Source of the DNA: Darksidea phi | Taxonomy: Eukaryota; Ascomycota; Dothideomycetes; Pleosporales; Lentitheciaceae | DNA: 64,000 bases | Assembly (NCBI GenBank): GCA_030770425.1 | Contig: JASJFT010000217.1 | Coordinates: forward strand, 1 to 64,000 | Direction: 5' to 3' | In this document: positions 1-64,000 of the stretch, piece after piece | Layout of the letters: every line of letters begins with the position of its first letter | How positions within the stretch are numbered: the first letter of the stretch is position 1 | Made by a program: the position numbers and the translations under genes | The notes under the pieces: model-generated | Databases searched by the model: none | What the model was told of the DNA's origin: nothing | The model's input: the letters and a program-made list of their open reading frames with translations, nothing else

Positions 1-120
1 CCACCCCCACCACCCCCCCCCCCCCCCCGTTCCATTTGGGGCCCCGGGGGCTTTTTGGGGGGGGGGGGGGGGGGGGGTCCCCCCCCCCCCCCCCGCGGCC
101 CCCCCCCCCCCCCCACCCGC
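1..120. repeat. C/G homopolymer low-complexity start
   Basis: The first ~120 bases are almost entirely long C and G runs, broken by a few A and T bases. Open frames across this stretch encode only proline/glycine runs. It looks like a low-quality contig terminus or an unresolved simple repeat rather than biology. No telomeric TTAGGG/CCCTAA repeat is visible. Confidence 0.7.
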
Positions 121-280
121 GGTTATTCACCCGAGTTGGTTCCCGCCAAGCAAAAGTGCCCGATCACGTGCTGATCTACTGCGTCGTGCAGGGGCTCCAT
201 TGGACCGCACTCTGCACTCTGCACTCCGCACTCACATCTCGCTTCCGCTATGGCACACCGGCGCGGCACCGGGACCAGAA

Positions 281-385
281 CCGTCCAGCTCTAAGACGTC
301 CGCCTCTAAACTCTCTAGCTCCAAGCCCTCCAGCTCTAAACTCTCCAGCTTCAAGCCAAGCCGTCCAGCCCCAAGCCGTCAGCCC
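281..385. repeat. Degenerate ~15-bp minisatellite
   Basis: About seven imperfect copies of a pyrimidine-rich unit resembling TCCAGCTCTAAACTC follow each other. In one frame they read as Ser-Ser-Ser-Lys-x-Ser. No convincing start, splice sites or homologous protein accompanies them, so I treat this as a minisatellite. The rest of 121-784 holds no gene I can support; the proximal part is presumably the promoter and leader of the membrane-protein gene that starts at 785. Confidence 0.45.
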
Positions 386-784
386 CACTCCCCGCTGCCC
401 CTGCCCGTCTGTCAAACCTTCGTGCAAGCCGAGACACAGCAGGCGGAATGAGCTAGCCGTTGGGGGCCCTCTTCTCTTTGTCTGGCACTCGGGTGTGAGG
501 CAGTCCAACATGTCTCGCCCGAAGTCTGTCCCCGATGCCAAGTCATGGTCACCGCAGGCCCCCCGTGTCGCAAATACAAAAAGCAACCTTGCGCGAATCA
601 GACCCGCACCTCAGACCGATCCCAGATGCTGACCGTGCTCGATACCGACTGGTTGGACATGGCATCCCAGGAAGTGGCTGCTTCCGAGAATTCCATGACA
701 GAACCCCAATGGGTCGGCAAAGAATATGTACCGTGGCCTCGGGCCTAATGTTGTCGACACCATCTCTACTTGTACTACATTGCC

Positions 785-2246
785 ATGGCAGGCACCTTTC
801 AACCCATAGCCGCACTCACGGATGACGACCGTGGGCCTATCAACACTATCGTATCTATTTTTCTTCCCGCCGCAAGCATCCTTTTTACCACCATTCGTAT
901 GGTAACACACCGGCAAAAGCTCCTCCGTTATGAGCCGGATGACCTCATCTTCGCATTGGCCCTGGTAAGCTCCAATGCCTATTTCCGCCTCTATTTTCGC
1001 TCATTTGACGACTCAGTGCTTCGGCATAACCACCTCGATTGTGTCCCACTTCTGCGTAAGAGCGGGCCTAGGACGGCACCAGCAAAAGCTAGATGACGAC
1101 ACGGTGGAGCGCTACTTCGAGGTACGTTAACCCTGATGCCTCCTGGGCCATACTAACACAAAGCTTAGCTCTTCTGGGCAACACAGTTCTTAGGCGTCAT
1201 CGCTCTTGCCTGCTCCAAACTGTCTATTCTTCTGATGTTTAAGCGTATCGATCCAGTGCAATTAGGACCGCGAACTGTCAAATGGCTTGTACCTGCACTT
1301 GCAACGTACTGCATTGTCGCCTTCTTCCTTATAGGGTTTCAGTGCCAGTTGCCGCGTCCTTGGGTACTGAGTCCAAAAAATTGTTCTACACATGGCAACG
1401 TGTACTACCCACTTACCATCTCCAATATCGTAACTGACGCTTTACTCGCCTTCTGGATTATACCAGTTCTTTGGAAGTTACGGATAACAAAGCATGCCAA
1501 ACACGTTGTGATGTGGCTGTTTGTGTCACGCTTTGCTGTATGCATCGCCGACGTTGGCAGAATGTTTGTCATTCATGAGGCGCTTCAGTCGGAAGATCAG
1601 ACGCGTAAGACAGTCCCCAACGTTAAGTTGTTATCTTTACCAAGATCACAATATCTATCTCTCTACCCGTCTCCCGTTATTAACTATCTGCGTTCCAGGA
1701 TCTCAGCTTCTCTGGGCCGTAATGGATCAAATTGTCGTCCACCTCTCCATCAACCATGCCACACTCCCGCGTATTCAAATCTTTCTGTCACATCTCCAGA
1801 CCGGTTTCCTCAACATGACCATTCCCATCAATGGCAGTACAATAAACTCTGAAAACCCCAGATCACAACGCTCAGCCGGCGATGGCAACAACACCTATTC
1901 TCCAGTGACGAGCCGCACGGGCCGAGGTACATCGAACGGACGAGAAGGCAAGTGGTCCAAATTGAGAAATTGGAGCGCTCTGAATACCATATCGAGCCAA
2001 AGTACGTCCAAGGCACCAAGCATTTCAGAACATCCCTTGAGATTACTGCCCGAGCAGGGCATTGAACTGTCCACAACGGTGTATGCGGGAGATGGCGAGT
2101 CGATGTGCAGCAGCGGACGGCAGAATTCGTCCTACAATTCCACACTACCGAGCGAAGGCTGGGCGAGAGAGCATGGGGAAGGGAGGGATAGGCTAGGAAG
2201 TGTCTGGGTGCGGAAGGAGATTAAGATGGCATATGATAGAGCTTAG
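785..2246 (+). CDS. Fungal rhodopsin-fold integral membrane protein (PTH11-like)
   Basis: Exons 785-964, 1017-1121, 1169-1604 and 1699-2246 join in frame to 422 aa. The first ATG of the frame, at 785, is the start. The sequence matches the fungal rhodopsin-domain integral membrane family: an extracellular N-terminus, a YEPDD motif around residues 49-53, the GLGRHQ loop near residue 79, and hydrophobic helices around 20-40, 52-73, 96-118, 134-155, 170-195, 205-225 and 243-275. A serine-rich hydrophilic tail of ~145 residues follows. Members are seven-helix plasma-membrane proteins related to PTH11-type GPCR-like sensors; the ligand is unknown. Introns are 47-94 bp with good donors (GTAAGC, GTACGT, GTAAGA). 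The family call is firm; the sensing role is inference. Confidence 0.85.
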
Positions 2247-4162
2247 GACCTTGGCTTGTTTGATATCCACCGTAAGTCCTTCTCCGGGTTGAATGAGCGT
2301 ACACTGACCGCTCGTCCAGATGAATTTAGCTGTCGGACTCTGGAGGGACGTCGGCCCTCGCGAAAATTCTCGTCGTTATCTTCCTGTTTGCGTTCTGCGA
2401 TAATGGGTGCTTGCAAATACAATACCGCATTTCCCTCTATCTCGAAAGCCTGTCCTATGTGACGCCGTGTCGCAAAACCGCCACTCTCTCCTTTGCTAAA
2501 ACCTTTGTCGTCTTCAGCTCTTTCCTCATCGTATTCCATAGTCGATGAGCTGAAACGCGTCCACCGAAACAATCCGCCCCTGTTCTCTGGCTTTCTCGCA
2601 CATATTGAATTACATTGCCTCGTAGGCTCCGCTGCACCCCAAGGTTGAAGGTGGCTCCCTCTCGCCTTCTCCATTACAGTACCCATCCATGCGCAACTAG
2701 CGCCACTGTGCTGATACCTGGTGCCAAAGGTACTTCTATTGCTAATGCTAATGTCCTGACCGGGCTTGGGTGTCGACGGATTGCGAGAACGAAAAGCCGC
2801 CCGCCAGTTCTGCACGCTACACGGAAACTGGATGCGGCTGAAGGCATGCTCGAAATCTTGGCGCTCCCCGCATTCGCCCAGCATCTTCCAGTCTCACGTA
2901 TACTCTGGTGCTTTCATCTATGGCCTAGAATCTTAACGCCTCCCAAGCAACCCTGTGACCCGGAGTGGGTCGGCCGCCCTCTCTGTTAGCGTCACCAAGG
3001 CGTTCTCTCGCTTTGCAAGACAAATTTGGCCACTTGCAAAGTCGCCTCTCAATAAGGTCTACCGACGTCCCAAGTGGTCAGCGATTGCTCACCATCTTGA
3101 TTCGTCCTTTCTATCGCATCCCCTGCAACCAAATCCATAGCCGCTTGATCTGCATTGCGCTATGGAGGGCGTTTCTGCATTGCGATGTAGCCACAGCATT
3201 GCTGCTGCTGTTGCTGCTTCTTGTTAACTCTCACACATTGACTGTGTCTCTCCGATGACGACTTTCACCGACCTCTTACATCGGTGGGCGGGATAATGAG
3301 AAGATGACTTAGCCTCGCATTGCCATGCATCTCACAATTGTTTTCTCTCCTTTTTCTTTCCAGGCAATCGTGGCCAAGGAATGCGAGCAAGAACGAAACG
3401 AGATGGTGGACAAATGTTGACTGGTTGGAACAATCATTTTGCGGGGATGAAGTGGACAACCTCGAAGGATATGACTGGTGCGAGTTGACCATCTCCGCTA
3501 CTAGTTCGCAATCATCCAGAAGTGAACAGAAAATATGCCGCGCTACTGGCCTATGAGTCGGGTTCCAGGCTCGCCAGTGCTGCCCACCCCAACGAGTCAT
3601 ATACGCTAAGGCATACTTCAAGCAACCCTGCAGCTTAGCCTATTCTAAATCTAGCCTTAGTAGACTGTATTCCCTCAAGGCTGCCTCAACCCATCTTACT
3701 GATATCCACTTCCGTCCTTGTCTCTGTTAGAGAAGCTCCGTTGTATCGCTACGTTCCGTGTGCTCCGGTTCTTAAACCACTTTTAGCCCTCGAAATGCTT
3801 AATAGCTCAAAAATCCGGCTTTCCCTCCCCTACTTCGATTGACTAGGATATTGCAAGAGCAGAGATACATAAAGAAATTTCTCGATGAGCTCTCTGAATT
3901 CTCCTCATAGTGGGATGCAGAGAACATTAGCGAATTCACCGGATTTTACGATAACAATCCAAAAGCTAGGTATGCGTTTCGTATGCCGAAGAGTATTTTT
4001 AAGATCGACGCGTTCATCACCATCAACTCTTGGATCGTCTCTACATCACCTTAGGAGTACTTTTCAAACCTAAAATTACTCGCCGCCTTCGGTACAAGGA
4101 TTACGGAGTTGACAGAGACATTGCAGGGAGCTCCCGAGCCGCTAGGGCCGGAAAAGATACGC
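2247..4162. other. Gene-poor interval
   Basis: I see no gene with recognisable family features here. A 213-codon ORF on the minus strand (2884-2243, ATG start) is stop-free but shows no domain, low-complexity bias or spliced context, so I do not call it. A possible 3'-UTR intron of the upstream gene (donor GTAAGT near 2271) cannot be confirmed. Confidence 0.5.
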
Positions 4163-4438
4163 ATAGTAAATCGCAGCACGGCACGCGCCACACCCTCTCT
4201 GAGGCTCTGGTGGCCGTTGCCCACGGCGTGCGGCTCGCCCTGTTTCATGAGGCTCGGGCCGTTGCCCCCGCAGTCATGCCGTGACGTGAATCTCAGGCAA
4301 TCACAGGCAATGACTGCAACCAACAACCATTTGCGTTTCAAGATATTCGGGACGAAATACCTTTTTGTGTCACCTTTTTGGGTTATTCTGCGAGTTTGGT
4401 GACACGATGGCTGCTATTCATTCGATAGTAAATCGCAG
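4163..4438. mobile_element. ~250-bp dispersed repeat with 14-bp flanking direct repeats (copy 1)
   Basis: About 250 bp at 4177-4426 reappear in inverted orientation at 58320-58514, with scattered substitutions and a few indels. Shared blocks include GAGGCTCGGGCCGTTGCCC and TTTGGGTTATTCTGCGAGTTT. This copy has about 40 extra bases near its left end. It is bracketed by a perfect 14-bp direct repeat (ATAGTAAATCGCAG at 4163-4176 and 4425-4438) that could be a target-site duplication. I see no terminal inverted repeat, Pol III boxes or coding capacity, so the class (MITE, SINE or other non-autonomous element) is open. Confidence 0.6.
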
Positions 4439-5405
4439 TCGCGTCCTCAAAAAAATGCTCAAACAGATTAACAGCCTCGAGCCGTCTATGAGAACCTTTG
4501 AATCGGAAGTTCTATAACATGTAAAGGGCCGGAATATGATAATAATAGTAGGATATTAGAGAAAGGAACATTAACGACATATCCAAGGTAATAACAGATA
4601 ATTTTAAGCTAACGATCCACCTAATCGTGCCCTTCTCAAACCCGCTTTAAAATCCAAAATCGAAAACCTAGATAAAGGTGCAAAAAACACAACCCGGAAC
4701 AATTTTTCGATGCTACAAATCTCCCTTTGCCTATTCACTTCCCGGTGGTGATTTGAGTTGTTTGTACTTGGGAGTATCGGTAATTTTACGTCCGAACCTG
4801 GTCGTACGGGATTCATCTGGAGAGGATGATGGGATATACTCTCGGCTATTGCCACCGGAACTCCTGCTCTTACTACGTGGCTTTTTCGGCGTTCGGACTT
4901 GAAGGCTACTAGTATCGCTACCGGCATCGCCTATTATTGCATTTATTAGCTAGGGAACCCTATCATATATAGGACCCCATTCACTCTGCTTGAGCACGGG
5001 CCCTATGCCCTCGGGTATATATAGGCCCTGAGTCCAGTACATAGATCAATCAACCAAGTACTTACTCTGCTCTATACTAAGAGCATTTCGACCTCGCTCT
5101 GGTGACCTTAGATCAGGTGTTCCACTGATAGGATAATCATTTCTAATAAGCGGAAGACTACCACCATCTTTACCATTATCTGCGCCAGCATCTCCGCCAC
5201 AATTACCCTCATCGCGGCCATCGTTCATATTAGGGCTTGTAGCGCCCTATCCAGGAGCTCTGCGGTTCCCTTTCTCTCGTTGATCAGCTTTACAGTAAGT
5301 TGATGACGATTCTCTGATGATTGGTCATGCATATCATGCGTATCATGCGTTTCTTGAATTTTCGATATTATCGAGAGGGAAATGCATTTGCAGGAGGTCG
5401 GTGCT
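4439..5405. other. Gene-poor, AT-rich interval; possible LTR remnant
   Basis: Frames are broken by many stops. Around 4950-5090 there is a TATATATAGG box followed by pyrimidine-rich sequence, which recalls the U3/R part of a fungal LTR. No second LTR, primer-binding site or polymerase fragment is seen. I support only 'probably degenerate repeat-derived sequence'. Confidence 0.3.
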
Positions 5406-5530
5406 ACTCCTCGCCATTTTCTTCACCCTCTCAGTATTCATTTTCGTCTTTGTCGTCACATACCAAACGAATAATCAACGCATCCTCGTCTCCATCGCGC
5501 AATCGGACGTCACCTACCCAGCCGATAAAT
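5406..5530 (+). pseudogene. Displaced exon fragment of the 20.2-21.0 kb membrane-protein gene
   Basis: This 125-bp block is colinear, without gaps, with 20708-20832 inside the last exon of the intact membrane-protein gene. I count five mismatches. It encodes the third hydrophobic helix and the TYQTNNQRILVSIAQ segment, then runs into TAA where the intact gene continues. Nothing upstream or downstream resembles the rest of the gene. It is therefore a recent partial duplication and not an expressed gene. The rest of 5531-5809 shows nothing. Confidence 0.85.
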
Positions 5531-5809
5531 AAACAAGTTTGGCACGTTGTAGACTAATTAAAGCCTGCCTAAATTCTGATGCCAGACTTTACAGAGCTTA
5601 GGACGCCGTTGCGGAAGCTCTTGCGCATTGGACAAGCGCAATAAAAGCAGTAATCGATAGATCACAAAGACAAGCACTTGAACTCCTGAGCAGAAAGTCA
5701 AAAATTTGTTCATCTACGCGATTCTTGACATATCCCTATCCCATCAGGGTTGACATGTACTCAGACCGCCCGTAGCATACGGCAATGGAGCTCTGTGCAA
5801 CGGCAATGA

Positions 5810-8806
5810 TCAAGGTTTCGGGCGATACCACTCAAGAGGCTGAAGAACGAGTCGTTCAAAGTTCTCATCGACTTTCTCTTTCGTTTTCCCATTCTCGCTT
5901 AGCAGACCCGAGAGGCATACCTCAACAGCACGGGCGTATGCGTCGCCAACGGTCGCTCTCAAATACGGAACCCAGTCTCGCAGCAGCAGGCTGCGCATGT
6001 CCTTACGGTCCATCGTATCATCTTTGAGCATTCCTTCCAGCGGAAACCACAAGCCAATCTCAAGAAGTACTAGACCAAGACCGTAGTAGTCATACTCTGC
6101 CTGGTACGGTGAAGTCGGGCGCGCATCTGTGTCCGCACCTGAATAATCCGGATGCCGATATCTAAATGTGACATCTATACTGTGCATTTTGTTCGAATAA
6201 GCAGAATCTCCTGGTCGGCTGTGCGAGAACCCAATTAGAGCCGGCGACCCTAAGCATTGCCGTCGCGGTGACCCTTGAACGGCCTCGGCGTGGTCCTCGT
6301 CACGGCTGCTGAAGAGCAGTACGTTATATGACGACACATTCTTGTGCCACCAATTGATCTTATGGAACTCAAAAAGAGCCGTTGCCAGGTTGCATGCCAG
6401 CGCAAGACGCTCATCCATGCTTAGGTAGACCATTCGCTCCCTGTCGAGGTCAATATGTTGTTTCAGCATATCGGCCAGAGATTGAACACTCGATTCGGCG
6501 CCGTCCGTGGAATGTGTGTCTGGAAAATGATACACTAGGCCGATCTTTTGCTTGCTTATATCGTGGTAAATGCCGGCACAGCTAAGTGCGCGGAAGTTTG
6601 CGGCACGTGATGGAGGCAGGCTCAGGACCTGTTGAAGTCCTCTGATCAGCTGCTCGCTCTTATCTTCATCATTATACTCCAACCCTATCTCCAATTCCTC
6701 GACGATGACGGATGAGATCGACTCCGGGAGGACAAGTGTTCCGATACGATAGGTTTGGACTAATTTCCTGCCGTTTCGCATATTGTCATCCATGACCGGA
6801 AACTTTACTTCTCGTGGATCCAACCTCCGGACAGTGCTATCAGACTTGTTGAAATGCCGTTGCACATTCTTAGCCGACAAGAGCATCTTGATGTTTTCAT
6901 TGGGCCCCGGCTGACCCTCTGAACCAGCACTGGATGTAGTGATCCCAGCATTTCCGGACACGGTAGGCAGGATCTTCAGCTCTGCAATCGTCCGAACACT
7001 CCTTTGGACACCCTCATCTAAGGTCGTCGAAAGCAGCTGGTTGTTCAACAGGCGTAATCTGGCTAACAGTGGATAGTCATGCGGAGCAGCTGCAGCTAGC
7101 AGTCTGAATTCTTCGCGGATATTGCAAACTGTGTCATAGGTTTGGGTGAACATGATGTCAGAGTGCAGAAATGTTGCAGTCGCATCCTCGCTGTTGCCGA
7201 TACGGCTAAGCCACTCAAGGAACACCTGCCTTTCGACAGCGTACTCGAGACGATCCTTGAGATGTAGAGCTAGCTCATCCATAGCAATTGACTTTGCTGA
7301 CTCTTTCAAGGCAATGCCCCGCAGACGGCAGAGGACCTTGCTTATCCCCAGCCTCTCAGATGGCTCAATGATCAGCATGTCTTTAATGAGTGCAACCAAA
7401 GCTTCATCAATCGCTGTGCGTTTCTTCATTTTGTCGTCCAGCCATTTCAGCATGTTGTTGTGAATCTGTCCACCGTGATGGAAGGATTTGAGGATCAACG
7501 TACTGTTCGTATGCTCAACATCGAACAGATAGCGCCGTTCGTCCTTGAAGTTGTCAACTGCTTTGGGGCCTCCCTTCATCCAGGCGAAAAGAACGGCGAG
7601 TATACCACCCAAAGACCAGATATCGCTTGCGGGGCCTATTTCTTTCCTGCTCATTGTTGTGAAGTCTCGCCCCTCTGGCGCATCAAAATAAGCATCCCGT
7701 TCAGGTGCGATTGTGCGGAGATCCTGTTCTGTGTCGCTCATCTTGGAAAGCCCGAAATCAGCGAGTATAAAACGTGCGCCGTCGACTAATATGTTTCGGG
7801 GTTTGAGGTCGTGATGGCATCCTATCAATCGGACGCTGAGGTCATCGTTACTGTAGTGGTGCAACTGCTCCAGAGCTGACACAAGACCGCAGAGAGCTAG
7901 ATATATAGCTTCGTCGTCACGGAATTCGAGGGGGCGGTCTTCAGATCGCAGCAAGTCGTGGAGGTCGCCACCTGCTGCTTCACGGAACAAGAAATTGTGC
8001 ATCCTGGCTTGCGTATAAGACCCGTACAGTTCCAGGATGCTGTCATGCCGCACCGCGTTGAGGAGGCGAAGGCAGCGAAGCTCTCCCTTGTATTCATCAT
8101 CTCCGCTCGTCTTCAGCTCCTTTCGTACTACCGTCATGCCCTTCATCAACAGCGGAAAAAGTCAGTACAACCATTTCATGCGGATCTCGCTTCACGATTT
8201 TGAACTTACATGCCGTTCATCTTCGTCATACTTGGGCGAAGGTAGTTTCTCTTTATAGACTTTGCCAAAGTGACCGCCCCATGGCTTCTTGGCTTCTTTG
8301 TCGGCGGTCTCGATGGCTTTGATGAAAGGAAGTCGGATTCGATCGGGGAAGCGTCGATGAGGAATCCCTAGCGGGAAAGTCGGGGTAAGAAAGGTGAACT
8401 GCGTCTCGATGAATGAATCCCTTAGGCCTTCGAGACCCTCGGTACTGTTTTTATCGTCCGATATGCCCAAGACTTCGTTCAGTTCCTCGGTATGCATAGG
8501 CAACTTATTGTCGGGACTTCCTTTATGAACCCCAGGATCCAGACGGAAGAAGTTATAAATCAGGTCCGGCTTTCCAATAAGGACCAGGGTAGCAAAGGTA
8601 CGCAGGCCATACGTGTGGATGTCTTTGGCTATGGAGCGGCGTTCATACTGTTCGATATTCTCTGTTTGGAGCAAGTGCTGGATTATTTCCGGGCTGCATA
8701 GGTCGGCCAGCCACTCGAATGGCACAAATTGAGCACCATCGCGATTCTTCCTGGATCGTAGGTAGATATCGCTCTGCAGCTGCGCAACCTGATCCGATTG
8801 CATCAT
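5810..8806 (-). CDS. Fungal protein kinase with C-terminal pseudokinase-like domain
   Basis: Two exons (8806-8210, 8140-5810; 69-bp intron with GTAAGT donor) give 975 aa. Residues ~1-175 match the N-terminal module seen before kinase domains in many Pezizomycotina proteins. A kinase domain follows: glycine loop GGHFGK (177-182), probable ATP-binding Lys206, catalytic HHDLKPRN (Asp310), DFG at 327-329 and SDIWSLGG at 371-378. A second kinase-like module near 770-960 has WWHKNVSSYNVLLF where the catalytic loop belongs, no catalytic Asp or DFG, and the LGLVLLEIGLW helix. That C-terminal type is found in HeLo/HET-S-related fungal proteins. So the protein pairs a probably active kinase with a pseudokinase. 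The first ATG after the last in-frame non-ATG stretch is at 8806; an extra 5' exon cannot be excluded. Role inferred: signalling, possibly self/non-self response. Confidence 0.82.
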
Positions 8807-8912
8807 ACTGACAGCTAGCAGGATTGGGGAGGATCTCTCGCACAAGTGATAAGGAGCTGGAAAATTGATTGATATTGTTGGCTGTGAATTCGTCTAATGC
8901 ATTGGCTGGGGG

Positions 8913-9239
8913 TTATCGTCCAAACGACCCAGCCGGTTTGTCTTTACGAATACTTAGTTGTTCTTCCTGCAATCCAACTCGTTAGGCAAGCACTACGCTA
9001 TTGATAGAACTCTACATCTTACCACAGTCAACCCGCGAGGAACGAAAATGATGGTAAAGTCGTCCTCCTTTGGCTGCGAAGTGTGAGGCACTACATGAAG
9101 GACAGGTCTCGCTTTAAAGGTCGCTTACCTCGATCAAACACCGTACTCCGGGGAAAAGCTCGCCGAGTTTATTGGGAAGTTTCTTCAAATCGATGTATTT
9201 GTCCTGCAGCACCTGCTTGATGAGGCCGTTGGTCGCCAT
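8913..9239 (-). CDS. Predicted 71-aa protein, three exons
   Basis: Exons 9239-9129, 9073-9023 and 8966-8913 join in phase 0 into a 71-aa ORF that begins MATNGLIKQV, contains PKEDDFTIIFVPRGL and ends PAGSFGR before TAA. Both introns (55 and 56 bp) have good donors (GTAAGC, GTAAGA) and end in GCAG. That two consecutive introns keep one frame supports a real gene. I do not recognise the family. The stop lies only 107 bp before the kinase start on the same strand, so it could alternatively be the 5' part of a longer transcript. Sequence upstream of 9239 is repetitive, and an additional N-terminal exon is possible. Confidence 0.45.
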
Positions 9240-9521
9240 GTATATTCCGTAGAACCTCGAGCAGGCAAAGAGACAGAGTGAGGGTAGGGCTCTCTGACAG
9301 TGTGCCTTGTAAAATCTGCCACGGCAAGCACTACTTCTTGCGGATCGCTTTGGGCAGCCATACGCCTTGTGCACGGCTTGGGCAACAATACGCCTTGTGG
9401 GCGGTTCCCGACCACACCAGCCAGTGCTCGGAAGCTTTCCCCGATCCAATGAGAAGCGGGTTCCTGCCCGACCTTCAAGGGTCGTGATAATCCCAAGAAA
9501 TTGTGAAACTTTGTGCGCTCC

Positions 9522-9919
9522 TCACCGGTAAGCAATACGAAAACCACTATTGCCTCGTAAAGCGTTTGCCCAATCGTGCTTGCTAACCACACAAGGGCAC
9601 CTTTGGGAGTTAAGGTATTTTCGCGAGCACGCCACTTTCGACCACTCAAATACAGTTGAACTGGCCCCCTCTTTTCAGCCGCACTTGGGACAGAGCTTCA
9701 TTTTCCACACCTCTTTATCTTCACCGGTAAGCAATACGAACACCATTATCGCCTCGTAAAGCGTTTGCCCAATCGTGTTTGCTAACCACACAAGGGCACC
9801 TTTGGGAGTTAAGGTATTTTCGCGAGCACGCCACTTTCGACCACTCAAATACAGTTGAACTGACCCTCTCTTTTCAGCCACACTTGAGACAGAGAGCTTC
9901 ACTTTCCCCACCTCTTTAT
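9522..9919. repeat. Two-copy tandem duplication, 199-bp unit
   Basis: Bases 9522-9720 and 9721-9919 are head-to-tail copies with about 20 differences, including a short indel. The period, 199, is not a multiple of three. On the minus strand each copy carries an open stretch encoding a GRKWRARENTLTPKGALVW-like peptide with a hydrophobic TLYEAI-VFVLLTG tail. The copy nearest 9911 ends at a TGA just inside the second unit. A shorter direct repeat (ACAAGGCGTAT-type, ~30-bp spacing) lies at ~9355-9400. The duplication sits just upstream of the CorA-like gene and could carry promoter sequence. Confidence 0.85.
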
Positions 9920-9964
9920 CATGTCACACAACCCGGTCCAGGAGTCTGAGTAAGTTTGATCCGA

Positions 9965-11840
9965 ATGCTGCCATTGCAAGAAGCTGGAGATGCGCCGCGA
10001 GCCGGTCCACTTCCGCCCCCTGCAGCCCAGTGGGGCTGCGATTTCAAATCGATGCAGGAAACACTGACACAGAACGCGCCCTTGCTGTTCTCGAGCACGG
10101 ACGACGAGGTGGAATCATGGGTGGTATCCGATGGCTCATTGGACGTGGAAGAACCCAAAATCAAGAAACGAAGGCAAAGTGGCAATGATTCCACGTTTAC
10201 AGTGGATATTGAGCGGGTAAGGTCTGGCGCCATCCCCACTCAACGAAGACTTACATTGGGAAAAGGTAGGAGCCATATTCTAGTGCGTATTAATCTAAGC
10301 TGGTGAAATATGCAAGTCCTGCGAATACTTACTATATCCGTGGTCGACGCAGCTTTATACATCAGATTCACTCTTGGGACCGACTATGCGTAACGAGGGA
10401 AACATTCAACAGGCTAATAGCTTGCCACAATGTGTTTCCCTACTTTATAGACACGGTGTGCGCATTTGGGTTGCGAATCAAGGATGACAATAACACATGG
10501 CCCAATTTCCATATACGGAGAACATACGTAGGGGGGTCATGTGGCGCAGGGTACGATCGTGAGTCCGGCCAAATTTCCAATCCCCTTGTTAAGAAATACA
10601 ACGATTGATAAGGGCCAGTCGAGACATGCTACACTATACGTTTCTTTGAGAGAAACCATAGGGACGGTGGCGATCCGTGGTCGTTGAGACAAACCGGGGT
10701 ATACCAGCGACTCAGTTCTTCCTTGCATAGGTCTACTTGGATCATCATCAAACCATCACCGTATCTGCAGGATCGACTAGATGAAAGACTTCAGGCTCTT
10801 TCACAATGCCCTCGGTTACGTAGCTCGTCGCACATGCTAGTCCATGTCATCATTCTTACCTTCTCGTTACAAGGCTGGCACGGATACATCGCAACCCAAG
10901 CCTCGAGGGTCGAGGATTTTGTAAGTTCAAGATCCGAACAATTGAGGCTCGTGTAGTCGCTGACTATTTCGTTCGTTCTTCCTTCACACAGGAAACGAAG
11001 TCTTTCTTCTCAGAAGCCGACCGGGACAATCCGAACGACTTCAGGCTGAGTTTTGAAGATAGACAAAGCCTCCAACGCCTGCACCGGAAGCTGTTAAAGG
11101 CTGAAGCCGTCTTAGATTCGACGATTCACCTTGGTAGAAGAATCAGGGGTTCTCTGCCAATACTGAGCGCCCAATCAACGGATGAATTGAGGGAGATCAT
11201 TGCAGCAGAATTAGAGGATTTTGATGCAGAGGCCGTACACTACAAGCGCTGCATCTCAGGCCTCCAGCAGCGTACCTCAATTACAGCAGGTTTAGTTAGT
11301 CACACCGTGCGCGTCACTTCAAGATGCGAGCTCATGGATAACCATCTCAGCTTTTGAACATTGTGGAGCACCGTATCGGAAATTCGAGTCTGCGCAGCGC
11401 CATGGCAAATGAAGCGTCCCAAAGAACAAACTCAGCATCATTGGGCACTATGATAGGCCTTGCTACGAATGCCGAAATAGGACAGAAACTTCAGGAAAAA
11501 ATATCTATCAACATCCGTGCTCTATCTGTAGTCGCAACTTTGTACCTGCCTGCCTCACTGCTTGCGGTAAGTCGTTGCGGAGAGGTACTTAATTATTTTG
11601 ACTAAAGGAATTGTGTAGGGGATGTTTAGTTCTCAACTGGTAAAGGTTGAGGCCGACAGCTTGTCCGTTTCCGTCGAAACCTGGAAATACGTTGTCGTCC
11701 TTGTCCCAATGGTGGTGGTGACTTTCGCCGCTGTCCAGATTCTACAAGCAGTATGGGCCAGAGGCCACAGAGCCGATAAGAGTGAGCTCTTGAGCAGAAG
11801 TGGGAGCATCGTTTCATCGCAGATGGTTCCGCCCTGCTAG
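9965..11840 (+). CDS. CorA-like membrane protein (fungal divergent family)
   Basis: Six exons (9965-10216, 10300-10558, 10613-10920, 10992-11294, 11351-11566, 11619-11840) join in frame to 519 aa. The central region carries hallmarks of the fungal CorA-like family: WDRLCVTRETFNRLI, FPYFIDTVCAFGLR, and CYTIRFFERN then DPWSLRQTGVYQ. A helical stretch (~300-420) precedes two C-terminal membrane helices, ~428-447 and 469-492. Where true CorA Mg2+ channels have the GMN selectivity motif after the first helix (TLYLPAS...), this protein has GMFSSQ, so magnesium transport cannot be assumed. Introns are 52-83 bp. One in-frame ATG starts the model; a short upstream ATG (9921) leads to a stop and no splice joins it in frame. 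Confidence 0.78.
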
Positions 11841-12570
11841 GCAACGCTGGTTTCGCTGAGGCTTCACGCGATGTTGCAAAGCAAGGGTGCGCTACGCTTT
11901 TCGGCTACTCCAAGCAAAATCCTATGGATGATGCAGGGACGGCATGATTCCAATGGACTGTCAGGTGTCTTAGAAGCCAGCATTTATCGTTAGTTTTCAC
12001 CCGTTCCGGCAGGGTCCCACGGATCCCCTGCCAACCTATGAACAAATGGGAGTCATTCCCGCATTGCACAACATATATCAGAGTCAAATTGGTCCCGCCA
12101 GGGCCCAATTCTCGCCTAAAATAGAGCGGGTCCTGCTGAAGTATGGCGGAACTAGCAGGGAAGACTGTCCCGAAAATGTCCCAGTCATCGGTGTGGCGCC
12201 CGTTTGCAGTCTGACACCCTCGACAGCTGATAGCGTGGCTTGCTTCATGTAGCCGCCGATGGAGGCAGGTGGAACAGTCTGACCCCTATCGGCACATTGT
12301 TCTCAGCCGGTCCGAGGAGGCATGAAATGCTCAATCATTGATACGAGGTAGCTTCGGGGCTGAAGCCAGGCGCGTTTTGTCCGCTTTTTGTGCGAGAGCG
12401 CCCTCTGTTCTCTGATACCCCAAGCATTGCCGCCTCCGCCTTAAATACAAGATTCTCTTCTTTTCGGACTTCCTCTAGGCTTATCATTGTAGCTATTCAA
12501 CCCAGATCCGGGGGACCATTTCGGCCACACCCCTTCAACCACTTTCGCATCCCCACCATTGCGAGCAAAC
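11841..12570. other. Intergenic, no gene seen
   Basis: This interval holds the 3' flank of the CorA-like gene and the promoter and leader of the kinase/TPR gene. Frames are short, and I see no tRNA, repeat or conserved exon. Confidence 0.5.
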
Positions 12571-15500
12571 ATGCGTCGACGTGGATTTGGGCCAAGGCAG
12601 CCTGAAATCGGCCAACTTCCCCTCCCCAATGAGAACGTCCTGAGAGCTGGGAGCCTCAATAATTCCAGGTCGGAAAGGGGTCGCAACGAAAAAACATACA
12701 ATCTTCTCACCTGCTTGGCATGCGCTCAGCAACGAGGCCTGGACTTTATCGGAATATCGTGGATTGACGCCCAAGGCGTTCTGGGCAGAGGCGGTCAGGC
12801 TGTTGTGAGCGAAACACGTGCCAGCGTTGACACAGTCCTGGCCTTCAAACGCCGAGACAGCAGCAGAGTCGGCTCATGGCTTTCACTAGGAACTTTAAGT
12901 CAGATGTCCATCATGGAGAATTTCTACCGAGAGATTGCCTCTGAGATTATGGCACTGGGTGAGCCAAGTTTTAGAAATCACCCAAACATAGTCCAGTTGA
13001 AAGCCATTGGCTGGGAGATTCAAAACGTCAGCAGTTGGTTGCCCTTCCAGAGAGTCCGCGTATGGCCCGTCTTGATCTTCGAAAAAGCCGATCACCATGA
13101 CCTTCGAAAGTTCATGGCAACCAGCGATGGTAAATCCTTGAGCCTTGTTCAACGATTGAGGATTTGCCACGATATCGCGTCAGCCATTTGCGCTGCACAT
13201 ACGATTGGTAAGTCACCCCAGCAAACTATGCTCGTCTATCCTAACATACATGAGGCATCATCCATGGTGACATCAAACCTGAAAATGTCTTGGTGTTCGG
13301 TACCAAAGAAATCACAGTAAAGCTAGCGGACTTCGGCTTCTGCGCATTTGCCTCGAACGAAGTTATCAGGCTTGGAGGGACCGATCCTTGGTCCGCACCC
13401 GAAATTCACACTCGCCTTTCCCACAAGCTGGCGCAAGCGAAACTTACCGACCTCTACTCTTTCGGTGTCCTATGCCTGTGGATCATATTCAGAGAAGACA
13501 TTGCTGAGAGAGGGCAAGCCTTACAGCAACCCCCGAGAGGTTCAGTCGGGCAGATTATCGACAAAATCAGCGGAATCTGGGTCCCACAAGCAGCTGCAGC
13601 TGGTCCCGATATCAAGTTTATCTCGGAACACAAAAGTACCCTCATGCAGCAGGCTGTCGAGCTTGTGGAATGCATGAGGGACTCGAAGTGGAAGGACAAA
13701 CTACGACAATTGTTGACAGTGACACTCACGGTGGATTCAAGTCATCGCTCCTTTGGATCCGCTGCGGAGTCCGACTTCGAATTCATTGTGCATCTTCTGG
13801 ATGTGAAAAGGTGCGATATAACCCTACTGATTGGACCATTAGGCTAATGCGATTTAGCAATGAGGATACACCGCAGGGCATCACTATTGCTACAACTGAG
13901 AATAGTTCACCAGACATACCGGCCATTCCAAGCAAGACATTGGATGGCTCACACCCGAGTGCGTCGTTTCCTACAGCAAGCGCTTTTCAGGTACGGCCAA
14001 ACTTATGAGGGTTGATATATCCTACCTCAAACTAAGAATCACCTAATAGGTTTCTCAATCACTGCGGTCCCTGTGCCACGCCGATTTCCGAGTTCGATGT
14101 CATATCTTCGAGTGTTTGGAAAAGGAGTACGATAGCGTGAGGGATACCGCCGAAAAGTCAAAGTTAGCATTACAAATGGCTTTCTGTTACAAGATCGGCT
14201 TCGGGACTGAGCGGAATGAGGGGAAAGTGGCGGACTACCTGAGGAGTGCCAATGATCTGCAAGAGGATCACAGCTCTAGTCAGCAAATATTCGACGCCGC
14301 CTATCTTCAGTCAATGATTGAACAGAGCGGAACAGTTCCGAACGCTTCCAGCGCGTGGCTCCAGAATCTTTACAACACGGGCATCATTCAACCGGTTCAC
14401 CAAGGAATCGAAATGCGACACAAGCCCCCACATGTGCAAAAGAGGATTCTCCAGGATCGCCAAAAGGAGATCGACCGAATGAAAACCATACTCGGAGAGA
14501 CTCATCCCGCTGTCTTAAACCTGAAATGGGCCATGTTGACGAGTATAATGGAGGGCCAGGACCCTCTGGAACCGATTGAATTCCTCCATGAGATGGTGAA
14601 ATCTATGGAGAGCAAAGATGGCCCGGGCCCGAACCACCGCGACACTCTTATGACCAAGGCCTATCGGTGTCTTGCGCTCATGAGAATTTGTGGTCCTCAC
14701 GAGATTGAGCTCATCGAAAACCAAGCTCGATCCGCATGGGATGACCTGTCTCAGTCGGACGCCCATGAGCACGTTGCTACTTCGATGGTCTGCATGGCGC
14801 TTGCGGACTGTTTGGCCTTTCGAGGTCGATTCAAAGATTCGAGATTCTTCATGGATCTGGCTAAACAATCCGTGGTAGCTAAGTTTGGACCGGACCATCC
14901 CAACACCGTCAGTCTACTCCAGAAGGAAGCCGACTATCTCTTGAGAGAGGGAAATATGGTCCGAGCGATTGAGGTGACCGAAGAAGCGCTCGAGAAAATG
15001 TTGGTCCTCGTGGAGAAAGATGAGCTAGGAATTGTTCAGATGCGCGACATGCTAGCCATGCTCCTTTTCTTCACTGGAAACTACGATAAAGCTGACAAAG
15101 TTGTGGAAGGAACATATGAACTGTTCAAGAGAAAGCTCCCATCCCATCATCCAGCCCTGGCAGGGGCGCGAGTAAGCCTCGCGATGTACCGGGGAAGGTA
15201 TGCCGAGGTCATCAGCATGATGCGTGGCACCGTCAGGATCATGAGTTGGGTCTCATGGTGGCAGGGCTGGCCGCCAAAGAAAGACGACCATCCTGTGAAT
15301 GTATATTCAAAAGTCAAAGAGTCCGACGTCATTCGGGAGCTACTTGGAGAGAACGGCCAGCCGAAAGCGTCGAAACCATACGTTGACCCGAAGAAGTTTG
15401 CGGTGCCCCCGGAGCTCATGATGGCCCGAGCGGTCCTCATCTTGGCACTGCACGCCGAAGCAGCTCGGGAGAAGAAATTCGTCTGGCTCGACCGTGAAGG

Positions 15501-16185
15501 CGATGCGCATATGCAGTCACTGCTGAAAGATATCGACGCAAGTTTCGAAATTGGGTCTAAGCAATCGGATGCACTTCTCGAGGATGATGGGGTCGCTCCG
15601 TCCGTTATGCTGAAGGCAATACATGACGAGTACATTGGCCTTGTTGAGATTCTGGCATTCCTGGGAGATCTGAACTCTAGAAAGGGTTTGCACTACGACA
15701 AAGCTATTGCTGCGTCGAGGGGTAGCAACTTCACCACAATCACAACGATATTGGAAGAGCATCGGGATATCTGCGCAAATGGGCCAGACTACGACAAACC
15801 CCCAATGTTCAAAAATACCGGAGAGTTGAGAACATGGGTGAGCGGCCATTGGGGTGGATGTTATTTGTACCGCAGCTCAGGACCGAGGAAGGATCCGAAA
15901 GGTACTTTCACACTTAGCCTGCAGGCTGATGAAACAATCGCTCAAAATGACATCGTCAACATCACTGGAACTGGGGTGGACGACATGGGTGAAACCTTCA
16001 TCAAGGGCGACATTTCTGTATCGGGCAATGTCTTGCTGTGCATGTACAAGGAAGGAGGTGAGGAACTGGGATGGGAGTACAAAGGCCGTGCGAACCCCGC
16101 AAGGAAGGCATTCGGAGGCTTTTGGGGACCGCGAGGTGCTGATATACATGCAGCTGGAGGAACGTTTTTCTTTTACAAAGGCTGA
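12571..16185 (+). CDS. Protein kinase with SEL1/TPR repeats and C-terminal beta domain
   Basis: Exons 12571-13207, 13255-13810, 13858-13990 and 14050-16185 join in frame to 1153 aa. The kinase domain has a glycine loop GRGGQ (72-76), Lys93 in VLAFKRR, catalytic HGDIKPEN with Asp218, DFG at 238-240, a DPWSAPE activation-loop end and TDLYSFGVLCLW. The intron at 13208 splits the codon just before GIIHGD, and splicing restores it exactly. A low-complexity linker (~397-440) leads to a SEL1-like repeat (YKIGFGTE, ~490), then several TPR-like helices (HPAVLNLKWAM, HPNTVSLLQKEADYLL, HPALAGARVSLAMY). The last ~100 residues are beta-rich (GTFTLSLQADE ... AFGGFWG), a tail I associate with this fungal kinase/TPR class. 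It is probably an active cytosolic Ser/Thr kinase scaffold; pathway unknown. Confidence 0.85.
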
Positions 16186-17143
16186 TTGGGAGGTTTATAC
16201 ACAAATGTAGCGAGCGGTGCCAGCACATTCTTCGTGTCAGAAGTCTTCTAAGTCATCATGCGTAGCTTTTTATTCTCAGAACGTCGTTGTCATAGCCGGC
16301 CCCGGTCTTCTTCCCAGCAGGTCGGCGACAGTAAACGTAGGGGAACGGTACTTCATTGAAGGCTAAGGTTGCATAATTATCAGGCACGTCGGCAATCCAC
16401 GCCTTCTCCATTTTGCGAGGACCTATGCCTATGCAATTGATCATAGTTTCTGAGATGCGTACGACGACCAGCTCAAACCGCTATAGCTGATGGAGTTCGC
16501 TCTAGAGAATGAGAGCTCTCACATGATAGCACCGCGAGCTTTCCCGCATAGTAATCGTAGTCGCTTTCTTTACAGATCTTCAATGAAAGGGGATCCAACC
16601 TGCTCATGTTGACGAACAATAAGTGGAAAGCACGGCAATATCTTCCAAGCTTTTGTACTATAACGCTCTCATACCATTCGCGTATAGATAATATAGATAA
16701 TATCTAATTGCCGCTCTAATAGATAGTAGTATAATCTAAAACTTGATTTTATAGAAATTTATAGAATAAAAAGATATTCTCTAATTATTAAAGAAATATT
16801 TAGCTATTATTGCGGAGCGAGAAACGAGCGTAGTAATATACATTCGGGTCTACTAAAATCGAAAATCTCTATAAATTCTGTAGTAAGTTAGTATTCTTAC
16901 TACAGAAGCGCCTACGTGATTGGACGTTTGTTTTACTAATAGCCAATCAATTTGTACTACCACAGGTCCTATATAGATCTAGCTATACCCAACCGAAATC
17001 AGCTACCCTCCCGATATCGAGCTCAGTAGCTACCTCAGTATCGAGCTTAGTAGGTGGCTGATACCGAGCTCGGTATTAGGCTTAGTATTAGGCCTATTAT
17101 AGCTTAGTATTAGAATATTATACCATGATATATACAACTATTG
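16186..17143. other. Flank turning into AT-rich, RIP-like sequence
   Basis: 16186-16640 is ordinary intergenic sequence with no gene. From about 16650 the base composition drops to strongly AT-rich with abundant TpA, as in RIP-mutated repeats. A perfect 12-bp inverted repeat with an 8-bp spacer (TTCTGTAGTAAG / CTTACTACAGAA) lies at 16876-16907. Degenerate GAGCTYAGTA-like repeats occur at 17018-17090. No second copy of this part occurs in the window. Confidence 0.6.
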
Positions 17144-18313
17144 TATTTAATTTAGATTTGTATAGTGGAAGTCTCTTTAGAAGGTCCGTACGAAATATAG
17201 TAAGAGTTTGTATATAGTAGAGGTACTATACCCATACCTTATATACGATAATAGAGCTATAGAGCTGTATATAGTAATACCGACGAGGTAATATTTCGGA
17301 TATTAAGGCGCTGGACGAGAAATAACATATAATACCGAACTATAGAGCCTGGTTAGGAGACTAACAGCGGTAGCGATAAGTTAGCGCACCTATACTACTA
17401 CCTACAGTATAAAAATTGCCTATAATAATACTAGTATCCTACTTACTACATCCATCTCTTATCCTTAGCCAGCTTCCTTATATCTATCGCTTATCCTTAG
17501 CTAGCTTCTTTACTATATCTATCTTTTATCCTTAGCTAGCTTCCTTACCTCTTCCTTAAACTTACTATTAATACCCACCAACTATATATCTTTACTAATG
17601 ATTGTTCGCCTAGTCCTTTATTAGGATCTTTAGTAGGAGGAACTAGGGTATAATAGGCTAGTCGAGTATAGCGCTCTAAACCTTTCGAATATCGCGGCAG
17701 AGTGTCCCCGGCGCTATAGGCGGGAGGTACTACTAATAAGGCTCCTTAATTATAATAATTATTAGTATAAAACCAACTATACGTTAGATATATTCGAGGG
17801 AACGAACGGCGATAGGATTCTTATATAGCTATTAGTAGTTACCTATAATATATTCCTGTCCGAGGCCCTATATAATAAGGATAGGCGTTTCGTCGAGAGG
17901 TAGCTATTCCGTCTGTATAGGCTAGAGGACAAGCTTATACAGGGAAGACCGTTTAGGAGGGAGGAATCGGCCTTCTTAGTAGGCTATCGAGGGAACCAAT
18001 ACCTAATATAGAAGATAGAGCTAGTGTCCATAGTAGATACGATACGAACGATGGCGTAGGGGCTACCGGTAAGTAGAGGACTAAGAAGTGGCGTAGGGGG
18101 TTCGGCGTTGTCGACGCGTTTAACTATCTACATATATTATTAGTAAATTAGGAGCTATTATTATCGTATAGTTACTGCCTGTACTGTTGCGTAAGATGTC
18201 GAAACATTAAAATATAATAAGGTAATTAGAATCACGAAAAACACAGCCAGCCCAGGAGCCAACGTGACGTCACGCCGGGTAGTGGCCCAAGCTCCTGGAG
18301 GAGGGGGTACAAC
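17144..18313. mobile_element. RIP-mutated dispersed repeat, left copy
   Basis: This ~1.17-kb AT-rich block is the reverse complement of 61302-62457. The copies align end to end with mostly transition differences; for example this copy reads CGAAATATAGTAAGAG where the other, reverse-complemented, reads CGAAACACAGTAGGAG. That is the CpA-to-TpA change left by RIP, and it is heavier here. One end (18250-18299) is GC-rich and carries CCAGGAGC...GCTCCTGG arms around TGACGTCA. Inside, three tandem ~32-bp units built on TTATCCTTAGCTAGCTTCC lie at 17452-17555. No open reading frame survives, so the element class is unknown. Confidence 0.85.
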
Positions 18314-18529
18314 TGTTGTATAAGGGTATATCGTAGATAGGAAGGTGGGGAGAATGATCCGCGGCCGGGAGGATAGGAAAGGTAATAGGATAGCCGTCGT
18401 ACAAAGCAAACCGGACGCTCACGATGTATCGCCTTCTCAGCGCTATCACTGCAAGCAAGATCCATCTCGGACGCCGTCAGACCAGGTTTGATGAAGTCGT
18501 CAAGTCCTCTACCGGGCATTTCTACAATT

Positions 18530-19700
18530 TTCTGTGACGAAAGCTTCCCTACAGGAGAACTGGCCACGTTCCCGACTTTATGTTGCGCAAGTCACAGCAT
18601 TGGAAAAGTATTACAGAGAGTCTGAAGGTTCCTTGCTACCTCGCTCCAATCTCGCTATAATACTTGCAAACGCCTCTTGGTTCCTTTTCGATCAGCGGCT
18701 TTCTAGTCAGTCTATGCAACTTCTTCTCACTGCTTGAGGTGTTGGTAAAGCTACTCCTACGGGAAATGAACTGGCTATATCGACCATCTACCGCTCCTTC
18801 GGATGCATTTATCTAGAAATCAATAAACCGCGCGCCCCCTTCAACAACTTCCATCGTCAGATACAGACTGTGGAGTTACTTCGGGATAGCAACGAGTTTA
18901 CAGTCGCAGCAGGCCTTAGCAGCTGCAGGCTAGCAAAACTATCGAAGGGCGATTATTCCGAGTCAAGACAGCACATTAAGAGAGCGTAGGAGATCCGAAA
19001 CAAGTATCCTAGGCATGCAGAAAGCTATCGAGCTCTGACCTTGGATATACTCGGCATACTAGACGGACTGGGGGGCAAGACCGACAGCTCATTTCACAAC
19101 ATCCGTGAGGCCATCAAGTTGTACGATGCAGAATCGGGATATAGAAATTATTTGACAGCACTCTGAGTCATTCATCCCCATGTCAGTGGTTGTTGCTAAG
19201 TCGTATAACGCCTACTATTCGCTTAGTAATGTGCATATTGTCCAAGAGAAGTACGACGAGTCCTTCAAACTGCACTTTCTCGCCTTCTCTGCACGTCGAG
19301 ATACTGCGGGAGACACGCAACGGACTGTGGCTTCTTTGCACAAAGGTGCATGGCATCTTTGTCGTTGCAAGGACTAAAAAGCAGCGGGGTAAGTATTGCT
19401 TTGCATGCCGACACCGTATTGCAATGCGACTCACGCATCGTCTCAGAGAGATACTGCTTTTCGCATTAAAAATCTTCACGAATTAGTGTGAGGGGACAGG
19501 CGGAGTTGGTTGTTCAATCTATTTCATGAGTATGGTGTTGGAAGACGTGGGCCGTAAAGAAGATGCGAAGAATGTGGAACACTTCGCAGCGAGCATACGG
19601 AAGGACATCCTCGGCACTCCGCCAGAAGAGACGACAAGCTGGGAATGTATGACAAGCTGATTGGTGCTTTGGATCATGGAAGTTCCCGGCGTAGGCTTTC
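18530..19700 (+). pseudogene. TPR-repeat gene remnant (NLR/STAND-type C-terminus)
   Basis: Conceptual translation gives a long helical-repeat region broken by in-frame stops and a frame change: VTALEKYYRESEGSLLPRS, ASWFLFDQRLSSQSMQLLL, then after a stop TGNELAISTIYRSFGCIYLE, DSNEFTVAAGLSSCRLAKL and AESYRALTLDILGILDGL. A further segment at 19201-19375 reads NAYYSLSNVHIVQEKYDESF. These match the TPR arrays at the C-terminus of fungal NB-ARC/NACHT proteins, but no nucleotide-binding domain is present. The 5' side abuts the RIP-mutated repeat. I see stops at about 18736, 18987 and 19165, so the gene is dead. 19700-20226 contains nothing else I can name. Confidence 0.7.
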
Positions 19701-20226
19701 GTTTATTTAGTCTTTGCCCAGTCATTTCTCTCTCATAAGCAAGTAGCCCTCGCCGCCAGGACTCTTTCTATAGTTGAATTATTTTTCCTGGTGTTGTTGT
19801 GTAGAATGTATGAAGGACGTCGCCAGGACTTCGAAATACAATTGTTCCCCGTACCGAGAGGGGATTCCGAGCGGAAGACGCAGCCATAGCTGAGTTGTGT
19901 CAGCCGCAAATATAACCATGCTCATTTGTTTAGGTTTGCATGTGGCGTTTTGACGTGGAGCTTGATCCAGAATCAGCATAAGCTTTAGCCACTTCGTCCA
20001 CGCTAAGTTGCTGACGGCTCATCACAGCGAAGCTAATCAGCCAAAGCTGAACTCATCAGCGTTGACGTGGTGGCAAGTCTTACATCATCATATATAGCTG
20101 CTATCCGGATCCGTGTGACCGTTGTTGCGAGATAAAGTCTTACAGTACCTCGAGAAATTCTTCTCAACAACTTTCATAGCCGTCCAATATCCGTTGGACG
20201 CAACAGCACACGCTTGCACCAGCGAC

Positions 20227-21050
20227 ATGGCCTTCCTCTATATTGCTCTTTCTAATGCGCTGCTTTCCGCTCTCTCGATTGCTAATCTCGGGCTGATAAG
20301 TTCCATGGTCGGCTTTCTCCACGACCAGAAGGGTACGTTTGCGTCGCCATATCAAAGAGAAGCGGATGTTGGGGAGTGGCCCGCTGCTCTGAACTCTCCG
20401 CTTTAACATTCATAATCAATTGCTAATTCGGGTTTGCAGACAATGTAGGAGCATACCAAGTGAACTGGCCGGGCAAATTAGACCCTATACAGTTGAAGGT
20501 CGAGCCGGAGCATCTTTGGGTTGACCAAGGCCACACGTCAAATGGCGTTGCTGGTTATGGATTCTTTCTCGGTCTCTTTGGCCTCTATGTGGCATGGAGG
20601 CAAAGAAAGCGCCATAGTAACGTACGTTACTGTTCAAGCACTATGCGTGGTCGCACTAACGACAGCCAGGGCCCCTCGAAAACGTTACTGGTACTCTCTA
20701 TACTGCAACTCCTCGCCATTCTCTTCACCCTCTCAGCGTTCATTTTCGTCTTTGTCGTCACATACCAAACGAATAATCAACGCATCCTCGTCTCCATCGC
20801 GCAATCAGACGTCGCCTACCCAGCCGATAAATGGACACCAGAGACATGGTTCAAAGCTGTGCTGGACCTCCCGCTAGCACGTCAAGATCAGCGCGACAAC
20901 ATTTCGGACAAGGTCACGAGCATGGTGGCTTGGAGATGGATGCTCATTCCCATCCTTTTGGCTGATATATTGGCTTTTGGTGTTTCGGTGGTGGAGTTGC
21001 TCCGGCAGAGGAAGGGTATGGAGCGGTCCGAGTTCGTCATGGAAAAGTAG
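20227..21050 (+). CDS. Small multi-pass membrane protein, unknown function
   Basis: Exons 20227-20332, 20440-20621 and 20670-21050 give 222 aa. There are four hydrophobic helices: ALSNALLSALSIANLGLIS near the N-terminus, GYGFFLGLFGLYVAW, LLVLSILQLLAILFTLSAF with its continuation, and WMLIPILLADILAFGVSVV. A loop with TYQTNN, YPADKWTPETWF and LPLARQDQRDN lies between helices 3 and 4. The 48-bp second intron is a multiple of three and reads open, but it has GTACGT, CTAAC and CAG, and removing it gives a tighter membrane topology. The architecture is typical of fungus-specific four-helix proteins; I do not recognise a function. Part of the last exon is copied at 5406-5530. A TATA-like CATATATAG lies ~135 bp upstream of the ATG. 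Confidence 0.72.
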
Positions 21051-21848
21051 CATGCGCTTACTGCTACTATAGATTTTGGTGGTGATGGAGAGCACAAAGT
21101 GCGGTTGCTGCCGTTCAAGAGTCAATATACGAGCCCGCAGCCGAGCCCACACCCAGCCGACATGTATAGATCAGGCGTATTCTGGTAGCACGTGTCCGAT
21201 TGTCGTCGTTATTTTAGCAGAGCGAAGCATTCCAGTTGTGAGGAGCCCGATCGCCGTGGTGGCTGCTTGCTTCCGGCTTGTGAATGTATGAGGTTCAGAA
21301 TCTTGCCGGAGTATTAGAGGTCAGGATCAACGTAAACATATTAGCCGTTACCTCGGAGCAATGCGCTCACATGTTACCAGCAGTGGACCATCTCCACGAT
21401 CTTCCTGTCACGCGTGCACCTGCATTGTGGATCATGCTGAATAGGCATGAGGTCCCTCTCAGAACATGACCTTTAACAAACATATGAACGTGAAGATTTG
21501 TTAACCGCAACTCACATTTATAGATATCATCCACCGACCAACAAAAAGATCCAGTATTTAAGCAGTCGGGCAGACCCTTGCATCTCATTCCCGTCGGGAC
21601 GGCCTTAGCGAGGGCAGCACCAAACGCACCCGCCTCAACCTCCAAAAAAGTTACCGGCCCCGCTCAACTTCCCACACCGCACCTCTGCGTGTGCTGCCAA
21701 CCTTTCGGACTTCACTCGTCCGCCACGACTCTCCCTCCAACCTCCCCACAATCCGTAACCGCGACCGCATTTCGAATGCTCCTCACCGCATAATCCCCGA
21801 GACCGGCCGCACCTCGCAACTCTCGTCGCAACCGCAACTGCTCCCGCC
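21051..21848. other. Intergenic, no gene seen
   Basis: This interval joins the accessory island to the conserved core. It contains short unsupported ORFs and a pyrimidine-rich stretch (21640-21840) that fits the promoter and 5' UTR of the acyltransferase gene. Confidence 0.5.
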
Positions 21849-22948
21849 ATGAGCTGGCTCCTCTACACCATGGCCGGCCCGCCGCTCTTCATCCTTTTCC
21901 TCCGCGTCATTTCGTTCGTCCTGCCCCGCCGACTCGCCCAACTGACCTCCTTCAGCGCCTTCCTCATCACGAGCATGATCACCATGTGCATGTGTGCGCT
22001 GTACGGCGTCTTTGCGAGTATAGCTTTGAGGACAGTGGGATACGGAGGGCTTAGCCAGTGGACGGTTGCGCGGGCGTTCAAGTGGAGCATGTGGCTGTTT
22101 ACTGGGGTTACGTTCAGGGTTACGGAAAGCGGGAAGATTGAAGGTGGACGAAGGGGAGGGGAGGAGGCGCTATTGACAAGGCCGGCGGTGTTTGTGGGGA
22201 ACCATCAGACGTGAGTGTAGCTCCTCGTGCGGGGATTTCAAGAACTGCGGTTTGGAGGCGGCATCGACCGCCGTGAACTTTCGTGGACAAGATGAGCGGA
22301 AACGCTGATAGCTGCACAGCGAAATGGACGTTCTCATGCTCGGCTGCACATTCCCAAGATACACCTCCGTTACAGCAAAGAAGTCTCTCAAATGGGTGCC
22401 TTTCCTGGGCTGGTTCAGTACGCTTTCCCATTCTACCGTCTCCCCATCTCTGACCGTCAACAGTGGCCCTCTCAAAAACCGTGTTCATCGACCGCGCAAA
22501 CCGCACCACCGCCCGCGCAGCCTTCGACGGCGCCGCCCAAACCATGCGCACCGAACGCCAAAACGTCTTCATCTTCCCCGAAGGCACGCGCTCCTACGCC
22601 GAAGAGCCGATGCTCCTCCCCTTCAAGAAGGGCGCCTTCCACCTCGCCGTTCAAGCTCAGGTCCCCATCGTCCCCATTGTAGTCGCAAATTACGCACACG
22701 TGCTGAATGTGAAGAGAAAGATCTTCAACCCAGGAACTATCGACGTCAGCGTGCTGCCTGCAATTCCGACCAAGGGCATGACCGCTGCAGATGTGGATGG
22801 ACTGGTGAAAAGGACACACGATGCGATGCTGGAGGAGTTGATCCGATTATCGCATGTGTCTGGGGCAGGCAATGGCGTGCCGCTTCCACGAGCGTCAGGT
22901 GCCACAAGAGAGAAGGATGAGCAGGGCGAGCTTAGAAGGCGGAACTAG
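21849..22948 (+). CDS. SLC1: 1-acyl-sn-glycerol-3-phosphate acyltransferase
   Basis: Exons 21849-22210, 22320-22417 and 22464-22948 give 314 aa, the usual size for fungal Slc1-type enzymes. It acylates lysophosphatidic acid at sn-2 to make phosphatidic acid in the endoplasmic reticulum. Two or three hydrophobic helices occupy residues 1-70. The catalytic H-x4-D motif NHQTEMD (His119, Asp124) is created across intron 1. The acyl-acceptor motif FPEGTRS is at 191-197, and PIVPIVVANY is the fourth conserved block. Introns are 109 and 46 bp. The C-terminal ~40 residues are charged and poorly conserved in this family. The symbol follows the yeast orthologue. Confidence 0.92.
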
Positions 22949-23563
22949 GCCTGTAAAAGGCGCATGGATAGAAGCAAAGGCTGGCGTACGCGGCGTTCGA
23001 CGTTTACCGTTTGGGCATATATCCAGGTTAGGGCGCGATGCATCATGTTTGACACGAGTAGCATGTAGACGGGCAGTAGATGGACATTCGGTAACACGGT
23101 CTGATATTCATAACTCATTCTTGAACACTCGGTATCAACAATCGAATTCCAACTGGCTTCTCGGGTGCGCACATGTGTAGATGAATGGAACGACGTGCAG
23201 GCCAGAACACCATGCATGCAGCGTTGAAAAGAGTCCTCGACCATTAATCCTACTCTTTACTCCATGCGTTTAGCCTCGGCAAACCTTCCTTCCTTCCTTC
23301 CTTCCTTCCCCTGTTCATCATCCACCGAGCGAAGGAAGTAGCGACCCCTCACGGCCCCTCGCCAATTGGAGTATACCGAAGCCCGCCTACATTGCCGCTC
23401 CGCATCTGTACTTCGACACGCGTGTACTCAGATCCTTAGATCCCTACTGAGTTGGCTTGGAGGCATAAAAACCGGGCTGTAGGCTTTATCAACTGTTTAC
23501 TCGAATCTCTTTTGTAGTGACTACACCCTGAGTTTAAGTTACGATCTCTAACTGATAGGTACG
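22949..23563. repeat. Intergenic with (CTTC)n microsatellite
   Basis: A tetranucleotide run of about six CTTC units lies at 23284-23308. The remainder is the 3' flank of the acyltransferase gene and the promoter of the dehydrogenase gene. No gene is seen. Confidence 0.8.
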
Positions 23564-24582
23564 ATGGCGGCAAGGAAACCAGGACTTCAAGATGTTGTGT
23601 CGGATACGACGGCTTTTGACGTGAAGGGCAAGACAGCTATTGTGACGGGTGCAGGATCGGGTGAGTGAATTGACTGTATTCTTTTTTTGTTTCAAGTTGC
23701 TAAAGTATTGTAGGAATCAACTTCTGCTTTGCATCCTTACTGCTCTCTCGCGGCTGCAATGTCCTCATCGCAGACCTCGCTCTCCGCCCGGAGGCGCAAC
23801 AGCTCCTCGAGCAGTACCCCTCTAGCCCACGAGCAGTCTTCCAAAAGACAGATGTAACGGACTGGCCACAGCTCGAACGCATGTTCGAAGTCGCCAACAA
23901 AGAGTTCGGCGGCGTGGATATCGTCTGTCCCGGCGCTGGAATATACGACCCACATTGGACCAACTTCTGGCATCCACCCGGAAGCCCAGAGTCGAGAGAT
24001 GCACCAGACGGCGGTCGCTACGCTACAATAGACATCAACGTAACCCATCCCATCCGCACAACCCAACTCGCCATCTCCTCCTTCCTCAACCCTGCTCACG
24101 GCGCCAAAGCTAGTCTCTCCAACCCCAAGCGTATAATCATAGTAAGCAGCATAGCCGGGCAAAACGCTAACCTAAGCACACCCATCTACGTAGCCGCCAA
24201 ACACGCCATGAACGGCTTCGTGCGCTCACTAGGCACCCTCGACGCCAAACTCGGCATCCGCGTCAACGGCGTAGCGCCAGGCGTAATCAAAACGCCGCTC
24301 TGGACAGAGCACCCAGAGAAAATGGCCTTCATCGACACGGCCAAGGACGCGTGGGCGACGCCGGAAGAGGTGGCCGAGGCTATGCTGCGCTGCTTGGAGG
24401 ACCCTGCGCTGGGCGGAGGCACGATACTAGAAGTTGGCGCTGGGCAGACGCGTGTGGTGGGGCAGTTCAATGACCCTGGACCGAGCGGTGCGGGCCATAC
24501 TGTGAGTAAGTTGGAGGCGAGCTATGAGGAGGTGTATGGGTGGTTGGCGCAGGATGGGTGGGGGAAGAGGGCGCGGTTGTGA
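23564..24582 (+). CDS. Short-chain dehydrogenase/reductase
   Basis: Exons 23564-23660 and 23714-24582 (53-bp intron within the cofactor loop codon) give 321 aa. It has a Rossmann fold with TGAGSGI at residues 28-34, DVTDWPQL, a variant of the NNAG motif (CPGAG), Ser177/178 in VSSIAG, and YVAAK with Tyr191 and Lys195. These complete the Ser-Tyr-Lys active site of classical SDRs. An acidic residue after beta-2 (VLIADL) suggests preference for NAD(H). The overall pattern is nearest to 15-hydroxyprostaglandin dehydrogenase-like fungal SDRs, with a 50-residue C-terminal extension beyond the core fold. The substrate cannot be read from sequence. Confidence 0.88.
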
Positions 24583-25364
24583 GCGTGTGCGTAAGCTACG
24601 GTGCTGCTGTTGTTAGTAGTTTAGTTCTGACGGCGGGGTTGGTTGGGATTTTGCTACGGAGATGCGTGCGCGGAGCAGGCGGACCGTGGAAGTACGGCTG
24701 AGACGATGGAAGAAGCAAGTTGGACGGATGCACTCCGGAGATGTATGAATATGCGGCTCAATATAGCGAGTTGGGGTTTGAGGACTGGGCGGCCGACGGT
24801 GTTTGAGATCAGATGCCGGAGATGCGGGAATGAACATGGAAGCTTGGCGTCAATGGCATCATGGGAAAATTTTGCATCGCATACCGGTATCGTGTACCAA
24901 GCAAGCAAGCACCTGAGAAGAGCGTCGCGAGGAGTAATCTGCCGTGTACATAGTATGCTCAACGGCTTCAAGATTGTGCCACTGCCAGTTTCGCCAGTGT
25001 AATGACGGCCATACAACCACAATACGCCTAACCAAAAGAGTGAAGAGAACAGCCTCGAAACAGCAGCGAAAGTTCAGGGTTTGGCTGACTGTATCCATCT
25101 AAGATTGCTGATTGATACGGAATGGCTGGATGACGGGCCTATTAGCGGTTTCTTTTTGCCGGCCCGGTCGGCTTTGCCACTGTGACGATGGGGGGAGGGG
25201 CCAGTTTTTATGAGGTAGGAGGGGCAGCGGGAGCTCGCCCCCATTGAAAGAAAGCGGCATCTCCGACGCCAGATTCTCTCTCCACAAACAACCCTCGTAC
25301 TTCAACACTTGGATCACCGACACTCTGTGATTCTGTTTGCTTGACATTGATTGTTCATACAACC
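24583..25364. other. Intergenic, no gene seen
   Basis: This is the 3' flank of the dehydrogenase gene and the promoter of transaldolase. Overlapping ORFs on both strands (for example 24643-25002 plus, 25022-24654 minus) lack domains and splice context. Confidence 0.5.
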
Positions 25365-26532
25365 ATGTCTTCCTCGCTCGATCAATTGAAGGCCACCGGC
25401 ACCGTAAGTACCCCGCCATCACCACTCTTCTCCCGCCGGACGGGTCGGAGACGTCCTACCACACGGAAAGGAGAACTGATTAGACGTGTTTCATTAGACC
25501 GTCGTCTGCGACTCGGGCGACTTTGCGACCATCGACAAGTACAAGCCGCAAGATGCGACCACGAACCCCTCGCTCATCCTCGCCGCGTCCAAGAAGCCCG
25601 AGTACGCGAAGCTGATCGATGCCGCCGTCGAGTATGGCAAGAAACACGGCAAGGACACCGACGAGAAGGTCGACGCTACATTGGACAACCTGCTGGTGCA
25701 GTTTGGCAAGGAGATCCTGAACATCATCCCCGGCAAGGTGTCGACCGAAGTGGATGCGCGGTTTTCCTTCGACACCCAGGCTTCCGTGAACAAGGCCCTG
25801 CACATCATCGATGTATGCATACACTACGGATTGTAAGTGAGCAGACGCTGACTGGCGCAGCTCTACAAGGAGGTCGGCATCCCCAAGGACCGCGTCCTCA
25901 TCAAGATCGCCTCAACGTGGGAGGGCATCAAGGCCGCCCAGATCCTGCAGTCGCAGCACGGCATCAACTGCAACCTGACGCTCATGTTCTCGCTCGTCCA
26001 GGCCGTGGCCGCCGCTGAGGCCGGCGCCTACCTCATCTCGCCCTTCGTCGGCCGCATCCTCGACTGGTACAAGGCCGCGACCAAGAAGGAGTACTCTGCG
26101 CAGGAGGACCCTGGTGTCAAGAGCGTCCAGGATATTTTCAATTACTACAAGAAGTTTGGCTACAAGACCATTGTCATGGGTGCGTCGTTCAGGAGCATTG
26201 GCGAGATTACTGAGCTTGCCGGCTGCGATTACTTGACCATTGCCGTAAGTGTGCACTTCTCTATCGCCCACAGAGCTTTTGCTAACTTGCGAAAGCCCAA
26301 TCTACTGGAGCAGCTCTACAACTCCCAAGACAAGGTCCCCCAGAAGCTCGATGCCGCCAACGCCAACTCGTGCAGCTTCGAGAAGAAGTCGTACATCAAC
26401 AACGAACCTGATTTCCGCTTCTACTTCAACGAGGACCAGATGGCCGTCGAGAAGCTGCGCGAGGGCATCTCCAAGTTCGCCGCCGATGCCGTGACGCTCA
26501 AGGACATCCTCCGCAAGAAGATCGAGGCATAG
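25365..26532 (+). CDS. TAL1: Transaldolase
   Basis: Exons 25365-25403, 25498-25812, 25861-26244 and 26296-26532 give 324 aa, the normal length. The enzyme moves a dihydroxyacetone unit between sedoheptulose-7-phosphate and glyceraldehyde-3-phosphate in the non-oxidative pentose phosphate pathway, in the cytosol. Family signatures are DSGDF near residue 20, [19 protein letters not shown], and [13 protein letters not shown], where Lys133 is the Schiff-base lysine. NCNLTLMFS and [10 protein letters not shown] follow. All three larger exon joins fall on codon boundaries. The 39-nt first exon is typical of fungal TAL1 genes. Confidence 0.96.
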
Positions 26533-27058
26533 GCAGGGAACCGCTCCGATATCGCTCCTTGGTAGGTTTACGAGAAACATGAACATGCACGGAGATTTGT
26601 CTCCAGTGCTTTTTCCCCATCTCTCCTTGTTGATGAGACTGGATCACGGGCATTGTATCTAGCTTAGAGAAAAGCAAAGTAGCAAAATTGGGCATGCACA
26701 GTGAAGATCAAAATTCATCCTCACGTCATGATGCTGTGAAGTTTACAAAAGAGCGTCCCACCATGAAAATCCAGACCGATGTCGTCAAGTGTTGAGCTGA
26801 TGCAAGCATGCTGGTTGGCTGATGTTCGTGTTGGCAAAGAGGGGCTCGATTTATCATTCGCGTGAGCTAGACTCGGAATTAAGGCTGAACTGAGGGCGAG
26901 CGTTGCGTCACTTCCGAGCCCGCCCCACTTAGACATGGAGGGGTCAGAAAGCTCCTCTCCGCTCTGCTCTGCTCCCCTCGCTGCTTTTTCCCCCAAGTAT
27001 ACACACAACCTCACGCAACCACAAGTCTTTCCAGTAATCAATCATCAATACCGTCACA
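26533..27058. other. Intergenic, no gene seen
   Basis: This is the 3' UTR of transaldolase and the promoter of superoxide dismutase. A CT-rich run ends about 60 bp before the SOD start, as is common in fungal housekeeping promoters. Confidence 0.5.
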
Positions 27059-28118
27059 ATGGTTAAAGCTGGTAAGTCCCTTTTCGTGTTAACAAGGAGA
27101 GCTTGTCAGATTGGGGTTGCGGGGTTGCGCCGGAGCGAGCGGGATTGAGCACGTTGTTTCTGCGAGACAAATACGTCTGTTATTGTTACCGACGTTTTGA
27201 ATACGCGGACCGCCGGCCAGCAGCCAGTGACTCGATTGGATGGGGGGTGAGAACCGTGTTGGCGAGTGGACCGCATGGTGCTTTGTACCTTGCAGACGTC
27301 CTTCCCGCAATCACGACCCGCTCCCTCACATCCCGCCTAACCTCCGATCACAGGACCCCAAAACGACAAGGAGACGGTAGAAGAGCGCTGCTAACACACG
27401 TAATAACACAGTCGCCGTCCTCCGTGGAGACTCCAACGTCAAAGGCACCGTGACCTTTGAGCAAGCAGACGAGTCGTCCAACACGACCATCTCGTGGAAT
27501 ATCACGGGCCATGACGCCAATGCGGAGCGTGGTATGCATGTCCATGCTTTTGGCGATAATACGAATGGCTGCACGTCTGCTGGACCGCACTGTGAGTTTC
27601 CATCCTACTACCTTGTTCTACCCATCTCTCCATCTCCATCTTCGTCTCCGAATCCAAGATGATGGAGAGGGCGATATAGGAGGTGTTTATAGAATAGATC
27701 TAGAAGAGTACAAGAGTAGTAGTACGGGAAGTTAATCAAAGAGACAGTCAACCCCCACGGCAAAGACCACGGCGCCCCCGAAGACGAAGTCCGCCACGTG
27801 GGCGACCTGGGCAACTTCAAGACGGACGGCCAGGGTAACGCTACGGGAAGCGTGACGGATAGGCTGATCAAGCTTATTGGGTCGGAGAGCGTTATCGGCG
27901 TATGTTTTGCCCATCCCTCCCATATGCCTTCTTACCCTTCCGTACACTTCCGGCATCGTCCACTTTCGGAAACAATAACTGATGATATGGAACAACAGCG
28001 CACCATTGTCGTCCACGGCGGCACCGACGACCTCGGTAGAACCGACCACCCCGAGTCCAAGAAAACTGGCAATGCCGGCAGCCGCCCTGCCTGCGGCGTC
28101 ATCGGTATCTCCTCTTAA
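27059..28118 (+). CDS. SOD1: Cu/Zn superoxide dismutase
   Basis: Exons 27059-27071, 27412-27591, 27748-27899 and 27999-28118 give exactly 154 aa. It disproportionates superoxide in the cytosol and intermembrane space. Metal ligands are all present: His47, His49, His64 and His121 for copper; His64, His72, His81 and Asp84 for zinc. Cys58 and Cys147 form the structural disulfide. The segment after the first copper ligands reads HVHAFGDNT, with Ala where yeast-type enzymes have Glu; this position is not a ligand. The first exon is only 13 nt, and the first intron (340 bp) is much longer than others in the window. Confidence 0.96.
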
Positions 28119-28713
28119 ACTCTCTCCGGCCCGCCAACTCTAGCCTCTAGCCCGCCCAGAGTAGAGAAATACTGTCATGGAGCGCTCGAGCGAGGCTATG
28201 ATACGGGGAATTGAGGGAAATTGTTGGTTCAGCAGCCTGGACATAATGACTTTGCACGCATGCACGCATATCTAGAATAGCTAGCGAGGGAGATATTCTG
28301 CTTTCATGGAGATCGTCATATCATACTATGAGAATGGATTAAAAGTACCTCGTTCGCCATGTTTGTGTTTGCATATTGCTGTTATTGGTGTATGACCCGC
28401 GTTCGTGCACATCTCCACTGTGTACATGCGACTCAACTAACGCTTAGAAATGAGCATAAACAACCACATACGCTACGCACACAAACATTTCAAACCAAAC
28501 ATTCAATACCAAAAAAAAACCCTCAAATAGCCATGCATTACCTACAGCCCCATTCCTGTCCCTGTCCCCATCTCCAACCCGAAAACCCCCCCACAGCGCA
28601 AAATGCGAAATGCAAAACGCTACCAAAAAGTTTACCCAAACCCCTATAAACACCGGGGGAAAAAAAAAGACAGCCAATACGAGAACCTCATCCCTCATAC
28701 CAAGCATAGCGCT
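28119..28713. other. Intergenic, no gene seen
   Basis: This is the convergent 3' region between SOD1 and the myosin gene. It has A- and C-rich low-complexity sequence at 28490-28680. No gene or RNA is recognised. Confidence 0.5.
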
Positions 28714-29006
28714 CTACAAAAACGCCCTCGAACGAATAACAACCCGGATAGTCCTCTTACGCTTAACACCACACTCCGACCCGTCTTTTGCCATCCCTTC
28801 CCTCTCCCTTTCACTATCACTATCGCAATTCCCATCCTCACTATCAGTAACCTCAACCTCTTTATAATAGTCGCCGCCAACAAGCGTGTCATCATCAGCA
28901 ACCTCAGCAGGATCAATACGAACATGAACTTCTTCAACATCGGCATCCTCTTCAACCGTAGGGTTCAGGTGCCCGGGCCTCCACCTCCTCCCCGAGGCCC
29001 CACCCA

Positions 29007-32000
29007 CTACAAAAAACCCTTTGTTCCAGAGACGCGGCGCAGGCCACCGCGGAGACTACCCACTTTGACCTTGTCGCCTGCGCCTACTTCGCCCATCTCG
29101 CCCATAAGTAGGCCGATGGAGCTCCCACGACGGCTGCGCACTTCGCCTGCTTCGCTTCCCGCGCCAGGTACCCCCAGTGCGCTTCTTCGTTCGACTCTCA
29201 GGCCCTTCCAGCCTTCGAGCTCACGCTCCAAACGCAGATTCTTCTCCCTCTCTTCTCGGAGCTCGCGCTCGGCACGCTTAGCGGCGAGTTGGTTTGTCGA
29301 ATCCGAGGACTGCAGTTCGTCGATGGTTTTGAGGAGATTGGAGATTTTGTCGCGGGATTTGTTTAGGTCTTCCATGATGGAGGTGTTTTGTTTGTCGCGG
29401 CGTTCGATTTGGTTCTGGAGGTCCTTAACCGTTCGGTCGACGTTGCGGACGCTGCGGGATTCGGCGAGACGTGTTGACTCTGATGACTCAAGGGCCTTTT
29501 CAAGCTGCGCAATCATGTTAGTATCAAGATTGGTAGAGTGATGAGGAAATTGGGACGACTTACCTCTTGGATGCGACCGTGCAGGAAACGCACGTCCTTG
29601 CCAGCTGAGCCGGTGTAGCCTTTAGTCTCCAAATCAACGAGCCGCAACTGGAGATCTTTGACGTTCTTCTCAACAGAGGCCTTGACTTTGTGTAACTGGA
29701 CGTTGGCTTCCCTCTCGGCAGCGATGTCCTTCTGGAGTTCTTGCGCGAGAGCTTCGGCGCGTCGCATCTTGCCTACCGCAGCAGCAGCGATGTCCTCTTG
29801 CTGGGCAAGGCCGGATTTCAGCTCGAGCAGCTCGCGATCGTAGGTGGCAGCGTTACGCATAGCCGGTGATTCGGAATGCGAGAGATCATCGAGCTTGGAA
29901 GCCGCCTCTTGTAGACGGGTCTCTAGTCGCTTCTTCTCGTCAATGGCGGAGTCGCGCTCAGCGGCGATATCGTCGACATTGGTGCGGAGCGTGCGAACCT
30001 GCGAGAGTAGGCTCACGATTTTGGACTGCGCTTCGTTGTGGGCATTTGCAGCCTCATCGCGCGAGTTCGAGATGTCTTGCAGCGTCATCTCCAGACGACT
30101 CTTCTCCTTAGCCCACGTGGACGAGTTGAGCACCTCGTCATCCCACTTGCTCCTGAGCTCCTCAATCTCTTCTCGCAGACGGCCGTTCTCCTCGCGTACG
30201 TAGATGACATTTTCACGCTCAAGGTCAAGCTCGTGTGTCAACGTAGACAGCTCAGACTGATACTTCTTGCGAGTCTGCTCGATCGAAGTCTCTGTGTCCT
30301 CGATATCATGAGCGTGCTGGCTTCTATAGTCTTCAAGTTCGTTCTGAAGGCGTTTCTTGGCTTGCAGAGCGGTCTCCAGGTCTGTGGACAAATCCTCGAC
30401 GCGTTCGTCATATTGTTGCACTTGACGCTGTAGGTCCTCGATCATGCCGTCCATTTGCTTCCGCTCTGCCATGATAGTCGCGCAAGTCTCCTCAGCTTCG
30501 CGAGCCTGAGTTTTAGCAAATTGTTCAGCTCGAGAAGCCTTCAGGATCGCGATCTCGGCCTGCTCAAGTTTGTTAAAGTATTCGTCCGCGCGGCTCTTGT
30601 ATAGATTGAGACTGGATGTGACATCAAAGAGTTTGGATGTCTCGCTATCGAGGCGTATCTGGAGGTCGGCGAATTCTTCAAGCAGTTGACTATGATTCGC
30701 ACTCTCCTGCTCACGCTCGTTGGCGATCTCATCGAGCTCGAATCGCGCGTCGCGGAGTTCAATTTCCAGGGCAACCTTGGCTTGCTTGACTTCGTCGAAA
30801 GCAATCTTCGCTTCAGCAAGCTCATTGACGGCAACGTTATGGGCCTGGACTATCGACTTACGGGACTGTTCTTGAGAGTTGAGGAGCTCGAAGAGTTCTT
30901 CGTGGGACTTGGTTTGCACTTCGTTGTACGACAACTCGCCGGAACGGAGGCTATGTTCCAGCGAGGAGACCTTCTTAGCAGAATCGTCGAGCATGTCGTG
31001 GAGGCGGAAGTTCTCCCGCTCAAGCTTTTGGACCCGTCGGATCGATGGACTATCGTCCTGCCAATTGTTGTTCCGCACAGGGGAGCGGTCGATTTGGCCC
31101 TGGAGATGCCTGTTGCGCATTTCTGACATTTGAAGCTGGTTCTGGACAAGCTCAAGCTCAGCAGCAAGATCCATGCGGTTGTTGAACGTCGTCGTGTCGA
31201 CAGTGCGATCGGATCGTGCAGAGTTATTCGTAGCGTTACTGATGTGTCTCTGATGCGTAGGCGTATTCGTCCTCGAAAAGGGCTTCCGATTCTCGCTGTC
31301 CTTGCGGTAATGCGTCGGAGATCGGCGAGCGCTCACTTGGTTCACTTGACTGCTATTCATCTCTTCTAGCAAAGCACGTTTCGAGTTAGCATGTCGCGTG
31401 TCCATCTCGTTGAGCTCGCCTTCATGCCTTTCACGAAGTTCGTCCAACTGAGCCTCAGCTCGTGAGTAACGCTCACTTGCTACGCGCAGCGCCTGATTCG
31501 CAGCCTCTAGGCGTTCGGCAAAGTCAACCGCGCGAGAAATGTCCGGTTTGGCAGCTTCATACGTGATGGCAACGTCAGATTCAGGGTCGAAGACTTTGCG
31601 CAGGAGCACTAGTTGCTTGCGGCATTCTTCTAACTCGCGGTTACTGTTGTCAAGAGATGTCTGAACTGCGCGAGTGTTTGCTTGCGCCTGAGTCCTCGCC
31701 TGCCGTTCGGTCTCGAGCTTGCGGTTGACGTCAGCTAGCTGAAGTCCAATAGTCGAAGAGGCTTTTTCTGCATTGCGGCTGGTCTTGTGTTCTCGTGTGA
31801 CTTCGTGGTTGAGATCCTCCAGGCTGAGAGAGAGCTTCTCCTTTTGCTTTTCCAGCGAGGCAATCGTGAGTTGAGCGTCTTCGAGCTGATGCAAGAGATG
31901 TTTGCTCTCCTCTTCAGCCTTGACTTTCTCCTTTGTGAGCTGAGCAATACGAGAGCGTTGAGTGTCCCCGGCGCGTGAATTCGTTCGAGCAATGTCAAGA

Positions 32001-35000
32001 TTCTTCTGTTGCAATTTATTCAGTAAAGCACGGTTGTCGTTCTCTGAAGCTGTCAATCGGCCCTTTGTAGTGACAAGCTCGCGCTCGAGACGTTCCTTTT
32101 GCTGGTCGTTTCGGAACTTGAATGAGTCCGAGTCAGCAAGCATCTGCGTAAGGTTGTGCACCTGTTCGGCGAGATCATTCCGCTCCGCTTCCAGCTGATC
32201 GAGCTGTTTGTCCTTAGCCTCAAGCTCCTGTCGCTGCATCGCTTCCCGCTCCATTGCAAGTCTCGACTGTGTGCGCTCTGCGGCAGCATCTGCGTCCAGC
32301 TTCTCTTCTTCAAGCTTCAAGTACTTTTCGCGGAGACTACGAAGCTCATTCTGATAGTCTTTCCGCTCCTTCTCCGCAGCGGTCCGGGACTCGTTGGCTC
32401 GTCGGAGTACATCTTGCTGGACGTACATTTCTTTCTCAATCGTGATCTTCGATTCATTCAACGCGTCGAAATCGCGCTTCAGCGTATCGTATTTGTGCTC
32501 ACTAAGCAGCTCAACATCGTCGCGAGATTGACGCTCACGACTCAGTTCCCGTCGAACTTCGAAAAGCTCACCCTTGAGGTGGTCGATCTGTTCCTCCAGG
32601 AGTCTCCTCCCTTCGCCAGACTTTTCATCTTCAGTAATCTTCTCCTCAAGCAGGCGTTTGGCATCAGCAGCCTCTCGCTCAAGTTGCTGCTTCTGGGCAC
32701 CCATCGCGTCCAGGTCGGCTTTCGCGTCGCGGAGACGGCTCTGTAGGTCGTCGTGTTTCGAGGCTAGTGTTTTCTTCTCGCTATCGAATATTTGGCGATC
32801 GGATTCGTACTTCTTAAGGTCTGTCTTGAGAATGGCTAGCTCGCTCTCCTTTCGCCTTATCAGATCCTCATAGCTAGTTGAGGTAGACGAAAGGTCGGCA
32901 ATCTGTTGGCGTATTTGTCGATTCTCATCGAGAAGTTCTTTGATCTGTTTCTTCGTTGACTGTACTTCTTTTGTCGATGCCGCAAGCTTGATGTCCAGAT
33001 CTTGATCGGTCTTCAGCAGTTTGGCTTCGAGATCCTGGAGCTTCCGTTCCTTCAATCCGAGGTGGCTCTTTAACATCTTCACTTCCTGGCTGAGAGACTC
33101 TTCGGCTTGGCTGCGTTCTGACTTGGCATGCTCAAGCTCCTGCAGTTGCTGATCGAGCTGAGTGATTTGATCCTCGAGGTCCTGTTTTTCGCCCTCTAGC
33201 TTGCCGATGATGTGACCTGCCTGTTCTAGCTCGCTCCGCCAGAGTTCGGCTTGATCTTCGGCTTTCTTTTTCGCCTCCATCAGCACGTCTAACTGATCTT
33301 CGAGTTTGTCTTGATCGTCGATTGCCCCGGCGAGCTTTTCAGACAGCTCTGCTTCCCGAATCTGGAGACGCTTAAAGATCTCCTCCTTGTCGAGCGCTAA
33401 AGCGCGTTCGCTCTCAAGCGTCTTCTGGATACGCTGTATGTCCATTTCTGCTCGTCGGCGCTCTTCTTCCACTCGTTGCTTGTCGGTCGCCTCCTGTTGC
33501 ACCTTCTCCTCAAGCTGCAAAATCATCTCGTCGCGCCTCTTCACTTCCGCCGCTTGGCGAGTGGCTCCGAGCATGGGTCGCATGCGAACGAAAAGCTTCC
33601 ACCATGGGTTTGACTGAAGGTCTAGGTAGACCTGGAAGTTCCGCTGGATGATTCGTGTCGCTTCAGCTCGGTAAAGGCGCTTGTGGGCGAGACGGCGCTG
33701 GATGAAACCGCGAGCGGCAGACTGGAAACGAGAGATGATATCGCGGATAAGAGAGTCGCGCTGCTCCTCGAGCTCGGCGAGCACACCAGCACGAAAGAAC
33801 ACCTTAGTGAGACCGACACGGTAGAGCGCTGTGTCTAGGTTGAGCTTCTCAAGAATCATCCTTGCCGCCACCTGTCCGTCAATGTATCCTTTAGGAATTT
33901 CCTTACAGAGGACTTCATATCGCTGCCGAAACTCTACGAAAGGGAGGCGGTTGGGGAAACCCGTACGCGCAATCCTGATACCCTCCAAAACACCATTACA
34001 ACGTAGCTGGTCGAGTACTAGAGGAGCGCTGAATTGTTTCGGGCGTTTCTTGTGATTGGGAAGGATGCATCGGACAAAGTGTGGGTGTGTCGAATGAAGT
34101 TGTGTCATCAGTGATGAAAGTTGCTCCTTGTGACGCTGCGCGACGGTTCGGAAGAGGCCCTTTTTCACGCGACTTCGAGAGCCGCCGAGCTCATCGTCGG
34201 TATCCGCGCAGTCTGCGAACAAGTTCGCAATGTGCTTATCCGTAGAAGCAGCTAGCAGCCGTGTGACATTATCGTTCAAAGGATCCTTGTTCTTTTCAAG
34301 CCAGCCTTCAGTCGAGTACTCCACTTCAGCAGCGTAGTGCGTGAGCATGAAACCTTGCGTCAGAAGTGACCGCTTGTACTTGGTACTCTTGCGATCCCAA
34401 AGCGAGTGTAGCTTCTCAGTAAAACTCTTATCAGTAGCTTTAGGCATTACACTGTCCTCATCGAGACATGAGAAGATACCGATAGGGTTTGGCAACTCTA
34501 TCAGATCGATCGTCGGCTGAAGGTCCCGTCCAAAGTCGATAAACTTCCATTCAATCTGTTCTCGGGCATACTCCTCCTGCTCCAGCACAAACATGTGGTG
34601 GTTAAAGAACTGTTGCAGTTTTTCGTTGGTGTAGTTGATACACAGCTGTTCAAAGCTGTTATCTTCGAAGATTTCGAAACCGGCAATGTCGAGAACACCG
34701 ATGAAATGCGAGTCATCGGCTCCAGATCCAGTCCGGTCCAGCTGACGATTGATGCGATCCACCAGATCTCCAAAGCCACGCTCGTAGATACCTTTTGCTA
34801 GCGCACCAATGGCTAAGTTCACCTGCTCAGGCGTTTGGACCTTTTCGACCCATTCCCGGCCAGCTTTGACGCGGGGATGGAGCAGAGATTTGACGAAGTC
34901 TTCCATTGGAATGCCAAGCAACTGGCAAGCTTTCTGAGCCTGTTCCACGGATTCGGGGTCAAAAGCGGCCTGGTCTGCTCGTCGGCTCTCCTTGATGGCC

Positions 35001-36430
35001 TTGATGTTGCCAAGCTGAAGAACGGCAGCCACTGTCCGCAGAATAGAGGATTGGTCTTTTTCAGAGAAGCCCATGACATGGAAAGCTTCGACCAAAGCAT
35101 TCCACTCGTCACAGTCGGAGACTCCGGAAATGACGTCGTTTCCTTGCTTAGTGTAGTCGAAATCTTCCACGTCTAGGCCGTTCAAGAGGAAGTCCCGCTT
35201 CATCTGCTGGTCAGCGCCGCGGAGGAGCTGGTAGAACACATGGTAGTTCCGCTCATTCGAATTGAGCCTGACAACCCTAGACTTCTCCAAAAGATACCAG
35301 TCGATGTAAGCTCCAGCAATCTGTCCGGTGCGTGTAAACTCGATTCTAATGAATTTACCAAACCGAGACGAATTGTTATTCCGCACCGTTTGGGCATTAC
35401 CAAACGCTTCGAGGATGGGGTTCGCACGCAGGATCTGCTCCGAGAGGTTCGAGTGTTGCCGACCGCCGGATTTCGCTCGAGGGGTGTCTGAAGTTGCGAC
35501 GGCGGCCAGGTACTGTATGACCTTCTTTGTGTTCTCCGTTTTGCCAGCACCGGATTCACCACTGCACTTTATTAGCGTATGTTTTGGGTTGCGAAACAGA
35601 GACTCACGTCACGAGGATGCTCTGGTTGGCGCCTTCTTCGACTAGATTTCGGAACGCCTCGTCGGCCATGGCAAAAATGTGAGGCTTGGTCTCCTCTCGA
35701 CTCCTGCCCCTATACATGTTTATGTAGTCTCTTGAGTATATCGGAAGTGGGCAGTACGGGTTGACCGTCACCAAAAAGAGGCCCGAGTAAGTCTATGTGA
35801 ATCAGTCGCTTGTTCTTCCCCGAGAACGGCCAAACGTACGTATATCAGATCGGCTTGATAGCGCATGTGCAGGTTGTGGATGACGGAAGGCTCATTCAGA
35901 TGCGTGAGCTCTGCCATGTCATTGGCTTTGTCGAACTTGGCCGGATTGACCTTGTCGACCGAGTCTGCGTCCACCTCGTGCTGTGCGCCATCGTCACACT
36001 GGACCAGCAGCATACCTCCTGGTCTCTCTTCCACTATCCACCCGCGCACAAATGCCGTCTTTGCGTCTCGCAGCCAAACATAGCGCTTTCCAGAGAAGTC
36101 ATTCTCCCCCTCGATCCCACGCACTTCTGCTATGTCTTGAGAATCGTCCGCGATGAACTGCGGCGCAAACGTGCCGACAGGTGTGCTGTTTCGACTTGAA
36201 TTGGAGCGAAACCGGGTCGAATCACTGCGTCCCATCGCAGGACTGCTCAGCTGGACGAGCGACTGGTTGCGTGCGTGGGCCATGCCGGGCTGTGATTCCG
36301 CCAGCGGGTAGGATACAAGGGCGGACTTGGGACGGGAGACGGCGGGGGTTGGTCCCTGAGACGGCGATACTGAATTCCTCGCAAAAGGGCTGTTACGCCA
36401 TCGGGGTCCGTTCTGAGCAGGAGCGCTCAT
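29007..36430 (-). CDS. Class II myosin heavy chain
   Basis: Exons 36430-35840, 35792-35608, 35561-29564 and 29504-29007 give 2423 aa, the size of fungal cytokinetic myosin II (Myo1/Myo2/MyoB type). Residues 1-120 are a serine-rich fungal extension, then an SH3-like N-domain. In the motor: P-loop GESGAGKT (260-267, completed across an intron), switch I NNNSSRFGK (320-328), switch II DIAGFEIFED (550-559) and an actin-binding HFVRCILPNHKK region. An IQ-type segment (SAARGFIQRRLAHKR) follows near 875. About 1,450 residues of near-continuous coiled coil, rich in E/K/R/L heptads, form the tail. It drives the contractile ring at septation. Long open frames on the opposite strand are shadows. A 97-codon ORF in the -1 frame begins right at the stop. 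Confidence 0.95.
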
Positions 36431-36921
36431 GGTGTTGTTGTCGTATTAGCGTGGAAGGCGGGTGCGACGGCGTTTAGCTTCCTGCATCCGCGCTGCGCAT
36501 TATGCGGCGAATGTAAATAAGAGAATAGACGTGCGACGAAGCGCAGCTAACAACTATGTACAAGGAGGCGACAGATAGGCGTCGTCGGGGACGGTTGCAG
36601 TTACTAATGTGGAGGCACGGCGGGATGCTCCAGAGTTTGTTTACATGGATAGCCGCGCCCGAGCTCGAGCCTCCCGAGCAACCACGCCGCCCAGATCGCG
36701 TCGGTAGGGATCGCTCGCACGTGACTGAGCTAACCGCGCCTTAGCGCCGAGCTCTCTCGTTCCCCCAACGCCGCCCCGACCTCACTTGCTCGAACGCAAT
36801 CAACTGCTCTTCACCCTGTTCGGTGCCTTCAACTGCATCACCGCCAGATGAATACATAGCAGTCTCTGCCACTCGGGACATCGCGCGAACTCAACCCTTC
36901 GACCCGCCGCGCCGCTTCAAG
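36431..36921. promoter_or_regulatory. Shared divergent promoter region
   Basis: The myosin gene (minus) and the Red1-like gene (plus) start 491 bp apart, so their promoters share this GC-rich interval. I see no clear TATA box for either. Confidence 0.6.
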
Positions 36922-39900
36922 ATGGCCTCCAACTGGCAGCCGCCGTTCGGCATGCCTTTCGCGTCCCCGCTGCAGCAACCACAGCAGCAGGCGCAGAGCG
37001 CGCAACCGAACGGACAAGGTGGCCCTACCGATCAATACCATGCGCCCACCCCCGAAGCCTCTGCCAATTCATGGAACCTTCCCGGCCTGAACCTCCAGGC
37101 GTATAGCCAGAATGCTCAGCAGCCTCAATATCCAGTTTGTGAGTCCTAGTGCTACTTGTGCTCTAAGAGTCCTTGTGGAAGCTACCACTAACACTTGCAG
37201 CTGCCTGGCCGCCGCCTGTCCCAACTCCAGAGGCGTGGAATCAGATGCAACAGATGCACATGCACTTTCCGTTCATGATGCAGAATGGCGCCGTCCCCCC
37301 GCCACCAATTCCTGCAATGAGCTTTCCGCCGGCGCCCCTACCTCATACGCCTCTCACGCCTTTCCAGAATACGGTTCCTTCCGGCTCCTTTCCTACGCCG
37401 TCGGCCCAACCCATCCAGCCCGCTCATCAGCCGACCCCGCTTCTAGCACCACATGCAGTAGCAAACGACAGCCACAATGAAGTGATGGATAGTGACAAAG
37501 AGGACGGAGAAGTGAGTGAAGGAGACCAAACCGCTCCTTCACTCGCCAGCCAAGACCGTCGGTATCCAGAACCGCCTCGCTCAGTCCCCCAAGACAACCC
37601 CACGGCTGTTCAAAAAGAACCTCACGCTCCTGAGCAACCCGCCACCAGCCCAATGTCCAATCCGCCTGTACAACACGAGCAGAAGCGAGTAGAAATGTCA
37701 GACTCTTCCGGCAGCACGGCGCAACAACGGGAGGATGCGAAGCAGTTCATTCGCCTGTTGCACCAGAATAATATGGGCTATCGTACCCTTGCTGACGAGG
37801 GCCTCGATGCTGCCCCACTAAGGGAACTGTATCGTAGTCTGAACCTGCCCTCGGAACCGGAGCCGGTGCCGCCACCCAAGCCTAGCAACGCAGCATCTGC
37901 TCGTGCGACTGCCGCAGGACCCGCATCTCGCGGCGCTGCTCCACCAGTCACGAATGGCACGGAACCAACTGCCTCGCTGAAGACCAATGTGGCTGCCGTC
38001 CCATCTACCGTGGATCGCAAAGACTACATTGCGCGACTGCAAGCTGCGAAGCTGGCGCACGCCAAAGTCACAACTCCGCAGCAGACACCGCCGGCATCAG
38101 TCCCGCCCGTTGCGGATAACCTGCAGCCTTCGGCAGCTGCCAGTACTGGACACGCCGAAACAGAAGAAGAGAAAAAAGCCCGGACAACTGAGTTGATCAG
38201 ACAGCGTCTTGAGGCTCTGAAGAAGAACCCGTCTTCGCCAGCCGCACCTCTAGCTGCCAGACTCCCGGCTACTCAACCTACCTTCAATGTGGCTGCTTCC
38301 TCAACCTCAGTGCCAGTTTTACAAACTTCGCCGTCCACCACTAACACCCAAATACCGCCCATTGTACCATCGCCGCAGTTTTCCGGGATTCCGGGGTTGT
38401 TTATGAACTCGCAATCGGATGCTAACTATGGCCCAGTATCGTCTACCCCCGTTCAGAGTACCGGCGGAGCCAGAACCCGAAAGCGTCACTTCAAGTCGGA
38501 AATAATCGCAGTCGCAGCCACAGGCAACGCGAGCCTTGGACAAACTCGAACTTCTCACAGTGGACTGGCCTCCGAGCCAACGTTGGTCGACGTCAGCGAC
38601 GGCGAGTACGAAGGTAGTGAAATGGACATGAGCGACGACCACGCTGCCAAGCCAGTTACTGCGACGCCATCAGCTTCAAATCGTAATGAACAACCAGATG
38701 TTCGTGCGTCTCCAGTTACGGCCAATCTCCCTTCTCGACCCGCATCCGTCCACCCTGCGGCGTCTACTGTCGGCACCCCTGGACCACAGACCCCCGGCAG
38801 TCAGGCGCGCTCAGAACAGTTGAATAACACCGAACTGGAACTTGCACGCTTGAAGGTAGTAGTGCAAAGGAAGATGAAGGAAGCCCGAGAGAAGAAGCTT
38901 TTGGCAGCCGCGGCCTCTCCTAAACCATCCGACCCGCCGAATGAGCTATCGAAGGTACAACCAGTAGCCATTGTCAGCCAGTTAGACCAAACTGCACAAG
39001 AACCGCAAGTGCCATTTCCGGCATCTAAAAGGGCACAAGACACAGCACGGGAGTCCAAAAGACGACGAAGGGCAGAGATAGAGTCCGGTCTGCCTTCTCT
39101 GGACGCCGAAATAGCGAGCAATGCCGTTAGAATGGCTCAACTCACTAAAGAGATTGAGGAGCTTGCTGCAAACAATGAGAAGATGAAGCAGGACAAGGAG
39201 CGGCTTGTTCGGGAGCTTGAAAACCTTGGAATTGATACGGAAGGAATGCCGCATGCAGAGCTTCAGGCGAAAAAGGATGAGATTGAACGTGAACGGGAAG
39301 CCGTATCCGAAAACCAAATGCAGGACACCTCTGGGGAATTGCCTGCTGCTTCACCCGATCGTGCGGAGATCACAATCACCGATGTTATCGTACCGTCTCA
39401 AAACGTAGCTGTCCCACAAGAGAATCTTCGCGCCCTCGAAGACAGTGAGCAGCTTCCCTCGGTGCATCAAATCTCAACCTTTGCGACGGCACCTGAGCCA
39501 TTGGCCAATGTATCTACCGATACTCGGAAAACCTTACAGGTGGAGGTGCCCCATCATCCTGCTCTTCTTGATGATATCGACAGAGATGGTCAAGAAGCAG
39601 CAGGAGTGCAGCAGTCAACGGCACCTTCTGACGACGAGGACTTCTACTCTCCTGCACCCGCCGAGAGTATTCCTACAACCCCCGAACATGAGGGCCCCGT
39701 CGCCTCGCATTTGGATGCGATCCCTCTATCCGAACAAGGTGAGGTCGCAATGTCTGAGTCCGAGGAGGAATATGAGCCTGAAGAGCTCGAGATTCCGCCG
39801 GAGCCTCCAGCGTTGAATGTAGACGGTCAAGGCACTGCTGTTGTACACAGCTCGTCCGCATCCTCTCTGACTCCGTCCCCAGCTGTTGATGAAGAGGTGT

Positions 39901-40763
39901 ATGAGCCGCCTGACATTGACCAACCGATGCTCGACATCGAGCCCAGTCAGACAGCCATGAACAACAACCTGGGTGCCCAACACGGCGAAGCCGAGGATGG
40001 AGCCATGGACATTTCATCGCCATCCGCCGAGGCCGACTCATCCGATTCCCCATCGCCTTCTCCAGCGGCCAAAACTTCCCCTGAGCAGATTGCGTTTAAC
40101 ATGAACATGCAGCATTCTGCGACTGTTGCTGACGATTTAGCACCACAGTTACAAGCCGAGCCACCAGCAGCCGCAGTGTCGGGAGTTGAGGCATCTGTAC
40201 GTGTACGATCTCCCTGAGAGCTTCGCTAACAAATTGAAGGTAGTAATATCGAAAGATGATCCAGAGCCGGCGGTTTTCGTGCCGTACGAGAGCCCTTTGA
40301 AGCATTTCAAGTCGTACCGTTACCACCCAAATTACGCGCAGGAAATTCCCAGTGGTTTCTTGTCTATGACTTTCAGCCATCAGATTGATCCAGATCAGCC
40401 AGTTTGCCCTACCGAAGCAGATGGAATTGCTTGCCCTGGCACTCCCTGTCCGTATCAACACTTTCGGGGCATGAATATTACCGGTGCGTGTCCGGATCGT
40501 TCCACCGATCTCGTTCGTTTCTCTTACCCTTGTACGCAGACTAACTGGGACATTTTGATATAGGCGAGAAACTTTTGGTGCAGCTAGGTACCGCGAACCC
40601 CGGAAAGACGCCCGATGAGAGGCAGCGCTGGAACGATGGACTGCGCGGCCTTTTGAAAGATCTCCGTCAACGAAACATCAAAGATCCCAATGGCATTGCC
40701 ATGGAGATTACGCGATACCGTCGCCAGTTCCTCAACGACGAATCGAGGGTGGTCAGTCTTTGA
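36922..40763 (+). CDS. Red1/ZFC3H1-like zinc-finger protein
   Basis: Exons 36922-37138, 37201-40196, 40240-40483 and 40564-40763 give 1218 aa. The first ~1050 residues are low-complexity: proline/glutamine-rich at the start, a charged coiled-coil segment near 645-740, and acidic stretches with SDSEE/EYEPEELEIPPEP. Only the C-terminus is a conserved domain, the putative zinc finger zf-C3H1, with Cys1127-x8-Cys1136-x4-Cys1141-x3-His1145 followed by a helical basic segment. This combination is that of Red1 in fission yeast and ZFC3H1 in animals, the scaffold linking the Mtr4-like helicase to the nuclear exosome. The assignment rests on the finger plus architecture. The 43-bp third intron has GTACGT and CTAAC; unspliced, the frame stops 21 nt downstream. 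Confidence 0.75.
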
Positions 40764-41673
40764 CCTTCGGCGTTGTAGAGCCAGCCTTCCTCCAACAGTA
40801 GACCGCCACCGTTACCTGTGGAGCGATGTCTCCAATGCCGGTGCGGATTTACAGATCTTCTGTGTCACCTCTCTAGTTTCCTTCTAATAACACCCATATA
40901 GGGTGAACGTCAGTGCCTCGTTTTCTTCAACGGCTGTTTGTTCCTTACCAGCCCCTAACCGTACTACATCCCTTGAAGTGGTGTCTCTGTCCTTAAAGTT
41001 GCACGGTTTCCGGGTCTTTTCTGAACATCGATACCCCCCTGCATGGTAACGGAGTTGGCTGCAAGTTCTGGATGAGCAGAAGCAGGATTGGAATAATTTC
41101 GGTCGTATACAAAAAACCGGAGTATGGATATGTACAAGCTGCCATCACCTCACGCTACTGCCACTGGAAGTATCACCAACCACTCCCAGCATTACCGTCA
41201 TGCAGGTGCGAGATCCATGTCCGTCTCGATATGCCGAGTGGAGGTAGCCCGGGGTCGATGGTAGTGTTAACAACGATGGCGCTTCTTAGCTAGATAAATG
41301 AAAGTACAACATTCGGTATTATGATCGACGTCTACAGCATGGACAGCCTAAAACTCGTGCAGTGCCTTTGGGCACCGATTTCTAAGCGATTCCATCATGT
41401 GTTGTCATGTAGGCGCAGATGGTGGTTGTCATGGCTGGGAAAGCTGGTGCTGTACTACCTCACAATGTTTCCCGAATGGAGAGTACATATGATATTTGCG
41501 GATCCGCACGCAGATCCCGTTGTCGATCCGCCGCGTTTGCTCACTCCGCGCTGCTTCCGTGGTCCATAGGTAATATCGATGTTCGCGGGTGCGACTGCGG
41601 CTAAATTTCAGGAACCAGACTGCGTATACGACGTATGACGTTCTGCAATGGTACCCTGAGATAGAGCGTTACG
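40764..41673. other. Intergenic, no gene seen
   Basis: Short ORFs only (for example 41321-41569 plus) with no domain, signal peptide or splice support. No RNA gene is recognised. Confidence 0.5.
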
Positions 41674-41681
41674 GTATAAAT
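41674..41681 (+). promoter_or_regulatory. Probable TATA box of the secreted-protein gene
   Basis: TATAAATA lies 125 bp before the ATG at 41806, followed by a CT- and A-rich leader typical of highly expressed fungal secreted-protein genes. It is assigned by position and sequence only. Confidence 0.4.
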
Positions 41682-41805
41682 ATCTAGTAGATGAATTCAA
41701 AGGATCGCATTTAAGATCAACTTTATTCGAGCATTCCAACTTTCGCTATTCTTCCTACCTCAACCTCTACATCTACTATCTACTTCCACACCCCTACAAC
41801 CAACC

Positions 41806-42163
41806 ATGCACACCAAACTCACCATCATCACCGTCTTCCTCACCACTTCCCTTAGCCTCGCCTCCCCCCTCGCCCTGTCCAAACGCTGGACGTGCGGTGG
41901 CGTCGCTCCAGCGTTTAGCTGCGAGCCTGCAGCGGGCTGTAAGAACGAGACTGCGTGGGGCGATTGCGCGTATGCGCGCGGGTTGAATAAATGTGGCGAT
42001 CCGATGCCTAATCAGACGGTACCGGTTAGCACGTGTCAGGGGGCGGCTTTCAGTGCTTGCGGTGAGTTTTCTTCTCTTGTTGTTGTGTCATGTTGGGTTT
42101 GAGAAGTGAGACGATGGAGGATGATGTTGTGCTGACGGGCCTGTAGAGACGGAATTTTGTTAG
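41806..42163 (+). CDS. Small cysteine-rich secreted protein (effector-like)
   Basis: Exons 41806-42061 and 42147-42163 (85-bp intron) give 90 aa. A signal peptide spans about residues 1-19 (hydrophobic IITVFLTTSLSLA). A Kex2-type Lys-Arg at 26-27 precedes the mature part, which would start WTCGG. The mature region has eight cysteines, enough for four disulfides, and two N-x-T/S sequons (NET, NQT). The last codons, ending in Cys, lie in a 17-nt exon that restores an even cysteine number. Size, processing site and cysteine content fit fungal secreted effectors or antimicrobial-type proteins. I do not recognise the fold, and a role on host or competitors is inference. Confidence 0.75.
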
Positions 42164-43163
42164 AGAGTGGTGTAGTGGACGGCTTCGTGGGGAAGGGTGG
42201 GAGAGGAAATAACTAAGCACGCCGTTGTTGGGACTTTGGGAACGGAAAAGGTTTTCATAGCACTATTCGCTTTCCAGTACTTGAAATGTAGTGTCATGGC
42301 CAACTCACAACGGACCCTCGAGCGGGGGCTTTGAGAAGTTTGTCTATTGCAGGAGAGGCCAGAGATAATCCCTTTTTACCGGCTACAATATACTGTATGA
42401 GCACATCACGGAACTTATCGCTCCTTGAAGATCTTGTGTCAACCTTTTCGCGTCCGATGTCTTGCAGTCTCCCCATTCTTAAGTTCTAACCCCCATTTCA
42501 TCGCCCCACAACCAAGTATAGCCCCACCATCTTCACCTCGTCTATCAAAGCGAGATGCATCGTGAATGGGTTATATACAAACTGTGCGCACGATAGTAGC
42601 AACGTGAACATCGTTGAAAGCTCTTGAGGAATAGCCTAAAGAATGTTAATTTGCGGCAGCGTTCCTTTGACGTGTATATGCGCAAGGGCTGGCGTTGGTT
42701 ACGCGCCCCCATGTGTCGTAGAGTTTGCTTCCTAGCTTGAAAACTAGGTTAGATCAACACGTTCAAGTCTGCATGCTTTGCTTTATATAGCTAAACCTTG
42801 ATGTGTTGGATATGTACTTCTGAATCACCTTTGAAGTCTCGAATGGCTTCACCGAAAATGGGTCTAGCTATCTACAACATGATCGTGTCAGCGTTCGCGC
42901 GAGACTCACTCGTCGTCGGAGGTAGTGGATTATACTCGAGAAGGTGGAAACCCATCCTCGATTCCTCGTCTTTAGCTAGCATAGCATCTATGTTGTGTAA
43001 GCTGAATACACGGTGCGGGAATCGGCTAAAGCTGGCCGAAGCCTTCCTTCTAAAGCCCACTACGAACGCTAAATCGCTCGATCGTAAATCCTAAACATTC
43101 CACCCGTCAGTGCCATCAAAGCGGCACTTCGACAATCTTCCTAACTTCTCTTTCCAACTTATC
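42164..43163. other. Intergenic, no gene seen
   Basis: This is 3' flank sequence of two convergent genes. ORFs of 60-98 codons are present, but none has family features. Confidence 0.5.
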
Positions 43164-44033
43164 TCAGGACCCCCCACCCCCCAGCCCCAACACAGCCATC
43201 CCCATCATCGCCCCACCTCCACCAACCGCCGCACTCCCCGCATACTTAGCAAACCTCGCACCACCATACCGACCCCCCGCCAATGCCGTCTTCTCCACAC
43301 CAAACGCAACCCACAACCGCGTCGCCCAAAGCGTAAGCAACAACTCCCTCCATGTCTGATCCAAATCGGGACACAACTCGATCGTGGGCACAAGTCCTCC
43401 ATCTTCCCCCACCTTGAGCATCTCCGTTGCCACTACCCTACCCTGACTATCCTTCCACTGTGACGCGTCCAACTCGCGCTTACGGTTGAGTTTCGTCGAG
43501 CCAAATGCACCGACCTTCTTACAACTCAGTATCTCCTTGCCCTTTGCGCCCGGCCGTGGTACATGCGTAACACGCCATGTGTTCAGTCTAAATTTCAACT
43601 CCAGCACCCCCGGTAAGCAGTGCCGGCGCTTGCCGATAATGTGATATTCATTGTCTAGGAGCGGCGGATCGTTTGCTTCGTAGAGTATGTATGTTTTGTC
43701 GAAGGCGAGGGGTGCGCTGCCTACTTGCTGGACTTCTTTTGCGCGGAGTCTGCGGATGCGGAAGTATACGCCTCGTTGGTCGAGGGGGCTGGATATTTGG
43801 AAGGCGGGGCCCGTCGCGTTGTGGATGAATGTGCCGTATATACTGAATGTCGTTTGTGCGTCGTCGAGGACGGCGTAGGCGGGTGGTTCGTCTGCTGGCG
43901 TCGGTTGAGGACTTATCGAGGGAGGGAGCGGAGTGGTGGCTGCGGTGGTGGCTTCGGTATAGGTGGGGATAGATTCTGGTATATTGGTTGGGCGAGCCTT
44001 TGCGGCTTCAGACGGGATATTTAGAAAAGCCAT
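43164..44033 (-). CDS. Conserved fungal protein of unknown function
   Basis: An intronless ORF of 289 aa starts at an ATG (MAFLNIPSEAAK). After a proline/threonine-rich N-terminus (~1-55) comes a beta-rich region (TTFSIYGTFIHN ... YHIIGKRRHCLPGVLELKFRLNTWRV) with a long helix near 215-250 (DLDQTWRELLLTLWATRLWVAFG). It ends in a glycine-rich hydrophobic tail (GGGGAMMGMAVLGLGGGGS). The layout resembles fungal proteins with a LURP1/tubby-like barrel, but I cannot confirm that from motifs. Length, clean frame and base composition support a real gene. There is no signal peptide. Confidence 0.7.
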   Translation of the reverse strand: MAFLNIPSEAAKARPTNIPESIPTYTEATTAATTPLPPSISPQPTPADEPPAYAVLDDAQTTFSIYGTFIHNATGPAFQISSPLDQRGVYFRIRRLRAKEVQQVGSAPLAFDKTYILYEANDPPLLDNEYHIIGKRRHCLPGVLELKFRLNTWRVTHVPRPGAKGKEILSCKKVGAFGSTKLNRKRELDASQWKDSQGRVVATEMLKVGEDGGLVPTIELCPDLDQTWRELLLTLWATRLWVAFGVEKTALAGGRYGGARFAKYAGSAAVGGGGAMMGMAVLGLGGGGS

Positions 44034-44803
44034 GATAATCAGAGCTTGCGCAGAAGCTTGAAAGGTATTCTGAGAGGAACGGAGGCGCCATGATGTAGGT
44101 GTAAAGCTAACAGGGCTACAATCGAGTTGTCAAGTGCTTATGAGTCTCAATGTGCGGGGTTGCCAAGCTGTGGCTGTGCAGCGAAAGGCATCGCAAGTAA
44201 CGACGGCGACAGCAGGACTGACTCCCCTGGAGCCGGGACTTGTGACTGTAAGGCTGACGACAGATGATGCTTTAGATCTAGTCGGAGTGGTCATGCAAGC
44301 TGATCACGCAGGTCCGGCTGATTGGGTGCATGCTTGCACCTACTCCACATCACACGGCTGCAAACGACTAATGATAGCCCCGCCTGCATAAGCCTTAGAA
44401 AAGCTTATTCAGAGGGCTTCAGGTAGTTGTTATACATGTAAGAGGTAAGTATTCAAATGTGTGTTGCCTTGATCCTGCGGCAGATCGCCGCATCAACGAT
44501 GACGCCGAGGATATCTTGGTAGACGCCGAGAACAGGGAAATAACCTTGAGGAAGGCTAACTCGGAGTAACTTTAGATATCCTAATTTGTCTGTACTCTCG
44601 CCTTGACTGGGATGGAGGGAATCGACCGTAAACGCTGGACACGAGATCTCTTTGTACCTGGAAAAGGCAGACTGGAACAATAAAAGAATATGCATTGATA
44701 CCGCCCAACTTCCGGGTGTCCGCCTTCCCGCAAACTCCAGAACCGTCCCCTTTCTAAATGCAACTACCATGTAACATGCCCTGACAGTAATAAGACTGCT
44801 GAT
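44034..44803. other. Intergenic, one doubtful ORF
   Basis: A 105-codon minus-strand ORF with an ATG start (44770-44453) directly follows the kinase stop and is most simply its 3' UTR. I see no domain and do not call it a gene. Confidence 0.45.
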
Positions 44804-46060
44804 TTACATATAATACGGGACGTGCTTCCTCCACCCCTCCGCGATCAAACAATGGTCCACCCCGGCCTCTAGGTCAGTGTACCAGCCGCCATTTCTCAAT
44901 CCGACCTCCTTCCTGTACCAATCGTTGATTTTGTCGCCTGATTTGAAGTCTAAGTCTACTAGTTTTGCTTCAATCGGAAGGCTGCTGCCGATATATGGTA
45001 TCCTAAGGAGTAAGGAGCAATCTCTCAAGGTCATTGCTAGACGTAAACGATGGGTGCTCATTTCGATATCATCGGTTTCCGGTTCCCAGAGGACCCCCTG
45101 AGGATCCAGCTGCACTTGCAGGTGCCTGAGGTGTTGCAGGAGATGGAAACCAGGCCCGCTAGTGAGATATTTAACGGCACGTTCGATGACGGTCTCGACG
45201 ATAATATCCGAATGCCCGTCAGAATGCTGTCTGAGTTTGTTCTTTACAACTTTCTCGATTAGATCCTTGTTGCCGGCCATGAGCTGGAGCGGACAGAGAT
45301 ACGGCGGTGGAGGCAGATCAGTGGTCGCTAACCGCTTCGCGTGCAGCGCACAGGTCCGGCACCGATAGGCGCCTGACGGGGCATTTGGCGAGGGTTCAAG
45401 CCACTTAGGCTTGAGTTCGACAGTGAGCGACACGCCTGGCGTAGAAGACATATCCGGCAGGAGGATACCCCTCTGCTCGCGCAAGGGTGCATTGGGGATT
45501 CCGGAAGGACCGTACTGCGCGTTCAGCAGCACCTTCAAAACATCTGCCGAGAGGAAGACGAGCTCTTGGTCTATCAAATATTCCTCGTACGAGGATGATG
45601 GTAACATTGCCAACGGGTCCTGACGGCCACTAGGAAGCATGATTCCGCGCTCGCTGGGCACGCTGTCTGGCGATTTGGGCCGGAAAAGCGGCCTAACTTC
45701 TTTTTCGAATGCTGCTACGATGTCGTCGGATCCAAGCGTCTTAGGCTTGCCTTTGCTGATGCGGAGGACTTTTCCGAGAATAGTCGACCGGGGAAGAGTC
45801 TTGTCATCGTGAAGGAAGACGAAACAGGGCATCTGTCGCGGTGGACAAGGCCGGAGCCGGAAGACGGCATTGGCGGCGCCCTCGTTGAGGAATTCAAAAG
45901 TTACAGTGTCGTTGCCGACATCATCCTGAGGCCGGGCCAAACAGCATTGGGTCTTAGGACGTGGATGCGCCGGGGCCGCGGCAGTAGTCGGATCATCGCT
46001 TGCGCTCGAGCTTCCTTCCGACGACACTGGGCTAGACAAGCCTTCTTGCGACATTGCCAT
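44804..46060 (-). CDS. IPK1: Inositol-pentakisphosphate 2-kinase
   Basis: A single exon of 418 aa from the first in-frame ATG at 46060; the frame stays open 25 codons further upstream but without ATG. The enzyme phosphorylates inositol pentakisphosphate at position 2 to make phytate (IP6), which supports mRNA export and signalling. Family signatures are FLNEGAANAVFRL (57-69), VELKPKWLEPSP (214-225), a Cys-rich segment CRTCALH (234-240), and a C-terminal AKLVDLDFKS block (~366) followed by GGWYTDLE. Residues 1-45 are serine-rich and not conserved. The yeast symbol is used for the orthologue. Confidence 0.88.
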   Translation of the reverse strand: MAMSQEGLSSPVSSEGSSSASDDPTTAAAPAHPRPKTQCCLARPQDDVGNDTVTFEFLNEGAANAVFRLRPCPPRQMPCFVFLHDDKTLPRSTILGKVLRISKGKPKTLGSDDIVAAFEKEVRPLFRPKSPDSVPSERGIMLPSGRQDPLAMLPSSSYEEYLIDQELVFLSADVLKVLLNAQYGPSGIPNAPLREQRGILLPDMSSTPGVSLTVELKPKWLEPSPNAPSGAYRCRTCALHAKRLATTDLPPPPYLCPLQLMAGNKDLIEKVVKNKLRQHSDGHSDIIVETVIERAVKYLTSGPGFHLLQHLRHLQVQLDPQGVLWEPETDDIEMSTHRLRLAMTLRDCSLLLRIPYIGSSLPIEAKLVDLDFKSGDKINDWYRKEVGLRNGGWYTDLEAGVDHCLIAEGWRKHVPYYM

Positions 46061-46283
46061 GAGAGAGGATTTGTGCTGAGACTGCGGGCTGGAATGACGT
46101 GTGCCGTCGGACAGAATGCAATAGCCTTGCGGCAAGTGTCGTTATGGCGAGGGAGCCGACGGCTTTTGGTAGAGATGGTATTGACGAGCGCTGTCGAGGA
46201 ATGTAGCCGGCTACGATGTGTTGGCCCGGGGGTCCAGGACTGGGAAAGCACCACTCGTCATGCGCTGTGGTCGCCTCTTCCCG

Positions 46284-46703
46284 TCATTCCTTGAAAAGCG
46301 GGCGGAGTGGAGCGGCCTCAGTAGCGTGTGCTGCGCCTTCGAGCTCCCAGGTGTGAAAGTGCGATTCGTGCTGCCTATGCGACATGAAGTCGGCGACGCT
46401 GGATACGTGGGCGCCGATTGACGGTTGGAGTCGCCAGCTCGGAATGCGCTGCAGATCGTGGTCGCTGTTAAGTTGCCGGCGATGCAGCGGTGGGAGAGGG
46501 CGCAAGTGCTCGTTCATTTGGGCGGGATCGGTGTGGCCTGTGGCTTTAAAAGGTTGGAGCTCGTCTCTCGTAGCGCGCTCCCGGTACCAGCATCTGAACT
46601 CGCGTGGCGTGGGCCCGTGATGTGCAGATGTAAGCCGCACTAGCCCGTTCGCGACAGTAAGCCGAATCTCATCTTCACTCCAGTCGATCTTCTGGTGAGA
46701 CAA
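46284..46703 (-). CDS. Uncertain ORF upstream of IPK1
   Basis: 139 stop-free codons encode an arginine- and histidine-rich sequence (IDWSEDEIRLTVANGLVRL near the start). The frame begins with TTG, not ATG, though CCAG|AAG at the 5' side could be a splice acceptor for an unseen exon. I recognise no family. It may equally be 5' leader sequence of IPK1 or noise. Confidence 0.22.
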   Translation of the reverse strand: MSHQKIDWSEDEIRLTVANGLVRLTSAHHGPTPREFRCWYRERATRDELQPFKATGHTDPAQMNEHLRPLPPLHRRQLNSDHDLQRIPSWRLQPSIGAHVSSVADFMSHRQHESHFHTWELEGAAHATEAAPLRPLFKE

Positions 46704-46882
46704 GGGCAGGGATGCGCTCCTATTGCTATCATCTATAATGCCTGGTTCTGCAAAGATGGTGGTATGACCAGGATCAGGTGTGCTACCAATAATACGCCCA
46801 TTACAGTGCCCGCTGCAACCCGTGCCTGCACGTCCCTAAATAGCCCCCTGAACGCCGCGCTCCAGGGTATCCCAAAAGCACA

Positions 46883-49074
46883 TCATGATCCAATGCCGAT
46901 CTCATACCCAAGTAATACCTCTGTTGAACTCCCTTCCCAGCCTCTACTTCCACCTGCAGATATCATGAAGGTGCAAGTAGGATCAATGTACAGTTGCGAG
47001 ATGACACCAGTACGGTGCCCCGGAACAATCAAAAACGGCACGGCAGACTTCTCTATCTCCTGGTCGCGTAGATCATACAGGCGGAGAATATCATACGACG
47101 CACTAGACCAGTCAGCATCTTGTCAAAGGTTGCCCTGGGATAGTACTTACCAAACAAGGTGTCGACCATTCGGCATCGCACGAACAGCGCTCACAGCGCC
47201 ACTAACGCTGGGAAATTTGAAGGTCCTCCTAGGCTCTCTAAGCCCCTTGTGGAGGCTGTACTCGTCAACAGTCCCGTTTCTTCGTCCTGCATATATGAAA
47301 TTACCGTCCGGTGACCAGCAAGCGTTCATACACCACGGTGGAGTGTTTCGAGGGGGCGCAATTCGAGCTACTGGGGCTGATTGGCGCCGATCCCAAATTC
47401 GCAACGTCCCATCCATCGATGCATCCATAAAGGTAGTCTCAGATGAGGCTGGCTGCTCAGCTTGCGCCGAGCTCGTCCCCATGGAGCCTGAGATCTCCTC
47501 CGAATGAGGAAGGCCATTTGTAGTGGGGTGCGGCTGACTGTCGGCAACGCCGTTCACCGAGTCCTCGTTTTGCGCTGGAGCAGGCGGTTCTTTCAATACC
47601 TCCGCTTGATCCGGTTCTGGGGCTTGGACTGGTCCGCCAATGTCCATCATATCAAGGTCTGCTTGGGCGTCCTCCTCGTCGGCCTGCTGTATGCCGTTTG
47701 CAATAGCTCTTGAGAACTCATCTTCATCGTCATCCGCAAACGGTGCCAGGGCTGATGGGCCATTGGAGGGGTCCTTGTCGTCGCCAAACAACGAATCTTT
47801 GTCTCCAAATAATGAATCCTCAGGGGAACCAGCTGCATCCTCATTCCCATTCTCCACCTTAGTCTCAGGCTGTATAGAAGACCCAACACCATTGGAGAGG
47901 CCGTTTGCTTGCGGTCGAGAGGCATTGTTCGACGAGAAGGTTCCGCTTGAGACAGGCGCTATGTCGGTATCTTGGGGAATAGGCAACGTGGACAATGGCC
48001 GTTGCTCGATGGCCGAGATCTGCCCACCACTAGTTTGGAATTGTCTCTTCACCTGCCCTGTATTGAGGTCCCAGTCATTGATCGTCTTATCCCAGCTTCC
48101 AGACAATACCGACTTCTCATCCTGGGACAGCGTCAAGACCGACACAGCAGAAGTGTGCTGCCGCAACGTGTGTATCCGCTTGCCCTCTTCGTGACGTACC
48201 GATTGAAGGTTTATACCTCCAGACTCGACCCCAGACAAGAGCCATAGCGACTGATGGTGTACGGCGAGTGAGTATACCGGCGAGAGACTGGTGGAGTTGT
48301 CGCGTGGGCGGACTAGATAGGTCAGTCGGTGATTGTCGCACAACATCGGTGCATCGGCGTACCTGCATGGTCTTCGTTCTCCCAGTAGCTGAGAAGAACT
48401 CCTGCCTTGGTGACGCTGTCTACGAACGGATGACGTTGGGCCACGGTGAGGGCTAGCTTCCCGTTCACTGTATCGACCCAATTGAACCTTCTGATGTATC
48501 CGTCGGCGCCCCCACTGAATACCCACCGCATGTCCGGCGTTGAAGTGACGGCATTGATCGAGGTACTGTGAGGAGCGGCGATGGTAGGCACAATATCGTA
48601 CACGGGGGCATTAAGCGCCTCCTGACGGATGCTCGGTCGGAATGGCAGGCCGCCGGACAGGGAGGCAGCGCGCGGAGAGGGAGATGTGAGCGTGACGGTT
48701 GGATTGGTACCCGATCGCGACGGGCCCGGCGTAGAGGGGGCGCCGTTAGGAAGACCGTCTCGAGGTCGTTGCGACTGAGAAGGGCTGTCTGGCTCGTCCT
48801 GGTCTTCATCATCGTTGTCGCCGTTCGCGTCATCATCATCCCCATCTCCGTCGTCACCCTCTTCGTCTCCGTCTCCATCATCGCCGTCGGCGTCGGCATC
48901 TGCATCTGCATCTGCATCTCCATCTCCGTCGTCGACGTCGTCCATTACTTCGTCGGCGTCATTCTCCGAGCTAATGTCGGGGGAGCCTGATACAAGCAAT
49001 TAGCGGGGCAGGTCCTGACTATCGGAGGGCATGGGAGAGCAACCGGCGCCATTCTCGTCATCTTCAAAGTCCAT
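46883..49074 (-). CDS. SPT8: SAGA complex subunit Spt8 (WD40)
   Basis: Exons 49074-49044, 48986-48363, 48312-47151 and 47102-46883 give 678 aa. Spt8 is a WD40 propeller that links TBP to the SAGA coactivator. The acidic N-terminus includes an Asp-Ala run from a hexanucleotide repeat (48889-48921), followed by Ser/Pro-rich sequence. WD blades include SINAVTSTPDMRWVFSGGAD, YIRRFNW, SVLTLSQDEKSVLSGSWD, DASMDGTLRIWDRR and CWSPDGNFIYAGRRNGT. A long acidic insertion, typical of Spt8, lies between blades (~320-460). The last exon supplies CASYDILRLYDLR and the conserved C-terminus. The 31-nt first exon is joined by a 57-bp intron with a weaker donor (GTTGCT), so the extreme N-terminus is less certain. 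Confidence 0.9.
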
Positions 49075-50254
49075 ACTGCCTCCATCCACTTGATGCGACC
49101 AGCATGCGGAGCGGGGAGGGGTGGGAGTAGTTGGCCGCCGGACTCCGGCACAGTCGTTTTGGCTTGTGAAAGAAGATTAGGTATGTGTGTGGGTTATCCA
49201 AAGGGTGCTAAACGCGCTCAAGATACGGGCGCCCTCCAGCCTTGGGCGCGTTGCTCATGAACTTTGGAGCTCGGCATGCGGGTCATTTGCCGGGATCGGC
49301 CTAGACACCGCCGCCCAGTGGATGATGAGATAAGCGTCCAACTTCACCTCATCCATGAATATAGTCAACACCTAAATAAAGGCACGTCGCATATAATTTA
49401 CGAAAGAGACTGCTGGCAACTAGTCTCGTGAATGGTCGGCTACTCCAGATGATGGACTTGGTGTCTAATAGAGACAAGCACCATGGACGGTGGGTCATGA
49501 AGAGGCCGCGTAAGAGACAACAACAGGCGCAACTGATCCGGCTCTCCCTGTTGGTTGGGACAAGTCATCACACTGTCGAGCTTGTCGGTTACTCATCTGA
49601 CTACAAATAACGTTTTACCTGCGCTCTTACCTGCTGTTCTCATGCACGCTCGCTGAGGTAAGGGAGCAAACTGCAGCATGATGCGCTTGGGCGAAAGACT
49701 TCAAAGTACTAGCATTATATTCTATCAGACGTTGTCTACACTCGGTCTCATACGTTCGGTTCTTGCCTATTTCCCTTGCCCCATTCTTTTTACTCGTCAT
49801 CATCTCATTAAATCATTTCCATGTCGTGGTCTTAACCTTATGGACGCCCCTAGTCGAATCCCCCCATTGCGTCCCTTGTTTGCAGCCGTTTGCTCGCGGT
49901 TTTTTGTTTGACCCCAATGGTTTGATCCTGAAATGCTATTGGCCGGCACGGAGGCCATACAAGCCAGGCTGGTCAAATCGACTCGAAGGCGGTACTTCAC
50001 TTCACCGCCGCTTTTGCAAATTTGCGCTCTTATGCTGCGTGCGCCTTCCGTTTGTCTCGCCGGGCACTTTCCTCGCACCAGCTGACAGTGCGCTTTGTTT
50101 CTACACAACCCCAGGCGCGACGACCGTCGACGTAGATTCTAAAGAGCGCCTAGCACCGATCCGACGCGCTTCTTGCGCACCAGCGTCGACGCCAAACACA
50201 CAGTCCCGCATATTTGCGGCTTTGCTGCAAACACACACGACAGATTGCCTGAGG
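49075..50254. other. Divergent promoter region and 5' leader
   Basis: This is the upstream region shared by SPT8 (minus) and the NFX1 helicase (plus). The helicase frame stays open upstream from its ATG back to about 49763. No protein family is visible in that extension. The interval otherwise shows nothing. Confidence 0.5.
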
Positions 50255-53200
50255 ATGGTGAACAGGCGATCTACGAGACGGCACGGTGGGGCCGGTCAGG
50301 GCCGCAATGGGGGCTGGCGTGGGCCCGATGCGCAGAAGGAGAAGCAGTCGACAAACCCATACGCCTCTCTTGCCAACACCGGCGACGATGGTAAGAGCAT
50401 CCAGTCTACTCTCCATGTCCTTCAGCTCCCTGCACCCTGTCCTCTCCTCCTCCCAAGCTGTCAGCATCGGTCCATCCATTCATATCGACATGACCCACTC
50501 ATCGTTAGCAGGCGAGATGAACAGCCATCTAGCAGAGCGCTTTTCGGGCTATCGTTACCCCGACCCCGAACGCGTCCCGCTGTCTGCGCCGCCGCGCATG
50601 AATAACGACATTGCCAAATACTTCCAGGATGCGAAGAAAACTATTGTACGTATTCTCGACGTGCACACTAGGTGTCCCAAGATGCTTCGGAGTTCGGAAG
50701 AGCTTTACTGACTTTGTGACCCGCCTACTCAGTCTAATGCAGGTGCATGGCATGGCAAATCAGAAATCCCGCATCCATCGGAGATCGTTGCGCCGACAGC
50801 TCCAGGTTTCGTCTTTGCAGAGCAGATCATTGACCTCGAAGATGAGCTACGTCCCAATAAAGTCGAGGGTCCTTATGAGAACAACGAAGACTACTTACGC
50901 ACGCACTATGAGCTCCAGAGGGAAGATGCGGTCCGCCCATTGCGCGAAGCCGTCGCTGAAGTTCGGAAGGATCCCTGGCGCGACGAGCTGGATTATCCGC
51001 AGTCAAGCAACATTGGCATTTACGAGCCTACTTATATCACATCCGTGGTCTTCTCACCCCGTGGACTGGCTGTGAGAGTTGCGTTCTCCCTCAACCGAGT
51101 CAAGAAGTTCATTCGTTGGAAGCAATCCAAGCGCTTAATCACGGGAACGCTCGTTGCCTTGTCTCCAGCCGAGGATGCTTTTCAATCTCAGTGCATTCTG
51201 GCCACCGTCGCTGCGCGGCCGCTCTCATGCGTAGAGGCGGTAAATCCGCCGGAGCTTGATCTCTTCTTCGCACGTCTACAGGACTTCCAAATAGATCCGA
51301 TGCGTAAATGGATCATGGTAGAGTGTCGCTCGAGCTTCTACGAAGCGAGCCGACACACCCTACTTTCTCTGCAGCACATGATGCACGAGCCGTAAGGCGC
51401 CCTTCTCTCGGTTGAGAGTACACTGAAGCTAACTGCGAGTAGCTTTCCTCTCTCTGAACACCTCGTCAAGACAAAGAAGGATGTCGACCCTCCACTCTAC
51501 GTCCAAGACAACCCTTACACTGATATGAGCTCACTTGTCAGTATGGAAGAAGCTGAAGCGTTTCAGAACGTAAATATTCTTCAAGAATGGCCAGCGGGCA
51601 ATACCCACAGTCTGGACAAATCGCAATCGAAAGCTCTGAAGCGGATACTGAGCAAGCGCCTAGCCATCGTGTAAGTAGCGCAGGGTGGTGTTTTCGCCGA
51701 ATGCACAATCTAGTCGCGAGTCCCCAGAGATGTTTGCTGCGCTGGAAGCTTTTTGGATGAACCATAGTATCACTAGCTATCTGAACCTTACTAACTTTTC
51801 TTTCTAGGCAAGGACCACCTGGCACTGGCAAGACGTACGTCTCTGTCGTTGCCTTAAAGATATTGCTAGCCAATCTGCGCAAAGATGATCCGCCAATCAT
51901 CGTCACTTGTCAGACCAACCATGCTCTGGATCAGCTTCTTCGACACATTGCAGAGTTTGAGCCAAACTTTATCCGACTCGGAGGACGTTCAAAAGACAAG
52001 GACAAGATCAAGAAGCGCACGCTGTTCGAGGTCCGCTCAAACTATTCACAACCGAGCATTCCTGGCAACCGCAAGAATCAATCAATGGCACAAATAAGAC
52101 AGCTCACGCGCAAGATGCAGCTGTTGCTTGCGCCATTGGAAATGGGAAAGGGTTGCCTAGATCATCGTCTTCTAGTTCAGATGGGCTTGCTCACCGAAAA
52201 ACAAGCGGCGTCACTGGAGGTGGGAGCTGAATTCACCATGGGTACGTAACTTTTAAGCCCTAACGGTCGGCATCCCCTCGCCCTCGGTCTGCGTTAAATA
52301 TAGTTCTGGCTAGTCAAGCATCTCCCGGCTAGGCCATACACACAAAGACCTTCCTATCACTCGTTTTGAAATGCGCTGACTTTATACTCTCTAAAACAGG
52401 CATCGCTCAGGACACCCCTGGGATCCAGCTTGAGCAGTGGCTGGGGAAGTACCTTGTACGATGTCGTCGACCCATTCAACCGGACGACTTCGGCATGGCG
52501 TACGAAGAAGATGACTTCGTCGAGGCTGAACAAATTGAGGAACTGGAGGCGGAAGCTGTTGCTCGAGACGACGACGATATCGAGGCTCTCAAAGGACCAG
52601 TCACATTCCTAAGCGACAACCAGACTGGCAGGTGTGGTGCTTCAACTTTGAGGTCTGATGACAATGTTCGTGCTCTTCTAAGCAGAACCAAGGATCTCAC
52701 CACCGTCCCCGTGCGTGATCGCGGTGTGATTTACAAATACCTGCTGGACCAGACGAAGCAAAAAATTCTGAAGGAATTTCGGGAGCTTGCGGCACAGTAT
52801 GAAAATCTCGTACTTCATCGCAAAATCGGTCAATGGGAGCAAGATCAGCGCTTGCTACTCGAACAACGTCTTATCGGTAGGTAACTCACGTCTTTCTCGC
52901 ATAAAATCGCGTACATCCTTGTGGATAATTTATACTGACGCTATACCACTTGTTTTAGGCATGACCACGACGGGTTTAAGCAAGTATCGTGGTCTCATTG
53001 CAAGTCTGAGGCCGAGGGTCGTCCTCGTTGAAGAGGCGGCTGAAACCCTTGAAGCCCCAGTCGCGGCTGCATGTGTACCTAGCCTGGAGCACCTGATTCT
53101 GGTCGGCGACCACCAGCAACTACGACCTCACTGTCAACTCCATGCCTTTGAAGACGAACCCTATTATTTCAATCTGTCCCTTTTCGAGCGCATGGTCATC

Positions 53201-54893
53201 AACAACATTGATATTGACTGTTTGGTCCGCCAACGCCGCATGGTTCCAGAGATTCGGCGCCTTCTAGAACCTATCTACGGCAACACCCTGAAGGATCATC
53301 ACAGCGTTACCAATGTGGACAATCGCCCTCCGGTGGAAGGCATGGGGGGGTGCAACTCATTCTTCTTCACCCACGATTGGCCTGAGTCACGGAATCACAA
53401 CATGTCAGCTTTCAATGAGAGAGAGGCCGACATGATTGTTGGTCTATTCAGCTACTTGGCCCTGAACGGCGTGGAGCCGTCAAAGATCACGGTATTAACA
53501 TTTTACAACGGCCAGCGTGAGCTCCTGCACAAGAAGTTGAGATCCCACGAAAATCTCCGCGGCAACGTCTTCCACGTCGTGACGGTTGATTCTTACCAGG
53601 GTGAAGAGAATGATATCGTCTTACTGTCGCTTGTGCGTAGTAACAAAAAACGCACCATTGGGTTTCTCTCGGTCGACAATCGTGTTTGTGTAGCTTTGTC
53701 CCGTGCTAAGCGCGGCTTCTACATCTTCGGCAATGCCGAGATGCTTGCGTGCGAGAGCAATACGTGGGAACACGTGGTGAGGATCTTGTGGGGTAGGGAG
53801 AAGAAGAGGAGCGAACTTCCTGCGCCGGCTTGTCGCATCGGCTACCAATTTCCCCTCGAGTGTACCAAACATGGAAGGAAGACTTGGATCGATGCCCCTG
53901 GGGGTTGGGAGTTGGTCAATGGAGGTTGCGATAAACCATGTCGATGCCTACTACCATGTGGCCACGTCTGCATGCTCAATTGTCATCCGTAAGTACTTAC
54001 CTCTGAAAGAGGGGTATGGCTGTGAAGGCTCTCTCGCTCATCTAGACATTACTAACACAACTAGCTTTGACAATGACCGAATCAATTGCACCCAGAAATG
54101 CAATAAGCGGGTCCCTACATGTGGTCATCCATGTGCTCAGATGTGCTGTGACTCATGCAAGTGTACGTAACTCCGTGGCGAAAGTCGAGGTTTTCTAGTT
54201 TGGAGCACGTTGCGTTATTCAATACAATGTGGCTTCTAGCCTGAGAACCTAGGCACTGACACTCCTCGGAATGTGACTTGCTAATTTGTACCGACAAATT
54301 CAGGCATGATCTGCGAGCATCGGAATAATGGGGTGAAGTCCATGCTGAAGCCCGCTCAGACGAACGGTGCAAACACCGGTGTCTTCAAAAATAGCCCGCA
54401 ACATGCACTCTTCAACATCTTACACGTTCCGCAGACTCTAGCGCCTCCGGAGGATTCTGGCAACACAGCGCAAAAATGGAAGGTAAGTCATTGTACTTTA
54501 TAGGGACTGTCCGAGTTCGCGGTACCATCCGTTAGCTGGATTTTCCGAGGCACATGCTGACCCATTCGTCTGATTTAGGCATACGCCGATGGAGGCGCGA
54601 AGGTAGAGGATGCTCAGATGCTGCGGAAGGCGAGAGAAGATGAGGCGAAGTTCTTCGCGATGCTATCGAACGCTGAGCAGCCGGAAGCAGCACCGCAGTC
54701 TGGTAGGCTCGTGGAGCTCTCTCCTAAAAATACAACCGAGAATACGGACTTACTAATCGATTTCGGTACGGATGCTCTGCCGTCTAAGGGGCGCGTTAGT
54801 TACATGGAAACGTTTACGTATGCCGTCGCCACTAGGGGTGCAACCCCTAAGAAGGAGAAGGAGAACGCGGCCGTGCTGAATCTGCTCGATTAG
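50255..54893 (+). CDS. NFX1-type zinc-finger RNA helicase (Hrr1/SAD-3 type)
   Basis: Ten exons (50255-50390, 50512-50645, 50733-51391, 51443-51670, 51808-52241, 52400-52876, 52959-53988, 54065-54162, 54304-54482, 54579-54893) join in frame to 1229 aa. It is a superfamily 1 Upf1-like helicase: motif I GPPGTGKT (388-395), an SF1 motif II variant VEEAAE (713-718), GDHQQLRP, QRRMVPEI, TVDSYQGEENDIV and VALSRAKRG. An acidic insertion of ~80 residues separates motifs Ia and II. After the helicase core come Cys/His clusters (CRCLLPCGHVC, CGHPCAQMCCDSC) of NFX1 type. Hrr1 works with RNA-dependent RNA polymerase in fission yeast heterochromatin; the Neurospora homologue SAD-3 is needed for meiotic silencing. 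The orthology is inferred from architecture. Confidence 0.88.
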
Positions 54894-55230
54894 TTGGCAG
54901 GCGAACACGGTTCGTCAAAATAGCCTCCAAAGTGGACTCCATCGCGAGGACTGGAGCGGCGTTCGGACGTTTCGACAAAGAGAAATCTCACGAGTGGGTA
55001 TGCACCTGCCTTTGTTTAGCGCTGGGAACTAGGTAGAGTGACTATGACTGAATCCATGCATACAAGTAGGGAAATCATCTGGGTCGGCTTTCCAAGCTTC
55101 CTTCGTATTTGACCTTGGCAAGGTATTCTGGATATGTGATTCGGATGAGAAGAACTAGACCTGGGTGACCGCGTCGAAGGCTAACAGGCCACGCTACCTT
55201 GTGAGACCAGCCGCTTGACGTCGGTTTGCA
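54894..55230. other. Intergenic, no gene seen
   Basis: Convergent 3' flanks of the helicase gene and the lipocalin-like gene; no feature recognised. Confidence 0.5.
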
Positions 55231-55815
55231 TCAATTGTTTTCTTCCATGGCGACCTCGAAAACCTCGGCTGCCAACTTCGCGACTTTGCCTCCCAGTCCT
55301 GCCAGTCCTGCCTTTATACTCTCCACCGTCTCCGCTTTCAGCTTGCCCTTCCTCGAGTAGAAGTCCAGCCCAGCAGGTGTGAATAGCGTCTTTGCGAAGT
55401 ACGTCACAACATACGCATTATCCGTCCCATCCTCATTCCCATAACTTAAGATCTCCCACTTCGACGAAGCAATTACGAGCCAGCCCTTCCCCCTCCAATT
55501 GTATGCAAGACTCGCTGCATCTTTATCTCCCTCGACCGGAGCAGTATTAGGGACGCTAGACGGTTTATCGACGCCGCGGACGGTCTTTACGGAGGCAGAG
55601 GAGATGGGTTGGTATGTCACCACGTCGTCGATGTGCGTAGGCAATGTGTTCGGGATGGGTGTGTATGTTATTACTACGTTGCGGTGCTTCCGCCACATGG
55701 GGAGGGTCGAGTGCGTGACGTTCCAGGAGCCGGAGAGCCATTGGAGGGTTGGTGGGGGGATGGTGGGGGATGGCTCGGTGGTGGGTAGGCTGGAGGGGGC
55801 GCGGACGATTACCAT
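55231..55815 (-). CDS. Lipocalin-like small protein
   Basis: A single-exon ORF of 194 aa from the ATG at 55815 (MVIVRAPSSLP). The frame is open upstream to 56049, but that part is low-complexity and probably leader. Family-like elements are LQWLSGSWNVTHSTLPMW near residues 25-42, RNVVITYTPIP, a central VTYQPI strand, YNWRGKGWLVIASSKWEIL, then beta strands and a C-terminal helix. This G-x-W start and alternating strand pattern are those of calycin/lipocalin-like fungal proteins that bind small hydrophobic ligands. No signal peptide is evident, so it is probably cytosolic. The ligand is unknown. Confidence 0.6.
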   Translation of the reverse strand: MVIVRAPSSLPTTEPSPTIPPPTLQWLSGSWNVTHSTLPMWRKHRNVVITYTPIPNTLPTHIDDVVTYQPISSASVKTVRGVDKPSSVPNTAPVEGDKDAASLAYNWRGKGWLVIASSKWEILSYGNEDGTDNAYVVTYFAKTLFTPAGLDFYSRKGKLKAETVESIKAGLAGLGGKVAKLAAEVFEVAMEENN

Positions 55816-56779
55816 GGTGGACGACAGGCAGGGTATCGGAGCTCGGAGGTCGGGTGGTGTTGCCGGATTAGGTATGTTGAGTATATGTATGCGTGACCCG
55901 GTCTTGAGTAGGTATGTGGATACGAGGGCTGGTGCGTAGGTGTGGTGGTAATGGTGGGAAGGGAAAACGAAGGGGGCTGGGGCTGGGGCTGAACGCTGAA
56001 CGCTCGAAACTGAAGGCCAACTTTGAGCATATTCAAACCATCCCGACAAGCCTCCAGCAGAGATTCATTTCTCTCTACAACCGTCAAGTCAGACCAAGGA
56101 TGCATGCAACGGACAAAATTCAGACGTCCGACGTCCGCTGTGCAGCACGTGGCGAAGGATCGACGCAACCCCAGCGGCAAGGATCCAGCCGCATGCCAAG
56201 AGGCGCCACTCTCGAAATAGTCGCCTTCGCCTTCAGGGTCCTCTGCAGTTTGACGTGACCCCCGCCAACCGTCTTCCCTCACACAAACAGTCTCAACGCC
56301 CAAACAGCCGCCACAACTGCTCGCGCGGCAAAACAGTCGCTCCAATGATGATCTGACACTCCCTGCCACAAATAGCCGGCACCAGGGGCATTGCTCGGAT
56401 GCCCTCTGGCACAGTGTTGGCGGAACGGCTGACGAGGCCTGAAACTGTCAGCGTCACCGGAGGCTGTGCACTTGTGGATCCAGCACAAAGTCCTGCCACC
56501 ACAACGCCTCCGCTGCTGGGCGATGCGCTTGCCGGTGCGGAGCTGGCTTACTCCGCCAGGATGCCTAGAAACTGGGCTTGTATAACACCGGCGTGACGCG
56601 CTGCTTGGTTCGTGTCTATTTTCCGCTCCGTTCACTTTCGAAGAGCATATACAGGTCGTCTGTCTAGTCTCGGTCGTGCTGGTCATTGAATATATCTACT
56701 TCCTTACGACATTGACTCTGTTCGCCCTACTCTTTTAATCAACACTCTACTCTAGATTCCGAACACGCAGCTCGCCGTT
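55816..56779. other. Intergenic, no gene seen
   Basis: Promoters of two divergent genes. Overlapping ORFs on both strands (for example 56369-55809 minus) have no supporting motifs. Confidence 0.5.
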
Positions 56780-57853
56780 ATGTTCCTAAGAAGCCTGCTC
56801 CAGGCCTCCACCATCCTTCCCTTTCTCTACTCCTTCGCCTCGGCACAGACAGCTTGCAACAACTCGCCCTCATTATGCAGCAAGCCATACAACAACATCA
56901 CACACCTCGGTGCCCACGATTCGCCCTTCCTTCGAGACGAATCGACATCTTTCTCAACCGCTGGCAACCAATTCTATAACTCAACCGTACAACTCGATGC
57001 TGGCGTGCGGTTGCTCTCCGCACAGGTGCACAAGAAAAACGACACAACGGGATCACAAGCATGGCATCTTTGCCACGGTGATTGTATTTTCCTGGACGCC
57101 GGATTGCTGGAGGACTGGCTGAAGGAAATAAAGACATGGATGGATGCGAACCCCAACGACGTCGTTACAGTGCTCCTTGTCAACGCCGATAATGCAGCCG
57201 CCTCAGACTTAGGGCCTCATTTTGAATCCTCTGGTATCGACAAGTACGCCTACTCGCCGCCCACTCCCGGCACCATCCCGGAGACGTGGCCCACGTTGCA
57301 ATCGCTCATTTCGAATGGCACTCGCCTCATGACCTTTATTGCGTCGCTCACACCACCGAGCCAGCAGTACCCCTACCTCATGGATGAATTCACCTACATT
57401 TTCGAGAACGATTTCGAGAACGAAAAGCCTACCGACTACTCCTGTAACCCTAACCGCCCCACCTCGCTCACGAGCACATCGCAAGCCGCGTCGTCAGGTC
57501 GCATGTTCCTTCAAAACCACTTTTTGTACACGGAGCAATCTTTCGTTCAGTCACCCAACGCTACGTACGTCAACACTACGAACGCACAAACCGGTCTCGG
57601 GTCCCTGGGTGAAGCCATCAAGGACTGTACGGGTGTATACGGCAAAGCGGCCAATTTCATCCTTGTCGACTTCTTCAACGTTGGGCCTGCCATTTCGAGT
57701 GTAGATGTGGCGAATGGTGTGGGCAGTGCTACAGGGAGGAAGGCTGTGAGTACCGAGGTTCCAGATGAGACGCCTAATGGTGTGGGAAGGAGAGAAGGAA
57801 GCATGTTGGCCGTGGTTGTGGCTGTTTGTGTGGCCGTTGGATTTGGCTTGTAA
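56780..57853 (+). CDS. Secreted PLC-like phosphodiesterase, probably GPI-anchored
   Basis: An intronless ORF of 357 aa. A signal peptide spans ~1-22 (LLQASTILPFLYSFASA). The PI-PLC X-like fold is marked by YNNITHLGAHDSPF with candidate catalytic His46, and by AGVRLLSAQVHKKND ... WHLCHGDC, the second conserved histidine region. FILVDFFNVG is the last barrel strand. Several N-x-S/T sequons lie in the mature region. The C-terminus ends in a hydrophobic tail (SMLAVVVAVCVAVGFGL) with small residues before it, as for a GPI anchor, so the protein is likely on the cell wall or plasma membrane. No Ca-binding C2 or Y domain is present. The natural substrate is not known for this fungal group. Confidence 0.85.
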   Translation: MFLRSLLQASTILPFLYSFASAQTACNNSPSLCSKPYNNITHLGAHDSPFLRDESTSFSTAGNQFYNSTVQLDAGVRLLSAQVHKKNDTTGSQAWHLCHGDCIFLDAGLLEDWLKEIKTWMDANPNDVVTVLLVNADNAAASDLGPHFESSGIDKYAYSPPTPGTIPETWPTLQSLISNGTRLMTFIASLTPPSQQYPYLMDEFTYIFENDFENEKPTDYSCNPNRPTSLTSTSQAASSGRMFLQNHFLYTEQSFVQSPNATYVNTTNAQTGLGSLGEAIKDCTGVYGKAANFILVDFFNVGPAISSVDVANGVGSATGRKAVSTEVPDETPNGVGRREGSMLAVVVAVCVAVGFGL

Positions 57854-58319
57854 AGCTTGAGAACGCTAATTGTGTTTTATCCACCGCATGGCGACGGCGT
57901 TTTGGGTCATTGAGGTTTATGGGAAAATTGTTCGCATTGCAGCGGGAAGCGCTCTTGCTGCTTATGACTATCGACTTTAGGCAGAACTATCTGTTCATGA
58001 ATAAATTGTAATATCCACACTTTCTAGTATTTTTGTGACGCCTGATATGCTCACTGAGTGTTGGCTTTTTACAATTCCATAGGTTTCCTGTCAAGGAGGT
58101 GGAAGTATTGGTAGTTAACGGATGGGCGTGCCGATATTGATCCTAGGGTTGCATTGAAGTAACGGTGGAGAAGGTGGGTGATTGCGGTATTGAGTATATG
58201 GGCTTGATGTTAATCGCGGATACCGGGGTTTGGTTTGGTAGGACGAGCAAGACTATGGTAGACTGTGATCGAATTAAACCGAACAGTCAATCAAATCTGT
58301 TTGCATACCCGTAAACGCC
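57854..58319. other. Intergenic, no gene seen
   Basis: 3' flank of the PLC-like gene up to the dispersed repeat. The core gene block ends here. Confidence 0.5.
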
Positions 58320-58514
58320 CATCGAATGAGTAGCAGCCATCGCGTCGTCAAACTCGCAGAATAACCCAAAAAGGTGGCACAAAAAGGCATTTCGTCCCGA
58401 ATACCTTGAAACATAAGAAAGGTTGTTGGTTGCGGTCATTGCCTGAGGCGTCACGACATGACTGCGAGGGCAACGGCCCGAGCCTCATGAAAGAGGGCGT
58501 GGCGCGTGCCATGA
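58320..58514. mobile_element. ~190-bp dispersed repeat, inverted copy 2
   Basis: The reverse complement matches 4177-4426, including GAGGCTCGGGCCGTTGCCC and TTTGGGTTATTCTGCGAGTTT. It lacks the ~40 extra bases near one end of copy 1. I see no flanking direct repeat here. There is no coding potential. Confidence 0.65.
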
Positions 58515-58723
58515 TGTGGAGTGGATGAAAATGTATACTTATTTGTTTTTGTATTAGCTCATACCGATACCTAAACTGATATCTAGATCTTTGGCGACGA
58601 ATCTACAGCTATATGCCATCCCAACGTACCAAACACCCCTCGCCAATACAAGTCCGAGACAGGGTCCAAGCACATCGAAACACCTCTCCTCTCCTTTTTT
58701 CTCCTCGCTGAGCATTTCGCAGC

Positions 58724-58924
58724 ATGCCCCCCTCCTCCATCCGCTCAGGGGTCGTGTATAGATGCAGAAGAAAAAATGCGACCATTCTCACAGTGATGTT
58801 TGCAACTCTGGTTGGGTTGGCGGGCATTATGCTTTTGATTCAGGTTGCTATGAAGTATTGCAAGCGGATGGAGAAGAAGAGGAAGAGGTTAGAGGCGGGT
58901 GGAGATGGGAATGTAGGTGCTTGA
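58724..58924 (+). CDS. Doubtful 66-aa single-helix ORF
   Basis: An ATG-initiated ORF with one strong hydrophobic helix (TVMFATLVGLAGIMLLIQVA) flanked by basic segments (YRCRRKN before, KRMEKKRKR after) and an acidic-glycine end. It could be a tiny membrane protein, but no family or splice evidence supports it. The flanks 58515-58723 and 58925-59517 show nothing else. Confidence 0.22.
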   Translation: MPPSSIRSGVVYRCRRKNATILTVMFATLVGLAGIMLLIQVAMKYCKRMEKKRKRLEAGGDGNVGA

Positions 58925-59517
58925 CTGGAGAGTGGGTGGGGTTATGGGCCATTTGCGGGGTTTGTGAGATGGTGTGGATACTAAGGATTTGTTCAAGGGG
59001 CGTGTGTCGTGTTTTCGGGTGGACGGGATGGTATCTAGGTTTTACATTTTTGGTTGCGTGTCAGGTGGCTGCAGGCAGTGGAACAATAGTAAAGGCTAGC
59101 CTACTACTCCATCTAGTATTCGCTTTTGTTGTGTAAAGAAAAATTTTGGTTTTCATGAAAACGGTGGAGCCGCCGCGCCTATTTCCATTTGGACTTTTTA
59201 ATTATTTGTTGCGATTATGTGCAAAGGGTATTCACCTCCATGTGCAACACGACTGACCATTATACACATGACAGCATTGTGCGAGATTCTGTTTAGTTTT
59301 TTTATGTGAATCGCATGAATCAGTGGCCTTCCCAATGATGATTTGCTAATATATAGACCTCCGACGCGGCTGATAATATTTCGATCGTCCTACATCCACA
59401 ACCTAACCGCAAGACTGGAGCTTGCACACATCTACGCATTTTAACACAATACCTATCAAAGACGAATGTACGATAGTTGATCGTTCCACCAAGCATGATC
59501 TGCCGGCCCCGGCGAAG

Positions 59518-61042
59518 ATGCCCTCTCGCGCCAACGGCCGACCCATCTATGTAGCTATTGATTGGTCCAGGTTCACAGCCCAACCATTTGATTCTTTGAA
59601 GAAGGTTATGCAAAAATACCACGAAGATACTGGCCTGTTATTTGGAGGCCCTAACGGCTATTATGTACGTTGCCCAAAGCGTTCAGAAGAGCACTTTTGA
59701 ATGTAAATATTTTGCGTACAAGGTATCGAGGGGGGACAAAGTGTTGCCAATCGAGAAATTTGTTGAAAATAGTGCCATAATTTGCAGACCACAAATTTCT
59801 GAAACTATGAATGAGTTCATCAAGCGCAGCGATCTTACGGAGATCTACGATTTTGTCAAGGACAACTCCACACTATATGACCCGAAGACTCTTGGTACCA
59901 TGACGTTTGCATCAACTGATGATAGACAGCAGTGGGAGCGTGAGATTTTCGACAGAATCGTGAGCTGTGGCCTCCATCCTGATATCGATCCAATCGGTGA
60001 GATGCAGAAGGCTTTGGCCCCCTGGGCGGAGATACAGCCGTACTCTCCCTACCTAACTAGCCCTAAGAATAACTATTGCCTACAGCGCAAAGAACGAGCC
60101 GCCGGGGCTAACATGGGTGCATGGCCAGACCTGACCCGCATGCTCAGGAACTTTGTACCTACGGAAAAGAACGAGCGAACAGAATTCGACGAAGCAGGAA
60201 TCACGCACACGGTCATGTGGTTCTTGCGCATTGCCTTTGATGCAGCCCAGACATACACCGATTGGAATGAGAATACCCCTTCACCAGTGGTGTGCCAGCT
60301 TAAGACCCGACAGAGATATGTTTTGGATAAGTACCTCGCTATGATTGAGAATCCATTTGCTGTAACACCGCTAGAAGTTCGCCAGATCCTCGCCAGCGTT
60401 CACTTCGTAGGTAATTGGGAATGGGTGATTCGCTTTGTTATCCCAGGTATTTTGCGCTGGCAGTCAAAAACTAGTCTGGGTTTCTGTGTATACCGGTGGG
60501 TTATGCGTGCGGCGCTTCATCCGGACATTGATTCTTCTGGCACCGTCGAGGAGATTTTGAGCAAAACCTTCAAGCTCTATAGTATTTTTGGCGCTCCGGT
60601 AGGTGTTCTAACTTGGATCAAATCGAACCACGGACGCTTCTTCTACCAACACGAGGAGCTGTGGGTAGAGGACGAGGTTTACAAGAACGACAAGTACCTT
60701 GGTCCCGACGACTCATACTCAGATTTCGACACTAAGGTGCTTTGCCAGAAGCCCAAGGCGGACGCATCATGTATATCGCATCCCTCTTTAGAGCCGACCG
60801 ATGTATGCTACATCTATCGCGGAGACTATGACGATAAGCAGCCTTGTATCAAACTTAACGTCTGCAACCATAGCTACCATCTTGATTGTTTGCAAGAGAT
60901 GTTTGACTGTACAGAAGAGCATTATGACATCTTGTGCGCGTACGGTCGAAGAGTTATTGTTCCTATTGTTGATCGCGCGCCACTTAAAGAGCCGTATTGG
61001 ACGAACGCAAAATGGTGGTTTCCATACTACACCTCCATTTAA
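59518..61042 (+). CDS. Fungal protein with degenerate C-terminal RING-like finger
   Basis: Exons 59518-59664 and 59723-61042 (58-bp intron, GTACGT donor) give 488 aa. Most of the sequence (residues ~50-390) is helical and matches no domain I know. Near residues 410-455 it reads VCYIYRGDYDD ... CIKLNVCNHSYHLDCL ... CAYGRR. This spacing is that of a RING finger, but the second Cys of the first pair is Tyr and the last Cys is Gly, so at least one zinc site is lost. An E3 ligase role is therefore doubtful. A Cys-to-Tyr change is a G-to-A transition, which RIP could cause. The rest of the frame is intact. The gene sits between two repeat copies. Confidence 0.68.
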
Positions 61043-61301
61043 GCAAGCATGGTTGTTGAAGATTACAATACCCCTGAGAATAATCCTACTGATGAGGACC
61101 AACGGGCCCAGTGTGCTCGACCAAGTCCTATAGATCACGAGCCAAGGGCGTCACGGTCACTGACGAACTTGTAGATGCATTTGTTCCTTCTTTTTCTTAG
61201 AGAGCAAGGGGCTCAATAGTCTGCATTAGCACCGAATACTATGATTAAATCGACTGATACGTACTGAATGACTTGTGGGTGAATGCTTGGTTTATAATTC
61301 C
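61043..61301. other. Short spacer, no gene seen
   Basis: 3' flank of the degenerate-RING gene up to the AT-rich repeat; nothing recognised. Confidence 0.5.
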
Positions 61302-62457
61302 ATTGTGCCCCCTCGCCCAGGAGCTTGGGCCACTACCCGGCGTGACGTCACGTTGGCTCCTGGGCTGGCTGTGTTTTTCGTGATTCTAATTACCTTATTA
61401 TATTTTAATATTTCGATATCTTACGTAATAGTATAGGTAGTAACTATACGATAATAATAGCTCCTAATTTACTAATAATATATATAGATAGTTAAACGCG
61501 TTGATAATACTAAACCTCCTACCCTCCCTAGCTAGGTATCCCCGTCGTCCTCCGCCCCTACGCTATTGTTCGTATCGTATCTACTATGGAAACTAGCTCT
61601 ATCTTTTATATTAGGTATTAGCTCCCTCGATAGTCTACTAAGAAGGTAAATTCCTTCTTCGTTAACTATCCTCCCTATATAAGTATTTCCTCTAGCCTAC
61701 GTAGACAGTATAGCTACTTCTTAATAAAACGTCTATCCTCGTTATATAGGGCCTCGGATAGGAATATATTATAGGTAACTACTAACAGCTATACGAGAAT
61801 CCTATTACCACTCGTTCCCTCGAATATATCTAATATATAGTTAGTTTTATACTAATAATTATTTTAATTAAGGAGTCCTATCGATAGTACTTCCCGCCTA
61901 TAGCGCCGGGGATGCTCCGCCGCGATATTCGAAAGGTTTAGAGTGCTATACTCGAATAGTCTATTATACTCTAATTTATTCTTCTAAAGGACTAGGCGAA
62001 CGATCGTTGGTAAAGATATATAGTTAGTAGGTGTTAATAGTAAGTTTAAGGAAGAGGTAAGGAAGCTAGCTAGGTATAAAAGAGGAATATAGTAAGGAAG
62101 CTGGCTGAGGATAAGAGATAGATATAAGGAAGCTAGCTAAGGATAAGAGATAGATGTAGTAAGTCGGATACTGGTATTATCGTAAGTAATTTTTATACTG
62201 TGGGTGGTAGTATAGGTACGCTAACTTATCGCTACTACTGTTGGCCTCCTAACTAGGCTCTGTAGTTCGGTAGTATATGTCATTTCTCGTCGCCTTAATG
62301 TTCGAAATATCACCTCGTCGGTATTACTATGTACAGCTCTATAGCTCTATTATCGTGTATAAGGTATGGGTATAGCACTTCTACTGTGTACAAACTCCTA
62401 CTGTGTTTCGCGCGGACCTTCTAAAGAGACTCCCACTATGCAAATCCAAATCAAATA
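61302..62457. mobile_element. RIP-mutated dispersed repeat, right copy (inverted)
   Basis: Inverted partner of 17144-18313. It starts with the GC-rich end CCAGGAGC ... TGACGTCA ... GCTCCTGG (61318-61362), passes through AT-rich sequence, includes the same ~32-bp tandem units (62052-62155), and ends near 62457 at CAAATCCAAATCAAATA. It keeps more CpA/TpG than the left copy. There is no ORF and no clear terminal inverted repeat. 62458-62909 beyond it holds no gene I can identify. Confidence 0.85.
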
Positions 62458-62909
62458 ACCATTCAACCGGAACAGGTGTGTGTATGGGTATCCGCTATGG
62501 CTCAGAAAGGTACGCAGAAAGTTTCGCTTTTGTGGTTGCAGAACAAATGAATAGCACTTTACGAACTCGAATATCTAGATAATGAGTATAAATTATACTT
62601 CAATCTCTGACAGGTCATAACCTAGTACCCCGCAATAGAGTGGTGGACACTGTGCGGAATAGCTCGCCTGGCGACCTGCACTAGCCATTCCCGTCTAGGA
62701 CTAGCGATTCAAAATTCAAATCACGCGTCAAAATTTGTACTATAATCACTCACCGTATCTATCTAGGGGCACGACTCCCACAGGATCTTGGGTCAATAGT
62801 GGCCATGAAATGCTCCAGAGCGTTCAAAGATCGGTGTTAACCGACGCAAGGCGGCATTTTAGATTACATATATTCATTACCTCGTCAAAACCGATATCGA
62901 CCAATCAAC

Positions 62910-63030
62910 GGGCTTGTGGTTTAGTGGTATAATTTTCCCTTAGCATGGGAAAGGTCCTGGGTTCGAGTACGTTGAAGCTTCTAGATGTCTAGAGACGAAT
63001 TACTGACATGCATAGTTCCCAGCAAGTCCA
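62910..63030 (+). tRNA. tRNA-Ala(AGC) interrupted in the T-loop by a GT-AG insert
   Basis: The 5' part (62910-62966) has acceptor strand GGGCTTG, a perfect A box TGGTTTAGTGG (62917-62927), anticodon stem TTCCC/GGGAA with loop TTAGCAT (anticodon AGC, 62942-62944), and T-stem strand CTGGG followed by TTCGA. The 3' part (63016-63030) is TT, CCCAG and CAAGTCC plus discriminator A, which pair with the T-stem and acceptor. Between them lie 49 bp (62967-63015) that begin GTACGT, carry ACTGAC at 63002-63007 and end TAG. Removing them gives a canonical seven-base T-loop and a perfect B box. The D-stem is weak (one U-U pair). It could be a functional gene with a novel intron or a tRNA pseudogene. Confidence 0.8.
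62967..63015 (+). other. 49-bp spliceosomal-intron-like insert within tRNA-Ala
   Basis: The donor GTACGT is identical to donors of several protein-gene introns in this window (20622, 40197, 52242, 54163, 59665 on plus; 35839 on minus). The branch-like CTGAC puts the A at 63006, nine bases before the final TAG. Length 49 is within the window's intron range. tRNA introns of eukaryotic nuclei normally sit one base 3' of the anticodon and are cut by the TSEN endonuclease, so this position and these borders are atypical. Confidence 0.65.
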
Positions 63031-63036
63031 ATGACC

Positions 63037-63042
63037 TTTTTT
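63037..63042 (+). terminator. Pol III terminator of tRNA-Ala
   Basis: A run of six T starts seven bases after the discriminator base of the interrupted tRNA gene, the usual place and form of an RNA polymerase III stop signal. Confidence 0.7.
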
Positions 63043-63470
63043 CGCGCTCGGGGCGGATATAGCAATCTTTAGGATTCTATCGGACATTTTTTTTTCAAAA
63101 GCGCAGAAAATTGTTAACGCAGCATTAAGAAAATTCTCTACAAGTCCTTAAAGAATAGTATGCGGTGGAGAATTCTTCGCTACTTTGTACAAAACATAGT
63201 ACTAAGGCAATTCACATTAGAATACTATAGAATTGAGTGATGAAGGTTTAGCGGGCTTGAGGACCTAGTATAGGACACTACTTTCGTATCCCAAGCGTCT
63301 TCATCTCGACGAACAGATATAATATTTTAATATTTCTAGATAAATTTTAATTTATAATAAATCTTCTAAACTAAATAGTATATCTTTACTTATTAGTTTT
63401 ATTATAAAGTTCTACTATAGCTATAAAGTCTTATATTAAAAGTAGAAAAGAGAGCTAGATTATATATACT
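63043..63470. other. AT-rich, RIP-like interval
   Basis: From ~63310 the sequence is very AT-rich with frequent TpA and no open frames, like the RIP-mutated repeat but without a second copy in this window. It borders, and probably erodes, the end of the NRPS gene. Confidence 0.55.
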
Positions 63471-64000
63471 CTATACTATACTCGAGAGACGAGTACCAAA
63501 CTCTATATATCTAACTCTACTTCTATCGTATACAACGCTATTAGTATAAAGAAGTTTATCTTCCAGGTCTTCGAGCTTCGTCGATGATGCGATAACTTGG
63601 CATAGATTTTCCAACGCGGTGTTGATCCGGCCAGTCATCATCAGCACCTCATCAGCTGAGAACACCGAAGTGTCGTATTCGATTCGAAGAGTGACCACTG
63701 ATGATATTAAAGCCGAGAACTCAAACATGATGCCAAACTTGGCCCCCTCGGCCCAGGTAACTAAAGGTTCAACCCCCACAATAGTCCCATGCGCGAGTGA
63801 CGAGGCCCTCCCTGTTGCGCTGCGCTCGTGGAAGGTCACCATAGCATCAAACAGCTGGTGATTCGGGTTCGGCGTGGCTGAGGCCGATCGTAAATCCTCA
63901 TCATCTACCAATGAGAGCAGGTTCAGCAACGAGCTCCATTCGATACCGTGACTGAGAGCTGACCGCGCAGAGTTTTGTACTGCGTGAAGAAAATCCGCCA
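63471..64000 (-). CDS. NRPS condensation domain, 3' end (partial)
   Basis: The minus-strand frame is open from the window end to a stop at 63471 (about 176 codons); the 5' part lies outside. It matches the C-terminal half of a nonribosomal peptide synthetase condensation domain: DFLHAVQNSARSALSHGIEW, NPNHQLFDAMVTFHE, GVEPLVTWAEGAKFGIMFEF and LRIEYDTSVFSADEV. Such domains form or release peptide bonds between carrier-bound amino acids. No carrier domain follows. After about residue EDLEDKLL the sequence enters the AT-rich block, and its last ~25 codons look non-homologous, so the end may be truncated. The product of the synthetase cannot be inferred. Confidence 0.75.
   Translation of the reverse strand, partial: ADFLHAVQNSARSALSHGIEWSSLLNLLSLVDDEDLRSASATPNPNHQLFDAMVTFHERSATGRASSLAHGTIVGVEPLVTWAEGAKFGIMFEFSALISSVVTLRIEYDTSVFSADEVLMMTGRINTALENLCQVIASSTKLEDLEDKLLYTNSVVYDRSRVRYIEFGTRLSSIV

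Follow-up and report, generated by a model that had tools for sequence, protein, structure and literature searches.

GT-AG introns in tRNA genes of Darksidea phi, including one in the T-loop of a tRNA-Ala gene

A tRNA-Ala gene with an insert in its T-loop

We describe here a tRNA-Ala(AGC) gene of Darksidea phi in which a 49 bp insert with the borders of an mRNA intron separates two parts of the T-loop. The gene lies at 62910-63030 of the window, by which we mean the whole 64,000-nucleotide stretch of DNA that was analysed (contig C132), and it has no intron at 37/38. Its features are as follows.

62910..62966, plus strand: tRNA-Ala(AGC) exon 1, 57 bases (acceptor 5' strand, D arm, anticodon arm, 5' T-stem, T-loop 54-58)
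62917..62927, plus strand: A-box-like stretch inside exon 1
62960..62970, plus strand: B-box-like GGTTCGAGTAC, spanning the exon/donor border, with 10 of 11 consensus letters
62967..63015, plus strand: T-loop intron at 58/59, 49 bp, GTACGT...ACTGACATGCATAG, 3' end ATAG
63003..63007, plus strand: CTGAC branch motif, its A at 63006 and then nine bases to the intron end
63016..63030, plus strand: tRNA-Ala exon 2, 15 bases (T-loop 59-60, T-stem 3' strand, acceptor 3' strand, discriminator A)
63037..63042, plus strand: T6 run, the likely Pol III terminator

Exon 1 also contains most of the B box. In the joined exons the acceptor, anticodon and T stems are fully paired, with one G-U, and three of the four D stem positions pair; the G3-U70 pair usual in tRNA-Ala is present. 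The first-pass annotation had described intact and pairing tRNA parts, an insert between T-loop positions 58 and 59, a GTACGT donor, a CTGAC with nine bases after its A, a terminal TAG and a T6 run behind the gene. The insert coordinates are confirmed to the base, the signals and the T6 run are where they were placed, and the pairing is complete in all stems other than the D stem. On the unspliced gene ARAGORN reports only a malformed tRNA-Ala (62910-62981), the Rfam model RF00005 scores 19.9 bits against a cut-off of 29, and the cloverleaf score is 13.4, compared with 24.6 for the joined exons. The 72 joined bases match the exons of two other Ala(AGC) genes, on contigs C429 and C79, without exception (72/72).

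The position of the excision was examined in two ways. Among 5124 possible excisions of 35-90 bases, the top cloverleaf score is common to three placements one base apart, one of which is GT..AG, in agreement with the earlier claim that excision at the GT and AG borders restores the T-loop, T-stem and B box. Across the window, 143 excisions (92 on the plus strand and 51 on the minus) fit a GT..AG and branch rule that was composed after the finding was known, and just one of them, the 62967-63015 intron, gives an ARAGORN tRNA spanning the junction; among 154 excisions in reversed and complemented controls there are none. A reading as a self-splicing group I or group II intron sets 49 bp against a catalytic core of hundreds of bases, and a cmscan comparison with all Rfam families returned no window match at gathering score.

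Further GT-AG introns in tRNA genes of the genome

A check for recurrence in the same genome (51,351,393 bases in 477 contigs) found 12 further introns in 11 further tRNA genes. Eleven nuclear tRNA genes that appear intact (Ala twice, Gln, initiator Met, Lys, His, Leu, Glu, Val, and Arg twice) carry GT-AG inserts outside 37/38, as does one damaged Arg gene, giving 13 introns in 12 genes, of which 12 introns are independent. With positions numbered by hand, the insertion sites are 58/59, after 20, 28/29, 30/31, 34/35, 45/46, 49/50, 51/52, 52/53, 53/54 and 54/55, so that mRNA-type introns occur in the D-loop, anticodon stem, anticodon, variable loop, T-stem and T-loop of the tRNA genes of this fungus.

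The carriers were reached by several routes. A DNA search with the joined window gene led to the two other Ala(AGC) genes, of which the one on C429 has a canonical 29-base intron only, and the one on C79 has a canonical 30-base intron together with a 54-base GTAAGC...TACTAAC...TTAG in the T-stem at 52/53. An Rfam tRNA scan at E<=10 gave 59 matches, and three of the seven weak ones that were inspected carry GT-AG inserts: Gln(TTG) on C149, with a canonical intron and GTATGT...TACTAAC...GAAG at 53/54; initiator Met on C312 (L077), with a 53-bp GTGAGT...GCTAAT...GTAG at 54/55; and Lys(TTT) on C436, with GTAAGT...TTTAAC...ATAG at 28/29. The other four were set aside, L074, L076 and L080 as Ser-like repeats and L079 as a decayed Ala-like copy. 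We note that L074 and L076 also have their downstream DNA in common and look like a SINE-like, tRNA-derived repeat family, and that a Thr(TGT) gene (L028, C51:47971-48038, minus strand; locus positions ~501-568) has a T-loop some four bases short and is otherwise intact by eye. The RF00005 scan scored only 63 of 1735 candidates and overlooked an ordinary Pro gene, and isoacceptors absent from it are therefore no evidence by themselves.

Pattern searches supplied further carriers. The pattern CTAAC..GTTCGA has 20 matches, and the 14 inspected comprise six tRNA genes with GT-AG inserts (His C16, Leu C85, Arg C124 and Glu C445, and again those on C79 and C149), one canonical tRNA and seven sequences that are not tRNA by eye. 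The pattern is not enriched, and its match count proves nothing alone, because the reversed control had 29 matches. A second CTAAC-type pattern has two matches (control 14), and the one inspected is Val(CAC) on C78. The pattern CTGAC..GTTCGA has 20 matches (control 14), and the five inspected include no convincing tRNA. One of them, C434:152195 in L109 (C434:152040-152280, plus strand), has CTGAC...CCCAG followed directly by TTCGAGTCC and tRNA-like ends, GGTCACC and GGTGATC, that pair, but by eye no cloverleaf is apparent and no excision gave back a T-stem. His(GTG) on C16 has a 66-base insert at 53/54, Glu(TTC) on C445 a 50-base insert at 51/52 in addition to a canonical intron, and Val(CAC) on C78 a 50-base insert in the D-loop. 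Arg(ACG) on C124, with a 50-base insert at 45/46, is damaged at its 5' end and is counted as damaged only.

Two further Arg(ACG) copies, reached by DNA search, lie 14 kb apart on C9 in opposite directions (L115, C9:124470-124700, and L116, C9:109900-110140). Each has a 51-base GTAAGT...CTAAT...GTAG inside the anticodon stem at 30/31 and a canonical 10-base intron. Formally, the two introns of a C9 gene could be treated as one 61-base canonical intron (cloverleaf score 24.1 versus 25.3), but the anticodon would then be non-Arg, and in the C124 and C423 Arg copies the sequence CTTGACTACGA is unbroken. The copies differ at three places in their introns (two in the GT-AG intron and one in the canonical intron) and at three just upstream, with no difference in the exons. 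The pair is a duplication of recent date, from which the pace of intron change could be dated.

Leu(CAA) on C85 is the one gene with two inserts of this kind. The second is 51 bases long and lies in the T-stem at 49/50. The first is an apparent 52-base GTTAGA...GCTAAT...TTAG between anticodon positions 34 and 35, recognised in part by its branch motif. With it removed the loop is CTCAAGC, the anticodon is CAA, and the canonical intron that follows contains GCTTG, complementary to CAAGC; with it retained the loop would read CTCGTT, and the 3' part of the gene, from T-stem to discriminator, equals that of Leu(CAG). The structure scan puts other excisions first (up to 25.6 versus 24.2) and is ambiguous here because the canonical intron length is free, and the anticodon stem after excision has either a U-U mismatch or two G-U pairs. 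We regard this insert as a probable GT-AG intron. A Leu(CAA)-like pseudogene (L114, C140:69080-69380, minus strand) is without the T-stem intron, and its likeness to the C85 gene begins near the 3' end of the C85 anticodon intron.

Intron anatomy and alternative explanations

The 13 introns are 49-66 bp long and all are GT..AG. A branch motif is present in every one, with 9-12 bases from its A to the intron end, and has the form CTRAY in 12; the Lys intron is without CTRAY, and its TTAAC was found once the looser TTRAY was allowed. The introns of His, Glu, Arg C124 and Val and the second of Leu were found via CTAAC patterns, but five (Ala C79, Gln, initiator Met, Lys and Arg C9) were met without any splice-signal query, and the branch distance is 10-11 in all five. 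The donor is GTRNGT in 9 of the 12 independent introns, the exceptions being GTAAGC, GTTAGA and GTTAGT, of which GTTAGA (Leu) and GTTAGT (Glu) are weak.

The tRNA fold locates most of the borders independently of these signals. In eight independent genes (Ala C132, Ala C79, Gln, initiator Met, Lys, His, Glu and Arg C9; nine with both Arg copies) the GT-AG excision is among one to four equal best of 5124-6917, although the scan is mildly circular in that canonical intron length, where such an intron is present, was preset from the GT-AG-spliced form. Structure does not fix the borders in Val and Arg C124, the GT-AG excision having rank 15 of 4116 in the former and 17 of 5628 in the latter, nor those of the first Leu intron. 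After excision the cloverleaf score is 23.3-27.0 in 11 genes, with single mismatches in some stems, and 17.0 in Arg C124.

Four mRNA introns of the window, placed via homologous proteins, allow comparison with the splice signals of the host:

48313..48362, minus strand: SPT8 mRNA intron, 50 bp, GTACGC...ACTGACCTATCTAG (GTACGC..ACTGAC..CTAG); joined exons in frame with homologues
51671..51807, plus strand: Hrr1-like helicase mRNA intron, 137 bp, GTAAGT...TTACTAAC...TCTAG; in frame
52242..52399, plus strand: Hrr1-like helicase mRNA intron, 158 bp, GTACGT...GCTGAC...AAACAG; in frame
52877..52958, plus strand: Hrr1-like helicase mRNA intron, 82 bp, GTAGGT...ACTGAC...TTTTAG; in frame

All four have the same signals as the tRNA introns, at branch distances of 9, 13, 20 and 20. 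The three helicase introns are unlike the tRNA introns in other respects, being 82-158 bases long with T4 or T5 runs and a branch 13 or 20 bases from the end. The SPT8 protein (47147-48610) shares 82-84% identity with Massarina, Didymosphaeria and Kalmusia proteins and 91% with a metagenome record; by this one protein the host belongs to the Pleosporales and most likely to the Massarineae. The helicase gene (51671-53992, plus strand) has at least three introns and matches 'helicase required for RNAi-mediated heterochromatin assembly 1'. No T run in the GT-AG tRNA introns is longer than three, as would fit Pol III; avoidance of T4 was considered as a mark of Pol III and set aside, since the probability of finding none is 0.0235 in mononucleotide shuffles and 0.175 in dinucleotide shuffles, which is not significant.

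Removal of eukaryotic nuclear tRNA introns is ascribed to TSEN and ligase, and one alternative is that the inserts are TSEN-type introns at unusual positions, cut at bulge-helix-bulge (BHB) motifs as in the red alga Cyanidioschyzon and in archaea. There is precedent for the positions: excerpts of PMC4090602 describe non-canonical tRNA introns in Cyanidioschyzon, algal nucleomorphs and archaea, in D, anticodon and T arms and several per gene, with archaeal sites including 30/31, 45/46 and 53/54, and a passage of PMC9602550 describes one Cyanidioschyzon tRNA-Ile with introns in all three arms. However, the Cyanidioschyzon and archaeal introns are tied in these excerpts to BHB motifs and the nucleomorph introns are very short, whereas a BHB central helix of four pairs is found in none of the 13 inserts here, and one of three pairs in two, by a simple pairing test. 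The portions of the nucleomorph RNA literature consulted contain no spliceosomal tRNA intron. TSEN cleavage would also leave the GT..AG borders and branch motif unexplained: among 18 canonical introns of this genome called by ARAGORN the branch motif occurs in none and GT..AG in one. These canonical introns are 10-35 bases as called, compared with 49-66 for the inserts; they derive from 34 loci given and 19 introns called, L115 having been dropped as its call spans the GT-AG insert, and several bear wrong isotypes, which makes their borders rough. The window intron, moreover, is at 58/59, and the eukaryotic TSEN site is 37/38. We consider a TSEN origin of the inserts very unlikely, and the first-pass assignment of the window intron to the spliceosomal form is supported by the anatomy of the insert and by the recurrence of GT-AG inserts in other tRNA genes.

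A different proposal is that mobile DNA or an introner family entered tRNA genes and carried splice sites incidentally; introner-like elements are reported from fungi, to judge from a title cited in PMC11889510. The first-pass annotation had proposed a search of the same genome for introner-like copies of the 49 bp, and this found none besides the insert itself. Among 78 intron pairs compared, there is a clear likeness only between the introns of the duplicated Arg genes (z = 14.3), with one more pair at z = 3.0, and the empty initiator Met site described below has no target duplication by eye. Judged by these copy and pairwise tests the GT-AG tRNA introns are not an introner family, and we regard that proposal as scarcely probable; it concerns origin, and spliceosomal removal would remain compatible with it.

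Function, proposed pathway and relation to known systems

The genes differ in how strongly they argue for function. For Ala(AGC), initiator Met and His there are other genes that lack a GT-AG intron, and the interrupted copies of these three may be dispensable; for the window gene this follows from the C429 gene, which carries a canonical intron only. For initiator Met, once the 53-bp intron is taken out of the C312 gene, the entire intron-free C334 gene is found within it without a single difference, and the empty site is directly visible. Uninterrupted copies of Gln(TTG), Lys(TTT), Glu(TTC) and Val(CAC) were not found by a genome DNA search that reaches close copies only (the Lys(TTT) query did not recover Lys(CTT) genes) in an assembly that may lack genes, and Arg(ACG) without the GT-AG intron is present only in the 5'-damaged copy on C423. 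By decoding rules Lys(TTT), Gln(TTG), Glu(TTC) and Arg(ACG) are hard to replace, and the stronger functional case is that of Gln, Lys, Glu, Val and Arg rather than Ala.

As a raw count, the best B-box match has 9-11 of 11 consensus letters in all 10 genes examined; it is 9/11 in Gln, and the best Gln and initiator Met matches fall within the intron. Each of the 10 also has a T4 or longer run that starts within 14 bases, again as a raw count, and the predicted Pol III transcripts of the interrupted genes are 121-211 bases long. We also note that the C312 initiator Met intron splits the B box yet holds a B-box-like TGTTCGATTCC (10/11), which may preserve an internal promoter.

The interrupted copies could instead be pseudogenes with insertions, their GT-AG look being part chance and part selection by the analyst. 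Short D- and T-arm insertions in eukaryotic tRNA genes mostly affect one of many synonymous genes and are supposed to mark pseudogenes, according to excerpts of PMC4090602; damaged copies exist here (Arg C124, Arg C423 and Leu C140), the damaged 5' end of Arg C124 shows that a GT-AG intron is no guarantee of a working gene, and the CTAAC pattern was outnumbered by its reversed control. Yet the exons are identical or well paired while the inserts are not, and four isoacceptors have no other copy within reach of the DNA search for close copies. Ala C79, Gln, initiator Met and Lys, found without splice signals, are all GT..AG at structure-fixed borders, for which the chance is ~4e-9 with 4, 2, 1 and 2 placements, the canonical length in Ala C79 and Gln being taken from the GT-AG-spliced form. 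We think it very improbable that the set is explained in this way.

The reading that we prefer, and hold with considerable confidence from the sequence, is that the window gene is a functional nuclear tRNA-Ala, transcribed by Pol III, with a U2-type spliceosomal intron in its T-loop, and is one of a set. In the pathway that we infer, the nascent pre-tRNA would be bound as a short intron-defined unit, with the donor pairing to U1, the CTRAY branch to U2 and the AG nearby; the GT-AG intron would be spliced in the nucleus, and the T-arm would fold only afterwards. RNase P, tRNase Z and, where a 37/38 intron is present, TSEN would act after the spliceosomal step, as splicing should precede end trimming and TSEN because most of the introns break the T-arm or anticodon arm. 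The introns may have originated by gain, for example by reverse splicing.

We also favour, though with less assurance, a broader interpretation in which there has been a spread of spliceosomal introns across the nuclear tRNA genes of a filamentous ascomycete. Decoding of at least CAA, AAA, GAA and CGU/CGC would then be spliceosome-dependent, and the Ala C79, Gln, Glu, Arg and Leu pre-tRNAs would need both the spliceosome and TSEN, in Leu(CAA) in a fixed order because the GT-AG intron lies inside the anticodon. If these introns are indeed removed by splicing, the supply of tRNA is coupled to the spliceosome, Pol III transcripts are spliceosome substrates at many tRNA sites, and tRNA finders that expect 37/38 introns will overlook genes. 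With twins that have the same exons but lack the intron, recent intron gain can be put to a direct test, and exact splicing has a strict read-out in the tRNA fold.

The intron type itself is familiar, but we know of no earlier example of a spliceosomal intron in tRNA genes. The matches listed in the searched open-licence literature include no report of spliceosomal introns in nuclear tRNA genes, which is not proof of absence. The nearest parallels are in other non-coding genes. GT-AG introns occur in U3 snoRNA genes of many fungi, Dothideomycetes included (PMC5832005), and as here the host is a structured non-coding RNA with intron-bearing and intron-free copies within one genome; the U3 introns, however, average 92 in length and are nearly all in one 5' stem-loop, whereas those in the tRNA genes are at many places. 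Ascomycete nuclear rDNA has spliceosomal introns (Bhattacharya 2000 and Cubero 2000, cited in passages of PMC8527467 and PMC11889510), and excerpts of PMC8527467 report that those of lichen fungi are removed and that yeast can splice one from Pol I rRNA. These too are mRNA-type introns, one of 57 bp, in a non-coding, non-Pol II gene, although the host is a Pol I rRNA and not a tRNA. The U6 gene of fission yeast has an mRNA-type intron that is spliced out (Tani and Ohshima 1989, cited in a passage of PMC10484740) and is thought there to have arisen by reverse splicing; in the present genome the one U6 gene above the family cut-off (L107, C179:23388-23487, plus strand) is full-length with no intron. 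The fission yeast gene resembles the tRNA genes described here in having an mRNA-type intron in a short, structured Pol III RNA, but U6 is itself spliceosomal, which offers a route for reverse splicing, whereas the hosts here are tRNA genes of many isotypes.
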